Below, one piece after another: positions 1 through 64,000 of a DNA stretch of 64,000 nucleotides. A program made the position numbers and the translations under genes. Source of the stretch: Rhodococcus sp. W8901 (GTDB taxonomy: Bacteria > Actinomycetota > Actinomycetes > Mycobacteriales > Mycobacteriaceae); the NCBI RefSeq assembly GCF_013348805.1, contig NZ_CP054690.1:3410001-3474000 (forward strand), given 5' to 3'. Positions within the stretch are counted from its first letter, which is position 1. Each line of letters starts with the position of its first letter. The notes beneath the pieces are model-generated. The model searched no databases. It was not told where the DNA came from and worked only from the letters and a program-made list of their open reading frames with translations.

Positions 1-17
1 CGAAACCAGGAGACGAG

Positions 18-260
18 GTGATCGCGATGACGACCGCAGCGCCGTCACGCCACACACGTCACCGGTCGAGTCTCACCGTCGACATCGCCGGCACCGCCTG
101 GCCGCTCTACAAGATCGAGGCTCTGGTCGCCGCGCTCGGCGTGTTCCTCCTCGTCCTGGCGATCGCACAGGTCCTGCAGACCGCGGTCCTCACCGCCGCC
201 GCCGTGGCGGTCGTCGTCTGGTGGACCCGGCGCGCCATGCTCGCGCACCGGCGCGACTGA
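18..260 (+). CDS. Small membrane protein of unknown function
   Basis: The 80-residue product has a basic N-terminus, one long or two short hydrophobic segments at about residues 34-66, and a basic tail (WWTRRAMLAHRRD). No family was recognised. An AGGAG at 8-12 lies 5 nt before the GTG at 18. An ATG at 27 is a second possible start, with GAGGTG as its ribosome-binding site. It lies at the window edge, so its upstream partner is unseen. Codon use and GC content fit the neighbourhood. An 8-bp hairpin (257-276) follows the stop codon but has no T-run. Confidence 0.55.
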   Translation: MIAMTTAAPSRHTRHRSSLTVDIAGTAWPLYKIEALVAALGVFLLVLAIAQVLQTAVLTAAAVAVVVWWTRRAMLAHRRD

Positions 261-327
261 CCGGATCCCCGGTCAGGGCCCGAGCGGACCTGTAATTCTC
301 TGCGAGCAACGGCCGGCTTGCGGAATG

Positions 328-999
328 TCATGACTGTGCCGTCGTGGCAGTTGCAGCGCCGTCCTCGGTCGTCAGTCGCACCGGGACCCCGGCGGGGTCC
401 AGCAGAACATCCACCGTGGTGTGACCGTCGGCGGAGACGGCCTCCACCGCGTAGCGGGTGCCGTCGCCGGGGGCGACGACCATGCCGACGTCGCCGGAAT
501 GCGACCGTAAGTCGACCTCGGCGCGCGTGTCGGTGACCGTCAGGTCCCCGGAGCGGGTGTCGGCCCGGACGACACTGCCGTAGGGCACCTCGATCTCGTA
601 GTGGGCGATGCATGTGGGGTGCCCGACCGCGAAGCGATCGGGACATCGCGTGGTGATCGTCAGGCCGCCCCACTCCTGTTCGATGGTCTCCTCCGGCTTG
701 TCGCCGTCGGTGTACTCGAAGGTCCGGCGAACCTGGATGTCGTGGCGGTCGGCGCCGACGATGTGAGCGTTGAGAGCGGCGGTGGTGAAGCCGATCTGCT
801 TCGCGCCCGAATCATCGAACTGCAGTACGACGGTGGCGATGTCGCCGGCGTAGGTGTCGCTGCGCGACTCCTGGCTCGTCGTTCCGCTGGTGCAGGCGGT
901 GAGCGTGACGGCGGCAAGTGTCATCGCCGCGACACCGCTGCCGCGCCGACACCATCGGAGACCCCGGGTACGAGGTGTGACGGATTCAGCGACGGACAT
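328..999 (-). CDS. Lipoprotein, DUF4097-like
   Basis: This 223-residue predicted lipoprotein has a signal peptide ending in the lipobox LTAC at about residues 33-36, so it should be diacylated and anchored outside the membrane. The rest is a beta-rich domain with repeated short strands (for example TRSGDLTVTDTRAEVDLRSHSGDVG), as in DUF4097-type adhesin-like beta-helix proteins; that family link is tentative. Its start overlaps the 3' end of the ABC permease gene by 14 nt. It is therefore the last gene of an ATPase-permease-lipoprotein operon and probably works with the exporter or senses the same envelope stress. Confidence 0.7.
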   Translation of the reverse strand: MSVAESVTPRTRGLRWCRRGSGVAAMTLAAVTLTACTSGTTSQESRSDTYAGDIATVVLQFDDSGAKQIGFTTAALNAHIVGADRHDIQVRRTFEYTDGDKPEETIEQEWGGLTITTRCPDRFAVGHPTCIAHYEIEVPYGSVVRADTRSGDLTVTDTRAEVDLRSHSGDVGMVVAPGDGTRYAVEAVSADGHTTVDVLLDPAGVPVRLTTEDGAATATTAQS

Positions 1000-2548
1000 G
1001 ACGAACCTCCTGAACGAGCAACGCGGCGGCGATCAGCACGACGCCGACGGCGAGAGAGAAGACGGGCGAAGGACCGGCGAGCCGACCGTCGTCGCGGAGT
1101 GCACCCATGACGTCGACGGCGGCCACGCCGTTGAGGACCGCGTACCAGAGCACCAGGTAGACGGCCTGGAACACGCGAGGACTGCGGACGATCGAGCCGA
1201 TCAGGAGTGCGAGCGCGGGAATCAGGGCCGCGCCGGTGACCCACGCGGCAATGCCGCTCACATCCGCTGCCGCCAGCATCCGCAGCAGCGGTCCGGCACC
1301 GGCCAGGACCGCGATGAGCACGCCGGCACCCCACTGGGCGACGAGTCGCGTGCGGAACGACACGCCACACTCCACGAGAGGATCGACGCCCTGTTCGAGG
1401 GCGTGCGTGCCCAGACGCGACCAGATCAGCACCGGCAGCAGCCACGCGAAGAGCAGCGCGGTGTCGACGCCGTCGGCCGGGACCACCAGTGCCGCACCCG
1501 TCACGATCGCAAGCGCGAGCCACCACCACCGCGACACGCCTCCGAGGTGGATGCGCACCTCGCCGACGAGAAGCCCCCAGAACGGGTTTCCGCGGGCGAC
1601 CGGAGACAACGTTCGTGCGGTCCCGGCGAAGGCGGTCGACGCGCGCGCGACAGGCGATTCGACAGAAGTGGTCGCCGACGAGCTCCTGGCACCGATGCGC
1701 CGGGAAAGGCGGCCGCGGCGTGACGGGTCGAACCGACTGAACCACAGGGCCGGCAGTGCCGCGACGACCGTCGAGGCCACCGCCAGTCCCACCCCCGCGA
1801 CGACGAGAGACAACGCGATATCCATACCGGACCACGCGAACTGCCCGAGCGCACCGGGTTCCGCTGTGAGACCGATGGAGATCTCGTCGTTCGCTCCGGG
1901 GTACTGGGCGGCCAGGTCGGCTTGGAACCCTGCGGTCGTCTCGGCGTAGATCAGGGGAAGGCCGGCAAGGAACATCGCGGGATACGCGAAGAACCACACG
2001 ATGTTTCCCAGACCGCCTCGCAGCGGCGGGATCGTCTCGAAGACGATGGCGGCCGCCGCCGCGACGGTGAGGACCGGGAGACAGAAGAGCACGATCGGCA
2101 GCCACAGCGCCGTCAGGTCGAGGGTCGAGGATTCGCCGCGGAGCAGCTGCATCACAGGTGCGATCAGCGCGAGTGCCACAGCCATCGCGGCCAGCACCAG
2201 CAGGTTGCTGAAGTACTTGCCCAGCAGGTACATCGGAGTGCGCAGTGGGCTCGCGGCGAGTGTTTCACCGACGCCGGTGGAGACGTCGCGGCCGATGCTG
2301 TCCCGAACGACGTAGAACCCGAACAGCGGGAGCCACAGGCTGCCGATCATCGCGAGCATGACCCCGACATAGCCGCTGTCATATATGCCCCGGAACGATC
2401 CGACCTTGACCATCGCGTAGGTGGCCGACGCGGGCGGGATCGCGACGTAGCCGAGGGCGAGAGCTCCGAGCACGGTGACCAGGAACGCGGGACGTCGCGA
2501 GCGGTCCCGGAAATCTGCGAGCGAGACTGCGGCGACTGCAGTCGTCAT
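986..2548 (-). CDS. ABC-2-type transporter permease
   Basis: A 520-residue polytopic membrane protein with roughly twelve hydrophobic segments in two halves, separated by a basic loop around residues 270-320. The start chosen is the ATG at 2548, which overlaps the stop of the ATPase gene as ATGA; a longer open frame exists upstream but only in the shadow of that gene. The partner ATPase and the lack of a binding-protein gene point to an exporter, such as the drug or peptide exporters commonly encoded next to NarL-type two-component systems. The substrate is unknown. Confidence 0.8.
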   Translation of the reverse strand: MTTAVAAVSLADFRDRSRRPAFLVTVLGALALGYVAIPPASATYAMVKVGSFRGIYDSGYVGVMLAMIGSLWLPLFGFYVVRDSIGRDVSTGVGETLAASPLRTPMYLLGKYFSNLLVLAAMAVALALIAPVMQLLRGESSTLDLTALWLPIVLFCLPVLTVAAAAAIVFETIPPLRGGLGNIVWFFAYPAMFLAGLPLIYAETTAGFQADLAAQYPGANDEISIGLTAEPGALGQFAWSGMDIALSLVVAGVGLAVASTVVAALPALWFSRFDPSRRGRLSRRIGARSSSATTSVESPVARASTAFAGTARTLSPVARGNPFWGLLVGEVRIHLGGVSRWWWLALAIVTGAALVVPADGVDTALLFAWLLPVLIWSRLGTHALEQGVDPLVECGVSFRTRLVAQWGAGVLIAVLAGAGPLLRMLAAADVSGIAAWVTGAALIPALALLIGSIVRSPRVFQAVYLVLWYAVLNGVAAVDVMGALRDDGRLAGPSPVFSLAVGVVLIAAALLVQEVRHVRR

Positions 2549-3432
2549 CGGGTCACCTCGAACTGCGTGGTCGCCGGACCCACGGCGAACATGTAGGCGT
2601 CCTCGAGATCGGGTTCGACCGGACACGCATCGGCAGTCGGCGGGGCGGTGGCGACCGCGCGGACCCGTACGCCGCCAGCCGTGCGGACAGTCCTGGTGAC
2701 CATGCCCCGCCGACGGATGTCCGCGACCGCATCGGCCGGCACCACCAACTCCCACACCGTCCCGGTCGCGGAGCGGAGCAGATCCGCCGGAGCGCCGCGC
2801 CACCGCAGGTGCCCGCCCGCGAGAACCGCGATGTCGTCGGCGATCGCCTCGATGTCCGACACGATGTGGGTGGACAGGATGACGATTCGGTCGGACGCCA
2901 GATCACCGAGCAGGTTGCGGAACCGCATGCGCTCCTCGGGGTCCAGCCCCACCGTGGGTTCGTCGACGACGAGGACCTCGGGATCGCCCAAGAGTGCCTG
3001 CGCGATCCCGAGCCGTTGGCGCATGCCTCCGGAGAACTTGCCCACCGGCCGCGAGCCCGTATCGGCAAGGTTGACGAGTTCGAGCAACTCGTCCACCCGC
3101 GACCGGGCCGATCGCGCACTCAGCCCCTTGACCGCGGCGAGGTACCGCAGGAACTCCCTGGCACTGAGGTGCGGGTAGACCCCGAAATCCTGTGGCAGAT
3201 AGCCGAGTACCCGCCGAAGGCTCGCGGGTCGGACCGCGATGTCGGCGCCGTTCCAGGTGACCGAACCGGCGGTCGGGCGGGTGATCGTGGCGAGAATCCG
3301 CATCAGCGAGGACTTTCCGGCTCCGTTAGGTCCGAGAAGACCGAGCACGCCGGGTCCGATCCGCATCGTGACGTCGGAGACGGCCGGTTTGCCGCGATAC
3401 GTCTTGGTGACATTGCTCAGCTCCAGTTTCAT
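2545..3432 (-). CDS. ABC transporter ATP-binding protein
   Basis: A 295-residue nucleotide-binding subunit. It shows Walker A GPNGAGKSS (about residues 36-44), signature SGGMRQR, Walker B VLVVDEP and the switch His in LSTHIVSD. The C-terminal 80 residues form the accessory domain usual in ABC-2 exporters. The ATG at 3432 was chosen because a GAGGA ribosome-binding site lies just upstream and the conserved fold begins at once (MKLELSNVTKTYRG); the frame is open further upstream but not conserved-looking. It is the first gene of the exporter operon and is divergent from the sensor kinase gene, with 161 nt between the two starts. Confidence 0.88.
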   Translation of the reverse strand: MKLELSNVTKTYRGKPAVSDVTMRIGPGVLGLLGPNGAGKSSLMRILATITRPTAGSVTWNGADIAVRPASLRRVLGYLPQDFGVYPHLSAREFLRYLAAVKGLSARSARSRVDELLELVNLADTGSRPVGKFSGGMRQRLGIAQALLGDPEVLVVDEPTVGLDPEERMRFRNLLGDLASDRIVILSTHIVSDIEAIADDIAVLAGGHLRWRGAPADLLRSATGTVWELVVPADAVADIRRRGMVTRTVRTAGGVRVRAVATAPPTADACPVEPDLEDAYMFAVGPATTQFEVTR

Positions 3433-3517
3433 GGGTCCTCGTTCCTCTGCGAAATCACTGGCAGCAAGCGGACCATTCGACAGGTGATGCGGGCACTGGG
3501 TCCACGCGGCGAAAACG

Positions 3518-3537
3518 GGGTGGTGCCAGCACCACCC
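3518..3537. promoter_or_regulatory. Candidate operator between exporter and two-component genes
   Basis: GGGTGGTGC-CA-GCACCACCC is a 20-bp dyad with perfect 9-bp arms and a 2-nt centre. It lies between the divergent ABC exporter and histidine kinase starts, 44 bp before the putative -10 of the kinase gene. NarL/LuxR-type regulators bind dyads of about this size, so the response regulator encoded at 4910-5584 is the likely ligand. That link is inferred. Confidence 0.45.
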
Positions 3538-3580
3538 ACGAGGTGCGCTCCGGACCATTCGCACCAGGCAACCAGCCCGA

Positions 3581-3586
3581 TAGGCT
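3581..3586 (+). promoter_or_regulatory. -10 element of the histidine kinase gene (leaderless)
   Basis: TAGGCT fits the actinobacterial TANNNT -10 and stands 7 nt before the GTG at 3594, the spacing expected if transcription begins at the start codon. No ribosome-binding site precedes that GTG. Confidence 0.5.
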
Positions 3587-3593
3587 CTGCGGG

Positions 3594-4925
3594 GTGCCCT
3601 CCGACGAACCGCTCACACCTCTCGCCGCGATCACGCGGCGGCGGTTCCTGCTCACGGGTTGGCCGTGGCGCGCACTGGCCTATCTGTTGACGACGCCGCC
3701 GGTGGTACTGGCGGCAGCGTTGCCGTTCTCCGGGCTCGTCGCGCCCTGGATCGTGCTGATGGTCTGGGCCGGAGACGGCTCGTACCCACAGCCACTCGGC
3801 ACGGTTCTGTTCCTGGTCGTCCTCGGCGCGATTCTGGTCGTGGGACTCGGACCGCTGCTCGCGGTACCCCTGGCGGCACTGGAACGACAACGGATCAGGC
3901 TGGTGATCCCCGGCCGGGCGATCACCGCACATCGCCACCCACCCGCAGCAGGATTGTGGCCGCGGCTGCGAACGCGATACACCGAGGCGGCCACCTGGAA
4001 GGCACTCGCCTACGCGAGTCTGTTGATCGTCGTGGCGCCCGCGGCATACGTCCTGGCGGCGGTGTTCGTGTTGCTGATTCTCATCATGCTGGCCAGCCCT
4101 CTGCTGGTGAGCGAGGGGCAGCCGGTCGCGCTGGGACTCAGCCAGCTCACGTCGGCCCCGCAGGCTGTCCCCTACGCGATCGCGGGTCTGGCTCTGCTGC
4201 CGACGATCCCGTACGTGTTCGCGATCCTGGCGGGTCTCCATGCCGTGATCGCCCGGGCGCTGCTGCTGGCCGACGACCCGGACAATCTGCGCGCTCAACT
4301 CGTCGATGTCGCTCGATCCCGCGCACGGTTGGTGGACGCGTTCGAAGCCGAGCGGCGACGAATCGAACGGGACCTGCACGACGGCGCCCAGTCTCTACTG
4401 CTCAACCTCACGCTGCAGCTCGGCATGGCCCGGCTCGATCTGCCGACAGGATCTCCGGCCTCGGCGAGTGTGGCGCACGCGCACGAGCAGGCCAAGCAGC
4501 TCATGACCGAACTGCGGCAGCTCATCCGTGGAATCCATCCGCGAGTGCTGACCGACCGTGGCCTGCCCGCTGCGTTGCGCGAGCTGACCGAGGACGTGGC
4601 GATTCCGGTGACCGTCACCGCCGACATCCCGCGCCGACCACCATCGCATGCCGAGATCGCCGCGTACTTCGTGGTGGTCGAAGCGCTCAACAACGTCACC
4701 AAGCACGCCGATGCCACCGAGGTCGCGGTGACCGCCCGCATTCAGGGCGACGCGTTGACCGTCGAGGTCGTCGACGACGGCCACGGTGGTGCCGATCCGG
4801 GCCGGGGCAGTGGCCTGACCGGCCTGGCCGACCGGGTCGCCGTGATCGACGGCAGAATGCTGTTGTCCAGCCCGCCCGGCGGGCCCACCATCGTCCGTGT
4901 GGAGCTTCCGTGCAGCCAGAATTGA
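3594..4925 (+). CDS. Two-component sensor histidine kinase (NarL-type partner)
   Basis: A 443-residue membrane kinase. Residues 25-95 and 135-225 hold about four to five transmembrane segments. The HisKA_3 dimerisation domain carries the phospho-accepting His in ERDLHDG (H262), followed by a HATPase with N-box EALNNVTKHA (about 363-372), DDGHGG and GLTGL. The GTG at 3594 was chosen because a -10 sits 7 nt upstream and no ribosome-binding site supports the longer frame. Its 3' end overlaps the response regulator gene by 16 nt. With the divergent exporter it resembles stress-sensing detoxification modules; the signal is unknown. Confidence 0.87.
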   Translation: MPSDEPLTPLAAITRRRFLLTGWPWRALAYLLTTPPVVLAAALPFSGLVAPWIVLMVWAGDGSYPQPLGTVLFLVVLGAILVVGLGPLLAVPLAALERQRIRLVIPGRAITAHRHPPAAGLWPRLRTRYTEAATWKALAYASLLIVVAPAAYVLAAVFVLLILIMLASPLLVSEGQPVALGLSQLTSAPQAVPYAIAGLALLPTIPYVFAILAGLHAVIARALLLADDPDNLRAQLVDVARSRARLVDAFEAERRRIERDLHDGAQSLLLNLTLQLGMARLDLPTGSPASASVAHAHEQAKQLMTELRQLIRGIHPRVLTDRGLPAALRELTEDVAIPVTVTADIPRRPPSHAEIAAYFVVVEALNNVTKHADATEVAVTARIQGDALTVEVVDDGHGGADPGRGSGLTGLADRVAVIDGRMLLSSPPGGPTIVRVELPCSQN

Positions 4926-5584
4926 CAACCGACATCCGGGTGGTGCTCGCCGAGGACGGCGCGCTGCTGCGAGAGAGCCTTGCCCTGATGCTCGAGCGGT
5001 TCGGATTCCTTGTCGTGGCAGCGGTGTCGGACGCCGACGCACTGGAATCGGCTGTGGCCGAGCATGCCCCGGACATGGTTGTCACCGATGTGCGGATGCC
5101 GCCGGGGTTCACCGACGAAGGGTTGCGTGCCGCCGTGGGGTTGCGGCGCCGGTACCCGGATCTCGCCGTCGTCGTGCTGAGCCAGTACGTGGAACTGAGT
5201 TACGCGGACGACCTCCTCGGCGGGGAGGGCGGTCGGGTCGGTTACCTCTTGAAGGACCGTGTCGTCGACGTCGAAGACTTCGCCGCCACGCTGCGGCAGA
5301 TTGCGAGCGGCGCCACAGTCATCGATCCCACGGTCGTACGCCAACTCTTCCGCCGCCACCGTGACCCGCTGTCCGCACTGTCACCGCGCGAGCGCGAGGT
5401 ACTCGCCTTGATCGCCGAGGGCCACTCCAACATGGCCATCGCGAAGCTGTTGTTCATCACCGAATCGGCGGTCGGCAAACACGTCGGGAACATCTTCGCC
5501 AAGCTGGTTCTGCCGCCGACCGACGATGCGAACCGCCGGGTCCTCGCGGTGCTCGCGTACTTGAGACGCGACGAGGTGGACTAG
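4910..5584 (+). CDS. Response regulator, NarL/LuxR family
   Basis: A 224-residue regulator. The receiver domain has the acidic pair AED near residue 15, the phospho-acceptor in VVTDVRMPP (D60) and Lys in YLLKD (about K115). The C-terminal HTH (about 155-205: LSPREREVLALIAEGHSN) is of the LuxR type. The GTG at 4910 lies inside the kinase gene, implying translational coupling. The stop TAG (5582-5584) is part of the CTAG at the IS481 element end. Reading across the element, the undisturbed site would give the same GAC-TAG end, so the gene appears intact. Confidence 0.9.
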   Translation: MQPELTTDIRVVLAEDGALLRESLALMLERFGFLVVAAVSDADALESAVAEHAPDMVVTDVRMPPGFTDEGLRAAVGLRRRYPDLAVVVLSQYVELSYADDLLGGEGGRVGYLLKDRVVDVEDFAATLRQIASGATVIDPTVVRQLFRRHRDPLSALSPREREVLALIAEGHSNMAIAKLLFITESAVGKHVGNIFAKLVLPPTDDANRRVLAVLAYLRRDEVD

Positions 5585-5596
5585 TTGTACTGCCCA
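5581..5596 (+). repeat. Left terminal inverted repeat of the IS481 element
   Basis: CTAGTTGTACTGCCCA, the exact complement of 6687-6702. The first four bases are probably duplicated target. They hold the stop codons of both the response regulator (+ strand TAG) and the transposase (- strand TAG). Confidence 0.85.
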
Positions 5597-6573
5597 TGGA
5601 CGTTGATCAACCTGCTGAAGGGAACGTTCCTGCCGATGGCGGAGTGCTGCCGGTGGTGATTGTAGGTGTGCAACCATCCCGGCAGTGCTGCCCGTCTGGC
5701 CTGTTCTGACTGGTAGTGGCGGGCGAAGGCCCATTCGGCGGCCATGGTGCGGTGGAAGCGTTCGATCTTGCCGTTGGTTTGAGGCCGGTACGGGCGGGTG
5801 CGTTTGTGGATGACCGCGAGCTCGGTGCAGGCCTGCTTCCACAGGTGCGAGCGGTAGCAGCCGCCGTTGTCCGACAGGACCCGTTCGACCGTGACGCCGC
5901 GGGCGGCGAACCACGACACTGCCCGTCGTAGCACTCCGACCGCGGTGGCGGCGGTCTCGTCGTCGTGGATCTCGGCGTAAGCGACGCGGGAATGGTCGTC
6001 GATCACGGTGTGCACGAATGCGTGCCCGAGGAGGACATCGCGATGGCGGCTGCGTTTCGTGCCGGGAGTGGTCTTGCGGTTCTGCCAGCCCTGTGGACGC
6101 CCGACGTAGCGCCAGCCACCACCGTTGGGGATGTTGCCGAGTTTCTTGACGTCGACGTGGATCATCGAACCCGGATACGGGTGTTCGTAGCGGCGGATCA
6201 CTTCGCCGGTGCGGATGTCGATGTGGGACAGGCGATTGAGTCGGCAGCGGACCAGGACGGCGTGCACGGTCGAGGCCGGCATGTCCAGCCGCGACGCGAT
6301 CGCTTGCGGGGACAGTCGGCGTCGCCACCGCAGATCGACGATCTTGCGTTTGGTCGGTTCCGGAGTGCGATTCGGGCTCCGGTGCGGCCGGCTGGATCGG
6401 TCGACCATGCCGGCCTCGCCCATCTCCTGATAGCGGCCCGCCCATCTCTTGGCGGTCGGCCAGGACACGTTGAAGTGTTCCGCGGCCGTGCTGATGGGCC
6501 AGCCCTCGTCGACGATGCGGCGGGCGAGCAGCAGTCGCCCGCGTGGGGTCAGTGGTGCGTTAGCGTGGACCAC
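5581..6573 (-). CDS. IS481-family transposase
   Basis: The 330-residue transposase cuts and joins the element ends. Two N-terminal helix-turn-helix regions (about 10-50 and 85-115: PISTAAEHFNVSWPTAKRW, SPQAIASRLDMPASTVH) precede an rve integrase core with the DDE triad in MIHVDVKKLG (D141), VLSDNGG (D235) and NGKIERFHRT (E271). The start is a GTG at 6573 with AGGAG 7-8 nt upstream. Length is normal for the family and no frameshift is seen. The TAG stop lies in the terminal CTAG. The ribosome-binding site is inside one arm of a 15-bp inverted repeat, described separately. Confidence 0.92.
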   Translation of the reverse strand: MVHANAPLTPRGRLLLARRIVDEGWPISTAAEHFNVSWPTAKRWAGRYQEMGEAGMVDRSSRPHRSPNRTPEPTKRKIVDLRWRRRLSPQAIASRLDMPASTVHAVLVRCRLNRLSHIDIRTGEVIRRYEHPYPGSMIHVDVKKLGNIPNGGGWRYVGRPQGWQNRKTTPGTKRSRHRDVLLGHAFVHTVIDDHSRVAYAEIHDDETAATAVGVLRRAVSWFAARGVTVERVLSDNGGCYRSHLWKQACTELAVIHKRTRPYRPQTNGKIERFHRTMAAEWAFARHYQSEQARRAALPGWLHTYNHHRQHSAIGRNVPFSRLINVHGQYN

Positions 6574-6633
6574 GAAGGTCTCCTGTCGGTGAGTGGGTGT
6601 CTAAGCAACTCCACTTCACGACAGGAGACCTTC
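6574..6633 (-). promoter_or_regulatory. Hairpin hiding the transposase ribosome-binding site
   Basis: GAAGGTCTCCTGTCG (6574-6588) and its perfect complement (6619-6633) flank a 30-nt loop. In mRNA of the transposase strand, the arm next to the GTG contains the AGGAG Shine-Dalgarno. Transcripts entering from outside the element would fold and hide it, while a transcript starting inside the loop would not. Such protection against read-through transcription is known in other IS families; its operation here is inferred. Confidence 0.6.
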
Positions 6634-6686
6634 TTCGTTCAACGACCGGCTACAGCGTGTCGTCGCAATCGTTCAACCAACCTGCC

Positions 6687-6702
6687 TGGGCAGTACAACT
6701 AG
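6687..6702 (-). repeat. Right terminal inverted repeat of the IS481 element
   Basis: TGGGCAGTACAACTAG, the exact complement of 5581-5596, located upstream of the transposase start. Confidence 0.85.
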
Positions 6703-6928
6703 TCGACACAGGGCCCTCGGGACATCCTCCGTACCACCGAAACTCCCGGGCGCATTTGTGGCGGACCATTCCGGGATACGCTGACCTACGCATTCTCGCC
6801 GAGGCGACGCGCACGACACGCCGCCAACCCCGTCTGGCGAGGTTCGACGATGGCGCGATACGGGGTCTGTCAGGTGGCCGAGGACATCTATCGCACCGCC
6901 GACGACTGAGCCGACGAACGGAGAATCG

Positions 6929-7825
6929 ATGCGAACCCGCCGCTCTCCCGCACCCCTCATCGTCGTGCTCGGCGCCCTACTGACAGTGGTCGCACCCGGG
7001 CCGGCGCAGGCAGACGCGCCGCGATCCGTATCGACGGCGTGCGGATCACCCCTGAGCGCAAACGAGGTCGATCGAGTCCTGGAACTCGCCGACACCTCAA
7101 CTATGCCGGGATCCGGGCTGGACCGCTTCGAGGCCGCCGTGGAGCGGCACCGCGAGATCACCGACATCCTTGTTGCGCACAGGGATCGGCGCGGGCTGTT
7201 CTCCCTCGGACTGAACGCCGTGGAGCACGAGGCCGTCCTGCCCCTGCAGCGCGACCCCGCCGCACTCCCCGACCGACGATGGTCCCCCGCGATCAGCTAC
7301 GACCTGCTGGCCCGCTATCTCCGCAATGTGCACGCCGAGTTCTCCGGCACCGCCACCGACCCCGCGTGGGCGAACTACTTCGCGATGACCCGGCAGTGCT
7401 CACTGAGCCCGGCGCGGGTCGCGATGGCCGGCTACAACGCCCATCTCACCGTCGACCTCGCGCACGCGGTCGCGACCAGCGGAACCACCACCGACAACGT
7501 TCCCGACTACTACGAGATCGTCGATTCGATTGCCGTCAGGGGCGGTTCCATCGTCACGCTCTCGAAGGATCTCTACGGCGCCGACCTCGGGCCGCTGTGG
7601 CGGTTCTACTTCGTCGGTGAGGGACTCGACCGCCTGGCCGGGAACAGCGAGCCGTCGAAGCTGCTGCTGCGCGCCGCCGACAGCGGATACAACACGATCA
7701 CCCTCGCCAACGGATTCGCGCTGCAGGACCCCCGGACCGCGCAGCCCGCCGACCAGGAGATCGACGGGCTGTGGCGCGCCACCGACGGCGCCCTGCAGAC
7801 CCTGTCCGACATCGGCGGACTCTGA
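6929..7825 (+). CDS. Secreted DUF5995 family protein
   Basis: A 298-residue protein with a Sec signal peptide (basic start, hydrophobic core, AQA cleavage site at about residue 28). The mature part is mostly alpha-helical and resembles DUF5995, a family of unknown function seen in actinobacteria; the family call is from memory of its pattern (conserved YFAMTRQ-type and NAHLTVDLA segments). The ATG at 6929 has GGAG 6-7 nt upstream. The 226 nt between the IS element and this gene show no clear promoter, and its original upstream context may have been changed by the insertion. Confidence 0.7.
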   Translation: MRTRRSPAPLIVVLGALLTVVAPGPAQADAPRSVSTACGSPLSANEVDRVLELADTSTMPGSGLDRFEAAVERHREITDILVAHRDRRGLFSLGLNAVEHEAVLPLQRDPAALPDRRWSPAISYDLLARYLRNVHAEFSGTATDPAWANYFAMTRQCSLSPARVAMAGYNAHLTVDLAHAVATSGTTTDNVPDYYEIVDSIAVRGGSIVTLSKDLYGADLGPLWRFYFVGEGLDRLAGNSEPSKLLLRAADSGYNTITLANGFALQDPRTAQPADQEIDGLWRATDGALQTLSDIGGL

Positions 7826-7875
7826 CGAACCAGCCGACTTCGGCGCGCGTGGCTTCCTGTGAGTCTCCTAGGAGT

Positions 7876-7904
7876 TTCGACCAACCGGACAAAACCGGCA
7901 ATAT
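7876..7904 (+). promoter_or_regulatory. Weak candidate promoter for the His-rich protein gene
   Basis: TTCGAC (7876-7881) and CAATAT (7899-7904) are 17 bp apart in the 279-nt gap before the gene at 8105. Both hexamers are poor matches, and a 190-nt leader would result. Nothing else of note was seen in the gap. Confidence 0.2.
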
Positions 7905-8104
7905 CATGGGGCTTGCAGCAACAGCAGCGGTGCGCCCGAGAGCCGCCCTCGAGGACGCCAGTGGACGTGCCGCGCCGGCCACGACACCGTCGACCGCCCA
8001 CCGGGACGACGCGATCCGACCCCGCCACACCGACCCGAGCCGAACCGCACCGACGGTGCACCCGAGACGCAAACCCGTCCGGCGGCCGTGCGGAAAGGAT
8101 CGCC

Positions 8105-8374
8105 ATGGAACACAGGAAGCAAACCCCGGACACGGCGGGCAGCGCACGCCGGGTACTCGCGAGAGTCCTCGTCACGCTGTCGTTGGCGGCCGTCCCCCTG
8201 GGGCTGGTCGCAGCACCGGCACTCGCCGATCCCGCGACGCCCGCAACCAGCCCGAGCGCGGTTGCAGTGACGCAGGTGCACCACCAGCATCACCACCATC
8301 ACGGCGGTTGCCGGCGCTGGGAGCAGAACCATCAGGACCAGCGGAACTGGATGTGGCACGAACACCACCGGTGA
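8105..8374 (+). CDS. Small secreted His-rich protein
   Basis: An 89-residue precursor with a Sec signal peptide (residues 15-41, cleavage after APALA). The mature peptide of about 48 residues is dominated by histidine: VHHQHHHHHGG near residue 60, one Cys, and WMWHEHHR at the end. The pattern suggests binding of transition metals such as Cu, Ni or Zn outside the cell, but no family was recognised. A GGAAAGGAT ribosome-binding site lies just before the ATG at 8105; the longer frame upstream has no support. It is convergent with dnaE1 and shares the terminator at 8391-8419. Confidence 0.6.
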   Translation: MEHRKQTPDTAGSARRVLARVLVTLSLAAVPLGLVAAPALADPATPATSPSAVAVTQVHHQHHHHHGGCRRWEQNHQDQRNWMWHEHHR

Positions 8375-8390
8375 CACTGCGCCACACCCC

Positions 8391-8419
8391 ACCGTCCGGG
8401 TCTTGCCGACCCGGACGGT
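8391..8419. terminator. Bidirectional hairpin between the His-rich gene and dnaE1
   Basis: ACCGTCCGGGTC-TTGCC-GACCCGGACGGT is a perfect 12-bp stem with a 5-nt loop between two convergent stop codons. A long T-run is absent, as is common for actinobacterial terminators. Confidence 0.7.
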
Positions 8420-8431
8420 TCGCGTCACGGC

Positions 8432-11400
8432 TCAGCCGGCGAGGCAACTCGGCCCGAGCAACGCCTTGAGATCGCCCATCAGCGCCGACGACGGCTCCAC
8501 CCGAAGGACCTCGTCCACCATCCACAGCGACGTGCCGCGACTGCCGATCAACCGCACATGGACGTCGGACGTACCGGGGTGACGCGTCAGCACCTGCTTG
8601 AGGGCACCGAGCTTCTCCTTGGTGCACTGCCGCACCGGCAGGCTCACCGCGACCGGCTTCGCGACACCGATAGCCGAAAGGTCCGGCACCGCAAGGTCGT
8701 TCGCGATCAGCGAGACGCGGTCGTCCCGGATCGACACGCGCGCCTTGACGAGCACCACCGAGTCCTCGACCACATCCATCCCGTACACCGAGTACGCCTG
8801 CGGGAAGAACAACACCTCGATACCACCGGAGAGGTCCTCGAGCTGCGCGGACGCCCACGTCAGTCCGTTCTTGTTGATCCGCCGGTTGACCGACGCGAGG
8901 ATGCCGCCGACGGTGACCTGGGCGCCGTCCTTGATGTCGCCCTCGAGGATGGTCGGGATCGCCGTGTCCGACTGCGAGGCGAGGACGTGTTCGATGCCGT
9001 TGAGCGGATGCCCGGAGACGTACAGGCCAAGCATCTCGCGCTCGAGCGCGAGCCGGTGCTTGGTGTCCCACTCCTCGTCGGGAATCTTCACGTTGAAGAC
9101 CGACGTCACCGACTCGTCCGCGTCGTCGCCACCGAACAGGTCGAACTGCCCCATCGCCTCGGCCTTCTTGGTGCCCATCACCGCGTCGATCGCGTCGGCG
9201 TGCACCAGCATCAGACCCTTGCGCGGATGCTCGAGCGAGTCGAATCCGCCTGCCTTGATGAGTGATTCGGTGACCTTCTTGGAACAGGCCAGCGCGTCGA
9301 TCTTCCCGAGGTAGTCGGAGAAGTCGGTGAACTTCGACTTCTCGGTGCGCGCCTTGATGATCGACGCCACGACATTCGCGCCGACGTTGCGGACCGCACC
9401 GAGGCCGAACCGGATGTCCTCACCGACCGAAGCGAAGTTGACCTCGGACTCGTTGACGTCCGGCGGTAGCACCGTGATGCCCATCTTCCGGCAATCCGAC
9501 AGGTACACCGCCGCCTTGTCCTTGTCGTCGCCGACGGACGTGAGCAGACCGGCCATGTACTCGGCCGGATAGTTCGCCTTGAGGTACGCCGTCCAGAACG
9601 ACACCAGGCCGTAGCCGGCGGCGTGCGACTTGTTGAACGCGTAGCCGGCGAACGGGAGGATCGTGTCCCACAGCGCCTTGATCGCAGGCTCGGAGAACTC
9701 GTTCTTGAGCATCCCCTCGCGGAAGCCGGCGTAGGCCTCCTCCAGCACCGAGAGCTTCTTCTTACCCATGGCTCGACGGAGAATGTCTGCCTGTCCCAGC
9801 GAGTAGCCGGCCACCTTCTGAGCGATCTGCATGATCTGCTCCTGGTAGACGATCAGGCCGAAGGTGTCCTTGAGGATCTCCTTGAGCGGCTCCTCGAGCT
9901 CCGGGTGGATCGGCTTGACTTCCTGCCGCCCGTTCTTGCGGTCGGCGTAGTCGTTGTGCGCGTTCATGCCCATCGGACCCGGGCGATACAGCGCCAGCAC
10001 CGCGACGATGTCCTCGAAGCCGGTGGGCTGCATGCGCCGCAGCAGATCCCGCATCGCACTGCCGTCGAGCTGGAAGACACCGAGGGTGTCACCACGCGCG
10101 AGCAACTCGTACGTGGCCGGGTCCTCGATGGGCAGCGTGTCGAGATCGATGTCGATGCCGCGGTTGGCCTTGATGTTCTCGATCGCGTCACCGATGACGG
10201 TGAGGTTGCGCAGACCGAGGAAGTCCATCTTCAGCAGGCCGATGGCCTCGCACGACGGGTAGTCCCAGCCGGTGATGATCGCGCCGTCCTGCGCGCGCTT
10301 CCACACCGGGATCGCGTCGGTGAGCGGCTCGGAGGACATGATGACCGCGCAGGCGTGCACGCCGGCGTTGCGGATCAGGCCCTCGAGGCCCTTCGCGGTC
10401 TGGTAGATCTTCGCGACGTCCGGGTTGGAGTCGATGAGCGCGCGGACCTCGACGGCCTCCTTGTAGCGCTCGTGCTCGGGATCGGTGATGCCCGCGACCG
10501 AGATGTCCTTCGCCATGATCGGCGGCGGCAGCGCCTTGGTGATCTGATCGGCGATCGCGAAACCGGGCTGCCCGAACTGGACTCGCGCGGAGTCCTTGAT
10601 GGCGGCCTTGGTCTTGATGGTGCCGAACGTGATGACCTGGGCGACCTTGTCGCTGCCCCACTTCTCGGTGGCGTAACGCACCATCTCGCCGCGGCGACGG
10701 TCGTCGAAGTCGATATCGATATCGGGCATCGACACGCGCTCGGGGTTGAGGAACCGCTCGAACAGCAGGCCGTGCGGAATGGGGTCGATGTTGGTGATGC
10801 CCATCGCGTACGCGACGAGCGAACCGGCCGCCGAGCCTCGACCGGGGCCGACGCGGATGCCGACCTCGCGCGCATGGTTGATCAGGTCGCCGACGACGAG
10901 GAAGTAGGCCGGGAAGCCCATCTCGTTGATGACGCCGATCTCGTAGTCGGCGCGCTCGAGGTACTCCTGCGGCGGACCGCCGGGGAAGCGACGGTCGAGT
11001 CCGCGCAGCACCTCGTGACGCAGGAACGTCTGCTGGGTGTGCCCGTCCGGGACCGGGAAGATCGGCATCCGGTCGTGGTGGGCCCACACGTCGTCGTACG
11101 ACTGCACCCGCTCGGCGATGAGCAGCGAGCTGTCACACGCCTCCGGGACCTCGGAGTCCCAGATCGCGCGCATCTCCTCGGCCGACTTGAGGTAGTACCC
11201 GTCACCGTCGAACTTGAAGCGCGTCGGGTCCGATAGCGTCTTGCCGGTCTGGATGCACAGCAGAGCCTCGTGGTTCTCGGCCGCGTCCTTGGTCACGTAG
11301 TGGCAGTCGTTGGTGGCGAGCGGGCGGATGCCCAACTGCTTGCCGATATCGAGCAGGCCCTCACGGACGCGGCGCTCGATCGACAGGCCGTGGTCCATGA

Positions 11401-11968
11401 GTTCGAGGAAGAAGTTGTCCTTGCCCCAGATCTCCTGCCACTTCGCGGCGGCCTCGAGCGCCTCCCGGTCGTGGCCGAGGCGCAGGCGGGTCTGGATCTC
11501 ACCCGACGGGCAGCCGGTCGTGGCGATGATGCCCTCGGCGTGCGTGGCGATGAGTTCCTCGTCCATGCGCGGCCACTTGCCGAGCTGACCCTCGATCGAC
11601 GCGAGGGACGACAGCTTGAACAGGTTCCGCAGCCCGGTCGCGTTCTCGGCGACCATCGTCATGTGCGTGTAGGCGCCCGAACCCGAAACGTCGTCGGACT
11701 TCTGGCTGCGATCGCCCCACAGCACGCGCTTGGTGTTGAACCGCGACTCCGGCGCGATGTACGCCTCGATGCCGATGATCGGCTTGATGCCGTGCTTCTT
11801 GGCGACGTTGTAGAACTCGCTGGCGCCGTACATGTTGCCGTGGTCGGTCATACCGACCGCGGTCATCCCGAGGCGCTCCGCCTCCTTGAACAGCGGGCCG
11901 ACCTTTGCCGCACCGTCGAGCATCGAGTACTCGGTGTGATTGTGCAGGTGAACGAACGAGTCAGCCAC
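8432..11968 (-). CDS. dnaE1: DNA polymerase III subunit alpha, DnaE1
   Basis: The 1,178-residue replicative polymerase. It opens with the PHP domain ([15 protein letters not shown], residues 5-19), which in mycobacterial DnaE1 supplies the proofreading exonuclease. The palm has [12 protein letters not shown] with catalytic Asp residues and [16 protein letters not shown] helix-hairpin-helix, an OB-fold (about 1,000-1,080) and the tau-binding C-terminus follow. The length equals that of family members. The GTG at 11968 follows AGAGAGG. A TAGACT -10 lies about 67 nt upstream. It is the essential DnaE1, not the error-prone DnaE2, judging by length and the intact PHP metal ligands near the N-terminus. 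Confidence 0.97.
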
Positions 11969-12034
11969 GCGCGCCTCTCTGTCTACGGCCGGTGTGCGAG
12001 CACCGGCGGGTCCAGCAGCCTCCAGCAGCCACTG

Positions 12035-12040
12035 AGTCTA
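12035..12040 (-). promoter_or_regulatory. Putative -10 of dnaE1
   Basis: TAGACT on the minus strand, 67 nt before the dnaE1 GTG. No clear -35 was found. The leader contains the 10-bp unit TCCAGCAGCC twice in tandem (12011-12030). Confidence 0.35.
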
Positions 12041-12107
12041 TGCCCTGGCACCGACGGCCCGGACAGTCGCTACCGAACGTCTGTCACCGCGCCGCGGCGG
12101 GTGATTC

Positions 12108-13037
12108 TCACGGCACCGCGACGGCTTCGACGGCCGACTGAGCCCGCCTGCGGGTCCGCCGCGCACGGACCAGAGCGTCGGTGGTGAACACCACCAGCGC
12201 GGTCCAGATCAACGCGAACCCGATCCACCGCGACGGCGGCATGACTTCGTGCATCACCGCCACACCCCACACCATCTGGAGGACCGGCGTGAGGTACTGC
12301 AGAATGCCGAGCGTGGTCAGCGGAATGCGTTGCGCCGCGACTCCGAACAGGAGAAGCGGTACCGCGGTGACCGGCCCTGCCGCCATGAGCAACAGACTGT
12401 GGCCGACGCCGTTGCCGAAGAACGAACCGGCGCCCGTGACGGCGAGCACCACCAGATAGGCCACCGCGAACGGCGCCGCGACCACCCCTTCCGCCGTCAG
12501 GCTCGTGCGCGGGTCGAGCGGGATCACCTTCTTGATCAACCCGTACGTCGCGAACGACAGGGCCAGCGTGAGCGCGACGAGTGGCGGTCGGCCGTAGTCG
12601 ACGGTGATGATCACCACCGCGATCGCCGCCAGCACCAACGCCGCGACCTGCGCGCGGGACAGCTTCTCCCGGAAGATCAGCACACCGAGAAGCACGCTGA
12701 CCAACGGGTTGACGAAGTATCCGAGCGCCGCCTCGACGACGTGGCCCGACACGATGGCGTAGATGTACGTGCCCCAGTTGATCCCGATCGCGACGGTGGC
12801 CGCCGACACCAGACCCCACGTCCGCGCGCCCATCCCCCGCAGCGAACCGAGCCTGCCCAGCACGACGAGCACGACGAGCATCAGCAGCACCGTCCACACC
12901 ATCCGGTGGGCCAGCACCTCGAGCGATCCGGCGGGGGCGAGGAGACCGAAGAAGATCGGGAACAGGCCCCAGATCAGGTAGGCGCCGACACCCGACAGCA
13001 GTCCGGTGGAATCGTCACTTCGGGCCCGCTGTGTCAC
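12108..13037 (-). CDS. rarD: EamA family transporter RarD
   Basis: A 309-residue membrane protein with about ten transmembrane helices in two EamA repeats. The N-terminal GAYLIWGLFPIFFGLL and LAHRMVWT match RarD, a permease family linked in E. coli to chloramphenicol sensitivity with no firm substrate. The start is the GTG at 13037. TATCGT on the minus strand (13046-13051) stands 8 nt before it, suggesting a leaderless mRNA. It is transcribed divergently from the esterase gene at 13118. Confidence 0.85.
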   Translation of the reverse strand: MTQRARSDDSTGLLSGVGAYLIWGLFPIFFGLLAPAGSLEVLAHRMVWTVLLMLVVLVVLGRLGSLRGMGARTWGLVSAATVAIGINWGTYIYAIVSGHVVEAALGYFVNPLVSVLLGVLIFREKLSRAQVAALVLAAIAVVIITVDYGRPPLVALTLALSFATYGLIKKVIPLDPRTSLTAEGVVAAPFAVAYLVVLAVTGAGSFFGNGVGHSLLLMAAGPVTAVPLLLFGVAAQRIPLTTLGILQYLTPVLQMVWGVAVMHEVMPPSRWIGFALIWTALVVFTTDALVRARRTRRRAQSAVEAVAVP

Positions 13038-13045
13038 GTAGTCCG

Positions 13046-13051
13046 ACGATA
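13046..13051 (-). promoter_or_regulatory. Putative -10 of rarD (leaderless)
   Basis: TATCGT on the minus strand, 8 nt before the rarD GTG. On the plus strand TACTGT (13061-13066) could serve the divergent hydrolase gene. Confidence 0.4.
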
Positions 13052-13117
13052 GCCGCCGGGCTACTGTGACTCGTCACGCACCGGTACGGATCCGGGGCGC
13101 AGACGCAGGAGCCCGCG

Positions 13118-14194
13118 GTGACGACGACCACAGAGCCCGAGAACACGAATGCCGCGCGGTCGGCGGGTCATCCGTGGCGACGACGCTCCGCATGGACCCT
13201 CGGCCTGCTGCTCACCGTCGTCCTGGTCTTCGCCCTCGCCTTCCTGACCACGCCGTGGCCCGGCTCGATCCTTGTGCGCTTCATCTTCGACAAGGGCGCG
13301 CAGAAGACGACGGAGGCCCTCGAGAAGCACGCGCCCGACGGCATCGCGTCGATCCCGGACCTGCAGTACCGGACCGGCGACAACGACGCCTACCTCGACG
13401 TCTACTTCCCCGAGGGCCTGGCGGGCACGCCGCAGGTGCTGCCGACCGTGATCTGGACGCACGGCGGCGCCTGGATCTCGGGCCACCGCACGAACTACGC
13501 ACCGTACTTCCAGCTGATCGCCGACGCCGGATTCACCGTCGTCTCGCTCGACTACTCACTCGGACCCGGACGCAAGTACCCGACCGCCGTCGAGCAACTG
13601 CGCGACGCTCACGCGTACGTCCTCGCGAACGCCGAACGCCTGCATGTCGATTCGAGTCGGATCGTGCTGGCCGGCGACTCGGCCGGCGCGCAGCTGTCGA
13701 GCCAGCTCGCGACGATCGCGACCAATCCCGAGTATGCGCGGGCCGTCGGGATCGAGTCGGCGCTGCAGCCGGAGCAGCTGCGCGGGGTCGTGCTCAACTG
13801 CGGCATCTACGACGTGCCGAACATGGTCGGCGGGCCCGGCATCATCGGATGGGGCACCACCGAGTCGATCTGGGCGTACACCGGCACCAAGGACTTCGAG
13901 AACTCGGAGGCGGTGGCGCAGATGTCCACGCTCCACCACGTCACCGACCAATTCCCGCCCTCGTACATCTCCGGCGGCAACGCGGACGGGCTGACCGAGG
14001 AGCAGTCCCAGGCGCTCGCCGCGAAGCTGACCGGCCTCGGGGTCGACGTGACCACGCTGTTCTACCCGGACGACCACGAACCGGCCCTGGGGCACGAGTA
14101 CCAGTTCGACCTCGACAACGCCGACGGCATGAACGCGCTCGCCCAGACCATCGAGTTCATCCGCAAGCACACCGCGGATGCCCCCGTGAACTAG
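13118..14194 (+). CDS. Membrane-anchored alpha/beta hydrolase (HSL-type esterase/lipase)
   Basis: A 358-residue protein with one N-terminal membrane helix (about 27-50), then an alpha/beta hydrolase domain outside the membrane. It has the oxyanion-hole motif THGGAW (about 110) and the nucleophile elbow GDSAGA (about 190), as in hormone-sensitive-lipase-like esterases. The catalytic Asp and His are probably in the last 70 residues (YPDDHEPALGHEY). AGGAG lies 7 nt before the GTG at 13118. The substrate is unknown; short- or medium-chain esters are usual for the family. Confidence 0.82.
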   Translation: MTTTTEPENTNAARSAGHPWRRRSAWTLGLLLTVVLVFALAFLTTPWPGSILVRFIFDKGAQKTTEALEKHAPDGIASIPDLQYRTGDNDAYLDVYFPEGLAGTPQVLPTVIWTHGGAWISGHRTNYAPYFQLIADAGFTVVSLDYSLGPGRKYPTAVEQLRDAHAYVLANAERLHVDSSRIVLAGDSAGAQLSSQLATIATNPEYARAVGIESALQPEQLRGVVLNCGIYDVPNMVGGPGIIGWGTTESIWAYTGTKDFENSEAVAQMSTLHHVTDQFPPSYISGGNADGLTEEQSQALAAKLTGLGVDVTTLFYPDDHEPALGHEYQFDLDNADGMNALAQTIEFIRKHTADAPVN

Positions 14195-14215
14195 ACGACC
14201 GATCGGGCTTCGATG

Positions 14216-15223
14216 CTACTGATAGCCCTCTGGGTTCCGCGGCGTGTACGGAGTTTCGAGTAGGTCGATGTCGTCGGGCTCGAGTGTGAGCTCGAGCGAC
14301 TCGAGCGCGTCGTCGAGATGCTCGGGCTTCGTCGCCCCGATGATCGGTGCCGTAACCGGCCCTTGCTGACGAACCCAAGCCAGGGCCACTTGTGCCCGCG
14401 ACACGCCGTGGCGTTCGGCGACGACGCCGACGGCATCAACGATCCCCTGGTTGGAGTCGATGGTCTGGCGGTAGTACGACCGCAGGACGGTGTCGGTTTC
14501 GGCGCGGGCACTGGTTGCACCGCGCGGCCGCGTCAACTGCCCACGTGCGAGCGGGCTCCATGCGAGTACACCTACCCCCATGTCCTGGCACATCGGGTGC
14601 ATCTCGCGTTCCGCCTCGCGTTGGAGCAAGTTGTACTGGTCCTGCATGGACACGAAGCGCGTCCACCCACCGAGATCGGCGGTGTGCTGCGCCTTGGCGA
14701 ACTGCCAGGCGTACATCGAGGACGCGCCGAGGTAGCGGACCTTGCCTGCGCGGACGACGTCGTGCAACGCCTCCATGGTCTCTTCGATCGGCGTGCCTGG
14801 ATCCCACCGATGAATCTGGTAAAGATCGATGTAGTCGGTGCCCAGGCGACGCAGGCTCTCGTCGATCTGCCACAGGATGTGCTTGCGCGACAGTCCCGCT
14901 CCGTGCGGGCCGGGACGCATCGGGAAGAACACCTTGGTCGCGAGCACGAGTTCGTCGCGTCGGGCCAACTCGCCGAGCACCCGACCTGTGACCTCCTCAC
15001 TCGTACCGTCCGAGTACATGTTCGCGGTGTCGAACGTGTTGATGCCGGCTTCGACGGCCTTGCGGTAGAACACCTTCGCGTCCTCTAGCGGCACCGTCCA
15101 CGCGTGGTTGCCACGCCGTGGATCGCCGAAGCTCATGCAACCCAGAACCAACTCCGAAACCCGTAGCCCACTGTTGCCGAGTCGGCCATACCTCATCGGA
15201 CGGTCCCCCATACCCGTGATCAC
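14216..15223 (-). CDS. Aldo/keto reductase
   Basis: A 335-residue NADPH-dependent oxidoreductase with a TIM-barrel fold. The tetrad is visible: Asp and Tyr in NTFDTANMYSDG (about 60-70), Lys in VLATKVFF and His in YQIHRWD. The GTG at 15223 was chosen because GGAGG lies 5 nt upstream; ATG codons at 15211 and 15196 are alternatives with weaker sites. It is divergent from the XRE/MmyB-type regulator gene, a pairing in which the regulator commonly controls the neighbouring oxidoreductase. The aldehyde or ketone substrate is unknown. Confidence 0.87.
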   Translation of the reverse strand: MITGMGDRPMRYGRLGNSGLRVSELVLGCMSFGDPRRGNHAWTVPLEDAKVFYRKAVEAGINTFDTANMYSDGTSEEVTGRVLGELARRDELVLATKVFFPMRPGPHGAGLSRKHILWQIDESLRRLGTDYIDLYQIHRWDPGTPIEETMEALHDVVRAGKVRYLGASSMYAWQFAKAQHTADLGGWTRFVSMQDQYNLLQREAEREMHPMCQDMGVGVLAWSPLARGQLTRPRGATSARAETDTVLRSYYRQTIDSNQGIVDAVGVVAERHGVSRAQVALAWVRQQGPVTAPIIGATKPEHLDDALESLELTLEPDDIDLLETPYTPRNPEGYQ

Positions 15224-15300
15224 TGAATCCTCCACATTCGTCAGCAAGTCCTTCGGCGCAAACAAGTCTCGGACCGAACGCTGCCGAATTGAAGGCCGAA

Positions 15301-15331
15301 CCGTTCCTGGCACTGATGCAGCCAGGAACGG
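15301..15331. promoter_or_regulatory. Palindromic operator between aldo/keto reductase and its regulator
   Basis: CCGTTCCTGGC (15301-15311) and its perfect complement (15321-15331) are separated by 9 bp, in the 137-bp divergent intergenic region. The centre lies 45 bp before the regulator GTG, so bound protein would cover its -35 region. An 11-bp perfect dyad is far longer than chance would give, and autoregulation by the XRE protein is the simplest reading. Confidence 0.6.
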
Positions 15332-15347
15332 ACACACCTCGTACTGG

Positions 15348-15353
15348 CAGAAT
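15348..15353 (+). promoter_or_regulatory. Putative -10 of the XRE regulator gene
   Basis: CAGAAT, 7 nt before the GTG at 15361, the spacing of a leaderless transcript. No ribosome-binding site is visible. Confidence 0.35.
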
Positions 15354-15360
15354 CCTGCGG

Positions 15361-16152
15361 GTGAGCACATCCGGCCCGCTGGGCGAGTTCCTGCGATCAC
15401 GACGGTCACTCGTCCGGCCGCCGGACGTCGGTCTGCCCGTCGGTCCAGGTCTGCGCCGGACTCCTGGGCTACGCCGGGAGGAACTCGCCACGCTCTCCGG
15501 CGTCAGTTTCGACTACTACACCCGACTGGAACAGGGACGCGAACGCCGGCCGAGCCGCGCAGTCATCGAAAGCCTGGCCCGCGCCCTGCATCTGGCCGTC
15601 GACGACACCCGTCATCTCCACCACCTCGCGGCCCTGACCGCGGATCCGCCCACGACCGGGACACCGGCACCCGCCACGACCCTGCGGCCCAGTATTGAGC
15701 GCCTCCTGCCCCGGCTGAGCCCGTCACCCGCGTATGTACTCAACCGGGTCAGCGACATGATCGCCGCCAACCCTGAGGGCATCGCGCTCTTCCACGGCAT
15801 CGGGTCCTGGCCACGAGGGCGGCGCAACACCGTTCGTTACATCTTCACGCACCCGACCGCACGCAGCCTCTTCGTCGACTGGGAGGCCACCGCCCGAGCA
15901 AGCGTCGCCCAGTTGCGGACGATGAATGCGCACTGCCCCACCGATCCTTACCTACTCGACCTGGTGTCCGACCTCGAGTCAGCCGATCCGACGTTCCACC
16001 ACCTCTGGGCGAGTCATGCTGTCGGACCACGCCGACACACCAGGAAAGATCTCGACCACCCCGATCTCGGCACCATCTCGTACGACTTCGAAACCCTGTA
16101 TCTCCCGCACGACGAGCTGCGTGTCTCCGTCTATACGAACACCGCCACCTGA
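15361..16152 (+). CDS. XRE-family regulator with MmyB-like ligand domain
   Basis: A 263-residue regulator. An N-terminal helix-turn-helix (about 12-75: LGEFLRSRR, RREELATLSGVSFDYYTRLEQGRERRPS) is followed by the MmyB/PAS-like domain (about 95-255: MIAANPEGIALF, RNTVRYIFTHPTARSLFVDWE). In this family the second domain binds a small hydrophobic ligand. The GTG at 15361 starts the conserved sequence; the open frame upstream crosses the palindrome and is probably non-coding. It probably controls the divergent aldo/keto reductase gene and itself. Confidence 0.87.
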   Translation: MSTSGPLGEFLRSRRSLVRPPDVGLPVGPGLRRTPGLRREELATLSGVSFDYYTRLEQGRERRPSRAVIESLARALHLAVDDTRHLHHLAALTADPPTTGTPAPATTLRPSIERLLPRLSPSPAYVLNRVSDMIAANPEGIALFHGIGSWPRGRRNTVRYIFTHPTARSLFVDWEATARASVAQLRTMNAHCPTDPYLLDLVSDLESADPTFHHLWASHAVGPRRHTRKDLDHPDLGTISYDFETLYLPHDELRVSVYTNTAT

Positions 16153-16435
16153 CAGTGTCGCCACGACGCGCAGGCCCGGTCGCGATCCCTCAGGCCGCAG
16201 GCATCCTTTCACCAACCGACGTCACGCCCGATTGGGGTATTCGCTCCACCGGGGACGTGAAATGACCTCGCCCAGAACGGCTCCCGCCTGCCACCTCACC
16301 CTCCGAAAACCCTGAGACTCTTCAAGCCTCGGACCACTCACCGAGTGGTACCGGACAGCGAATTTGCCGCGCGCACAACCGCCTCGGCGTCTGCGATATG
16401 GTCGGTGGCGAATCCATTGTCAGGGGAGGACAATT

Positions 16436-16987
16436 GTGACGACCATCTACCTTGCTTGTCTCGCCATGGGTCTCGTGGGGATTGTCGGGACACTTGTCGT
16501 CGGCGAGACCGGATCGGATGTCGGTGACACAGACGGAGGAAGCGGGCTGCCGTTTCTGAGTCTGACCACCGTCGCGACTGCACTGTTCGGTGTAGGTGTC
16601 GGCGGCAGCGGCGCGAGTGTGGCGGGCGGGAGTGGCCTCGTTGCCGCGCTCACCGCGACTGCCGGCGCAATCGTTCTGGTCGGTCTCACCCGAGGTGTGC
16701 TGTTGCCGTATCTACTGCGGCAACAGTCCAACTCCCACATCGGACGGCAGACCTACATCGGTCTCGTCGGCACGGTCACCATCCCGATCGCCCCCGGAGG
16801 TTGGGGTGAGGTCGCGTTCACCGACACCGAAGGCAACCGGGTCCGCGCGCGAGCAGTATCGGCCGAAGCTGTGATGCTTCCCGTCGACGCGCGGGTCTAC
16901 ATCGGCGATATCGATGCCGACAACGTTCACGTCGTGGCCGTCCCCGACGATCTCGCATCGGATTCTCCACTGCACAAATCGAACTGA
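16436..16987 (+). CDS. NfeD/YuaF-like membrane protein, flotillin partner
   Basis: A 183-residue protein with an N-terminal membrane helix (1-22), a Gly/Ser-rich hydrophobic stretch and a second helix (about 75-95), then a soluble beta-rich domain (about 100-170) containing IGLVGTVTIPIAPGGWGEVAF, typical of the NfeD OB-fold. NfeD proteins are encoded with SPFH/flotillin proteins and help organise membrane microdomains. The GTG at 16436 has GGGAGGA 5 nt upstream. The flotillin gene starts 9 nt after its stop, so the two form an operon. The 283 nt before it show no clear feature. Confidence 0.75.
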   Translation: MTTIYLACLAMGLVGIVGTLVVGETGSDVGDTDGGSGLPFLSLTTVATALFGVGVGGSGASVAGGSGLVAALTATAGAIVLVGLTRGVLLPYLLRQQSNSHIGRQTYIGLVGTVTIPIAPGGWGEVAFTDTEGNRVRARAVSAEAVMLPVDARVYIGDIDADNVHVVAVPDDLASDSPLHKSN

Positions 16988-16996
16988 GGAATCTTC

Positions 16997-18592
16997 ATGG
17001 TGACAGTCGTGGCCGCCATTGTGGTGGCTCTGGTGATCTTCATCGGATTACCGCTCGTGTACGTCCGGAATTACATCAAGGTGCCGCCGAACGAGGTCGC
17101 GGTCTTCACCGGCCGCGGCAAGCCGAAGGTCGTCCGCGGCGGCGCGCGCTTCAAGATCCCCGGCATCGAGCGGGTCGACATCATGTCGCTCGAGCCGTTC
17201 AACGTCAGCATCAACCTCCAGAACGCGCTGTCCAACGACGGCGTACCGGTGAACGTCGAGGCCGTCGGCCTGGTGCGCATCGGATCCGCCGACGAGGCCG
17301 TGCAGACCGCGGTCCAGCGGTTCCTGACCTCCGATCTCGACGAACTGCGCCGACAGATCAACGAGATCCTGTCCGGGTCGCTGCGCGGCATCACCGCAAC
17401 CATGACCGTCGAGGATCTGAACTCGAATCGCGAGACCCTCGCCCGCAGCGTCGTCGAGGAGGCCGGTACCGACCTCGCCCGCATCGGTATGGAGGTCGAC
17501 GTCCTCAAGATCGCCGGGATCAACGACCACAACGGATATCTCGAGTCCCTCGGGCAGCGGCGCATCGCGGAGGTCAAGCGTGACGCCGCCGTCGGCACCG
17601 CCAACGCCGAACGCGACGCGCAGATCCAGTCGGCCAAGGCCCGACAGGAGGGCGCCGTCGCGCAAGCCGAAGCCGATACCGCCATCGCGACTGCCAACCA
17701 GGCGCGCGACGTCGAACTCGCGAAGCTGCGCGCCCGGACCGAGGCGGAGAACGCCGAAGCGGACCAGGCCGGACCGTTGGCCCGCGCGACCGCCGAGAAG
17801 GCCGTCCGCATCGCGCTGGAGCAGGCCGAAGCGGCACGGGTGGAGGCTCGGATCGAGGTCGAACAGCGGCGCGCCGAGCAAGCCAAGGCGGCGCTCGAAG
17901 CCGACGTCATCGCCCCTGCGGAGGCGGAGCGTCAGGCCGCGGTCGCCCGCGCCGAGGGCGAGAAGCAGGCCGCAATCCTCAAGGCCGACGCGAACGCCGA
18001 GGCCGCTCGCCGCTCCGGAGCCGCCCAGGCGGACTCCCGCAAGCTCGCGGCCGATGCCGTGCGCGCCGAACAGCAGGCCGAGGCCGACGGCATCAAGGCC
18101 CGGCTGGGTGCCGAGGCGGAAGGCCGCAAGGTGTCCGCCGACGCGCTGCGCGCGGAGCAGCAGGCCGAGGCCGACGGTTTGCGTGCCCGGCTCGAGGCCG
18201 AGGCCGACGGCAAGCGGAAGGTCGCAGAGGCCCTCAACGCGTACACCCCTGCCGCGGCCCAGATGCTGATGCTCCCCGACGTCCTCGCGGCACTCGTCGA
18301 GGCCACCGAGGCAGCAGCGAAGCCAGTCGGTGACATCGACCGGATCTCCATCGTCGGCAGCGCCGACGGCGTGTCCGGCAGCGTCGGCTCCATCCTCGGC
18401 ATCAGCCCGTCGACGATCGCCGGAGTCATCGAGACCCTCGAATCCTCGGGCATCGACATCACCGGCATTCTCAATTCGGTCGGGCACCACCCCCAGCAGG
18501 GCGCACCGACGGATATCTCGCCCACGGTGGCGACGGCACGCGTACCCGTGAGCGCCGGCAGCAACGGCGTGAGCGACACACCTGGCGCGTGA
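16997..18592 (+). CDS. Flotillin-family (SPFH domain) protein
   Basis: A 531-residue membrane scaffold protein. One N-terminal hydrophobic helix (1-22) is followed by the SPFH/band-7 domain (about 30-190) and a long Ala/Glu-rich coiled coil (about 195-410) with repeated RAEQQAEADGIKARLGAEAEGRK-type units. A Gly-rich C-terminus (VSGSVGSILGISPS) completes the usual flotillin layout. These proteins assemble into membrane microdomains. A GAGGA lies 7 nt before the ATG at 16997. The coiled-coil region is internally repetitive in DNA as well as protein. Confidence 0.9.
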   Translation: MVTVVAAIVVALVIFIGLPLVYVRNYIKVPPNEVAVFTGRGKPKVVRGGARFKIPGIERVDIMSLEPFNVSINLQNALSNDGVPVNVEAVGLVRIGSADEAVQTAVQRFLTSDLDELRRQINEILSGSLRGITATMTVEDLNSNRETLARSVVEEAGTDLARIGMEVDVLKIAGINDHNGYLESLGQRRIAEVKRDAAVGTANAERDAQIQSAKARQEGAVAQAEADTAIATANQARDVELAKLRARTEAENAEADQAGPLARATAEKAVRIALEQAEAARVEARIEVEQRRAEQAKAALEADVIAPAEAERQAAVARAEGEKQAAILKADANAEAARRSGAAQADSRKLAADAVRAEQQAEADGIKARLGAEAEGRKVSADALRAEQQAEADGLRARLEAEADGKRKVAEALNAYTPAAAQMLMLPDVLAALVEATEAAAKPVGDIDRISIVGSADGVSGSVGSILGISPSTIAGVIETLESSGIDITGILNSVGHHPQQGAPTDISPTVATARVPVSAGSNGVSDTPGA

Positions 18593-18598
18593 CCGCAT

Positions 18599-18641
18599 AC
18601 GAACGGCCCGCGCCACGGATTGTGGTGGGCGGGCCGTTCGT
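18599..18641. terminator. Bidirectional terminator after the flotillin gene
   Basis: ACGAACGGCCCGC (18599-18611) pairs perfectly with 18629-18641. The loop itself can pair (CCAC/GTGG). It lies between the convergent flotillin gene and the gene ending at 18657. Confidence 0.7.
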
Positions 18642-18656
18642 GTTCGGTCCCACCGG

Positions 18657-19325
18657 TCACGGCAGCGCCGGTACCGGCCCGTCGTCCGGCCCCGGCACCA
18701 CCACCGTGGTCTGGGACGGCAGCAGCGGGCTGACCGCGAACGCCCCGGCGACGGCGTCCGCGGGCAGCGCCTCGACCGCGCGCGCGGTCGGGGTCGCGGC
18801 CAGTGCCCGCAGCTGCGCGAGCGAACCGCGGACCACCGCACCCACCACACACGTGCACCCCGTGGACAGGCGCGCCGCCGAGTACGCCATGACCTGCGAC
18901 TGCCGGTCCACGCCTGCCCCGGCCATCGACAGCCGCGCCGACGCCACCGTGGACGCGCGTTCGACGGATTCCCGATTCGCCGCGACCGGGATCGTGACGA
19001 TCGGTGTCTGCACCCGCTCGATCGGCACCCGGAACATCACCTGGGACACCCTCAGGTCGCCCACGGTGTCGAGCAGGGTCGACGCCGTCGCCGGCGCATC
19101 CAACGACACCAACGCCCAGTGCTCCGCGCCGGCGTCGGGCACCGCGTCCTCGACCAGTGACGCGTTCGCACGGTCGAGATACGCGGCGACCGGCTCCCCG
19201 GCGTCCGGGCCCAGCCTGTCGGTCGACACCCGCGCCGGGGGCACCGGGTTCGCCACCCCGAGCGCGACGACGGTACCGGTGAGCGCGACCGCCGCAACGA
19301 TGGTCGGCCACCTCCGCGAACTCAT
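18657..19325 (-). CDS. Exported or membrane-anchored protein of unknown function
   Basis: A 222-residue protein with an N-terminal hydrophobic helix (about 6-25: WPTIVAAVALTGTVVALGVA) that could be an uncleaved anchor or signal. The remainder is Ala/Val-rich with two Cys (STGCTCVVGAVVRG, about 155) and an extracytoplasmic look. No family was recognised. The ATG at 19325 lies 2 nt downstream of the stop codon of the pseudouridine synthase gene, so the two are probably co-transcribed with lspA. It has no visible enzymatic motif. Confidence 0.6.
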   Translation of the reverse strand: MSSRRWPTIVAAVALTGTVVALGVANPVPPARVSTDRLGPDAGEPVAAYLDRANASLVEDAVPDAGAEHWALVSLDAPATASTLLDTVGDLRVSQVMFRVPIERVQTPIVTIPVAANRESVERASTVASARLSMAGAGVDRQSQVMAYSAARLSTGCTCVVGAVVRGSLAQLRALAATPTARAVEALPADAVAGAFAVSPLLPSQTTVVVPGPDDGPVPALP

Positions 19326-19326
19326 C

Positions 19327-20253
19327 TCACGTGCCCCGCAGAACTCCGAGCGCGTGCTGCAGATCCTTCGGGTAGTCGCTGGTGATCTCCACCCAGTGAC
19401 CGTCCGCCGGATGTGCGAACCCGAGGGAGCGCGCGTGCAGCCACTGACGTTCCAGGCCCAGACGCTCGGCCAGGCGCGGATCCGCACCGTAGGTGAGGTC
19501 ACCGCAGCACGGGTGCCGCAGCGCCGAGAAGTGGACCCGGATCTGATGGGTCCGACCCGTCTCCAGGTGGATGTCGAGCAGGCTGGCCGCCTGGAACGCC
19601 TCGACAGTGTCGTAGTGCGTGATGCTCGGCTTGCCGTCCGCGGTGACCGTGAACTTCCAGTCATTGCTGCGGTGCCGGCCGATCGGCGCGTCGATCGTGC
19701 CGCTGCTCGGATCGGGATGGCCCTGCACGAGTGCGTGGTAGCGCTTGTCGATGGTGCGCTGCTTGAACGCGCGCTTGAGCACCGTGTACGCGCGCTCCGA
19801 CGTCGCGACCACCATGACGCCGGACGTGCCGACGTCGAGACGGTGCACGATGCCCTGACGCTCGTGCGCCCCGGACGTCGAGATCCGGAAGCCCGCCGCG
19901 GCGAGGCCACCGATCACCGTCGGGCCGGTCCAGCCGACGCTCGCGTGAGCCGCGACTCCGACCGGCTTGTCGACCGCGACGATGTCGTCGTCGGCGTAGA
20001 GGATCTCCATCCCCTCGACCGGTTCCGCCTCGATCGTGAGCGGACGCGGCGGCTCGGGCAGCTCCACCTCGAGCCACGTGCCGGCGGACAGCCGATCGGA
20101 CTTCCCGACGGCGGCACCGTCGATCCGGACCGCGCCTTCCTCCGTGAGCACGGCCACCGCGGTGCGCGAGAGTCCCAGCAGGCGCGCCAGTCCGGCGTCG
20201 ACCCGCATGCCCTCGAGTCCGTCGGGAACCGGCATCGATCGTGTCTCCCTCAT
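19327..20253 (-). CDS. RluA/RluD-family pseudouridine synthase
   Basis: A 308-residue enzyme that isomerises uridine to pseudouridine in RNA, probably 23S rRNA. An S4 RNA-binding domain (about 16-75: [18 protein letters not shown]) precedes the catalytic domain with [17 protein letters not shown] (catalytic Asp at about 140), KRYHALVQG and [11 protein letters not shown]. It overlaps lspA by 4 nt (ATGA), the same lspA-rluD order found in mycobacteria. Site specificity cannot be told from sequence alone, so no symbol is given. Confidence 0.9.
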
Positions 20254-20897
20254 GCCGCATCCCCCTTCCGCGAGGTCTCTGTCGTCGCGTCAGTCTTCGT
20301 GCCGCTCGGTTCGATTCCGAACAACGTGAGCGCCACCAGCAGGATCGCACCGCACACGATGGACGAGTCGGCGACGTTGAACACCGGCCACCAGCCCACC
20401 GAGACGAAGTCGACGACGTGACCCTGCAGCGGTCCCGGCGAGCGGAAGAGTCGGTCGATCAGGTTGCCGAGCGCGCCGCCGAGGACCAGGCCCAGGCCGA
20501 GCGCCCACCACGGCGAGCTGAGGGTCCGGCCGATCTTGATCACGCCGATCACGACACCGACCGCGACCAGCGTGAGGAGCCACGTCATTCCGGTCGCCAT
20601 GGAGAAGGCGGCACCCGGGTTGCGGATCAGGGTCAGGGTGACCGTGTCGCCGATGATGCGGACCGGATCCCTGGGATCGATCAGCGCGACGGCCAGGACC
20701 TTCGTCACCAGATCGAGGGCGAACACCACGACCGCGACGGCGACGAGCAGGAACATGCGACGCGGGCCGCGCGGTGCCGCCTCGGCGTCGCCGCCCGACG
20801 ACGCCTCGACGGGATTGTCGGGGTCCGGTACGGGCTGATCGGGAATGGGTTTACCTTTCACGGCGCGGTCGTCGCTGTCGGTGCGGTCGTCACTCAC
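20250..20897 (-). CDS. lspA: Lipoprotein signal peptidase
   Basis: The 215-residue aspartic protease removes signal peptides from prolipoproteins at the lipobox, in the membrane. Residues 1-45 are a hydrophilic acidic extension. Four helices follow, with the catalytic Asp residues in GNLIDRLF and FNVADSSI and the conserved NPGAAFS. The GTG at 20897 was chosen because a longer frame (to 20969) would run over the divergent lipoprotein gene start at 20963. Several predicted lipoproteins nearby are its natural substrates. Confidence 0.93.
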
Positions 20898-20950
20898 TCC
20901 GCCATCATCCCCTACCCGGGAGACAGACCGGTCATCCCACCCGCGCCGAC

Positions 20951-20956
20951 TAACCT
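20951..20956 (+). promoter_or_regulatory. -10 of the lipoprotein operon at 20963 (leaderless)
   Basis: TAACCT followed by 6 nt and the GTG at 20963, with no ribosome-binding site, fits a leaderless actinobacterial transcript. Confidence 0.5.
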
Positions 20957-20962
20957 GTTGGC

Positions 20963-21916
20963 GTGCCACTGCCGTCGAAACTCTTTCGTCCCGGAACCGC
21001 GCTGATCGCGGTCACCCTCTCCCTCACCGTCCTCGTCACCGGGTGCGGAAGCGGCGGCGATGCCGCCCCGTCCAGCCCCGATGCGGTCGGTGCCGCGTCC
21101 GACGAGGTGACGGTCCCGGTGACGGCCGCCACCACGGAGATCGTCGACGCGGGAGCCGAGCCGCGGAGTGTGGTGCAGTTCCGTCCCCCGCAAGGCACCC
21201 GGCAGCAGGCCCGGCTGGTGACCACCGGCACCGTCCAGCAGCAGATCGACGATCAGCCCGCACAGGATTTCTCCAGCCCGGAGTTGACGATGCCGCTCAC
21301 CGCCCTGGTGACGCAGGGGGCGTCCGACAGCACGCCGGCCACGACCACCGATCTGACGCTCGGAACCCTCACCACGGCGGACGACGCGACGAACGAACTC
21401 CTTTCGCCCGCAACCGATTCGCACGCCGGGTTCACGATGAACCTGTCGGGAGCGATCACTGCGCTGCGGCTGCGTCCGGACCCCGACGCCCAGAACAAGG
21501 CCCGGTCGATGATCGAGCAGGCGTTCTACCAGGCCGTCTACCGCACCGTCGCGTTCCCGGAGCAGCCGATCGGCGTGGGCTCGGTGTGGACGATCCACCA
21601 GCAGGTGATGAGCGCCGTCGCGCTGAACCAGGTGACCACCGCAACCCTGACCGCACGCGACGGCGATCGGCTCACGATCGATGTTCGGGTGGCGCAGTCC
21701 CCGCAGTCACCCGTCTTCGAACTCCCGAACGGCGCGGGAACCCTGAACGTGGATTCGTACTCGCTGCAGGGCTCCGGTCGTGTCGTCGTCGATCTGGGCA
21801 AGCCCCTGCCCGTCGACGGTTCGATCAGCGTCGAGGGCACCCAGTCGTTCAGCGACCCGTCGGACGCGATGAGACTGCGTCAGACCACCAGCGAGCGGGT
21901 CGAGTGGTCCGCATGA
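20963..21916 (+). CDS. Predicted lipoprotein of unknown function
   Basis: A 317-residue precursor with a lipobox (LVTGC, Cys at about residue 29) and a Gly/Ser/Ala-rich linker. The mature domain is rich in beta-strand and Thr, with no catalytic motif seen (for example [31 protein letters not shown] at the end). The domain looks like a repeated beta-sandwich, and the family is not recognised. The GTG at 20963 is preceded by a leaderless-type -10. The stop overlaps the next lipoprotein start as ATGA, so both are made from one mRNA and may act together. Confidence 0.7.
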
Positions 21917-22674
21917 CGCGGCGCCGCTACCCCCTCGTCGCAACGGTCACAACGGTCACAACGGTCGCGGTGGTCGGGGCCGTACTGTCCGCGTGTGGAT
22001 CGTCGGACGAGCCCGCGCCCGCAGCCGTCGATCTGGGCCCCGTGGTGACCGCCCCGGCATCGGCGCCCGGGACGGGGCCGATCACGGACTCCGCGGTGCT
22101 GAAGGCCGCCCTCCTCACCGCCGCGGATCTGCCGCCCGGCTTCGCACCACTGCCCGATCCCGTCGACGACCTCGGTCTCGCACCGGATCCGGGCAACGCA
22201 ACGGACCGCTCGCGCACCGATCCCACCGGATGTGCGAGCGTCCTCGACACCGTCTCCCGCCAGGTTCCCGGCGCGGCCGCATCCGCCGAGGAGAACCTCG
22301 CGGGTCCGGGATTCGCCAGCGTCGACGTGGACGCGGCCGGCTACGCGGGCACGGCCGCCGCCGATGCCTTCGCGACCGTCCAGTCCACCTTCCGTGACTG
22401 CACGACCTACACCGGTACCGATTTCGACGGCACGCCCGTGCAGTACCGCCTCGATCCCCTGCAGCAGCCGGCCGTCGGTGACGCGTCGACCGCGGTCCGG
22501 CTCACCACCACCAGCGAGGGATTCACGCTGGTGTCCGACGCCGTCGTCGCGGTCGTCGGCTCGACCGTCGTACAGGTGGTCGCGACCGGACCGGACGCCG
22601 CGAACGGCGACCTGCTCACCGGGCTCGCGCGCACGACGACCGACCGTATTCGGGTGGCGTCGCAACCGAAGTAG
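21913..22674 (+). CDS. Predicted lipoprotein, PknH-sensor-like domain
   Basis: A 253-residue precursor with lipobox LSAC (Cys at about residue 30). The mature part (ITDSAVLKAALLTAADLPPGF near 65, two Cys in PTGCASV and FRDCTTY, then VVAVVGSTVVQVVATGP) resembles the extracellular PknH-type sensor domain found in many actinobacterial lipoproteins; this assignment is tentative. The ATG at 21913 overlaps the upstream lipoprotein stop. The signal peptide contains the TVTTVTTV repeat encoded by a 9-bp tandem repeat. Confidence 0.72.
   Translation: MTRRRYPLVATVTTVTTVAVVGAVLSACGSSDEPAPAAVDLGPVVTAPASAPGTGPITDSAVLKAALLTAADLPPGFAPLPDPVDDLGLAPDPGNATDRSRTDPTGCASVLDTVSRQVPGAAASAEENLAGPGFASVDVDAAGYAGTAAADAFATVQSTFRDCTTYTGTDFDGTPVQYRLDPLQQPAVGDASTAVRLTTTSEGFTLVSDAVVAVVGSTVVQVVATGPDAANGDLLTGLARTTTDRIRVASQPK
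21942..21966 (+). repeat. 9-bp tandem repeat in a signal-peptide coding region
   Basis: AACGGTCAC occurs nearly three times in tandem and encodes Thr-Val-Thr units in the hydrophobic core of the lipoprotein signal peptide. Copy-number change would keep the frame. Confidence 0.6.
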
Positions 22675-22691
22675 GTGCGCCCGGCACACGA

Positions 22692-22738
22692 ACGCCGATG
22701 CCGGCGCCACCCGAGGAGGGTGACGCCGGCATCGGCGT
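22692..22738. terminator. Bidirectional terminator between two lipoprotein genes
   Basis: CGCCGATGCCGGCG (22693-22706) pairs perfectly with 22724-22737. The inner bases continue the stem with one mismatch, leaving a small loop. It separates the convergent genes ending at 22674 and 22753. Confidence 0.75.
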
Positions 22739-22752
22739 GACGTACGGAACTG

Positions 22753-23244
22753 CTACGCGGGGCAGGCCGGCGAGGTCAGGTTGGCCATCGTGACCAGCTG
22801 GCACGCGTACTGCTGCGACATCTTCCAGACGCCGTCCTCGGCGACGAAGTCGACGGTGGCCGGGTTCGCCTGGCCGTTGACGGTCAGCGTGACACCGGCG
22901 GTTACGGTCTCGTCACCGGTCGGCGTGACGTCGACGACCTCGATGCCCGCGTTGGCGTCCTTGGCGGCCTTCGCGACCTGGTTGATCAGTTCCGGATCCG
23001 CCTCGGCGCCCTGAACCAGCTGGACCTTCTGGTCCAGCGGGACGCTCTCGTCGAACGCCTTCGCGAGAGCCGCATTGAGCTCGGCCGGCGTGGGCGGGGC
23101 CAGCGCCGGCGTCGCGGCGGCAGCGGTGGTCGTGGTGGCCTGGGCGGTGGTGCGCTCGCCGCTGCCGCCGTCGTCCGAGCAGGCGGTCATGGTCAGGGCA
23201 GCCGCGATCGCCACGCCCGCGATGGTCATCTTCCGAAGCTTCAA
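22753..23244 (-). CDS. MTB12-like lipoprotein (low-molecular-weight antigen family)
   Basis: A 163-residue precursor with a lipobox (MTAC, Cys at about residue 22) and a Thr/Ala/Pro linker. The domain (about 50-160) resembles the C-terminal domain of mycobacterial MTB12/CFP-2 (PTPAELNAALAKAFDESVPLDQKVQLVQG, then a two-Cys end YACQLVTMANLTSPACPA). The function of this family is unknown; related proteins are secreted and immunogenic in mycobacteria. The start is a TTG at 23244 with AAGGA 7 nt upstream. It is a single-gene unit between the terminator at 22692 and dinB. Confidence 0.8.
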   Translation of the reverse strand: MKLRKMTIAGVAIAAALTMTACSDDGGSGERTTAQATTTTAAAATPALAPPTPAELNAALAKAFDESVPLDQKVQLVQGAEADPELINQVAKAAKDANAGIEVVDVTPTGDETVTAGVTLTVNGQANPATVDFVAEDGVWKMSQQYACQLVTMANLTSPACPA

Positions 23245-23357
23245 GTCTTCGTCCTTTTCTTCTCGGTCGAAAATCGTTCACGGCTCAGCCGGGATGCACA
23301 TCCACTCTCCCAGCTATGACGCCAGTTCACAGCAAGCGTACCGGGATGAGGCGGACC

Positions 23358-24704
23358 TCACCCGAGGCTGTCGAGCGGATCGGCCACATCCAAGTCCCCC
23401 GTGGTGTCCTCGAAGGTACGCGACTGCCCCGGTCCGCTGCTACGGGTCTCGAACCGAACCGTCACCACGCCGTGTCCAGCGCCCTGCACCCAGCCGTGTC
23501 CGTACTCGGGGTGCGACACGTCCAATCCGGGATGCCACCGGGGCCGCGACTCGGAAGCCGCACGGTCCGACGAAACGTCCTCGAGTCCACCACTTTCCGA
23601 CACATCCTCACCCTGGTCCAGCTCGGGGAACAGCGACCCCTGGACCACCGCGGACAACCCACCGAAGCCCACGCCCACCAGGCGGATCGGACCCAGTTCG
23701 AGCGGGTCGATCGCCTGGCGCTGCGCCGTCGCGGTGAGCGTCTGCAGATCGGTCGTCGCGTACGGCAGCGTGATCGATCGGGTCACGATGCTCATATCCG
23801 ACTTACGGAGTTTCAGGACGACGGTGCGGGCCGCGCGGCCGTCCCGCGCCAACCGCCTGTGCGCAGCGGCGGCGCTCGACTCGACGGCCCGCCGCAGCTC
23901 GGACAGTGTCACGATGTCCTGCGCGAAAGTCGTTTCGGCACTCACCTGTTTGGCGTCGGCGCGTTCCGCGACCGGACGGTCGTCGATGCCCCGGGCCAGC
24001 CGCTGCAGACCCGGTCCGATCGTCGTCCCGAGAATGGATGCCACCTCGGCCTCCGGCAGCGCCGCGAGGGCGCCGACGGTCTCGATCCCGAGCCGCTTGA
24101 GCTTCTCCTCCGCGACGGGACCGATACCCCACAGCTTGCGCACCGGCAGCGCCTCCAGCAGGGCCTGCTGGACGTCCGGGGACACCACCGTGATCCCGTC
24201 CGGCTTGGCCAGACCGGACGCGATCTTCGCGACCTGCTTGCCCGCGCCGGCGCCGATCGAGGCGACCAGCCCCGTCTCGGCGAGAACCAACGCCCGCAGC
24301 TCTTCGCAGTAGCGCTCCACCTCGGCCTTGCCGGCACCGGCGAGCTCGGCCGGTTCCCCGAACGCCTCGTCGAGCGAAAGCTGTTCCAGCACAGGCATCC
24401 GCACCCGCAGCGCCTCGAACACCTCCCGGCTCACGTGCCCGTACAGCCCACCGCGGGGCGGCAGCACGACGGCCGACGCCCCCACCAACCGGCGCGCCTG
24501 GTGCATCGGCATGGCCGAGCGCGCGCCGAAGACCCTCGCCTCGTAGCTCGCCCCCGCAACCACTCCCCGACCGCCGAGGCCGCCCACGAGCACGGGACGA
24601 CCCCGCAACGTAGGACGGGTCAGCTGCTCGACGGATGCGAAGAACGCGTCCATGTCGAGATGCAGGACCCACCGGCGGCTGCGTGTGGGGTCGGCGGAGT
24701 CCAT
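23358..24704 (-). CDS. dinB: DNA polymerase IV (Y family)
   Basis: A 448-residue translesion polymerase. [13 protein letters not shown] (about 14-26) and [10 protein letters not shown] hold the catalytic acidic residues. The steric region, thumb and little finger follow, with the clamp-binding peptide QGSLFPEL near residue 357. The last 80 residues ([21 protein letters not shown] and beyond) form the extension typical of mycobacterial DinB1/DinX. The order ileS-dinB-lspA matches M. tuberculosis. TATTTT (24711-24716) lies 6 nt before the ATG, so the mRNA may be leaderless. No SOS box was seen upstream. Confidence 0.93.
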
Positions 24705-24710
24705 GGATGA

Positions 24711-24716
24711 AAAATA
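24711..24716 (-). promoter_or_regulatory. Putative -10 of dinB (leaderless)
   Basis: TATTTT on the minus strand, 6 nt before the dinB ATG. It lies in the 48-nt gap after the upstream membrane-protein gene, so dinB may have its own promoter. Confidence 0.4.
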
Positions 24717-24752
24717 CGCCGAGCGGACGACAGGCCCCGTCGAGGCCTTCGG

Positions 24753-25913
24753 CTATGCGGTGGGCGTCGCCGACGGCTGCCCGTCCGCCCGGACGGTGCC
24801 GGCCTCGGCCGTGCCGCGCGGCACGGTGAAGGTGGCGGCCACGCACGCGATCGCGACGGCGAAGCACGCGATCGTGTACCAGAGGCTGCCGATGGGATCC
24901 CCGTTGCTCGTGACGCCGTCGACCGCCCCGAAGAAGTCCGGCAACGCGCTCAGCCACAGCACGCCGAGCACCGCGATGTACACGATGGAGTAGATCCGGA
25001 CGAAGTCGTTCGAGTAGGCGGGGACGTCGGACGTTCCCGCGCGCAGCCGCGACCACTGCTTGTACAGCAGCGGAATCGCGACGACCGTGACCGCGACCAG
25101 TTCGGCGGCGTAGAGAACACCCCGGACCGTGTCGCTGCCCATCCCGAAGACCGTCGCCGGGAGCGGGAGGACGAACACACCGACCGACGCCGCGAGACCG
25201 ACCACGATTGTGCGCCAAACCAACCCGAGTCCGGAGAAGTGCCGGCCGTCGTCGACGTGGCGTCCGACGAAGAACTGCACGCACAGGGCCAGCGACATCG
25301 GCCACAGCGCCGCGAACACCACGACGCTCGGCAACGGAACCGAATCGAAGAAGGGCAGGTTGACCTTGTTGTCGAGGGTCCACTCCCACCACCGCAACTG
25401 CGGACCGAGCTGGTCGAACATCTCGTAGAACGCGTGGTGCACGAAGCCGACGCACACCGCGCCGAGGAACACCCCGTAGCGCCGGAACACCCCGAGCATC
25501 CGGACGATCTCGAACGCCAGCGTCGCCATCAGCGGATAGATCGCGACGATGTACAGCGGCAGTCTGCCCCACAGGAATTCGACGGTGAACCCGTTGTGCG
25601 CGAACATCGTGCCCAGGTATTCCTCCGTGCCGAACGTGGCCGGGAAGTAGATCGGCGGCTCGATCACGAAGAGGAAGGCGGTGGCACCGAACCACAGCAC
25701 CAGGTTGGTGGGATCGCCGTGCCGCCGCAATCGCAGAATCGCGTACACGAGGGCCAGCACCGCGCCGAGAACGATCGTGAACTCCAGGACCGGCAGCGTC
25801 CAGTTCTCCAACGCACCGGGGTTGCGGAACTCGACGAGCCCCCCGGCCTCGTCACACGAGAAGCCCAGCCGGGTGGCCAGATCCTCGAACGTGGGTGAAC
25901 ACAGATCCGACAT
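24753..25913 (-). CDS. Multi-pass membrane protein of unknown function
   Basis: A 386-residue protein with about ten hydrophobic helices. Its first 20 residues are soluble and contain two Cys (MSDLCSPTFEDLATRLGFSC). Conserved-looking polar residues sit in FVHHAFYEMFDQLG and EPPIYFPATFG, which might bind a ligand or metal. No family was recognised. The ATG at 25913 overlaps the stop of the upstream hydrolase gene by 1 nt, so it was once, or still is, co-expressed with it. Since that gene appears truncated together with its promoter, expression of this gene may now depend on read-through. Confidence 0.68.
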   Translation of the reverse strand: MSDLCSPTFEDLATRLGFSCDEAGGLVEFRNPGALENWTLPVLEFTIVLGAVLALVYAILRLRRHGDPTNLVLWFGATAFLFVIEPPIYFPATFGTEEYLGTMFAHNGFTVEFLWGRLPLYIVAIYPLMATLAFEIVRMLGVFRRYGVFLGAVCVGFVHHAFYEMFDQLGPQLRWWEWTLDNKVNLPFFDSVPLPSVVVFAALWPMSLALCVQFFVGRHVDDGRHFSGLGLVWRTIVVGLAASVGVFVLPLPATVFGMGSDTVRGVLYAAELVAVTVVAIPLLYKQWSRLRAGTSDVPAYSNDFVRIYSIVYIAVLGVLWLSALPDFFGAVDGVTSNGDPIGSLWYTIACFAVAIACVAATFTVPRGTAEAGTVRADGQPSATPTA

Positions 25914-26764
25914 CAGTTCACCGCCTTCGACGACACCGACTCGGCGGAGTACCAACGCGTGCAGTCGTAGCCGTCGTCGTAGCGGGTGAACCACTCGCCG
26001 GCGAGCACGGGCAGGTTCTCGTGCGTCGGGTCGTGGCCGGGCAGCTGGCTACGAACGGCGCCGCGCAGAGCGGTGAGCTGCTCGCCGAGGGCCAGGCCGT
26101 CGAACGCGCGCGGCATCGGCCCCTTGGTCAGGTAGGGCGCGAAGCTGGTGAGCACCCGCTGCTTGGTGCGGTGCCGGGCAAACATCGACATCGAGTCGAC
26201 CTTCCGCTCGGACAGCGGAACGTGCTGGTTGAAGCCGGCGCATGCGATCCGGATCGACTTCATCACGTGCGCGAAGATCGACGGCGCCATCCGCATCCGG
26301 TACATCTCGTTGCCGACGAGCGAGTTGTAGATGATCAGCGCGGAGCCGCGGTGCTCGACCTCTTCGACGAAGTGCCAGAGGAACAGCGAGGCGACCCGGT
26401 CGTCGCCGGGCGCGAACAGTGTGGCCGCGTTGTCGAGCATCAGCTTGAACACCGGGGTGAAGGTCGCCTCGAGGTCCGCGGTGTACGCGAGGCGGTAGTC
26501 GATCGAGGTGCGCTCGGTGAGCAGATCGAACTCGCCGATCACCGCGTCGAGCGTGTTCTGCAGGCCGGGGTAGCGCCGGATCAGCCCGTTCACGTGCTGA
26601 CGGTGCGCGGTCGAGTGGTGGCCCTCCTGACGCATGAACGCCACCGCCTCCTCGGCGACCGCCGGGTCGGTGATCAGCGGCTTGGCCTGCAGGATGAGCT
26701 TCACGATCATCTTCTCGTACCGGTACTTCCCCAGCACCGACGCCCTCCTCCGCGCCGCCGCCAT
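25913..26764 (-). pseudogene. Metal-dependent hydrolase (PF10118-like), 5'-truncated
   Basis: The open frame gives 283 residues. From KYRYEKMIVKLIL on, it matches the PF10118 metal-dependent hydrolase family, with the histidine/acid cluster FMRQEGHHSTAHRQHVNG (about 44-61) and WHFVEEVEHRGSALI (about 129-143). Its first 11 residues (MAAARRRASVLG) are antisense to a TetR coding sequence and do not belong to the family, and the N-terminal segment that normally precedes the match is missing. No ribosome-binding site supports the start at 26764. The likely cause is a deletion that joined it to the divergent TetR gene. Residual function cannot be excluded. Confidence 0.6.
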
Positions 26765-27176
26765 CGCCTCGGTCGACGGGTTCCTCGACCGCCTGACGGC
26801 GCACGTCCGGGGACGGGCGGACCCGGCCGACGCCCTGACCGAAGCCGTGGTCTACACCCTCGACGAACTGCCCCGCACCCCGCACCTGGGCATCATGCTG
26901 TCCGGTTCGCACTCCCACACCGAGGGAATCACGTCGGACGAGGCGCCCACCTTCGGGATGACGATGATCCGACGCTTCGACGTCGACTGGGATCGGCACG
27001 GGTACGACGAACCGTCTCTGCGCGAACTCGTCGAGTACCTGCTGCGGACAATGCAGTCGTTCTTCGTCTCCCCCGGAAACCCTCCACGCGGCGAGCACGA
27101 ACTCCGGCGGTACCTACGCCGCTGGATGGGCGCCGCGATCAGCGCCCAGACGACAGCACACACGACGAAGCCCTGA
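26718..27176 (+). pseudogene. TetR-family regulator, 5'-truncated (lacks most of the HTH)
   Basis: The frame picks up TetR homology at YRYFPSTDALLRAAA, the end of the recognition helix and start of helix 4. It continues through a normal ligand-binding domain to RRYLRRWMGAAISAQ. The roughly 40-45 residues before YRYFPS, including the DNA-binding helices, are absent. Upstream sequence in this frame is antisense hydrolase code, open back to 26634. Without the HTH the product could not bind DNA as a TetR repressor. The junction with the divergent hydrolase gene is near 26715-26732. Confidence 0.65.
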
Positions 27177-27203
27177 GGAACCTACGGTCCCTCAGGGCTT
27201 CGT
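27165..27203. terminator. Bidirectional terminator between the TetR remnant and ileS
   Basis: ACGAAGCCCTGAGG (27165-27178) pairs perfectly with 27190-27203 around an 11-nt loop. It overlaps the stop codon of the TetR remnant and lies 21 nt after the ileS stop. Confidence 0.8.
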
Positions 27204-27224
27204 TCGCGAAGCGTCGCTACCCGA

Positions 27225-30200
27225 TCACGCCTTGGTGACCGTGGCGCGCACGCCCTCACCGAGTTCGACGACCGCGTCCCCGGAGACGTCGCCGAGTTCG
27301 AGTGTCGTCGCCAGGACCTCGCCCGCGATCAGATCGCGGTGCCGCTGTGCCCAGTCGAGACGATCCGCGGGAACCTGCAGCGTCACCGAGATGCGATCGG
27401 AGACATCGAGACCCGCCGCACGACGCGCGTCCTGCAGTTCACGGATGCGGTCCTTGGCCCAACCCTCGGCCTCGAGTTCCTCGGTCACCTGCGAGTCGAG
27501 TACCACCAGACCGGCGCCGTCGGGCAGGGCCGCCGTCGACTCGGGCTCGGCCGCGACCAGCCGCTGCGTGTACTCCTCGGGGAGCAGCGCGATTCCCGCG
27601 GCAGGAGCGGAGCCTGCGGAGCGACCCGGCCACACCGTGACCACACCGTCCGTCTCGGACCAGTCGCCCGCCTTGACCGCCTTGATGACGGTCTGCACGT
27701 CCTTGCCCAGGCGCGGACCCGCGGCCCGGGCGTTGACGACCAGCTCGAAGCGACCGTGCACGTCGACGTCGTCGGTGATGTCGACCTTCTTGACGTTCAC
27801 CTCGTCGGCGATCAGGCCCAGGTACGGGCGCAGCCGATCGGCGTCGGGTGCCGCGACGGTGACCTCGGGCAGCGGCAGCCGCACCCGAAGGTTCTGCGCC
27901 TTGCGCAGACCCAGCACCGTCGAGCAGACGCCCCGGACATCGTCCATCGCGGCAACCAGCTCCGCGTCGGCCGGGAGCTCGGACGCCGTCGGCCAGTCCG
28001 TCAGGTGCACCGACCGGCCACCGGTCAGGCCCCGCCAGATCACCTCGGTCGCCATCGGCAGCAGCGGCGCCGCCAGACGGCTCACGACCTCGAGCACCGT
28101 GTGCAGGGTGTCGATCGCGTCCCGGTCCTCGTCCCAGAACCGGTTGCGCGAGCGTCGCACATACCAGTTGGTGAGCGCATCACAGAACGTGCGCAGCTCG
28201 TCGCACGCGCCGGCGATGTCGGTCGCCTCGAGCGCATCGGTGATCGCGTCCCGCGTCGCGGCGAGCTTGGCGAGGATGTACCGGTCGAGCACGTTCGACG
28301 AGTCGGTCCGCCACTGGCCGGGCTTGGACGCGTACAGCTGCAGGAAGCTCCAGGCGTTCCACATCGGCAGCAGCGCCTGTCGGACACCCTCGCGGATGCC
28401 CTGCTCGGTGACCACCAGGTTGCCGCCGCGCAGGATCGGCGACGACATCAGGAACCACCGCATGGCGTCGGAGCCGTCGCGGTCGAAGACCTCCTTGACG
28501 TCCGGGTAGTTGCCCTTGGACTTGCTCATCTTCAGGCCGTCGTCGCCCAGAACGATGCCGTGTGCGGCAACGGTTCTGAACGCAGGGCGGTCGAAGAGAG
28601 CGGTCGCGAGCACGTGCAGGTTGTAGAACCAGCCGCGGGTCTGCCCGTTGTACTCGACGATGAAGTCGCCCGGGTAGTGCGTCTCGAACCAATCCTGGTT
28701 CTCGAACGGGTAGTGGACCTGAGCGAACGGCATCGACCCCGACTCGAACCAGCAGTCCAGCACCTCGGGAACGCGACGCATCATCGACTTGCCGGTCGGG
28801 TCGTCCGGGTTGGGACGGACCAGCTCGTCGATCATCGGCCGATGCAGGTCGGACGGACGGGCACCGAAATCGGCCTCGAGCTGGTCGAGCGAGCCGTAGA
28901 CGTCCACGCGCGGGTAGGCCGGGTCGTCCGAGATCCACACCGGGATCGGGCTGCCCCAGTAGCGGTTACGGCTGATGTTCCAGTCGTGGGCGCCGGCGAG
29001 CCACTTGCCGAACTGCCCGTCCTTGATGTGCTCGGGCACCCAGGTGATCTCCTGGTTGAGCTCGACCATGCGATCACGGAACTTGGTCACCGCAACGAAC
29101 CACGACGGCACGGCCATGTAGATCAACGGCTGGCCCGAACGCCAGCTGTGCGGGTACGAGTGCTCGATCGTCTCGTGCCGCAACAGCTTTCCGGCAGCCT
29201 TGAGGTCCTTGATGATGACCGGGTTGGCATCGAACACCTGCAGGCCCTCGTACGGCGGCACCATCGAGGTGAACTTGCCACCCGGATCGAGCGGTTGGAC
29301 GATCTCGATGCCGTTCGCCGTCGCGCACTCCATGTCCTCCTCACCGAAAGCCGGTGCGAGGTGGACGATTCCGGTACCGGAGTCGGTGGTGACGTAGTCG
29401 GCCGACAGCACGCGGTGCGCGTTGGCGTGCCCCTTGTCGGGGCCGTGGAAGAAGTCGAACGGCGGCGTGTAGGTGAGGCCGAGGAGCTCAGCGCCCTTGT
29501 ACTCGCCGAGGACCTCGGGCGACTCGCCGAGCTCACGCGCGTAGTGGCCGACACGGGCGGCGGCGAGCACATAGCGCTTGCCGTCGGCGCCGAGCACCTG
29601 CACGTAGTCGACGTCGGGGTGCACCGCGATCGCCAGGTTCGACGGCAGCGTCCACGGCGTCGTCGTCCAGATCAGGGCATTCGCACCGTCGAGCGGCGAG
29701 CCCGGGGCAGTCAGCACCATGTCGACGGTGACGGCCGGGTCCTGCCGCATCTTGTACGCGTCGTCGAGGCGAGTCTCCTGGTTCGACAGCGGCGTCTGCT
29801 CGTACCAGCTGTACGGGAGCACCCGGAAGCCCTGGTAGATCAGACCCTTGTCGTAGAGCTCCTTGAACGCCCACATCACGGACTCCATGAAGTCCAGATC
29901 CAGGGTCTTGTAGTCGTTGTCGAAGTCGACCCAGCGCGCCTGACGGGTGACGTAGTCGCGCCACTCGTCGGTGTAGCGCAGCACCGACTGCTTGCAGTAC
30001 GCGTTGAACTCCGCCAGACCCATCGAGTCGATCTGCGACTTGTCCTTGATGCCGAGCTGCTTCTCGGCCTCGAGTTCCGCGGGCAGACCGTGGCAGTCCC
30101 AGCCGAAGCGCCGGTCGACCTTCTTGCCGCGCATCGTCTGGAAACGTGGCACCAGATCCTTGACGTAGCCGGTGAGGAGGTGGCCGTAGTGCGGCAGACC

Positions 30201-30413
30201 GTTCGCGAAGGGCGGGCCGTCGTAGAAGACGAACTCCTCGGCACCGTCACGGTTCGCGATACTCGCCCGGAACGTGTCGTCCGCATCCCACGCTGCGAGC
30301 ACCTTCTGCTCGAGCGCCGGGAAGGACACACTTCCAGTGGCGCGTTCACCGACGAGATCGACGCGCGGGTACGCGTCGTTCGTCTGGGGAGGGGTGGATT
30401 CGTTACTTGTCAC
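27225..30413 (-). CDS. ileS: Isoleucyl-tRNA synthetase
   Basis: The 1,062-residue enzyme attaches isoleucine to tRNA-Ile. The class I motifs are present: a HIGH variant in [14 protein letters not shown] (about residue 70) and [11 protein letters not shown] (KMSKS loop, about 640). The large CP1 editing domain lies between them, with the anticodon-binding domain after. The long form with an extended C-terminus is typical of actinobacteria. The GTG at 30413 was chosen because GAGGAG lies 7 nt upstream and is the element controlled by the T-box leader; an in-frame start 7 codons earlier is less likely. Confidence 0.96.
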
Positions 30414-30657
30414 CGCGCGGCTCCTCGTGCCCAACTACCGGCACGGGGACGACGACGGCGCCCTGTGCGCCGCTACCGCGGTACCACCCCGCTTGCTCGT
30501 CGCCACGTTCGCGAGACGAGCCACTCGATCAAGGCTGTGACGGGCCCACCCGTTCGGTTCTACTGAGCCGGATCCGGGTTACGCGATCAACGCGAATCCC
30601 GAATCTCGACCGTTCTTCCGAAGGCTCCCCGGTGATCGCCGGATCTCAGCCGTATGT
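30414..30657 (-). promoter_or_regulatory. Translational T-box riboswitch of ileS
   Basis: The minus-strand leader carries the conserved T-box sequence GGGGTGGTACCGCGG (30476-30490). An ultrashort stem I, CCGG-N6-CCGG, has an ATC isoleucine codon (30634-30636) in its loop. Just before the start codon, 30440-30449 can pair with 30422-30431 (9 of 10 pairs), which buries the GAGGA ribosome-binding site. Uncharged tRNA-Ile would stabilise the alternative antisequestrator and allow translation. This type is known for actinobacterial ileS genes. Confidence 0.88.
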
Positions 30658-30663
30658 GCGTTC

Positions 30664-30669
30664 AGTCTA
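30664..30669 (-). promoter_or_regulatory. -10 of the ileS T-box transcript
   Basis: TAGACT on the minus strand (TTAGACT) overlaps the stop codon of the upstream small gene and would start transcription near 30657, directly before the T-box. The -35 is weak (TTCCGA, 19 bp upstream). Confidence 0.45.
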
Positions 30670-30909
30670 ACCCTGAGCCGAATTCCCGTCGGAATCACCG
30701 TGGTCGGACTCGACGTCACCGTTCTTCGTGTCGGCCGGCGTAACGGCCGGTGCCGCCTTCCTGCTCGCCAGCGCACTGACGAGCAGGAGGACGGCACCCG
30801 CGACACAGACTGCGATGCATCCCCAGGCCCAGAGGACGGAACCCGTCATCAAGGCGATCACCAGCAGGGTAAAACCCACTGCCGCGAGGACCAGCGTCAT
30901 GACCAGCAC
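30667..30909 (-). CDS. Small two-helix membrane protein
   Basis: An 80-residue protein with two predicted transmembrane helices (about 4-22 and 28-48) and an acidic, disordered C-terminal tail (DTKNGDVESDHGDSDGNSAQG). No family was recognised. It lies between wag31 and ileS on the same strand, 41 nt after wag31, and its TAG stop forms part of the ileS -10. Compact proteins of this kind occur next to wag31 in related genomes, but their role is unknown. Confidence 0.68.
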   Translation of the reverse strand: MLVMTLVLAAVGFTLLVIALMTGSVLWAWGCIAVCVAGAVLLLVSALASRKAAPAVTPADTKNGDVESDHGDSDGNSAQG

Positions 30910-30950
30910 GATTCACCCTCTACTCGAGAGCCGGCCGGGCGTCGGCTCAG

Positions 30951-31799
30951 TCAGCTGTTTCCCTTGGCGAACGACTGGCTGAAGCCGGACTGGTTGAAAG
31001 CGTCCTGGCCACCGTCGACCGGCACGGCCGAGCCGCGCTGCTCCAGCTCCTCGAGCTGCGACTCGAGGTACGACTTGAGCCGCACCCGGTACTCGCGCTC
31101 GAACGTCTTCAGCTGCTCGATCCGACCCTCGAGGACGGAACGCTGCTGGTTGATCGTCGCCATGATCTCGGTGTGCTTCTTCTCGGCGTCGGCCTGCAGC
31201 GCATCGGCCTTCTCCTTGGCCTGCCGCAGCTGGGTCTCCGAGCGGGTCTGGGCGTCCGAGAGGAGCGACTCCGACTTCTGCTTGGCGTCCGAGACCATGG
31301 TCTCCGACTTCTGCTTGGCGTCGGAGACCATGGTCTCCGACTTGGTGCGCGCATCGGTGACGAGGCGCTCCGAGTTGGTGCGGGCGTCGCTGAGGAGCTG
31401 CTCCGCCTCGACCTTGGCGTCGCCCGTCAGGCGGTCGGCCATCTCCTGCGCGAGGCCGAGGACCTTCGCGGCCTGCATATTGGCGTCCTCCGACGGACGC
31501 GGCGCTGCCGCGGGAACCGGAGCAGCCTTGGGCTGTTCGACGACTCGAACCGGTTCCGGCGCGGGAGCCGGAGCGGGCGCCGGCGCGGCGGCCGAACGCG
31601 GAGCCTTCTTCGCCTCGGCCAACTCCTGGTCGAGCTCGCCTACGCGCTGACGGAGATCTGCATTCTCCTCGATGAGCCGGGACAGCTCCTGCTCGACCAG
31701 ATCGAGGAAGGCGTCGACCTCGTCCTCGTTGTAGCCACGCTTCCCGATCGGAGGCTTGCTGAACGCGACGTTGTGCACATCAGCTGGAGTCAGCGGCAT
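30951..31799 (-). CDS. wag31: Wag31/DivIVA polar growth and division protein
   Basis: This 282-residue coiled-coil protein marks cell poles and directs tip growth in Corynebacteriales. The N-terminal DivIVA membrane-binding domain is present ([17 protein letters not shown], then [18 protein letters not shown]). A Pro/Ala linker (about 65-100) and a long coiled coil follow (about 108-255). The coil contains 11-residue repeats of the type [11 protein letters not shown], two encoded by a nearly perfect 33-bp tandem repeat. The minus-strand leader places GAAGG and CCTTC around 3 nt next to the ATG, so the ribosome-binding site could fold on itself. Confidence 0.96.
31269..31334 (-). repeat. 33-bp tandem repeat within wag31
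   Basis: Two adjacent 33-bp copies (31269-31301 and 31302-31334) differ at one base and encode two 11-residue coiled-coil units. Loss or gain of a copy would alter the coil by one hendecad without a frameshift. Confidence 0.8.
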
Positions 31800-31841
31800 G
31801 GAAGGATCCCTTCACGCGTCAATTGGCGGTCTAGCACGCAT

Positions 31842-31881
31842 TGAGTTCTAGGGCATTGCGCGTACTCGTTAACCATTTCGT
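31842..31881 (-). promoter_or_regulatory. Weak candidate promoter of wag31
   Basis: On the minus strand GTTAAC and TAGAAC are 17 bp apart in the 114-nt gap before wag31. The -10 fits poorly and the -35 lacks the TTG start, so this is only a suggestion that wag31 has a promoter of its own. Confidence 0.2.
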
Positions 31882-31913
31882 TACCCGTCACACTGTAACT
31901 GCGGGTCATTCTG

Positions 31914-32216
31914 TCACACCAAACCCGAAGGTGAAGCTAGTCCCGAGACCACCTGCATGAGGATGAACAGCAGGAACAGCAGCACCATGATCGACAGGTC
32001 GAGCCGGACCCCACCGAGCGAAATCGGTGGAATGAGCCGGCGAAGAAGCTTCACCGGCGGGTCTGTGACCGTGAAGATCGCCTCGAGCACGATCACGACG
32101 AAACCCGTCGGTCTCCAGTCACGGGCGAACACCCGGATGAACTCGACGATGATCCGTCCGATGAGCAACAACCAGAAGATGAACAGGATCACGTAGATCA
32201 CCGAGAACACGGCCAC
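31914..32216 (-). CDS. YggT-family membrane protein
   Basis: A 100-residue protein with two hydrophobic hairpins (about 4-28 and 72-95) and the family motif RDWRPTGFVVIVLEAIFTVTDPPVKLLRRLIPP between them. YggT proteins accompany sepF and wag31 in the division cluster and may assist division or osmotic tolerance; the mechanism is unknown. GTG codons at 32216 and 32210 are both possible starts; GAAGG is better spaced for the second, while alignment with mycobacterial YggT favours the first. Confidence 0.88.
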   Translation of the reverse strand: MAVFSVIYVILFIFWLLLIGRIIVEFIRVFARDWRPTGFVVIVLEAIFTVTDPPVKLLRRLIPPISLGGVRLDLSIMVLLFLLFILMQVVSGLASPSGLV

Positions 32217-32338
32217 ACCTTCACTCTGCCTGACAATGACCGGTCGATCAAAACGATCTCGCTAGCCGAGTCGCGCATCACACTCGCGCGCAGTCGACGA
32301 CTCGGTCTCATCGGCGGATCGCCCGTTCGGACCGCGGA

Positions 32339-32926
32339 CTACTTCTGGTTGTAGAACCCGGTCTCCGCGATGCGGCGCCGCTCCTCGGCGGAAACGTCGA
32401 TGTCGGCGGGTGACAGCAGGAACACCTTGGTCGCGACCTTGTCGAACGACCCGCGGAGCGCGAAGGCGAGCCCGGCAGCGAAGTCGACGAGTCGCTTGGC
32501 ATCGGCGTTGCTCATCTCGACGAGATCCATGATCACCGGCGTGCCGTCGCGGAAGCGCTCGCCGATGGTGCGGGCCTCGCCGTAGTCCCGGGGACGCAGC
32601 GTGGTGATCTTGGACAGCGGCCCGCCCTCGTCGACCACCGACCGGCGGCTCTCGTGCCGCTCCATCCGCGGGTCGACGGCGAGTGCGCCGCGGGTGGCGC
32701 CGCGCGGTGCAGCACCTCGTGGCGCGATGGGCTCGACCCGCGCCGACGAACGGGGAGCGGACTCGTAGCGGTCGAAATCACTCTCGACCTCGTCACGGCG
32801 GGACGCCGCGTAACCGGGCTCGGCGTACTCGCGGCGGCCCTGCCCGGGCTCGTCGATGTAGTCGTCCTCGAAATCCTCGAGGGGAACCATGCCGAAGTAA
32901 GCCTTGAACTTGTGCAGGCTGCTCAT
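32339..32926 (-). CDS. sepF: Cell division protein SepF
   Basis: The 195-residue protein anchors FtsZ to the membrane. It begins with an amphipathic helix ([15 protein letters not shown]), then an acidic and Arg-rich disordered linker (15-100). The SepF/DUF552 core follows (about 103-190: [56 protein letters not shown]). In actinobacteria lacking FtsA and ZipA it is the main FtsZ tether. It lies in the standard place between yggS and yggT. Confidence 0.95.
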
Positions 32927-33017
32927 TGATCGACCTTCCTGGGCGCGGCGGACTGGTTCTGACGAATCCTGCGGTCGACCGCAGAGATCTTCTTGGTGTT
33001 ACTGGTGTGACTGGTGA

Positions 33018-33746
33018 TCATTTCGAGACTATCGGTCGGCGGCCGAGGAGGGCGGTTCCGACACGCACACAGGTCGACCCGTGGCGGACCGCGGCCTCGA
33101 GATCACCGGTCATCCCGGCGGACAACGTCGTCGCCTCGGGATGCGTGCGCAGAAGGTTCGCGTGGAGCGTCGAGAGTCGCGCGAATGCAGCGTCGGGGTC
33201 GACGCCCAACGGCGGCACACCCATGATTCCGCCGAGCACCAGGTTCGACGACCCCGCTACGCGATCGGCCAGCTCGCCGAGATCCCCGGCCGGTACCCCA
33301 CCACGGTCCGGATCGGCATCCAGGCTCACCTGGAGGAGAACCTCGAGCGGATCCGATCGAGCGCCCTCGTCGAGCGCACCCGCGGCCGCGCGGTCGAGCG
33401 CATCGGCGAGCCTGACGCTGTCGAGCGAGTGGACCGTGTCGGCCCAGCGCACGACCGACTTGACCTTGTTTCGCTGCAGGCGACCGATCATGTGCCAGCG
33501 CACCGACTCGTCGGCGCCCGGAGTCGACCGGAAGTCGGCCACCTTGGTGCCGGCCTCGGGTTCGCGCGACTCCCCGAACGCCCGGAAACCGAGATCGTAG
33601 AGAATCCGGACATCCGTCACCGGGTAGAACTTCGTCACCGGTAGCAGCGCCACCTCGGTGAGAGGGCGCCCGGCTTCCCGGCAGGCCGCGTCGAGTCTGG
33701 CGCGGACCGCCGTCAGCGCCGATGCGATTTCGTCGTGCCTACTCAT
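33018..33746 (-). CDS. YggS-family pyridoxal phosphate homeostasis protein
   Basis: A 242-residue single-domain TIM-barrel PLP protein. The Lys that binds the cofactor is in LLPVTKFYPVTDV (about residue 39), with the FGESREPE, WHMIGRLQRNK and MGVPPL segments typical of the family. These proteins control free PLP and amino- and keto-acid balance rather than catalyse a defined reaction. It follows pgeF with a 20-nt gap in the division cluster, as in mycobacteria. Confidence 0.93.
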   Translation of the reverse strand: MSRHDEIASALTAVRARLDAACREAGRPLTEVALLPVTKFYPVTDVRILYDLGFRAFGESREPEAGTKVADFRSTPGADESVRWHMIGRLQRNKVKSVVRWADTVHSLDSVRLADALDRAAAGALDEGARSDPLEVLLQVSLDADPDRGGVPAGDLGELADRVAGSSNLVLGGIMGVPPLGVDPDAAFARLSTLHANLLRTHPEATTLSAGMTGDLEAAVRHGSTCVRVGTALLGRRPIVSK

Positions 33747-33766
33747 CGGCCGTCAACTCGATCCCG

Positions 33767-34507
33767 TCACTCTTCCCCGGGTGGGTCCATCCAGATCACC
33801 GCTGCCAGGCGGCCCGTGGGCGCTCCCCGGCGGTGGCTGAACAACGTTGCATCCTCGATCGTGCACCGCGGATCCTCGGCGACACCCGAGACCCCGGCGG
33901 CCAGCAACTGCCGCCGCAGACCGGCTCGCAGATCGAGCCCCGGCGTGCCCTTGACCGTGCGAGTGGCGCTGCCGGGCAGGAACTTCTCGACATCGGCCTG
34001 CATCGCGGCCGGAACCTCGTACTGACGACCGCTCGCCGCGGGCCCGAGGAACGCGCCGATCCGCTCGGGCCGCGCGCCCTGCTCGATCATCGCGCCGATC
34101 ACCTTGGGCACGATGCCGATCCGGGCTCCGATCCGACCGGCGTGCACGGCGGCGATGACGCCGGCCTCGTCGTCGGACAGCAGGATCGGCACGCAGTCGG
34201 CGCTCAGTGTGACCAGGGCCAGACCGGGCACCGTGGTCACCAGCGCGTCGGTGGCGGGAACGGGACCGTCGACAGGACCGTCGACGACCGTGACGTTCCG
34301 GCTGTGGATCTGTTCCATCCACACCAAGCGCTCGAACGGCAGCCCGATGCCGTCGGCGAGCCGGCGGCGGTTCGTATCCACCGCAGCCGGATCGTCGCCG
34401 ACGTGATCACCGAGATTGAACGACTCGTACGGCGCCGCGGACACACCACCGGCTCGGGTCGTCACGACCCGCCGGACCCGGACACCCGTCACGGAAACCC
34501 CGCTCAA
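33767..34507 (-). CDS. pgeF: Peptidoglycan editing factor / multicopper-oxidase-like (YfiH, laccase domain)
   Basis: A 246-residue DUF152 protein. In E. coli it removes L-Ser misincorporated at position 1 of the peptidoglycan stem peptide; related proteins are purine nucleoside hydrolases/phosphorylases. The zinc-binding set is visible in [20 protein letters not shown] and [10 protein letters not shown]. The usual HAGWRG reads HAGRIG here. The TTG at 34507 overlaps the ftsZ stop as TTGA, implying translational coupling. Its place next to ftsZ suits a wall quality-control role. Confidence 0.88.
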
Positions 34508-35721
34508 CGGCGCATGAAGGAAGGCACATCGACGTCGTCGTCTTCGCCTTCCTCGTTGCTGACCGGTACTGCACGGGAAGCACTGCCACCCAGCGGCGGC
34601 AGGGTCGACCCCGTGGGCGCGCCGACCGGCTCACGCGGAGCCGCCGGAGCCGCCGGTGCGGGCTCGGCGGGTGCCGCCGCGGCGCGCTCGGACTGCCCGA
34701 CCTCGCCGGCCCGTCCTGCGCCGATGTTCCCGCGGCCGATGGCCGACTGGACCTCGAGCGGCCGCTTGGCCGGCGCTCCGCCGTCGAAGCCCGCGGCGAT
34801 CACGGTGACGCGAACCTCGTCGCCGAGCGAATCGTCGATCACCGTTCCGAAGATGATGTTCGCGTCGATGTGCGCGGCCTCCTGGACCAGCGACGCCGCC
34901 TCGTTGATCTCGAACAAACCCAGGTCCGAACCGCCGGCGATCGACAGCAGCACTCCGCGCGCGCCCTCCATCGACGCTTCCAGCAGCGGCGAGTTGATCG
35001 CGGTCTCGGCGGCCTTGATCGACCGGCCCTCCCCACGGGAGGAGCCGATGCCCATGAGCGCGCTTCCGGCGCCGGACATGACGCTCTTGACGTCGGCGAA
35101 GTCGACGTTGATCAGACCCGGCGTGGTGATCAGGTCGGTGATGCCCTGGACACCGTTGAGGAGCACCTCGTCGGCGCTGCGGAACGCGTCCATGAGGCTG
35201 ACGGCGGCATCGCCCAGCTGAAGCAGCCGATCGTTGGGGATCACGATCAGGGTGTCGCAGGACTCACGCAGAGCGGAGATCCCGGACTCGGCCTGCGAAC
35301 CGCGGCGCTTGCCCTCGAAGGAGAACGGCCGCGTGACGACACCGATGGTGAGGGCGCCGAGCTTGCGGGCGATGCTCGCGACGACCGGGGCACCACCGGT
35401 ACCGGTGCCACCACCCTCGCCCGCGGTGACGAACACCATGTCGGCCCCCTTGAGGACCTCCTCGATCTCGTCCTTGTGATCCTCGGCGGCCTTGCGGCCG
35501 ACCTCCGGGTCGGCGCCGGCGCCGAGACCACGGGTCAGTTCGCGACCCACGTCGAGCTTGACGTCGGCGTCGGACATGAGCAGCGCCTGCGCGTCGGTGT
35601 TGACCGCGATGAACTCGACTCCCTTGAGTCCCTGCTCGATCATGCGGTTGACCGCGTTGACGCCGCCGCCGCCGATACCGACGACCTTGATTACGGCGAG
35701 GTAGTTGTGCGGGGGCGTCAT
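34504..35721 (-). CDS. ftsZ: Cell division GTPase FtsZ
   Basis: The 405-residue tubulin homologue polymerises into the division ring. It has the GTP-binding [17 protein letters not shown] (residues 15-31), the tubulin signature [15 protein letters not shown] (about 100-115) and the T7 loop [12 protein letters not shown] Pro/Ala linker (about 315-380) leads to the C-terminal tail [12 protein letters not shown], which binds SepF and FtsW. The 221-nt region upstream probably holds its own promoter. Length and motifs are complete. Confidence 0.98.
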
Positions 35722-35942
35722 GGGCTCTCGCCTTCCGTGAGTGGATTTCGCGCTCGTACTAGGGGTGATTATGGAAAACCCTCAACCTCAACCACAGGGT
35801 TCAGGTTATGTCAAGTAGTCCCTTGGGGCGAAACGCTATGCAGTGCCACAGCGATCCGCCAGCAGGCGCGCCGACACGCGCCAAGTTTTTGCGGGGCACG
35901 GAGCCCCCGATCCGCTCGTGGCGTGAGCCTCCGGATCGCCCA
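35722..35942 (-). promoter_or_regulatory. ftsZ promoter region
   Basis: This 221-nt gap is the largest within ftsQ-ftsZ-pgeF. On the minus strand it contains a consensus-like TTGACA (35809-35814), a TAACCT that could be a -10 (35803-35808), a GGTTGAGGTTGAGG direct repeat and the AT-rich TTTTCCATAAT (35770-35780). Several overlapping promoters are plausible, as known for mycobacterial ftsZ; the true starts cannot be chosen from sequence. Confidence 0.45.
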
Positions 35943-36788
35943 TCACTTTACTGTGGGCAGTTCGGGACTCGACACATCGAAGATCCGACCGGGCTGTGTC
36001 AACAGTGCGGAGACCACTGCCGACTTCCTCTCGGAATCGTCGACACCGCCCCACACCACGACACGGCCGTCCACCAGAGTAACCGAGACACTCGAAATCG
36101 TCGGTGCGGCAACCTCGGACACCTGGACCCGGACCGCCTCCGGCAGCGACCCGAGCACCTCCAGCGCAGCCTGGGTGGCGTGGTCGGCCTCGGTCGGTGT
36201 CGGCGTGACGAGTCGCACCACACCGAACGGCGGCGGCTCGACGGCGTAGTCCACCCCGGTGGCGTCCATCAGATGCGTTCCGTCCGGGGAATCGAAGAAC
36301 ACCACCGGAATCCGCTCGCGGACGGTCACCCGCACGGTCGACGGATATTCGCGCTGCACCCGCGCTTCCGCGACCCGGGGTATCCCCGCGACACGCTTGG
36401 CCGCTGCCGCGGTGTCGACCCGCAGCAGTGGAGTCCCGTCCGCGATCCCCGCGACCGGCAGGACCTCCTCCGCGGTGAGGAAGCCGTCACCGACGTACTC
36501 GACCTGACGGACCGACATCATCGGGCTGAACCACAGCGCGGCGCCGAGGCCGCCGAGCACGACCACCACGGCGGTCGCGATCAGGAAAACCTTGCGCCGC
36601 AACGACCGGGCGCGCGCCCGCTCCTCCGAACCGCGATCGGCGGTCTTCGCCTCCGACTCCGGTCCGTTCCCGTCGCGCCGACCGGACGACGTCGCCTGGC
36701 GCGGCGAACTCCGGCGCGTGCGATCGCCGCGCGACCGGCGCGCATCGGGCCGGCCGCTGCGGGGTCGACCCCGACGATCGGCCGTCAC
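35943..36788 (-). CDS. ftsQ: Cell division protein FtsQ
   Basis: A 281-residue single-pass protein. A long basic, Arg-rich cytoplasmic region (1-65) precedes one transmembrane helix (about 67-88), a POTRA domain (about 90-160: [25 protein letters not shown]) and the FtsQ beta domain. It links FtsL/FtsB-type proteins to the divisome. The GTG at 36788 overlaps the murC stop (GTGA). Confidence 0.94.
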
Positions 36789-38275
36789 TGCGGCTCCGAA
36801 CCCGATCCCGCCGAACGACCACCGTGGTTGGGCCGCGACCGCAGTGCATCGAGTATCGGACCACCGAGCATCGTCACGTCGCCCGCACCCATCGTGATCA
36901 GGACGTCGCCGGGCTCGACGAGTCCGGCGAGCTGACGCGGCACCTGGGACCGATCGGGCTGATAGTGAACAGGTTTCGTGAGCGCCTGCGCGACCAGCGC
37001 GCCGCTCACTCCGGGGATCGGCTCCTCGCGCGCGCCGTACACGTCGAGCACTACGACCTCGTCCGCCAGGTCGAGCGCCTCGCCGAACTCCTGCGCGAAC
37101 GTCACTGTCCGCGAGTACAGATGCGGCTGGAACACCACGACGACACGGCCCTGCCGGCCGTCGTTGTCGACCAGTTCCCGCGCGGCGCCGAGCACCGCCC
37201 GGACCTCGGTCGGATGATGCGCGTAGTCGTCGAACACCCGGACCCCGCGCTCGCGGCCGGTGAGCTGGAACCGGCGGTGGACCCCACCGAACCCGGCCAG
37301 CCCCTCGAGCAGTTCGTCCACCGACGCGCCGGCGTCCACGCCCGCGAGCAACGCGGCAAGCGCGTTGAGCGCCATGTGCTTTCCGGGCACGCCCAACCGC
37401 AACGTGCGCGGCTCGACCTCGCCGGCGAAGCGGATGTGCGCCACTCCCCCGACGTCACGCGCCTCCCAGGACAGCAACTCCACACCCACCGGAACCGGAC
37501 CGGCGGACGCGGCGGCCTCCGCCGTGCCGTAGCCGACGACCCGTACCGCGCTACCGGACTCCACCGTTCGCCGCGCGAGCGCAGCCGACCCCGGATCGTC
37601 GAGGCACGCCACGAGCAGGCCGTCCGGAGCGATCCGCGCGACGAAGTCGTCGAAGACCTGGACGTACGCCTCACTGCTACCGAAGAAGTCGAGATGGTCC
37701 GCCTCGATGTTGGTGACCACCACGACGTCCGGGTCGTACTGGAGCAGCGAGCCGTCGCTCTCGTCGGCCTCCGCGACGAAGACCTCACCCGAGCCGTGAT
37801 GGGCGTTGGTACCGGCCTCGTTCAGTTCGCCGCCGACCGCGAAGGACGGGTCGAATCCACAGTGCTGCAACGCGACCACGAGCATCGAGGTCGTCGAGGT
37901 CTTGCCGTGCGTGCCCGACACCAGGAGCGTGCGATGCCCGCGCATCAGCGACGCCAGGACCGCGGGGCGCAGGATCACCGGAATGCCGCGCTTCGCGGCC
38001 TCGACGAGCTCCGGATTGTCCTTCGGGATCGCGGCGTGCGTGGTGACGACGGCCGTCGGGCCACCCGGCAGCAGATCGAGGGCGCTCGCATCGTGGCCGA
38101 TGCGGACGACAGCGCCGCGAGCACGCAGCGCGAGCACGCCGCGGCTCTCCTTGGCGTCCGAGCCGGACACCTGCCCACCCCGGGAGAGCAGGATCCGCGC
38201 GATGCCGGACATTCCGGCACCTCCGATGCCGACCATGTGTACCCGCTCGAGACCCGCGGGTAGCTGCTCGTTCAT
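36785..38275 (-). CDS. murC: UDP-N-acetylmuramate--L-alanine ligase
   Basis: The 496-residue Mur ligase adds L-Ala to UDP-MurNAc. The N-terminal UDP-binding motif [18 protein letters not shown] (about 11-28), ATP loop [13 protein letters not shown] (about 119-131), central [13 protein letters not shown] and the C-terminal domain are complete. ATGA overlap with murG upstream and GTGA overlap with ftsQ downstream show tight coupling. Confidence 0.97.
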
Positions 38276-39408
38276 CGGTTTCCCCTTGCTACATCGACAA
38301 CGATCTGTGCGACGGTCGCCGCCGCACTGCGGTGGCCGGCACCGGCCGCGCTGCGGCCCATCTCCTCGAGCCGTGCGCGGTCGGCGAGCAACGGCACCAC
38401 GGTCTCCGACACGTAGTGCGGCGTCAACTCCGCATCCGGAACGATCATCCCACCTCCGGCAGCGACGACGGGCCGGGCATTGAGTTCCTGCTCGCCGTTT
38501 CCATGTGGCAACGGCACGTACACGGCGGGGAGGCCGACGGCCGAGACCTCGGCGACGGTCATGGCGCCCGAACGACAGATCACCGCGTCGGCGGCGGAGT
38601 ACGCCAGGTCCATGCGCGTCAGGTACGGCACCGCCACGTACGGCGCCTCCGGATGCGACTCGACTTCCACGGAGTTCTTGGGACCGTAGGCGTGCAACAC
38701 GGAGATACCGGCCGCCGCGAGTTGCGGGGCGGCACCGGCGACGGCCTCGTTGAGCGACCGGGCGCCCTGCGATCCGCCGAACACCAACAGCACCGGACCG
38801 TCCGCCGGCAGACCGAAGTGCTCACGCGCCTGCGCGCGCAGGGCCGCCCGATCGAGTCCGGTGATGGACGAGCGGACCGGGATTCCGACGATCTCGGCAT
38901 CCGCGGTGCCGCGCGCGGCCACCCCGGAACCCGCGACCGCGGCCAGGACGCGACGGGCACGACGGGCACCGATCTTGTTCGCGATGCCCGCACTGGCGTT
39001 GGCCTCGTGGATCACGATCGGGATCTTCCGGCGGCGGCGCAGCAGACCCGAACCGGCAGCAAGATACGCGGGCAGCGCGACATAGCCGCCGAAGCCCACG
39101 ACGACGTCCGCGTCGGTACGGTCGAGCACCGCGCGCGTGGCGGCCACCGACCGCCGAATCCGGCCGGGTAGCCGGAACAGATCCATCGTGGGCTTGCGGG
39201 GCAACGGAACCGGCGGGATCAGCTCGAGCGGATACCCCCGATCGGGGACCAGGGTGGTCTCGAGGCCTCGCTCGGTCCCGAGCGCCGTCACCACGGCGGA
39301 CGGATCGAGCGCACGGATCGCGTCCGCGACAGCCATTGCCGGCTCGATGTGCCCGGCCGTCCCGCCGCCGGCCACCACCACGGACAGGCCTGTCTTGTCG
39401 CCGCTCAC
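38272..39408 (-). CDS. murG: MurG lipid II-forming glycosyltransferase
   Basis: The 378-residue GT-B enzyme transfers GlcNAc to lipid I at the inner membrane face. The G loops [19 protein letters not shown] (about 13-31) and [14 protein letters not shown] are present, as is the UDP-GlcNAc site [26 protein letters not shown]. The GTG at 39408 overlaps the ftsW stop by 4 nt. Confidence 0.97.
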
Positions 39409-40868
39409 CTACGCGTTCCTCGCTCTCCTGGACGGGGATCGCGCGAAGTGCCCGCGCGGTCCCGATCCCTCATGGGGCCGTGGCCCCGCTTCTCGTTGTT
39501 CCGTCGACCGTCGTCGGTCGGCCGGCGTCGGGGTTGGTCGTGCCGAAGAGCACGGGTGTCCTTGGCGCCCGGGCGTTCTCCGCGGGCGGGTTGCACCTTC
39601 CGGTTCTCCGTGCGGCGCACGACGGCCGCCCCGCGCGGGCGCGGCGGGATGTACGCCGCCGGCTTGGGCAGCCGCAGCAGTCGAGACATCCGTCCGTCCT
39701 GCCCGCTGTGCAGCGCGGCGACCGCCTCCGGCTCGTGTCTCGCCGCGTTCGCGACCAGACCGAACATCAACAGTGTCGTCGCCGTCGAGGTGCCACCCGC
39801 CGACACCAGCGGCAACTGCAGACCGGTGACCGGCAGGATGCCGACGACGTAACCGATGTTGATGAACGCCTGACCGGTGATCCACGCGGTCGCGGTCGCG
39901 CTCAGCAACTGCAGGAACGGGTCCGCCGAGCGCCGCGCGATGCGCAGACCGGTGTACACGAACAGCGCGAACAACCCGATCACCGCGCCCGCCCCGATGA
40001 ATCCCAGTTCCTCGCCGATGATCGCGAAGATGAAGTCATTGTGGGCGTTGGGCAGATAACTCCACTTGGCCCGGCTCTGGCCGAGCCCCTCACCGAACAG
40101 GCCACCGTCCGCGAGCGCATACTTCGCCTGCCGCGCCTGGTAACCCGCGCCCTGAGCGTCGTCACCCGGGTTCAGGAACGACTGGACGCGCGCGGACCGG
40201 TATCCCGCAGTCAGCGCGAGGGTTACGGCCGCCGCACCGCCCGCCAGGAGCACGGTGAGGAAGATCTTCAGCGGAAGGCCCGAGAACCAGAGCAGCGCCA
40301 GCAGGATGATCGCGAGCGAGATGGTGGTTCCGAGGTCGGGCTGCAGCACGATCAGGACGAAGACCAGCAGCGCCGCGGGCACCAGCGGGATCAACATCTC
40401 CTTGAGCGATGCACCCTCCCGCCGCCGCGTGGCGAGCAGGTGCGCGCCCCACACCGCGAACGCGATCTTCGCGAGTTCGGAGGGCTGCAACGAGATCGGA
40501 CCGATCACGAACCAACCGCGGGTTCCCTGCGACTTCGTACCGATGCCGGGAATCAACACCAGCACCAGCATCGCGACCGTCACACCGAACGCCGGCAGCG
40601 ACCACGTACGCATCACCCGGATCGGGATCAGCAGCGCGATGTAGAAGATCACCAGACCCAGCGTCGCGAAGATCAGCTGTGAGACGAACTTTCCGTACGC
40701 GGACCCGTCCCGCGCCACCGACTCGACACTCGACGACGACAGCACCATCACCAGCCCGAGCACCGTCAACAGGACCGCGATGGTGACGACGAGATGAAAC
40801 GACGTCAGCGGACGAGCCAGCCACGCCCCGATCCGGGTGCGCGGCGCGCGCTCGGGGGCTCCTGTCAT
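39405..40868 (-). CDS. ftsW: FtsW septal peptidoglycan polymerase (SEDS)
   Basis: A 487-residue SEDS glycosyltransferase with ten transmembrane helices (about 20-400). The hallmark segments are [26 protein letters not shown] with the catalytic-type Asp, [16 protein letters not shown] and [15 protein letters not shown]. The last 90 residues are a basic, disordered tail, as in mycobacterial FtsW, where the tail contacts FtsZ. It works with the transpeptidase PbpB encoded upstream. Confidence 0.96.
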
Positions 40869-42394
40869 CCGCGGGTCCCGGACTCCGGCTCGATGTCGGC
40901 CAACGCCGTGACCGCTGCGGCGAAGCTGCGCCCGCGGTGTCCGTACGAGTCGAACATGTCGAGCGACGCGGCAGCAGGTGCCAGCAGCACGGTGTCGCCG
41001 GGAGCAGCCAGGGCCGTGGCGGCGCGCACGGCCTCCGCCATCACGGTGTCCGCGTCGGCCGCGGGAAGATCGAGGTGGAGCACGTCCGCTCCGGCGATCG
41101 GTTCGACCACGGACCCATCGTCTCCCGCGCGCACGTGAACGACCGGGACCTCGGGGGCGTGTCGCGCGAGCGCCTCGGCGATCTGATCGGCGTCACGGCC
41201 GATGAGCACCGCACCGGCCAGTCGGTCCGCGACGTCGGCGACCAGGTCGTCGATGCGAGCCCCCTTGAGCAGGCCGCCGGCGATCCACACCACCGAGTCG
41301 TGCGCGACGATCGACGACCGCGCCGCATGCGGATTGGTCGCCTTGGAATCGTCGATGAACGTGATGTCGGTGAGCCGACGGACGACCTCCGCCCGGTGCG
41401 GTCCCACCCGATGAGCCCGCAGCCCCGCATCCACCGCTGCCGGGGAGACGCCGATCGCGCGGGCCAGCGCGGCCGCCGCCAGCGCGTCGCACAGTCCGGC
41501 CGGACCCGGCGGGCTGATCTCGTCGGCCGCGACGAGGGGAACCGAATCCGCGAACGCCCGGTCGATCAGCATCCCGCCGCGAACGCCCAACTCTCCGACG
41601 TCGGGCGCATCGAGCCGGAAGCCGACGGTGTGCCCGTCACGCGGCCGCTCGACCAGCGTGGCGGCGACCGCGTCGTCGAGGCCGACGACGGCGACGCCAC
41701 CGGTGAGGGCCTGCGCCTTGGCGTCCGTGTAGCCCTCCATGCCGCCGTGCCAGTCGAGATGATCCTCGGCGATGTTGAGTACGACGCCGGCTGTCGGGCG
41801 CACGGACGGCGCCCAGTGCAGCTGGAACGACGACAGCTCGACGGCGAGGACGTCGACGCGGGGCTCCTGCGCACGCAGTGCGTCGAGCACCGGCAGGCCG
41901 ATGTTGCCGCACGCCGCCGACGACATGTCCGCGGCCTCGAGGATCGAGTGCAGCATCGACGTCGTCGTGGTCTTGCCGTTGGTGCCGGTCACGACCAGCC
42001 ACTGTCGCGGCGGACCGTACACCCCGGCCCGGTCGACATGCCACGTGAACTCGATGTCGCCCCAGATCGGGATGCCGGCGGCCGTGGCCGCCGCGAGAAC
42101 CGGCGCGTCCGGCCGGAACCCCGGACTGGTGACGACGAGGACGAACTCGGCGACGCGCGCCGGGTCGGCGACCAGGTCGTCGAGCGGCACCGTCTCGGCA
42201 CCGAGCTCGGCGCAACGGGCGAGGGCGTCCACGTTGGTGTCGGTCACCGTCACCCGGGCACCGAGGTCGTGCAGCGGAGCAATCACCGCGCGGCCGGAGA
42301 TGCCGGCGCCGGTCACGAGGACGCTCGCGCCGCGCAGTCGGTCCAGATCTCCCGCGTCGACTCCCGCGTCGTGTCCGGTCCCGTCGAGCTGCAT
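40865..42394 (-). CDS. murD: UDP-N-acetylmuramoylalanine--D-glutamate ligase
   Basis: The 509-residue Mur ligase adds D-Glu to UDP-MurNAc-L-Ala. The UDP-binding region [17 protein letters not shown] (about 30-46), ATP loop [15 protein letters not shown] (about 131-145) and [16 protein letters not shown] are visible. It is followed by ftsW with an ATGA overlap and begins 3 nt after mraY. Confidence 0.96.
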
Positions 42395-42397
42395 CCG

Positions 42398-43492
42398 TCA
42401 GTCCCCGATCGCCGCGAGATATTCGCTGTAGAACAGTGCGAGGCCGATCGCGGACGCGATCGCGGCCAGCAACCAGAATCTGATGATCACCTGGGTCTCG
42501 GCCCAGCCGCCCAGTTCGAAGTGGTGGTGGAACGGCGCCATCCGGAACACCCGCCGTCGGCTCGATCGGAACACCGCCACCTGGATGACCACCGACGCCG
42601 CCTCGGCCACGAACAGGGCGCCGATGACGACCATGAGCAGCTCGGTGCGGGTGGTGATGGACAGGCCGGCCAGCATGCCGCCCAGCGCGAGCGAACCGGT
42701 GTCGCCCATGAAGATCTTCGCCGGCGCCGCGTTCCACCACAGGAAGCCGATGCATGCCGCGGCTCCGGCGGCACACAGCAACGCCAGGTCCAGCGGATCA
42801 CGGACGTCGTAGCAGCCCTTCGACGGACCGAGGCTGCCCGGCCCGTCGACGCAGGCGTTCCGGTACTGCCAGAACGTGATGATCACGTATGCGCCGAGCA
42901 CGAGGCTCATCGAACCGGCCGCCAGACCGTCGAGGCCGTCGGTGAGGTTCACCGCGTTCGACCACGCGCTCACCAGCAGGTAGCAGAACAGGATGAAGAC
43001 GATCGATCCCATGCTGACAGTGGCGATGTCGCGCACGTACGACAGGTGCACGCTGCCCGGGGTCAGACCGCTGCCGCCGCGGAACTGCAGCGCCAGGATG
43101 CCGAACACGACCGCCGCCACCAACTGGCCGACGAGCTTGGCCGTCTTGTTCAGACCGAGGTTGCGCTGCTTGCGGATCTTGATGAAGTCGTCGAGGAACC
43201 CGACGCCACCGAGCGCGGTGGTCAGACCGAGCACCAACAGGCCCGACGCGGTCGGCCCCTCGGCGTCGTAGCCGATGCCGATGAGATGCGAGCCCCAGTA
43301 GCCGGCCCAGATTCCCGCGAGGATCGCGACGCCGCCCATCGTGGGGGTACCACGCTTTGCCTGATGGCTCGCCGGGCCTTCGACCCGGATCTCCTGCCCG
43401 AAGCCCTGCCGCGAGAAGACCTTGATCAGGACCGGCGTCAGCAGGATGGACACCGCGAGGGCGATGCCCGCGGCGAAGAGGATCTGCCTCAC
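42398..43492 (-). CDS. mraY: Phospho-N-acetylmuramoyl-pentapeptide transferase
   Basis: The 364-residue integral membrane enzyme makes lipid I from UDP-MurNAc-pentapeptide and decaprenyl phosphate. Ten helices carry the family motifs [40 protein letters not shown] (catalytic Asp) and [15 protein letters not shown] with the FHHHFE loop near the end. The GTG at 43492 overlaps the murF stop (GTGA); the open frame upstream of it is an overlap with murF and not used. Confidence 0.97.
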
Positions 43493-45015
43493 TGCGGCGC
43501 CTCCGAATCGGTGATCTGCGCGGCGTCGGTGGTCGGCGCGTCGAGAACCGCGTCCGCGACCTCCCACAGTCCGATCGACTGCGAAGCCTTCACCAGTACG
43601 AGATCACCGGCCTCCAGTTCCTGCTCCAGCAGCGCGATCGCACTCGCACCGTCGGGCACGTGGACCGCCTCGTCACCCCAAGAACCTTCCATCACCGCTC
43701 CCTGGTACATCGCGCGGACGGGCCGACCGGCTCCGACGAGGATCAGCTTGGTCACGTCCAGGCGCACCGCGAACCGTCCGATCGCGTCGTGCTCGACCAC
43801 TGATTCTGGTCCGAGTTCCGCCATTTCGCCGAGGACTGCCCAACTCCGGCGTGCCGGACCACGACCGGACCGGGCCATCGACACGAGCGCCTTGATCGCC
43901 GCACGCATCGAATCCGGGTTCGCGTTGTACGAGTCGTTGACGACGGTGACGCCGTCGGCCCGATCGCGGACCTCCATCCGACGCGCCGAGACCGGCCCGG
44001 CGGAACCGAGCGCCGCCGCGACCTGGTCGAGCGTCGCCCCGCACTCGAGCGCGACGGCGGCCGCCGCGAGCGCGTTGCCGACCTGGTGTTCGCCGTGCAC
44101 CGCGAGCGTGACCGGGATGCTGCCGGCCGGGGCGGTCAGAGTGAAACTGGCGCGCGCCTGATCGTCGAGGCGGACGTCGGTCGCGCGGACATCGGCGGCG
44201 CCGGACTGGCCCACCAGCACGACGCGTGCCCGGGTCCGCTGCGCCATCGCCGCGACCAGCGGATCATCGGCGTTGAGCACCGCGACGCCCCCCTCGGCGG
44301 CGGTCGGCAGCGACGCCGGCAGCTCGCCCTTGGTGTCGGCGATCGCCTCGCGGGAACCGAACTCGCCGAGGTGCGCCGTGCCCACATTGAGGACCACACC
44401 GATGCGCGGTGGGGCGGACTTCGCGAGGGCCGCGATGTGCCCGCGTCCGCGGGCGGACATCTCCAGGACCAGGAAACGGGTGTCGGCGTCGGCCCGGAGC
44501 GCCGTCCAGGGATGCCCGAGCTCGTTGTTGAACGAACCGGGCGGGGCCACGACGGACCCGAGGGGCGAGAGAACTGCCGCCAGCAGGTCCTTCGTGGAGG
44601 TCTTGCCGGACGAACCGGTCACCCCGACGACGGTCAGGTCCGAGTCGGCGGTGAGCCGGTCGACGCTCACGCGCGCCAGCTTCGCGAGCGCCTCGAGTAC
44701 CGCCGCGCCGGAGCCGTCGGTGTCGTGTTCGAGGGCCAACGCGCCGTTGTCCGACGCGCCGAGCGGCTCGACCACGATCGCCGGGACACCGACCGGGCGG
44801 GCCGCGAGCACGGCCGCCGCGCCCGCCGCCACCGCAGCGGCCGCGTGGTCGTGCCCGTCGGTCGTCGCGCCCGGCAGCGCCAGGAACAGCCCACCCGGTG
44901 TGACCTTGCGGGAATCGAACTCCACCGTTCCCGAAACGGTGGCCGACGGATCGTCGACATCGTGGAGCGTCCCGCCGACCGCCTGTGCGATCTGGGCGAG
45001 CGTCATCGGGATCAT
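43489..45015 (-). CDS. murF: UDP-MurNAc-tripeptide--D-alanyl-D-alanine ligase
   Basis: The 508-residue Mur ligase adds D-Ala-D-Ala to complete the stem peptide. The ATP loop is [18 protein letters not shown] (about 132-149), with [16 protein letters not shown] in the C-terminal half. The ATG at 45015 overlaps the murE stop; an ATG three codons later is an alternative. Confidence 0.96.
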
Positions 45016-46676
45016 GCGTTTCCTCCGTGTGCGGGGTCTTCGGAGGCGATCCGATCGATCGCCTCTCCCAGAACCTCGCGGTCGTCGAATGGGTACTTCA
45101 CCCCGTGGATCTCCTGGCCGATCTCGTGGCCCTTGCCGGCCACGAGGACCACGTCGCCGGAGCGGGCCCAGCGGACCGCAGCGGCGATGGCCTCACCGCG
45201 GTCTCCGATCTCGAGCACCTCACCCCGCTCGGCCGCCGGAACCGACAGCGCGCCCTCCCTCAGCGCGGCCCGGATGGTGGCCGGATCCTCGGTGCGCGGA
45301 TTGTCGTCGGTGATCACCAAAAGGTCCGCGCCGCGGGCCCCGGCCTCGCCCATCAGGGCCCGCTTGCCGGTGTCGCGGTCGCCGCCGGCGCCGACGACGA
45401 CCGCGATCCGGCCGTCGGTCTGCCCCCGCAATGTCGCGATCACGGCCTCGACCGCAGCGGGCTTGTGGGCGTAGTCGACGACGGCCAGGAAGTCCTGCCC
45501 GCGCTCGACCCGCTGCACACGGCCGGGCACGTCGACCCCGCCGATTCCGGCGATCGCCGCGTCGACGTCCGCGCCCGCCGCCGCGCAGACCGCCACGGCC
45601 AGCACCGCGTTCGCGACGTTGTACTGCCCGGGCAGACGCAGCGACACCGAGTGCGTCGTCCCGTCCGGCCCGGTGAGCGTGAAGACCTGGCTACCCGACG
45701 GCACCGCCTCGGCCCGCCCCGCGGTCCAGTCACCCGGTCCGCTGGTGGCGACCGTGGCGACGGCGCCGGGAAGGTTCGGGTGCGCGCGGCGGGCGATGTC
45801 CGCCATCCGCGCCCCCCACTCGTCGTCGATGCAGATCACCGCGCGCTCCGCACGGACCGTCGAATCCGCCGCGAAGAGGCGGCTCTTCGCCGTGAAGTAG
45901 TCGTCGAAGTCGCGGTGGAAGTCGAGATGGTCCTGGGACAGGTTGGTGAACGCACCGATCGAGAACCGAACGCCGTCGACCCGGCCGAGAGCCAGCGCAT
46001 GACTCGACACCTCCATCACCACGGTGTCGATCCCCCGCTCGAGCATCGCCGCGAACAGGGCGTGCAACTGCGGCGCCTCCGGCGTGGTGAGTGCGCTCGG
46101 CACTCGGTCCCCCGCGACGCGGGTCTCGATCGTGCCGACCAACCCGATGCTGCGACCGGCCGCCGCGAGGCCCGACTCGATCAGATATGCCGTCGTCGTC
46201 TTGCCCGAGGTTCCGGTGATGCCGACGACCTGCATCTGCTCCGACGGATGGCCGTAGATCGTGGCCGAGACCTCGCCGAGCACCCGCCGTGGTTCGGGGT
46301 GCACCAGCACCGGCAACGCGGGGACGTCGGTGGACTCACGGAACTGTCGGGCGACGAGCGTCAGACCGGCGTCGTCGGTGAACACCGCCACCGCGCCGGC
46401 CTCGACGGCCGACCCCACGAACTCGGCGCCGTGAGCACGCGCCCCCGGCAGCGCGGCGAACAGATCGCCCGCCAGCACCGACTGCGCCCGCAACTCGACG
46501 CCGGTGACCGTGGTCGGCACAGCCGCGTCCCGGTCCACTCGATCGGATCCGAGCCATTCGATCCGGGCACCGACCTTGTCGGCCAGGTCTTCCAGGTCGG
46601 TCCGGGGCGGGTTCGTCGGGCGAAGACCGCTCCCCGGCGCCGCACCCGGCATGGATGGCTGCGGACTCGGATGCAC
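45012..46676 (-). CDS. murE: UDP-MurNAc-L-Ala-D-Glu--meso-diaminopimelate ligase
   Basis: The 554-residue Mur ligase adds the third residue. DNPRTEDPATIR (about residue 452) is the signature of meso-DAP rather than Lys specificity, fitting the DAP-type wall of mycolata. The ATP loop is GITGTSGKTTTAYL (about 158-171). The start is the GTG at 46676, with GAGGA 10 nt upstream; the ATG at 46652 is possible. A 185-nt gap before it contains TAATCT (minus strand, 46760-46765), which could be a -10 giving murE its own start. Confidence 0.95.
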   Translation of the reverse strand: MHPSPQPSMPGAAPGSGLRPTNPPRTDLEDLADKVGARIEWLGSDRVDRDAAVPTTVTGVELRAQSVLAGDLFAALPGARAHGAEFVGSAVEAGAVAVFTDDAGLTLVARQFRESTDVPALPVLVHPEPRRVLGEVSATIYGHPSEQMQVVGITGTSGKTTTAYLIESGLAAAGRSIGLVGTIETRVAGDRVPSALTTPEAPQLHALFAAMLERGIDTVVMEVSSHALALGRVDGVRFSIGAFTNLSQDHLDFHRDFDDYFTAKSRLFAADSTVRAERAVICIDDEWGARMADIARRAHPNLPGAVATVATSGPGDWTAGRAEAVPSGSQVFTLTGPDGTTHSVSLRLPGQYNVANAVLAVAVCAAAGADVDAAIAGIGGVDVPGRVQRVERGQDFLAVVDYAHKPAAVEAVIATLRGQTDGRIAVVVGAGGDRDTGKRALMGEAGARGADLLVITDDNPRTEDPATIRAALREGALSVPAAERGEVLEIGDRGEAIAAAVRWARSGDVVLVAGKGHEIGQEIHGVKYPFDDREVLGEAIDRIASEDPAHGGNA

Positions 46677-46861
46677 AGGCAGTGGGTCCTCTCGGAATCG
46701 AATTTCGGTTCGGGGTTCGTTCGGTCGTGTCCATCCTTGCGGACGGAGACCGACGTGTCAGATTACCGGCGGCGGCGCCACGGGCACGACCCACCATGTT
46801 CGGTACACACCGGTTACGTGGGAATCGTCACCCCGACGGGCGGGACGCGGCCCGGACGGTG

Positions 46862-48766
46862 TCAATCGGCCTGCAACACCAGCCGCCGACCCGGGTCCGG
46901 TGACAGCGGAACGCTGTCCCGCTGCAGGAGCCACGACGCGATGTTGTGGAACAGCGGCGCGGCCGACTGTCCCCCGCCGCCGTCGATACCGCGGACTGGC
47001 GCGTCGAGCATGATCCCGATGACATAACGCGGATCATCCGAGGGCGCGATGCCCGCGAAGGTGATCCAGTAGTTGGAGTTCGAGTAGCACCCGCAGGCAG
47101 GGTCGACCTGCTGCGCGGTACCGGTCTTGCCACTGATCTGGTAGCCGTCGACGCCCGCCTGCGGCCCGGTGCCCTGCTGGTAGCCCATCGGGTCCTTCTG
47201 GGTGACCGACCGGAACATGTCACGAGTGGTACGCGCAGTCTGCTCACTCACCACCCGCACCGGTTCGGGGCGTTCGGTCTCGATCCGGGAGCCGTCCGGC
47301 GCGAGGGTCGACTTGACGATCCGTGGAGCGATCCGCTCGCCGTCGTTGGCGATCGCCTGGTACATGCCGGTCATCTGCAGAAGCGTCATCGACAGACCCT
47401 GGCCGATCGGCAGGTTGGCGAACGTACCGCCGGACCAGTCGTCGAGGTCCGGGACGTTGCCGGCGCTCTCGCCCGGCAAGCCGACGTCGGTGCGCTGGCC
47501 GAGTCCGAACTTGTGCAGCATCTCGGCGTAGCGCTCCTCCCCGACCCGCTCGGCGAGCATCAGCGTGCCCACGTTCGACGACTTTCCGAAGACGCCGGTC
47601 GAGGTGTAGGGCGCGACGCCGTGCGCCCACGCGTCCTTGACCGAGACACCGGCCATCTGGATCGAACCGGGGACCTGGAGCACTTCCTCGGGGGTGGTCA
47701 GCCCGTACTCGATCGCCGCGGCCGCGGTCACGATCTTGTTGACCGATCCCGGCTCGAACGGCGAACTCACGGGCAGGTTGCCCATCTGGGCGGTGCGCGG
47801 GTTGTTCCCGACGCCGATGGCCGGGTTGAACGTGCCGTCGTTGGTCATCGCGAGGACTTCGGACGTCTTCGCGTCGAGCACCACCACGGACGCGTTCTTC
47901 GCACCCGACAGGTCCTTGGCCTGCTGCGTCTGCTGCTGCACGTAGTACTGCAGGTCGGAGTCGATGGTGAGTTCCACGTTGGATCCGTCCACCGCGGGCT
48001 GCAGATCTCGTCGACTGCCGGGGATGACCGCACCGTCGGACCCGCGGTCGTGCGTCTCGGAACCGTCGTTGCCGGCAAGCGTCGAATCCATCGACTCCTC
48101 GAGCCCGAGCAGTCCGTGTCCGTCCCACCCGGTTGCACCGACGATGTTCGCCGCTAGCGAACCACCCGGGTACTCGCGAATGTCCTGCCGCTCGAGTCCC
48201 ACTTCCTCGAACTCGTCGGCGATGTCCGCCGCCACCGCGGGATCGACACTGCGGGCCAGGTAGACGAACGTCTCGTTGCTGCGCAGCTTGTCGAGCAGTT
48301 CGCTCTCCGAGACCGTGTCGCCGAGCCGCTCGTGGATCCCCTTCGCGATCTCCTTCAGCCGGGTGTCCGGATCGGGAGCGGTCTCGCCGGTCTCGTCTTT
48401 GGCACGCTCCTCCTCCATCCGCTTGCGCTCACGCACCGGCTGGAACGTCAGCGCCTTGGCATCGAGGGTGTAGGCCAGCTTATTGCCGTTCCGGTCGAGG
48501 ATCGCACCCCGAACCGCCGGGAGGGTGACGGTCGTCGTGCGCTGATTCGCGGCCTCCGCCGACAACCGGGGCGCGTCGATCCCCTGGACCCACAGCAACT
48601 GCACCGCCACGACCCCGAGTGCAATGAGCATCGTCGCGCGGCCGTACTTGAGACGGAACCCGAAGGAATCGGTGCGCCTCGCGGCGGGCTTACGCCCCCG
48701 CGATCTCCGCGGCGGTGCGGGCCGACGCGGACGTGAGGCGGGAGTGCGTCCACCCACCGACGTCAC
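46862..48766 (-). CDS. pbpB: Septal penicillin-binding protein PbpB/FtsI (PBP3)
   Basis: A 634-residue class B transpeptidase for septal wall synthesis. After an Arg-rich cytoplasmic tail (1-38) and one membrane helix (about 44-62) come the pedestal domain and the transpeptidase domain. The active site motifs are EPGSVNKI (Ser nucleophile, SxxK), KSSNVGTL (SxN) and SGKTGTAQQV (KTG). Two Cys in DPACGCYSN are near the active site. It overlaps ftsL by 4 nt and acts with FtsW. Confidence 0.96.
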   Translation of the reverse strand: MTSVGGRTPASRPRRPAPPRRSRGRKPAARRTDSFGFRLKYGRATMLIALGVVAVQLLWVQGIDAPRLSAEAANQRTTTVTLPAVRGAILDRNGNKLAYTLDAKALTFQPVRERKRMEEERAKDETGETAPDPDTRLKEIAKGIHERLGDTVSESELLDKLRSNETFVYLARSVDPAVAADIADEFEEVGLERQDIREYPGGSLAANIVGATGWDGHGLLGLEESMDSTLAGNDGSETHDRGSDGAVIPGSRRDLQPAVDGSNVELTIDSDLQYYVQQQTQQAKDLSGAKNASVVVLDAKTSEVLAMTNDGTFNPAIGVGNNPRTAQMGNLPVSSPFEPGSVNKIVTAAAAIEYGLTTPEEVLQVPGSIQMAGVSVKDAWAHGVAPYTSTGVFGKSSNVGTLMLAERVGEERYAEMLHKFGLGQRTDVGLPGESAGNVPDLDDWSGGTFANLPIGQGLSMTLLQMTGMYQAIANDGERIAPRIVKSTLAPDGSRIETERPEPVRVVSEQTARTTRDMFRSVTQKDPMGYQQGTGPQAGVDGYQISGKTGTAQQVDPACGCYSNSNYWITFAGIAPSDDPRYVIGIMLDAPVRGIDGGGGQSAAPLFHNIASWLLQRDSVPLSPDPGRRLVLQAD

Positions 48767-49434
48767 TGCCGAGCACCCGCCGGGGGTTGAGTGATCACCG
48801 TCACAGGCGTCAATTGTTCACCGCGAGCCTGGATCCGGCCGTCGTTGACGGGCGGCGGCGTGGCGGCGGGAGGCGCGGTCGCGGGGGCAGGCGGCGTCGC
48901 CCGAGGCGCCGCCGGCTCGGCCACGGGCGGAGGCGTCCGGTCCAGCGGAGCGACCGGCTTACCCTCGGCGGGCTTCGGAGTGCCGATCACCTCGACGCTG
49001 CCGTCGGTGGACACGACCAGTCGCGCTGGATCCTTCACCGGGATCAGCCCCTGCTCGGCAGCCTTCTCCGCGAGCACCGGCGCCGAGTTGCCCGCCGCGA
49101 CGTCACGCTGGAGCGCCGCCGTCCGCTCGCGCAGGCCCTGGTTGTGAGCGCGCGCGTCCGCGAGCTGGTACGAATCCTCGGCGGACCGTGTCGTCAACAG
49201 CAGAGTCGTCGCGAGACCGAGGCACAGCAGGCCGATGATGGTGGCCACGAACGGGATCCGGGCCACGATCGCGCGCGGCGACGACGGAGTCGACGCCGTC
49301 GAGGTCGGCCGGGCGCCGCCCACGACGGATGCCCGCTGCTGCCGGCGCTCGTATGCCTTCTGCGCCGCACTGGACCGCCGGACACGCGCGGACCCGATAC
49401 CGGTGGACGTCATCCGAACCGTCATGTCAGTCAC
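48763..49434 (-). CDS. ftsL: FtsL-like divisome protein
   Basis: A 223-residue bitopic protein: basic N-terminus, one transmembrane helix (about 60-80: [19 protein letters not shown]), a short coiled coil (about 85-115) and a Pro/Ala-rich tail that is longer than in most FtsL proteins. Identity rests on topology and position between rsmH and pbpB, where mycobacteria have the equivalent gene. It should bridge FtsQ/FtsB-like proteins to PbpB-FtsW. GTGA overlap with rsmH. Confidence 0.85.
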
Positions 49435-50447
49435 GCTCCAGCCCTCCTGGCGATTCGTTCCGCTGCCCGCAGACGCACGGGCGCTGCTCTCGGGTTGTCT
49501 TCGATCTCCTGTTCGGACGCACGTTCCGCTCCTCGCGTGAGAATCCGGAACTCCGGCCCCATACCCGGCAGTTCCACCGGGAGGCCTTCAGGCGTCTTCG
49601 ACTTCGACAGTGGCGTCAGCTCCTGCTTGACCACTCGGTCCTCGAGCGACTGGTACGACATGAACACGACCCGACCACCGACCGCCAACGCGTCGAGGGC
49701 AGCGGGGATCGCGGCTCGCAGCGAATCGAGCTCGCCGTTGACCTCTACCCGAAGTGCCTGGAAGGTGCGCTTCGCGGGATGGCCACCCGTGCGGCGCGTA
49801 GCTGCCGGGATGGCGTCGTAGATGAGCTCGACCAGCGCGGCGCTGGTGGTGAACGGCTGCTTCTGACGACGGCGTACCACCTCGGAGGCGATCCGCCCCG
49901 CGAAGCGCTCCTCGCCGTACGTGCTCAGGATGCGCGCCAGCTCGCCGTGACTGTAGGTATTGAGCACCTCGGCCGCGGTGATCCCCGTCGTGGGGTTCAT
50001 CCGCATGTCCAACGGCGCGTCGACCGAGTAAGCGAATCCGCGCTCGGCCTCGTCCAACTGCATCGACGAGACACCCAGATCGAACAGGATGCCGTGCACC
50101 GTGCCAATCGGGTCCAGGCCGGCCTCCTCGAGCGCGTGGACGATGCCGTCGTAGCGCGTGTGCACGAAGGTGGTGCGGCCCGCATAGGGGGCCAGGCGCT
50201 CGGACGCGATGCGGAGCGCCTCGGGGTCACGATCGAGCCCGATGAGATGCAGGCCGGGATAGGTCCGCAGGAAATGCTCGGAGTGCCCACCCAGACCGAG
50301 TGTCGCGTCGATCATGACCGCGCCCTCGCCGAGGGGGTTGTGGGCTGTGAGTGCCGGCCCGAGAAGGTCGTCCGCGCGGTGCAGCAGCACCGGGACATGA
50401 CCGAACTCGCCGGGGACGGACCGGGTGTCGTCCTCGCCGTCGACCAT
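49431..50447 (-). CDS. rsmH: 16S rRNA (cytosine-1402-N4)-methyltransferase RsmH
   Basis: The 338-residue SAM-dependent enzyme methylates C1402 of 16S r[16 protein letters not shown] and the SAM site [17 protein letters not shown] are near the start. [28 protein letters not shown] and [14 protein letters not shown] are also typical. The ATG at 50447 was chosen because GGAGG lies 4 nt upstream; the frame is open 32 codons further, but that stretch is not conserved-looking. The 273-nt gap before it carries a 31-bp direct repeat. Confidence 0.95.
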
Positions 50448-50604
50448 GGTTCCTCCGGCTCCTGCTCGATGCTGTGGGGCTTGCACGTGGTTGGGGGTCC
50501 GAAGAGGTGGTTCGGCGGGCTGTCGTCGACTGATGCGCTGCAACGAAACTCGCGAACGTCACTCTCCGGGAGAGCGAATGCCTCGAGGTCCCTGTCCGAT
50601 CGAG

Positions 50605-50674
50605 GAACCTGGCGCTGGGGAAGTGCGTCAGGGTCCCGGCGGTGAACCTGGCGCTGGGGAAGTGCGTCAGGGTC
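50605..50674. repeat. 31-bp perfect direct repeat between mraZ and rsmH
   Basis: Copies at 50605-50635 and 50644-50674 are identical over 31 bp with a 39-bp period. Each contains GGCGCTGGGGAAGTGCGTCA. They lie in the untranslated gap of the mraZ-rsmH transcript. Both repeats could be translated in one minus-strand frame (THFPSARF twice), but no gene is supported there. Confidence 0.85.
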
Positions 50675-50720
50675 ACACTCGGGCAGAGGCCTCGCGGCAC
50701 TCGCCTGTGGCGTCGGTGGG

Positions 50721-51152
50721 CTAGAAGATCCCCTCGAGCGCCTCGTCTCTGGCTTGTGAGTAGCTTTCCTCGTGCTCCGCGACGTAGGACTCCCATGCCT
50801 GGGCGTCCCAAATCTCGAGGAAGTCGACCGATCCGATCACCACGCAGTCCTTCGACAACCCCGCATAGCGACGATGGTCGGAAGACAACGTGATCCGTCC
50901 CTGGGCATCGGGATGCTGCTCGTCGGTTCCCGATGCAAGCGCACGCACGAATGCGCGAGCCTGCGGATTGCTTCGGGAAGCCGCTGACGCACGACGCGCA
51001 AGCGCGGTGAACTCCTCACGGGGGTACACCGCAAGGCTGTGGTCCTGCCCTTTAGTGACCATCAACCCTCCCGCCAACGCGTCCCGGAACTTCGCAGGCA
51101 ACGTGAGTCGCCCCTTGTCGTCGAGCTTCGGCGTATAGGTACCGAGAAACAT
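50721..51152 (-). CDS. mraZ: Transcriptional regulator MraZ
   Basis: A 143-residue protein with two SpoVT/AbrB-type repeats (about 1-60 with [22 protein letters not shown], and 78-135 with [18 protein letters not shown]). MraZ oligomers bind the promoter of their own division cluster and usually repress it. The ATG at 51152 has GGAGG 8 nt upstream and starts the conserved sequence; the frame is open further upstream through a palindrome. It is the first gene of the cluster, and three MraZ boxes lie about 95 nt before it. Confidence 0.95.
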
Positions 51153-51192
51153 CTCGACACCTCCCGCCGGGGCCCTGTGGCGAACGTGTGGT

Positions 51193-51210
51193 CGATACCG
51201 GCCGGTATCG
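51193..51210. promoter_or_regulatory. 18-bp perfect palindrome in the mraZ leader
   Basis: CGATACCGGCCGGTATCG is fully self-complementary. It lies between the proposed mraZ transcription start (near 51246) and its ribosome-binding site, so it may be an operator for an unknown dimer or a cruciform/hairpin in the mRNA. Confidence 0.5.
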
Positions 51211-51247
51211 CCCTGCATTCTGGCGGGTCACTCACGCGATCCGCTGC

Positions 51248-51277
51248 GCACCACATTACCCCACTTTCCTCCACTTT
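51248..51277 (-). promoter_or_regulatory. Three MraZ boxes (10-bp direct repeats)
   Basis: On the minus strand AAAGTGGAGG (51268-51277), AAAGTGGGGT (51258-51267) and AATGTGGTGC (51248-51257) are contiguous. They match the AAAGTG(G/T)N3 repeat bound by MraZ in other bacteria. They overlap the likely promoter, consistent with autorepression of the whole cluster. Confidence 0.8.
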
Positions 51278-51280
51278 CAA
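51253..51280 (-). promoter_or_regulatory. Promoter of mraZ and the division cluster
   Basis: On the minus strand TTGAAA (51275-51280) and TAATGT (51253-51258) are 16 bp apart, and both are embedded in the MraZ boxes. Transcription would start near 51246, giving a 95-nt leader. Confidence 0.55.
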
Positions 51281-51610
51281 TCCGATCGGGGGGCCGATTT
51301 GACATCTGCGCGCGAATAACCGCAGATCACCGGGCATGGCTCGAAGTGGGGCGTTTCCGCCCACGTGATCGCAAACACGAGAGCCTCCCCGGCCCCGACG
51401 GAGGGCCCGCACTCGGCCGGCCGAGAAAACCCCAGTTCAACGCTCCGCCTCCCTGCGATAGCAGAACCTCGGATCGAACCCACCGGCGGCAGGAGCAGGC
51501 AGTGGGGACATGTGGGGGCAACGTGTGGGGAACTGTGGGTGAGGCGGGAGGGATCGGCCACGGACCCACACGGACCGACACGGCCACCGCGGACGCGCCG
51601 ACCGCACGAA
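51278..51610. other. Gene-free region upstream of mraZ, with GTGGG repeats
   Basis: No gene is supported here. On the plus strand GTGGG occurs at 51502, 51512, 51525 and 51535, in two pairs with exact 10-bp spacing, like the spacing of MraZ boxes but in the opposite orientation and about 230 bp from them. The run is also G-rich enough for a G-quadruplex. Short frames in the region look like shadows. Confidence 0.5.
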
Positions 51611-51653
51611 AAACGGCGATGGCGCGACCTTTGCGGTCGCGCCATCGCCGTTT
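51611..51653 (-). terminator. Strong terminator after the DUF3040 gene
   Basis: A perfect 19-bp stem (51611-51629 with 51635-51653) has a 5-nt loop and is followed on the minus strand by a run of five T. It lies 30 nt after the DUF3040 stop and insulates the mraZ promoter from upstream transcription. Confidence 0.88.
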
Positions 51654-51683
51654 CGAGAGCCTGGGCGTTTCTGACGCCGGAAG

Positions 51684-52124
51684 CTACTCCTGTTCGAATC
51701 TCCTGCGGAAGCGATCCTCCATCCGGGACGAGAATCCGCCGCCGGACTTCTTGCCTCCATGAGGCTTACGCGGATGCGATCCTCGCGCACCCGGCCCTTC
51801 ACCGGACGGGTCGTCCCCGTCGGGTACCGCTGCCAGATGCCCCTTCCCTCCACCGAACAGGAAGAGCACACCGGCACCGAACATAACGACGAACCCGATC
51901 ACACTGACGATCGGGAATCCGCCCAACCACAACACATCCAGAGCCACGCCCGCGATGAGCAGGACGAGACCCAACGCAAAGAGGGCCACCGCCTGCAATC
52001 GACGTTTTCCAGCGGGGGCACGCATTCGCCCGCCCCTCACCGTGGACGCGAACTTGGGATCCTCGGCGTAGAGAGCGCTCTCGATCTGATCGAGCATGCG
52101 CTGCTCGTGCTCGGAGAGTGGCAC
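51684..52124 (-). CDS. DUF3040 membrane protein
   Basis: A 146-residue protein with the family start PLSEHEQRMLDQIESALYAEDPKFAS (residues 2-27). Two transmembrane helices follow (about 44-66 and 69-92), then a Gly/Lys/Arg-rich C-terminal tail ending FRRRFEQE. DUF3040 is an actinobacterial family of unknown function, and a member lies at the same place beside mraZ in mycobacteria. The GTG at 52124 has GGGAGG 4 nt upstream, which overrides an upstream in-frame start. Confidence 0.87.
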   Translation of the reverse strand: MPLSEHEQRMLDQIESALYAEDPKFASTVRGGRMRAPAGKRRLQAVALFALGLVLLIAGVALDVLWLGGFPIVSVIGFVVMFGAGVLFLFGGGKGHLAAVPDGDDPSGEGPGARGSHPRKPHGGKKSGGGFSSRMEDRFRRRFEQE

Positions 52125-52328
52125 GGTACCTCCCCCGGCACTAAGAGTTGGCACCTCGCCGCGGTGCGGAGAGGTGGGTAACGGACTAGCGGTTACCTGA
52201 ATTCAATAATACGAGGAGAGTCCTCCTCTGACCACCTACTCCGTCGACGAGTTCCCACCGAATCGGCGACAATCCGGTATGCCCCACCAGAAGGGCCCGT
52301 GAACGTGTCCGGAATCACCGCATCCACG

Positions 52329-52946
52329 CTACGCCGAGAGCCCGGAAACAGCGCCCCGATTCGTCGCCCCGAGGCGATCCTCGACCGCAGTGAGGAACCT
52401 CCCCACCTCGAAATAGAACGCATCCGCATCCGCATCCGTCACGGTTCGCGTCACACCGGCTTCGATCGAGGCCCGGAGCGCGGAATGCTGGGCGAAGTAG
52501 TCGGCCCACTCCACGAAATCCGGTGCCGCCCGCGCCATGAGGACCCAAGCGCTCCGGGACCGAGGCCGCCTCGCCCGACCGGAGTTCGCCGCCCCTTCCA
52601 CCCCGGCGAGGACCGCAGCAGCACCACGGAGTGCCCCGAGGTACGCACAACGGAATCGTTCCGCAGCCTGGACCGCACCCGCCGCCTCCGACAGCAGACC
52701 GTCCGCGCGACGCAACAACGCGACCGCAGACATCGGAGCCGACACCGGCCCCGCCGGCCCGACCGGTGAACCCGACACGGCAGGACGCCCGGACGATCCA
52801 CAACCGGTCGCCGCGATCCTCGACCGCCCGGACATCGACCGCCGCTTCGGCACCGCCTCGCGCTCGACCACCTCTTCGGCATCCGCAGCTCCGACAGCAC
52901 CGACAGCACCGACACCCCGCGCAACTTCAGGCACGACCTTCGACAT
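52329..52946 (-). CDS. SAV_6107-like HEPN domain protein
   Basis: A 205-residue protein with a low-complexity, basic and Gly/Pro/Ser-rich first third (1-70). A helical domain follows (about 73-195: LLRRADGLLSEAAGAVQAAERFRCAYLGALRGAAAVL, RSRSAWVLMARAAPDFVEWADYFAQ). It resembles the SAV_6107 HEPN family of actinobacteria. HEPN proteins include RNases and toxins, but a canonical RxxxxH motif is not evident, so an RNase role is uncertain. ATG 52946 is preceded by GGGAGG at 11 nt. A perfect SOS box and a 19-bp hairpin lie upstream. Confidence 0.75.
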   Translation of the reverse strand: MSKVVPEVARGVGAVGAVGAADAEEVVEREAVPKRRSMSGRSRIAATGCGSSGRPAVSGSPVGPAGPVSAPMSAVALLRRADGLLSEAAGAVQAAERFRCAYLGALRGAAAVLAGVEGAANSGRARRPRSRSAWVLMARAAPDFVEWADYFAQHSALRASIEAGVTRTVTDADADAFYFEVGRFLTAVEDRLGATNRGAVSGLSA

Positions 52947-52984
52947 GACTTCGAGCACCTCCCAACGCTCCGAAGTTCGGGACC

Positions 52985-53029
52985 GCCGATCCGGTGATGT
53001 TCGCTTCCCTCGAACATCACCGGATCGGC
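52985..53029. repeat. 19-bp perfect inverted repeat in the HEPN leader
   Basis: GCCGATCCGGTGATGTTCG (52985-53003) pairs perfectly with 53011-53029 around the 7-nt loop CTTCCCT. It lies between the proposed HEPN promoter and its ribosome-binding site. With no T-run after it and divergent genes on both sides, it is not an ordinary terminator. Confidence 0.8.
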
Positions 53030-53033
53030 CATA

Positions 53034-53049
53034 TCGAACATGCGTTCGA
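53034..53049. promoter_or_regulatory. LexA (SOS) box between the HEPN and GNAT genes
   Basis: TCGAACATGCGTTCGA is a perfect match to the actinobacterial LexA consensus TCGAAC-N4-GTTCGA. On the minus strand it lies in the 17-bp spacer between TTGAAT (53053-53058) and GATATG (53030-53035), so LexA would block the HEPN gene promoter. On the plus strand it overlaps the -35 area of TATAAC (53059-53064), the likely -10 of the GNAT gene. Confidence 0.82.
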
Positions 53050-53108
53050 CCTATTCAATATAACTGGCCCCACCGACATGTCGTCAAGAGAGAAGGGTGA
53101 GCCCGCGC

Positions 53109-53729
53109 ATGGATGCGAGCACCGGCGAGAGCCCCGACACGAATCCGGAGTCCGCTCCGGTCGTCGTGGACCTGTCGGTATCCGACATGCGTGCCCGGCT
53201 TCCCGAGGCGCTGTCGATCTATGTGGCGGCCATGGGATACCCCCGCGGAACCGAGTACCACCGCGCACCCATGTGGACCGAGCACATGCAGCGAGCCGGA
53301 TGGCGCGCGGTCGGCGCGGTACAGGCCGATCCCGAACTCCCCGACCGCCCGGCACCGTTGGTCGCGATCGCCTACGGCTATCGCGGCGCCCCCGATCAGT
53401 GGTGGCAGCAGCAGGTGCGGCACGGGATGCAGGCGACCGGGTGGAGCCGGGAGCAGATCTCGTACGTTCTCGGTAGCTACTTCGAGCTGACCGAACTGCA
53501 CGTCCATCCGGACGCGCAGGGACACCGCCTGGGCGAGCGACTGCTCCGACGCCTGCTCGCCGACCGCCCGGAGCGTGGCGTACTGCTCTCCACCCCGGAG
53601 GTGGACGACGAGGACAACCGGGCCTGGCGCCTGTACCGGCGCACCGGGTTCCGCGACGTCGTCCGCCACTTCACCTTCGCGGGCGATCGCCGACCGTTCG
53701 CTGTTCTCGGACGGGGGTTGCCGCTGTGA
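53109..53729 (+). CDS. GNAT-family N-acetyltransferase
   Basis: A 206-residue protein of the acetyl-CoA-dependent GNAT superfamily. The acetyl-CoA site is in LTELHVHPDAQGHRLGERLLRRLL (about 135-158), followed by a YRRTGFRDV motif. It corresponds in position to Rv2170 of M. tuberculosis, beside lppM. The ATG at 53109 lies 11 nt after GAAGGG; a GTG at 53097 is equally possible. The stop overlaps the crtO start (GTGA), so an apparently SOS-linked promoter may also drive the carotenoid genes. The acetyl acceptor is unknown. Confidence 0.82.
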   Translation: MDASTGESPDTNPESAPVVVDLSVSDMRARLPEALSIYVAAMGYPRGTEYHRAPMWTEHMQRAGWRAVGAVQADPELPDRPAPLVAIAYGYRGAPDQWWQQQVRHGMQATGWSREQISYVLGSYFELTELHVHPDAQGHRLGERLLRRLLADRPERGVLLSTPEVDDEDNRAWRLYRRTGFRDVVRHFTFAGDRRPFAVLGRGLPL

Positions 53730-55354
53730 TACCGGAGTTCACGAGAGCCGCTGACGCTCGACTCGACGCGGTGGTGGTCGGTTCGGGCCACAATGCCCTG
53801 GTCTCGGCCTGCTATCTGGCCCGATCGGGATGGTCGGTGGAGGTTCTCGAACGGGACACCGTCGTCGGTGGCGCCGTCTCGACGGTCGAGCGGTTCCCGG
53901 GACACAAGGTGGATCGCGGGTCGTCGGCGCACATCATGATCCGGCACACCGGGATCATCGAAGAGCTCGACCTCGCCGCGCACGGACTGCGCTACATCGA
54001 CTGCGACCCGTGGGCGTTCGCCCCGGCGCCGGCGGGATCGGACCGACCGGGAATCGTCTTCCACCGCAGCCTCGATCGGACATGCCGATCCATCGAGGAA
54101 TCGTGCGGTGCGGCCGATGCGGACGCCTACCGACGTTTCGTCCGGACGTGGGGGCCGCGGACCGAGCGCGTGATGCGGGCCTTCGCGGCGCCGCCCACCG
54201 GAGGACACCTGCTGCGGTCGTTCTGGGGCCTCGACACGTCCGGGGGCGGCAGCGAGATCTCCCGCGAGTTCCTGACGTCGGGCGATGCGCTGCTCGACGA
54301 GTACTTCGACAGCGAACCGCTCAAGGCGGCACTCGCGTGGTTCGGTGCGCAGTCGGGTCCGCCGATGTCGGAGCCGGGAACCGCGCCGATGGTCGGGTTC
54401 GCGGCGCTGATGCACACGCTGCCACCCGGTCGAGCGGTCGGCGGCAGCGGCGCGCTGACGGCGGCGCTCGCCGCCCGGCTCGCCTCGGACGGTGGAACGG
54501 TCACGCTCGGTGACGGCGTGACCGAACTACGCAAGGACTCCGACGGCTGGACCGTGGTGACGGAGTCCGGACGTCGGATCCGTGCCCGCCGAGTCGTCGC
54601 CGGCTGCCACGTGCTGACCACTCTCGATCTGCTCGAACGCGGCGGCTACGACCGCGCCACACTCGACCGCTGGCGTCGCCGGATCCGGGTGGGGCCCGGC
54701 ATCGGCATGGTGCTGCGTCTAGGGACCGACGCGCTGCCGTCGTACCCGAGCGCGCCCTCCGATGCGACGGACGCGACCGCGACATCGGGCCTGCAACTCC
54801 TCGTCTCCGACCGGGCCCAGCTGCGGACGGCGCACGGAGCCGCCCTCGCCGGCGAGTTGCCCCCCGAACCGGCGGTGCTCGCGATGAGCTTCAGCGGCAT
54901 CGACCCGACGATCGCCCCCGCCGGCGAGCACCAGGTGACACTGTGGTCGCAGTGGCATCCTTACGCGTTGTCCGGCGGCCGCAACTGGGCGGATCTCGGC
55001 GAGAGCGAGGCCGATCGCATCGTCGCGAGTGTCGACGCCCTCGCACCCGGCTTCGCCGACAGCGTGCGTCACCGACACATCCAGACACCTGCGGACATCG
55101 AACGCGAGATGGGTCTGATCGGCGGCAACGTGATGCATGTGGAGATGTCACTGGACCAGATGTTCATGTGGCGTCCGATCCCCGAGCTGTCCGCGCACCG
55201 GGTACCGGACGCGGAGAACCTGTACCTCACCGGAGCGTCGACCCATCCCGGCGGTGGCGTGTCCGGCTCGAGCGGACGCAGCGCGGCGCGGGTCGCCCTG
55301 TCCGACGCGCGCGGTGGTCGACTGCGACAGGCGCTCCGCAAGCCCTTCCGATGA
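53726..55354 (+). CDS. crtO: CrtO-type carotenoid ketolase (FAD-dependent)
   Basis: A 542-residue FAD enzyme of the phytoene-desaturase superfamily. The dinucleotide fold is VVVGSGHNALVSACYLARSGWSVEVLERD (about 16-44). The C-terminal FAD motif is LYLTGASTHPGGGVSGSSGRSAA (about 500-522). The sequence closely recalls Rhodococcus CrtO, which adds a 4-keto group to beta- or gamma-carotene (for example VDRGSSAHIMIRH and PMSEPGTAPMVGFAALMH). GTGA and ATGA overlaps join it to the acetyltransferase and the hydratase-like genes. Confidence 0.88.
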   Translation: MIPEFTRAADARLDAVVVGSGHNALVSACYLARSGWSVEVLERDTVVGGAVSTVERFPGHKVDRGSSAHIMIRHTGIIEELDLAAHGLRYIDCDPWAFAPAPAGSDRPGIVFHRSLDRTCRSIEESCGAADADAYRRFVRTWGPRTERVMRAFAAPPTGGHLLRSFWGLDTSGGGSEISREFLTSGDALLDEYFDSEPLKAALAWFGAQSGPPMSEPGTAPMVGFAALMHTLPPGRAVGGSGALTAALAARLASDGGTVTLGDGVTELRKDSDGWTVVTESGRRIRARRVVAGCHVLTTLDLLERGGYDRATLDRWRRRIRVGPGIGMVLRLGTDALPSYPSAPSDATDATATSGLQLLVSDRAQLRTAHGAALAGELPPEPAVLAMSFSGIDPTIAPAGEHQVTLWSQWHPYALSGGRNWADLGESEADRIVASVDALAPGFADSVRHRHIQTPADIEREMGLIGGNVMHVEMSLDQMFMWRPIPELSAHRVPDAENLYLTGASTHPGGGVSGSSGRSAARVALSDARGGRLRQALRKPFR

Positions 55355-56172
55355 GCCCCCCGAACACAGTCATGCTGCGCGCCTCGGTGGCGCTCGCCGT
55401 CGCCGCGGTCGCCGCGCAGATCGTCTATCCGCTGGTGGACGGCCGATCCCGGGACGTGGTGACGGTCGCCGTGGTCGCGCTGCTGGCCGCCGCTTCGATC
55501 GTGCACGCCGTGGCCGTGCGCGGCGGACGGTGGGCCGCCGGGATGGTCCTGGCGACGGCCGGGGTCGGTCTGCTGTCCGAGGTGGTCGGAACCGCGACGG
55601 GCATCCCGTACGGCTGCTACGAGTACGCCACCGGACGGCTCGGCTGGGCCGTCGCCGACGTGCCGCTGGTGGTCCCGTTCGCGTGGACGGCGGGCTTCTA
55701 CCCGGTGTGGTGCGTCGCGTCGCGACTGACCCGCGCGCGGCTCCCCCGCATCGTCCTCGCGACGATCGGCGTCGTCGGCTGGGACCTGTATCTGGACCCG
55801 CAGATGGTCGCCGACGGCCAGTGGCGCTGGTGCGTCACCGATGCCGGGCTGCCCGGTGTCGAACACATTCCGCTCACCAACTACGCGGGCTGGGTCGTCG
55901 TCGCCCTCGCGATGGCGGTTCTCGTCACCCTCCTGGACGTGCTCGACCGTCGTCCCCGAACGACGCCGCTCCGGCACGACGCGGTGCCCACCGCACTGTT
56001 CCTGTGGACGTGGCTGGGCTCGGCGCTGGCCCACGCGGTGTTCCTCGACGCACCCGAACTACGGTACTCGGCCGTCTACGGCGCGGTCGCGATGGGCGTA
56101 CTGGGGGTGCCACTGCTCGTGGTTCTGGCGCGCACACGCCGGAACGAGCTGGACAACACCCCTACCGCCTGA
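55351..56172 (+). CDS. cruF: CruF-like carotenoid 1',2'-hydratase
   Basis: A 273-residue membrane protein with about seven helices of the carotenoid biosynthesis family PF04240. Typical segments are GIPYGCYEYATGRLGWAVADVPLVVPFAWTAGFYP and VGWDLYLDPQMVADGQWRW, with several Asp, Glu and Trp residues in the membrane. CruF and related enzymes hydrate the 1',2' double bond of gamma-carotene-type ends before glycosylation. ATGA overlap with crtO. The symbol rests on family and context. Confidence 0.75.
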   Translation: MSPPNTVMLRASVALAVAAVAAQIVYPLVDGRSRDVVTVAVVALLAAASIVHAVAVRGGRWAAGMVLATAGVGLLSEVVGTATGIPYGCYEYATGRLGWAVADVPLVVPFAWTAGFYPVWCVASRLTRARLPRIVLATIGVVGWDLYLDPQMVADGQWRWCVTDAGLPGVEHIPLTNYAGWVVVALAMAVLVTLLDVLDRRPRTTPLRHDAVPTALFLWTWLGSALAHAVFLDAPELRYSAVYGAVAMGVLGVPLLVVLARTRRNELDNTPTA

Positions 56173-56195
56173 CACGAATACCCGTGCCTGGCACG

Positions 56196-56927
56196 ATGAC
56201 CCCTGTGCAGCCGTCCACGCCATCGCCATCACGTACCCGGTTCCGTCGCCTGTTCTCGACCGCGGCACTCGCACTGATCACGGTGCCGCTGCTGGCGGGG
56301 TGCCTGCGTGTGCAGGTGTCGATGGGCGTGTCGGCCGACGACAAGGTCTCGGGGCAGATCGTGGCAGCCACCGTCCCCAAGGACGAGAACGACAAGGGTC
56401 CACAGCTGACCCCGCCCCCGTCGCTCGCCAACCGGATCCGGGTGCAGGAGTACCAGAAGGACGGGTACGTCGGAACCGAGGCGTTCTTCAGCGGACTGTC
56501 GTTCGGCGACGTCCAGGATCTCGGTGGCATGTCGGGGCAGACCGACGGGGCCCTGCAGTTGTCGCTGCAGCGGGCCGGTGATCTGGTGAACCTCAGCGGT
56601 CGGATCGATCTCGAGAACGTTCCGGCCCAGGGCACCGACGTACAGTTCACGATCGCCTTCCCGGCCCGGGTCGCCACGACCAACGGCACTCGCGAGGGCG
56701 ATTCGACCATCACGTGGAAGCTCCCGGCCGGCGAGGTCAGCACGCTGCGCGCCGAGGTTCGCTACGCCGATCCCAAGACCCGCAGTTTCGCCGGATGGGC
56801 GGGTATGGCGGCCGGCGTCACGATCGCCGTCGCGGCGATCGTCGGTGTGATGGCGTGGGCCACCCGCAACCGCAGAACACCGTCCGGGCCTCGCCGCGAG
56901 GAGCCTCTCGAGACGTCGACACGGTGA
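56196..56927 (+). CDS. lppM: LppM-family lipoprotein
   Basis: A 243-residue precursor with lipobox LLAGC (Cys at about residue 35). The beta-rich domain begins RVQVSMGVSADDKVSGQIVAATV, and there is a C-terminal transmembrane helix (about 200-222) with a basic tail. In M. tuberculosis LppM affects phagosome maturation. It lies inside the carotenoid cluster 23 nt after cruF, at the LppM position relative to the GNAT gene. A true role in pigment formation is not implied. No clear ribosome-binding site precedes the ATG. Confidence 0.85.
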   Translation: MTPVQPSTPSPSRTRFRRLFSTAALALITVPLLAGCLRVQVSMGVSADDKVSGQIVAATVPKDENDKGPQLTPPPSLANRIRVQEYQKDGYVGTEAFFSGLSFGDVQDLGGMSGQTDGALQLSLQRAGDLVNLSGRIDLENVPAQGTDVQFTIAFPARVATTNGTREGDSTITWKLPAGEVSTLRAEVRYADPKTRSFAGWAGMAAGVTIAVAAIVGVMAWATRNRRTPSGPRREEPLETSTR

Positions 56928-56937
56928 GCCTTCGATA

Positions 56938-58101
56938 GTGGTTCCACCGTTCGAACCGCTCGCCGTCGCGACCCGCGCGGGTACCGGGCTCGCGCTCGCG
57001 GCGGCCGCCGTCACGGCCGCGAACGTCGCCGGGTTGCCCCGACTGCACGCCGAACCGGTGACCGAACCCGTGACGGTCCTGGTGCCGGCCCGGAACGAGG
57101 CACACCGGATCGCCGGTCTCCTCGGGGATCTACGCGGCCAGACCCTCCTCGGCACGCTGCGCATGATCGTCCTCGACGACGACTCCACCGATGCGACGGC
57201 ACTGGTCGCCGAACGCGCCTTCGACGGCGACAGCCGCTTCGCGCTGATCCGAACCACGCATGCCCCGCCATCCGGATGGTTGGGCAAGACCGCTGCCTGC
57301 CGGACCGCCGCCGAGCACGCGGCCCGACTGGTCGATCCGCGACGGCCGGGTGTGCTGGTCTTCCTCGACGCCGACGTACGACTGGCCCCGGACGCCCTCG
57401 CGGCCGCCGTGACCGAGTTACGCCGCACCGGCGCCGACCTCGTCTCCCCGTGGCCCCGTCAGGATGCAGTCACGGCCACCGAACGCATCATCCAGCCGCT
57501 GCTGTGCTGGTCGTGGTTCTCGATGCTGCCGGTGCGCGTCGCCAACGACAGCCGCCGCCCGTCGACGGCGGTGGCCTGCGGGCAGTTCCTCGTGTTCGAC
57601 GCCGCGGCCTACTTCCGGATGGGCGGACATGCCGTCGTCGCCGACAGCCTCACCGAGGATCTCGACATCGCCCGGGAGCTGCGCCGGCGGGGCGGACGGA
57701 CCGTGGTCGTGGCCGCGCAGGACAAGGCGACGTGCCGGATGTATGTCGGCCCCGCCGCGCTGCGTGCCGGATACACCCGCTGGTTGTGGACGGCGTACGG
57801 CTCGGCCGCCGGATCGACGGCGGTTGCCGCCGCGGCCGCACTGACCTATCTGGTGCCGCCGGCCGCGATGCTGTTCGGGCGCGGCAACAACCGCCGGTGG
57901 GGCGCTGTGGGCTACGCCGCAGCCACCGCCTCGAGACTTGCTGCGCGCACGGTCGAGACCGGACGACGACCCCGGGTGGGCGACCTCCTGGACGCGGCCG
58001 CCCACCCGGTGTCGATCGTCGGCCTGATCGGCCTCACCGTCGCCTCCCACCGGGACCGCCGACGTGGCGGACTGCGGTGGAAGGGCCGGGCGATCGGCTA
58101 G
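56938..58101 (+). CDS. Glycosyltransferase family 2, CruG-like
   Basis: A 387-residue membrane-associated GT-A enzyme. An N-terminal hydrophobic segment precedes VTVLVPARNEAHRIAGLLGDL (about 41-60), LDDDSTDAT, FLDADVRLAPDAL (metal-binding DxD type) and SLTEDLDIARELRRRGGR. Two or three C-terminal helices follow. Next to crtO and a cruF-like gene, it is the natural candidate for CruG, which glycosylates the 1'-hydroxyl of hydrated carotenoids. The sugar donor is not evident. It starts 10 nt after lppM. Confidence 0.8.
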   Translation: MVPPFEPLAVATRAGTGLALAAAAVTAANVAGLPRLHAEPVTEPVTVLVPARNEAHRIAGLLGDLRGQTLLGTLRMIVLDDDSTDATALVAERAFDGDSRFALIRTTHAPPSGWLGKTAACRTAAEHAARLVDPRRPGVLVFLDADVRLAPDALAAAVTELRRTGADLVSPWPRQDAVTATERIIQPLLCWSWFSMLPVRVANDSRRPSTAVACGQFLVFDAAAYFRMGGHAVVADSLTEDLDIARELRRRGGRTVVVAAQDKATCRMYVGPAALRAGYTRWLWTAYGSAAGSTAVAAAAALTYLVPPAAMLFGRGNNRRWGAVGYAAATASRLAARTVETGRRPRVGDLLDAAAHPVSIVGLIGLTVASHRDRRRGGLRWKGRAIG

Positions 58102-58130
58102 CCCCGTACCGTGGCAGCACTCGGCGTTCG

Positions 58131-59018
58131 CTAGCCGTTCGCGATCACCGCGGCGACCTCCCTCGCGAGGGCGCGTTCGCCGTCTGCATTCGGATGCACC
58201 GGCACCGGCTGCGCGGAGTAGACCAGCGGCTCGATCCACCGCTCCCCCACCGGCTTACAGCCGTCGTGCCCTTCCGATACCCGGGCCATGTCGACGAACG
58301 ACGTACCCGTCTCGGCGGCCGCTCGCGCGATCGCGTCGTTGAGCGTCGCCTGGAGATCACGCAGATACGGGACGTCGCCCTGCGCGATCGGGAACTGCGG
58401 AAAGCAGCCTCCGGTCGCCGGCAGCAACCACGGGTACCCGACAACGACGACATGGGCTCGCGGGGCGCGGGCATGTACGTCCTCGAGCGCTTTGACGAGC
58501 GCCGGGTAGGTCTGGCTGGTGATCGGTTCGAACAGGCCCGCGCCGTATCGCGACTTGCACGGGTCGAAGGCGCCGGGACTGACCGCCCAGGCACCGATAC
58601 AGGTCGCCATGGCGCCGGCAAAGGTGTCGTTGTTGTTTCCGCCGATCATGACGGTCACGAGCTCGGTCGACGGGGACAGCGCGTCGAGTTGGGCCCGGGT
58701 CCCCGGATACTGTGGTTGGTAGAAGTCCCCGGTCTTGGCGCCGCCGCAGCTGACGTCGGTGAGCCGATAACCCGATTCGGCTGCCACGATGTGTGCGAAG
58801 TTCTGTTCGGACTGCCAGCACTGCGGCAGCTGTCCGGACGCGATCGGAGCGACGCCCGATCCCGCACTGACACTGTCGCCGAGATTCACATACTCGGTAC
58901 CGCCGGGCAGCGCGGCGGCCGGCGACGCCAGGGCGACGGCGTGAGCCGCCATCCCTGACGCGGCCGCCAGCACGGCCGCCATCGCCTTCCATCGTCTGCC
59001 CGTGATTCTTGTTGCCAT
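58131..59018 (-). CDS. Secreted SGNH/GDSL-type lipase/esterase
   Basis: A 295-residue precursor with a signal peptide (cleavage near ALA-SPAAA, residue 33). The SGNH blocks are YVNLGDSVSAGSG (nucleophile Ser, about 50), SCGGAKTGDF, MIGGNNNDTF and PVHPNADGERALA (catalytic His). Four to six Cys residues probably form disulfides, as in streptomycete SGNH lipases. The ATG at 59018 has GGGAG 8 nt upstream; a longer frame lacks support. It converges with the GT2 gene. Confidence 0.87.
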   Translation of the reverse strand: MATRITGRRWKAMAAVLAAASGMAAHAVALASPAAALPGGTEYVNLGDSVSAGSGVAPIASGQLPQCWQSEQNFAHIVAAESGYRLTDVSCGGAKTGDFYQPQYPGTRAQLDALSPSTELVTVMIGGNNNDTFAGAMATCIGAWAVSPGAFDPCKSRYGAGLFEPITSQTYPALVKALEDVHARAPRAHVVVVGYPWLLPATGGCFPQFPIAQGDVPYLRDLQATLNDAIARAAAETGTSFVDMARVSEGHDGCKPVGERWIEPLVYSAQPVPVHPNADGERALAREVAAVIANG

Positions 59019-59172
59019 AATGCGTCTCCCCCAACTCGGATGCGATCGGCCGGAAGAACCGATCGGGTGGACTCGCGCGCACCGGCTGCCGCCCCAGATG
59101 ATGGCCGCATACGGCATACAAACGTTCTGATCGCAACGCCTGGCAAGGAACTGGTGGAGCTGGACCGGACCG

Positions 59173-61614
59173 CTACTCCATCGTCTCGATCCGCAGAGTG
59201 ACGGGGCAATCCCCGGACGACCGGCCGACCTGAAGGTCGTACGCCCCGGGTTGGTAGGCCCACGAGCGACTTTCCTCGTCCCAGATCTCGAACGCCCGGC
59301 GGGGCAGGGTGATCGTCGCGGTGACGGCGTCGCCGGGCGATGCCTCGACGGTCGCGAAGCCCGCGAGCGCCCGGGCCGGCCGGTCTGCGTGCGCCTCGAC
59401 CGGCGCGAGATAGACCTGCACGACCTCGCGTCCGCGCCGGGATCCGGTGTTGCGGACGGTCACGGTGACGGTGTCCGCGTCCCGCTCGACGCCCTCGTAC
59501 GCCCAGGTCGTGTAGCCGAGGCCGTGCCCGAAGGGATACGCGGGGTCGACGTCGGACCGATCCCACGCGTGGTAACCGATGAACAGGCCCTCGGCGTAGG
59601 CGAGCTTGCCGTCGACAGGGGTGACGTCGGTGACCGGGCAGTCGGCGAGCGTGGCGGGCCAGGTGGTCGGCAGCCGGCCGCCGGGCTCGGCCACACCGGC
59701 CAGCACGTCGGCCAGTGCGGCGCCGGCCTCCTGCCCGGGGAACCAGCTCAGCAGCACCGCCGCGACCTCGTCGCGCCACGGCATCTCCACCGGCGAACCG
59801 GCATTGACGACGACGACGGTTCTCGGGTTGGCCGCGGCCACACGGGCCACCAACTCGTCTTGACGACCCGGCAGTTTCAGCGTGGTGCGGTCGAAGCCTT
59901 CCGACTCCACCTTGTCGGTGGTGGCGACGACGACGACGGCCACGTCCGCCTCGGTGGCGGCGGCCACGGCCTCGGCCATGAGCTCCTCGGGGTCACGCTG
60001 CGGCTCGAGGTGTCCGAGACTGAAGCTGACGATGGCGATGGGAGAACCCTCCATCTTCATCGGGGTGTACCGCAGGACCACCTTGACCGTCCGGCCCGCC
60101 TCGAGCTCCACGACGCCGCGGTCCTTCGGCGAGCCGAAGAGCATCTCGAACGGGTCGAAGCTCTCCAGCGCCTGGTCGCCCTCGAACAGCGTCTCGCCGT
60201 CGACGGTCAGGGTGAACTGGCCGATGCCCTTGGTGCCGAAGCGGTGTGGGCCGGACTGCTCGGGCGTGAAGGCGCCGATGATCTCGATAGTCTGCAGCGC
60301 CTCGTAGTCGATGCCCTCGGGGAGGTCGCCCATCCACATGATGTTGCCGTTCGCCAGCGGGAGCTCGCGCTGCAGCGAGCCGTCGGCGGCGTAGCAGCGG
60401 GCGCGCAGCTCGAATCCGTGGTCGGCGACGCCCATCTCGTCGCTCAGCGCCGTGCCGACGCTGTAGCTCAGCTTGCCGTCGGGCAGCGCAGCGGTCAGCC
60501 CGGCGAGGGGGGAGACGACAGCCTCGGGGAAGACCATGGCGGATCCTCCGCCGAGCACGCGGGCGTCCCGCGCGGCCAGGCCGATCAGCGCGACGGTGGT
60601 CTCGGCAGGGTCGATCGGCAGCACCGGGGCGGCGTCGACCTCGGCGTTGCGGGCAAGCACGAAGGAGCGCCGGGCGACCTCGCGCGCGATCTCGCGGCCG
60701 TCGACCGCGGCGGGGAACTCGGCGACCGCGGCCGGGGCGCCCTCGAGCAGCCCGACACGCGCCGCGAGCAACAGGACGTGACGCACGGCCTCGTCGACGA
60801 CGGACTCGTCGACCTCCCCGTCCCGGACCGCTTTGACGAGGAGCTCGCCGTAGACGGACACCGGGCCGGGCATCGCGACGTCCAGGCCGCCGAGGATCGC
60901 GCCCACCGTCGAGCGGGTGCCCATCCAGTCGGAGACCACGATCCCGTCGAAGCCCCACTCGTCGCGGAGGACGCCCCTGAGTAGTTCGGTGTGTTCGCTC
61001 ATCGTGGTGCCGTTGACGCCGTTGTAGGCGGACATGATCGCCCACGGTCGGGCATCCTCGACGATCGCCTCGAACGGCGCGAGGTAGAGCTCGCGGAGGG
61101 CCTCCGGGGAGACGATGTTGTCGACACTCATCCGGTCGGTCTCGGCGTCGTTGGCCACGAAGTGCTTGACGGTGGCTCCGACGCCGCCGGACTGCACGCC
61201 GCGGACGAAGCCGGAGCCGATCGCGCCGGTGAGCAGCGGATCCTCGGAATACGCCTCGAAGTGCCGGCCACCGACGGGGGTGCGGTGCATGTTCACGGTG
61301 GGAGCGAGCAGCAGGTGCACGCCCTTGCGGCGCGCCTCCTGCGCGAGCAGCGTCCCCGCCCGGGCGATCAGCTCGGGATCCCAGGTCGCGGCCATCGCGG
61401 TCGGCGAGGGCAGCAGGACGGACGGGTCCTCCGGACCCCAGCTGGCCCCGCGCACGCCGACAGGGCCGTCGGACATCACGACGGAGCCGAGACCGATCTC
61501 GGGGAGCGGCGGCAGGGTCCAGATGTCCTGCCCCTGAAGCAGTCGCGCCTTCGCGTCCAGATCCAGCTTGGCGAGCGCCGATTCGACGGCCTCGCGTACG
61601 GCTTCGTTCTCCAT
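59173..61614 (-). CDS. Glycoside hydrolase family 3 beta-glucosidase with PA14 domain
   Basis: An 813-residue cytoplasmic enzyme without a signal peptide. The GH3 barrel has GATVKHFVANDAETDR (about 145-160) and the nucleophile Asp in FDGIVVSDWMGT (D229). A PA14 domain (about 400-530) is inserted in the second domain, as in KglA-type beta-glucosidases, and a fibronectin-III-like domain ends the protein. AAGGA lies 7 nt before the ATG at 61614; an ATG six codons earlier is less well placed. It lies 248 nt downstream of a TetR gene on the same strand. Confidence 0.92.
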   Translation of the reverse strand: MENEAVREAVESALAKLDLDAKARLLQGQDIWTLPPLPEIGLGSVVMSDGPVGVRGASWGPEDPSVLLPSPTAMAATWDPELIARAGTLLAQEARRKGVHLLLAPTVNMHRTPVGGRHFEAYSEDPLLTGAIGSGFVRGVQSGGVGATVKHFVANDAETDRMSVDNIVSPEALRELYLAPFEAIVEDARPWAIMSAYNGVNGTTMSEHTELLRGVLRDEWGFDGIVVSDWMGTRSTVGAILGGLDVAMPGPVSVYGELLVKAVRDGEVDESVVDEAVRHVLLLAARVGLLEGAPAAVAEFPAAVDGREIAREVARRSFVLARNAEVDAAPVLPIDPAETTVALIGLAARDARVLGGGSAMVFPEAVVSPLAGLTAALPDGKLSYSVGTALSDEMGVADHGFELRARCYAADGSLQRELPLANGNIMWMGDLPEGIDYEALQTIEIIGAFTPEQSGPHRFGTKGIGQFTLTVDGETLFEGDQALESFDPFEMLFGSPKDRGVVELEAGRTVKVVLRYTPMKMEGSPIAIVSFSLGHLEPQRDPEELMAEAVAAATEADVAVVVVATTDKVESEGFDRTTLKLPGRQDELVARVAAANPRTVVVVNAGSPVEMPWRDEVAAVLLSWFPGQEAGAALADVLAGVAEPGGRLPTTWPATLADCPVTDVTPVDGKLAYAEGLFIGYHAWDRSDVDPAYPFGHGLGYTTWAYEGVERDADTVTVTVRNTGSRRGREVVQVYLAPVEAHADRPARALAGFATVEASPGDAVTATITLPRRAFEIWDEESRSWAYQPGAYDLQVGRSSGDCPVTLRIETME

Positions 61615-61862
61615 CGTGAATTCCTTTGTCATCGAACGGTTTCAGCAACCAGCGAACCGCGTCCACCAGAATGAAACCGGTTGGCGAACAAGTCGATTCG
61701 CCGATCCCGGCGAGGATGCGGCCGACTGGGCAGCTGGGTGGCGCCACAGCGGTTCGATACTGACACGATCACCTAATGAGTGATAGGCGTTGATATGAAA
61801 ACGTTATATTTAGCATCGACGGGGGCCGTGGTGCCGATGAGCAACCGCGCGAGAGGTTCGCG

Positions 61863-62480
61863 TCAGCGTCGGCCGGTGCCGTCCTCGGAACGATCACCCA
61901 GGGCGAGCAGCGCGACGAAGTTACGGAAGGCAGCGGGCATGTCGACATCCTCAGGAGCCAGGAGCCACTGGATCTGCATGCCGTCCAAGACCGCGATCAA
62001 CAACGGCGACGCCTGTTCCGGCGTGAGACCACCGGGCAGTCGATCGCCGAACTCCCGCCGCAGCAACTCGGCGAAAACCTCACGCGCACCGGCATAACGC
62101 TCAGTGAAGAACTCCCGTGCCGGATGCTGGCCGATCGCACTCTCCGCCGCCAACGCGGTGAAGGTCTGGACGACACCGGGACGTTCGGCGTTGAACTCGA
62201 CAACCTGCTCGAGGTGCGACAGGCGCGCATCCGTGGCCCCTGCGAGGAACGCAGCGACATCCCACCGGTCGCGAGCCTCGAGCACGCCGACCAGGAGGTG
62301 TTCCTTACTGGGGAAGTAATGCAGAAGACCGGGCTGGGTCAGCCCGACGCGTTCCGCCACGGCAGCGAGCGTCGTTGCCCGATAGCCACGCTCGGCGATC
62401 ACCGTCATCGCCGCGTCGAGGATGGCCTCACGCCGCGCTTCCGCCCTGGCCGCCCGCCCGCCCCGCTGTCGCTCCGTCAC
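61863..62480 (-). CDS. TetR/AcrR-family transcriptional regulator
   Basis: A 205-residue regulator. The N-terminal HTH is complete (about 14-62: ARREAILDAAMTVIAERGYRATTLAAVAERVGLTQPGLLHYFPSKEHLL), with an all-helical ligand domain after it. It lies upstream of the GH3 gene on the same strand and is divergent from a secreted hydrolase gene, with a palindrome in the shared region. It probably controls one or both neighbours in response to a small molecule. Confidence 0.9.
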   Translation of the reverse strand: MTERQRGGRAARAEARREAILDAAMTVIAERGYRATTLAAVAERVGLTQPGLLHYFPSKEHLLVGVLEARDRWDVAAFLAGATDARLSHLEQVVEFNAERPGVVQTFTALAAESAIGQHPAREFFTERYAGAREVFAELLRREFGDRLPGGLTPEQASPLLIAVLDGMQIQWLLAPEDVDMPAAFRNFVALLALGDRSEDGTGRR

Positions 62481-62540
62481 GGTACGAGCCTAACGACGGC
62501 GGCGTTCGACTCACTGGGCGGCCGCGAATGACGGCAGGAT

Positions 62541-62558
62541 TGTAACGATACCGTCACA
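62541..62558. promoter_or_regulatory. Candidate TetR operator
   Basis: TGTAACGATACCGTCACA is an 18-bp imperfect palindrome (7 of 9 pairs) centred in the 120-bp divergent region between the TetR start (62480) and the hydrolase start (62601). Confidence 0.4.
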
Positions 62559-62586
62559 AAGCCTAATTCCCGCTAGGCGCGATGCC

Positions 62587-62592
62587 TACCCT
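62587..62592 (+). promoter_or_regulatory. Putative -10 of the secreted hydrolase gene (leaderless)
   Basis: TACCCT followed by 8 nt and the ATG at 62601; no ribosome-binding site. Confidence 0.4.
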
Positions 62593-62600
62593 CTCGACCT

Positions 62601-63605
62601 ATGACACGTCGCTTGCGGAAAAGTCTCGTCGTCCTCGTCACCGCGATCACGGCAGTGGTCGCCGCCGGCACCACCGCACAAGCGGGTGGGATTCCCACGT
62701 CGGCCGCCGGGCCCACGAAGGCCGTCGAATCCACGTACTCCGACCGCGGGCCGTGGGAGCTGACCACGCAGAAGGGCTTCGGCTGCTGCGACTCCACCGG
62801 CGCCGCGTTCGATGTCTGGTACCCCACCGACCTCGGCGCGAACGGGGAGCGCCACCCGATCATCACCTGGGGCAACGGCACCTTCGCCCACCCGCACCAG
62901 TACGACTATCTGCTCTCGCACCTGGCGTCCTGGGGCTTCGTGGTGATCGCGGCCGACAACACCAACACGGGCTCCGGCCGGGAGATGCTGGAGGCGGTGG
63001 ACTTCCTCCGGCGCCAGGACGGTGATCCGTCCAGCGTCTTCCATCAGAAGCTGGACACCGACGCCGTCGGCGCGATGGGGCACTCCCAGGGCGCGGTCGG
63101 CACCCTCAACGCGACCGCGCACTCCGGCGGCACCGTCAGGACCGCGGTCCCCATCGAGCTCCCCGGCCAGTACATGTGCACGCTCGGGTTACCGAAACCG
63201 GAGGGGATGACGACTTGCACGGACCCCCGGGAGCTCACCACCGGCTCGGTCTTCTACGTCAACGGCTCCGACAGCCCGATCTCGGCGTCCACCCAGCCGC
63301 TGCCGTGGCAGATGATCGGCATCCAGTCCGCACAGGCCTACTACGAGGCGACTCCGGAATCGTTGACCAAGGTGCGGGCAACCCTGAACGGCCCCAACCA
63401 CAACGACATTCAGGGCCAGCCGGGCTGCACCCCGGACAACCTTGGCTGCGTGAACGGCGTGACCGGCTTCCTCGGCTACCTCACGGCCTGGGTCATGGAC
63501 CGACTGCAGGGTGACACCCGGGCGCACAGCGCCTTCGTCTCGGGAACCGGCGAACTGTTCGGCGACCCCGACTGGAGCAATCAGACGAGCAACATCACCG
63601 GATGA
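62601..63605 (+). CDS. Secreted alpha/beta hydrolase (PETase/chlorophyllase-like)
   Basis: A 334-residue precursor with a signal peptide (about 1-28, TTAQA). The hydrolase domain has WGNGTFAHPHQYDYLLSHLASWGFVVIAADN, the nucleophile elbow GAMGHSQGA (about 156-164) and the probable catalytic His in GPNHNDIQ. Three Cys pairs are likely in the mature enzyme. It belongs to the dienelactone-hydrolase/PETase-like group acting on esters or polymers; the substrate is not evident. It diverges from the TetR gene. Confidence 0.8.
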   Translation: MTRRLRKSLVVLVTAITAVVAAGTTAQAGGIPTSAAGPTKAVESTYSDRGPWELTTQKGFGCCDSTGAAFDVWYPTDLGANGERHPIITWGNGTFAHPHQYDYLLSHLASWGFVVIAADNTNTGSGREMLEAVDFLRRQDGDPSSVFHQKLDTDAVGAMGHSQGAVGTLNATAHSGGTVRTAVPIELPGQYMCTLGLPKPEGMTTCTDPRELTTGSVFYVNGSDSPISASTQPLPWQMIGIQSAQAYYEATPESLTKVRATLNGPNHNDIQGQPGCTPDNLGCVNGVTGFLGYLTAWVMDRLQGDTRAHSAFVSGTGELFGDPDWSNQTSNITG

Positions 63606-63613
63606 ACCGACGA

Positions 63614-63647
63614 GTGAGTGCCGGGCGACTCCGCGGCCGGCACTCAC
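63614..63647. terminator. Bidirectional terminator between the hydrolase gene and metF
   Basis: GTGAGTGCCGG (63614-63624) pairs perfectly with 63637-63647 around a 12-nt loop, between convergent stops. Confidence 0.7.
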
Positions 63648-63672
63648 CCAATGGGCGGACGCGTCGAGCCCG

Positions 63673-64000
63673 TCACACCGACGTCGAGGCAGACATACCC
63701 AGGTTCGCCAGCACCTCACCGGTGGCCCGCGCGAAGTTGAGCGTGATGAAGTGCAGGCACGGCGCGCCCTCGGCGATCAACCGCTCGCTCATCTCGGTCG
63801 CGACCTCGATACCGATCTCACGCACCGCGGCACGGTTCTCCTCCGGACCGTCACCCGCAGCCCGGGTGAGCCGCTCCTCCAGCGCGGCCGGCAGCTTCGA
63901 ACCGGACAGCTCCAGGCTGCGACGGGCCGAGCGCAGCGACGTGATCGGCATGATCTCGGGGATGATCGGCTTCTCGCCCTGCTCGGGGTCGTACGCCACG
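63673..64000 (-). CDS. metF: Methylenetetrahydrofolate reductase, C-terminal part (partial)
   Basis: Only the last 108 codons lie in the window; the 5' part is beyond the right edge. The segment VAYDPEQGEKPIIPEIMPITS, then GIEVATEMSERLIAEGAPCLHFITLNFARATGEVLANLG, matches the C-terminal part of the MetF TIM barrel. The enzyme reduces 5,10-methylene-THF to 5-methyl-THF for methionine synthesis. In M. tuberculosis a metF-like gene (Rv2172c) also follows lppM, so gene order supports the call. The GTG near 63999 is internal, not the start. Confidence 0.85.
   Translation of the reverse strand, partial: VAYDPEQGEKPIIPEIMPITSLRSARRSLELSGSKLPAALEERLTRAAGDGPEENRAAVREIGIEVATEMSERLIAEGAPCLHFITLNFARATGEVLANLGMSASTSV

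Follow-up and report, generated by a model that had tools for sequence, protein, structure and literature searches.

We found that the gene for a HEPN-fold protein of the SAV_6107 family in Rhodococcus sp. W8901 is, on comparative grounds, close to certainly under DNA-damage control. The best-supported function of its product, at somewhat better than even odds, is that of a small helical, DNA-damage-inducible accessory or adaptor protein of error-prone translesion DNA synthesis (TLS). The gene lies in a stretch of 64,000 nucleotides, hereafter the window, together with the following features.

50566-50708, minus strand: mraW RNA (RF01746), 53.2 bits
51684-52154, minus strand: DUF3040 (SCO2097-family) gene downstream of HEPN, PF11239 at 2.6e-28 and NF058603 at 141.7 bits
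52329-52958, minus strand: HEPN_SAV_6107 gene, PF18726 at 1.2e-29 (above the gathering score)
52985-53029, minus strand: hairpin of the HEPN mRNA leader with a 19-bp stem and the loop AGGGAAG (53010-53004), from folding and covariation
53034-53049, no strand assigned: LexA (SOS) box TCGAACATGCGTTCGA, from consensus match and conservation in relatives
53057-53079, minus strand: PafBC (RecA-independent) promoter motif of HEPN, ATGTCGGTG-N8-TATATT, one mismatch to the printed consensus
53097-53729, plus strand: GNAT acetyltransferase gene, the divergent neighbour of HEPN, from Pfam

A sequence-only reading of this DNA had proposed that a perfect LexA box is shared by divergent HEPN and GNAT genes. 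Both genes are real and lie on opposite strands, and TCGAACATGCGTTCGA at 53034-53049 is the sole match in the window without a mismatch; the genome as a whole holds five perfect boxes in 5.71 Mb. Since the window is rich in near matches (14 LexA-type matches at two mismatches or fewer, compared with 4.4 expected), the box was assessed by its conservation. The family sample was made up of 30 search loci, 80 regions and the window, from which one locus without a tblastn match (L084) was dropped, giving 110 HEPN loci. Within 700 bp upstream of HEPN, the best box was perfect in 73 of the 110, and carried one mismatch in 18, two in 12 and three or more in 7; among 107 downstream controls of equal length, none was perfect, two had one mismatch and 14 had two, so that the two-mismatch class alone carries little weight. 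All 73 perfect boxes found in 447,748 bases around the family's HEPN loci lie upstream of HEPN. It is this conservation, and not the count in the window, that excludes a chance match. Loci without a good box include all five of g4, both of g8 and two of g9.

GNAT is divergent from HEPN in all 110 family loci, and adjacency alone therefore cannot reveal which gene is the target of the box. Of 201 genomes sampled in the window's family, 186 have PF18726. The genus g29, presumably Mycobacterium, lacks HEPN in 14 of 14 genomes yet retains GNAT beside DUF3040 in all of them (L126-L139). In these 14 genomes, the 700 bp upstream of GNAT contain no good LexA box, the best match having 2-4 mismatches; nor is there a PafBC motif in the interval (best match 3-5 mismatches), and GGGAAG occurs in one. 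Because the genus without HEPN keeps GNAT without a good box, the target of the box is HEPN, and neither GNAT nor the crtO-like gene that follows it. The idea of a DNA-damage-induced pair thus survives for HEPN, through conservation of the box in this and other families and through a published Corynebacterium glutamicum gene, cg2381, that we take to be its counterpart, while LexA control of GNAT finds no support; GNAT probably lies outside the SOS unit and was set aside as an SOS target. The reported overlap of GNAT with crtO is real as an overlap (4 nt, 53726-53729), but the second gene is only distantly CrtO-like, at 276.7 bits against a cut-off of 1000. With that score, and no box of the gene's own, the suggested SOS control of pigment genes was also abandoned.

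In addition to the operator, the HEPN gene has a conserved promoter motif. On the minus strand, ATGTCGGTG is followed by gggccagt, TATATT, 7 nt and then the LexA box. The stretch up to TATATT matches, with one mismatch, the tTGTCRgtg-8 nt-TannnT motif described in PMC5656591 for LexA-independent mycobacterial damage genes resembling recA P1. At one mismatch or fewer, the form TTGTCRGTG-N8-TANNNT was found upstream of HEPN in 76 of 110 loci (23 of them perfect) and in 0 of 108 controls, and in 71 of the 76 it stands at one of four fixed distances from the LexA box. As the motif (53079-53057) ends 7 nt before the box, the latter probably covers the transcription start of HEPN and does not lie between its -35 and -10 elements, where it had been placed. 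The two inputs are not always retained together. In L018-L028 the PafBC motif is perfect or nearly so, and most LexA boxes have drifted to TCGAATNNNNGTTCGG; the reverse holds in loci such as L079-L082, where a perfect box remains without the motif. The existence of both kinds of genome group suggests that LexA and PafBC inputs can be traded. A further arrangement was seen in genus g49, where all six loci (L238, L241, L247, L249, L252, L257) carry TTGTCAGTG with a PafBC-type motif of one mismatch approximately 140 bp upstream of HEPN, and none has a good LexA box (2-4 mismatches).

The genome also encodes the regulators themselves. Two adjacent WYL genes, at 2,780,469 and 2,781,458, are read as pafBC, and the frame just upstream of the first is a Pup ligase by Pfam (382 bits); against NCBIfam PafA it scores 506 bits with a cut-off of 551, the query having been clipped by the end of the locus. 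Known damage genes of the same genome carry related sites: two one-mismatch LexA boxes at lexA, a LexA box and a PafBC motif at recA, a perfect box at dnaE2 and a one-mismatch box at imuA'. Further perfect boxes lie elsewhere in this genome. One, at 1,317,752 (L312:2253), separates a DUF222/HNH endonuclease gene from a divergent SUKH-domain gene whose product has an Xre-like stretch, a possible pair of SOS-controlled effector and immunity protein. Two more, at 1,372,667 and 1,906,505 (L313, L314), lie just upstream of genes for a 178-aa protein with HTH matches and a 262-aa protein without a Pfam match.

Downstream of the box, the HEPN leader (52946-53048) folds with a z-score of -6.1, and its hairpin displays a conserved loop. 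GGGAAG is present in the leader in 76 of the 103 loci that have a box of two mismatches or fewer and is missing from 27; in two of the 76 (L097, L098), by eye, it does not sit in such a hairpin. For covariation we used 32 of the 76 hairpins: 39 were picked for diversity and seven were then dropped, three of these (L076, L077, L125; loop GGGGAAG) for misalignment. In the 32 aligned hairpins, 89.6% of cells pair, compared with 72.4% in shuffles, changes on both sides occur at 17 of 19 pairs (9.8 in shuffles) and double changes number 118 (34.6 in shuffles), an excess that is partly expected since the rows were chosen for having the hairpin. None of 500 shuffles reached the observed values on five measures, and pairing fell to 29-45% when the alignments were slid. 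On the HEPN strand, the non-Watson-Crick pairs of the 48 in-register hairpins among the 76 comprise 43 G-U and 2 A-C; a rougher tally that takes in all 76, also those with shifted stems, gives 100 and 28. That the wobbles are G-U on this strand indicates that the hairpin works as RNA of the HEPN strand, and the same counts rule out a DNA operator or a leader of GNAT. A covariance model gave one strong match per genome in 19 of 40 genomes, always the HEPN leader by its coordinates, although several of the 19 had supplied rows to the model, so that the search shows just that little else scores. Three second matches were weak (E 6.5e-4 to 1.0e-3), and four g29 and three Corynebacterium-like genomes gave no match. 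The model missed G057, G008, G067 and G125 despite their GGGAAG hairpin leaders, one of which (G067) had supplied a row, L106. Rfam returned no match at the hairpin up to E 1.

The GGGAAG in the loop of the HEPN leader has its complement in ACUUCCCC, the loop of the nearby mraW RNA. It is a long shot that the two pair, GGGAAG with CUUCCC, and so tie DNA damage to the division operon. Window 7-mers that contain a 6-nt complement to the mraW loop amount to only 0.11%, a comparison made after both loops had been seen. Of 50 genomes, 49 have the mraW RNA, among them the four g29 genomes that lack HEPN, which argues against loop kissing. The one genome missed, G028, has a weak match below the cut-off (26.7 bits) and keeps CUUCCCC though its HEPN loop has changed. 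Under a strict hairpin rule the mraW loop was recovered in 10 of 30 loci, all reading ACTTCCCC followed by A or G, and three of these are g29. The mraW match in the window has a 40-nt insertion in the loop region, and, to judge by the translated frame, the loop hairpin may be present there in a second copy.

Evidence for a role in TLS comes from gene order outside the window's family. At class level, 86 of 118 sampled genomes have PF18726, and a perfect LexA box lies within 450 bp of HEPN in 12 of 30 loci of other families. In 40 larger loci from other families, which are not independent of one another, 33 of the 35 perfect boxes are located upstream of HEPN, at most about 1.1 kb from the middle of its frame, and the other two precede imuA'; seven of the 40 have no perfect box upstream of HEPN. 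A gene matching the DnaE2, ImuB or DinB of the W8901 genome lies on the HEPN strand within the locus in 30 of the 40, and no TLS gene was found in the remaining 10, some of which are on short contigs. ImuA', ImuB and DnaE2 together are near HEPN in four, with the order HEPN-ImuA'-ImuB-DnaE2 in L293 and L294 and ImuA'-ImuB-DnaE2-HEPN-DUF3040 in L274 and L282. DUF6504, possibly a standalone version of the ImuB C-terminal domain (ImuB-C), lies within 1.2 kb upstream of HEPN in 18 of the 40 (among L267-L305), and in most cases a C-family polymerase and DinB come next. Of these 18, 16 show a perfect LexA box upstream of HEPN, which usually precedes DUF6504. The order HEPN-(methyltransferase)-DinB-DUF3040 was seen in L275 and L283. 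DnaE-kind polymerases were named by models in two cases only: that of L282 passes the error-prone DnaE model (1503.9 bits, cut-off 939), and that of L273 falls below both cut-offs (668 bits error-prone, 665 bits replicative). The L273 kind may be the DnaE2B of PMC12926913, in whose main text the word HEPN is absent.

In the window itself, HEPN adjoins no TLS gene, and its conserved neighbours in the family are GNAT and DUF3040. DUF3040 adjoins HEPN in 108 of 110 family loci, and GNAT, DUF3040, the crtO-like gene and mraZ are each conserved as neighbours in 102-110 of 110. Family members have neither a polymerase nor a dinB gene in the interval from HEPN to DUF3040; this absence would explain why HEPN borders the division cluster, a place that looks ancestral. 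A Y-family polymerase gene (IMS domain) is present in the window at 24216-24659 on the minus strand, 28 kb from HEPN.

Translation of HEPN more likely starts at the ATG at 52946, which has GGGAGG 11 nt upstream, with the GTG at 52958 as a possible alternative. In structure comparison with an AlphaFold model (pLDDT 84), HEPN structures ranked at the top; Foldseek gave no match at E 0.001, a PDB sequence search returned nothing useful, and the viral contigs searched held no relative. The RNase-type HEPN motif R-x(4-6)-H is absent from the window protein. A string of that type occurs somewhere in 47 of 110 relatives, and an R-x5-H pairing falls at one column pair in 28 of 110, where the conserved Arg is not used; the invariant columns of alignment A3 contain no His.

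We propose that LexA, bound to its operator over the presumed start site immediately after the PafBC-type promoter, would block this promoter in healthy cells. After damage, PafBC would activate this promoter and LexA cleavage would free it. The protein, which in the window has no RNase motif, would bind a mutasome partner or its nucleic acid, and the leader hairpin could be where HEPN or a different factor adjusts how stable the mRNA is or how well it is translated. The place of the gene next to mraZ would be left over from a HEPN-(polymerase)-dinB-DUF3040 order, which many other families have, and not a sign of division control. Being a neighbour of TLS genes is not interaction, and the absence of HEPN from all 14 genomes of g29, a genus that may keep the mutasome as mycobacteria do, counts against a TLS role, as do the loci that have lost box or hairpin and those without TLS neighbours. 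A bolder version, in which HEPN_SAV_6107 is a widespread subunit or gatekeeper that has been missing from the picture of actinobacterial mutasomes (the ImuA'-ImuB-DnaE2 as well as the DUF6504-DnaE2B-like kind) and the leader is an RNA sensor read by HEPN, is unlikely. In actinobacteria, ImuA', ImuB and DnaE2 are held responsible for the mutagenesis that follows DNA damage. A further conserved gene with the same operator, in some lineages close to those genes, would point directly to the way in which these polymerases are loaded or restrained. The folded leader adds a new candidate for a cis-regulatory RNA in a DNA-damage gene, and with the compound PafBC-LexA promoter the interplay between the two damage pathways could be studied on a single short fragment.

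The earlier idea that HEPN is an SOS-induced effector that slows translation or division after damage strikes us as improbable. It is compatible with the strong DNA-damage control of the gene and with gene order in the family, where HEPN lies directly upstream of DUF3040, whose SCO2097 family NCBIfam calls a "morphological protein", and then mraZ. Ciprofloxacin lowers mraZ in C. glutamicum (PMC5055667), and 28 relatives have the R-x5-H pairing. This pairing bypasses the conserved Arg, however, and the family is listed in Anantharaman 2013 as lacking R-x(4-6)-H, as the window protein does. No MNT nucleotidyltransferase gene is found among the conserved neighbours tested with Pfam (GNAT, DUF3040, the crtO-like gene and mraZ), and neither PADLOC nor PHROGs matched the window protein. 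Polymerase genes are its neighbours in many other families, and its position at the division cluster seems to be an ancestral one; a role as toxin, RNase or division effector thus finds little support.

It is somewhat less probable still that HEPN is mainly an RNA-binding stress regulator that binds its own leader hairpin and shares only its timing with the polymerases. The covarying hairpin with its invariant GGGAAG would suit such a role, as would the strong scores of the hairpin model at HEPN only, in 19 of 40 genomes. Against this, 27 of the 103 loci have a box-controlled HEPN gene although their leader contains no GGGAAG, and the gene order with TLS genes would be left unexplained. Least probable of all, in our view, is an SOS acetylation module in which LexA controls HEPN and GNAT jointly. 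The constant divergence of the two genes speaks for it, as does a box that ends 47 bp before the GNAT start, and GNAT on the opposite strand is near HEPN in 8 of the 40 outgroup loci, two of which (L288, L290) are about as close as in the window. In the other six, however, GNAT is 1.6-2.6 kb away, centre to centre, compared with 0.8 kb in the window, and GNAT is kept without a good box in the 14 genomes that lack HEPN. We take Rv2170 to be the counterpart of the window's GNAT. The terms SOS, LexA, DNA damage and mitomycin are absent from the paper on Rv2170 (PMC5428333). A TLS accessory role for HEPN remains our preferred reading.

What was already known is LexA control of one presumed member of the family, cg2381, a LexA-regulon gene that PMC5055667 (citing Jochmann 2009) lists as conserved hypothetical, its M value of 3.86 after ciprofloxacin being equal to that of recA. 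C. glutamicum carries PF18726, and its cg2377, which carries the mraW motif, is followed on the minus strand by cg2378 and cg2380, so that cg2381 sits at the place expected for HEPN; from this order and numbering we infer that cg2381 is the HEPN gene. Among the literature matches listed for HEPN, SAV_6107, cg2381 and DUF6504, none joins the family to translesion synthesis, as judged by titles and term counts. Apparently new, within the literature searched, are the dual promoter, the leader RNA and the link through gene order.

Compared with HEPN-MNT toxin-antitoxin systems, the window protein shares the HEPN fold but differs in lacking both the R-x(4-6)-H motif and an MNT gene among its conserved neighbours. 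The leader hairpin resembles mraW RNA (RF01746) in being a long hairpin with a conserved loop in a nearby leader, but it has another, complementary loop, belongs to another gene and is without an Rfam match. Membership of the LexA regulon and induction by a gyrase inhibitor liken cg2381 (PMC5055667) to the box-bearing HEPN family, whereas Corynebacterium loci of this type differ from the window in their imperfect boxes and in lacking the other elements: in 15 Corynebacterium-like genomes (genus g3), the best box has 1-2 mismatches in 13 (without a matched control) and three in two, with no PafBC motif (best 3-5 mismatches) and no GGGAAG leader. With mycobacterial recA P1 and other PafBC promoters, the HEPN promoter has tTGTCRgtg-8 nt-TannnT in common, but its box lies 7 nt downstream of the motif, while this genome's recA has its box upstream of the motif. 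Finally, HEPN in other families is co-directional with, and has a LexA box in common with, the ImuA'-ImuB-DnaE2 mutasome and the DnaE2B-[ImuB-C] system of PMC12926913; unlike these systems, HEPN in the window's family forms a separate unit.
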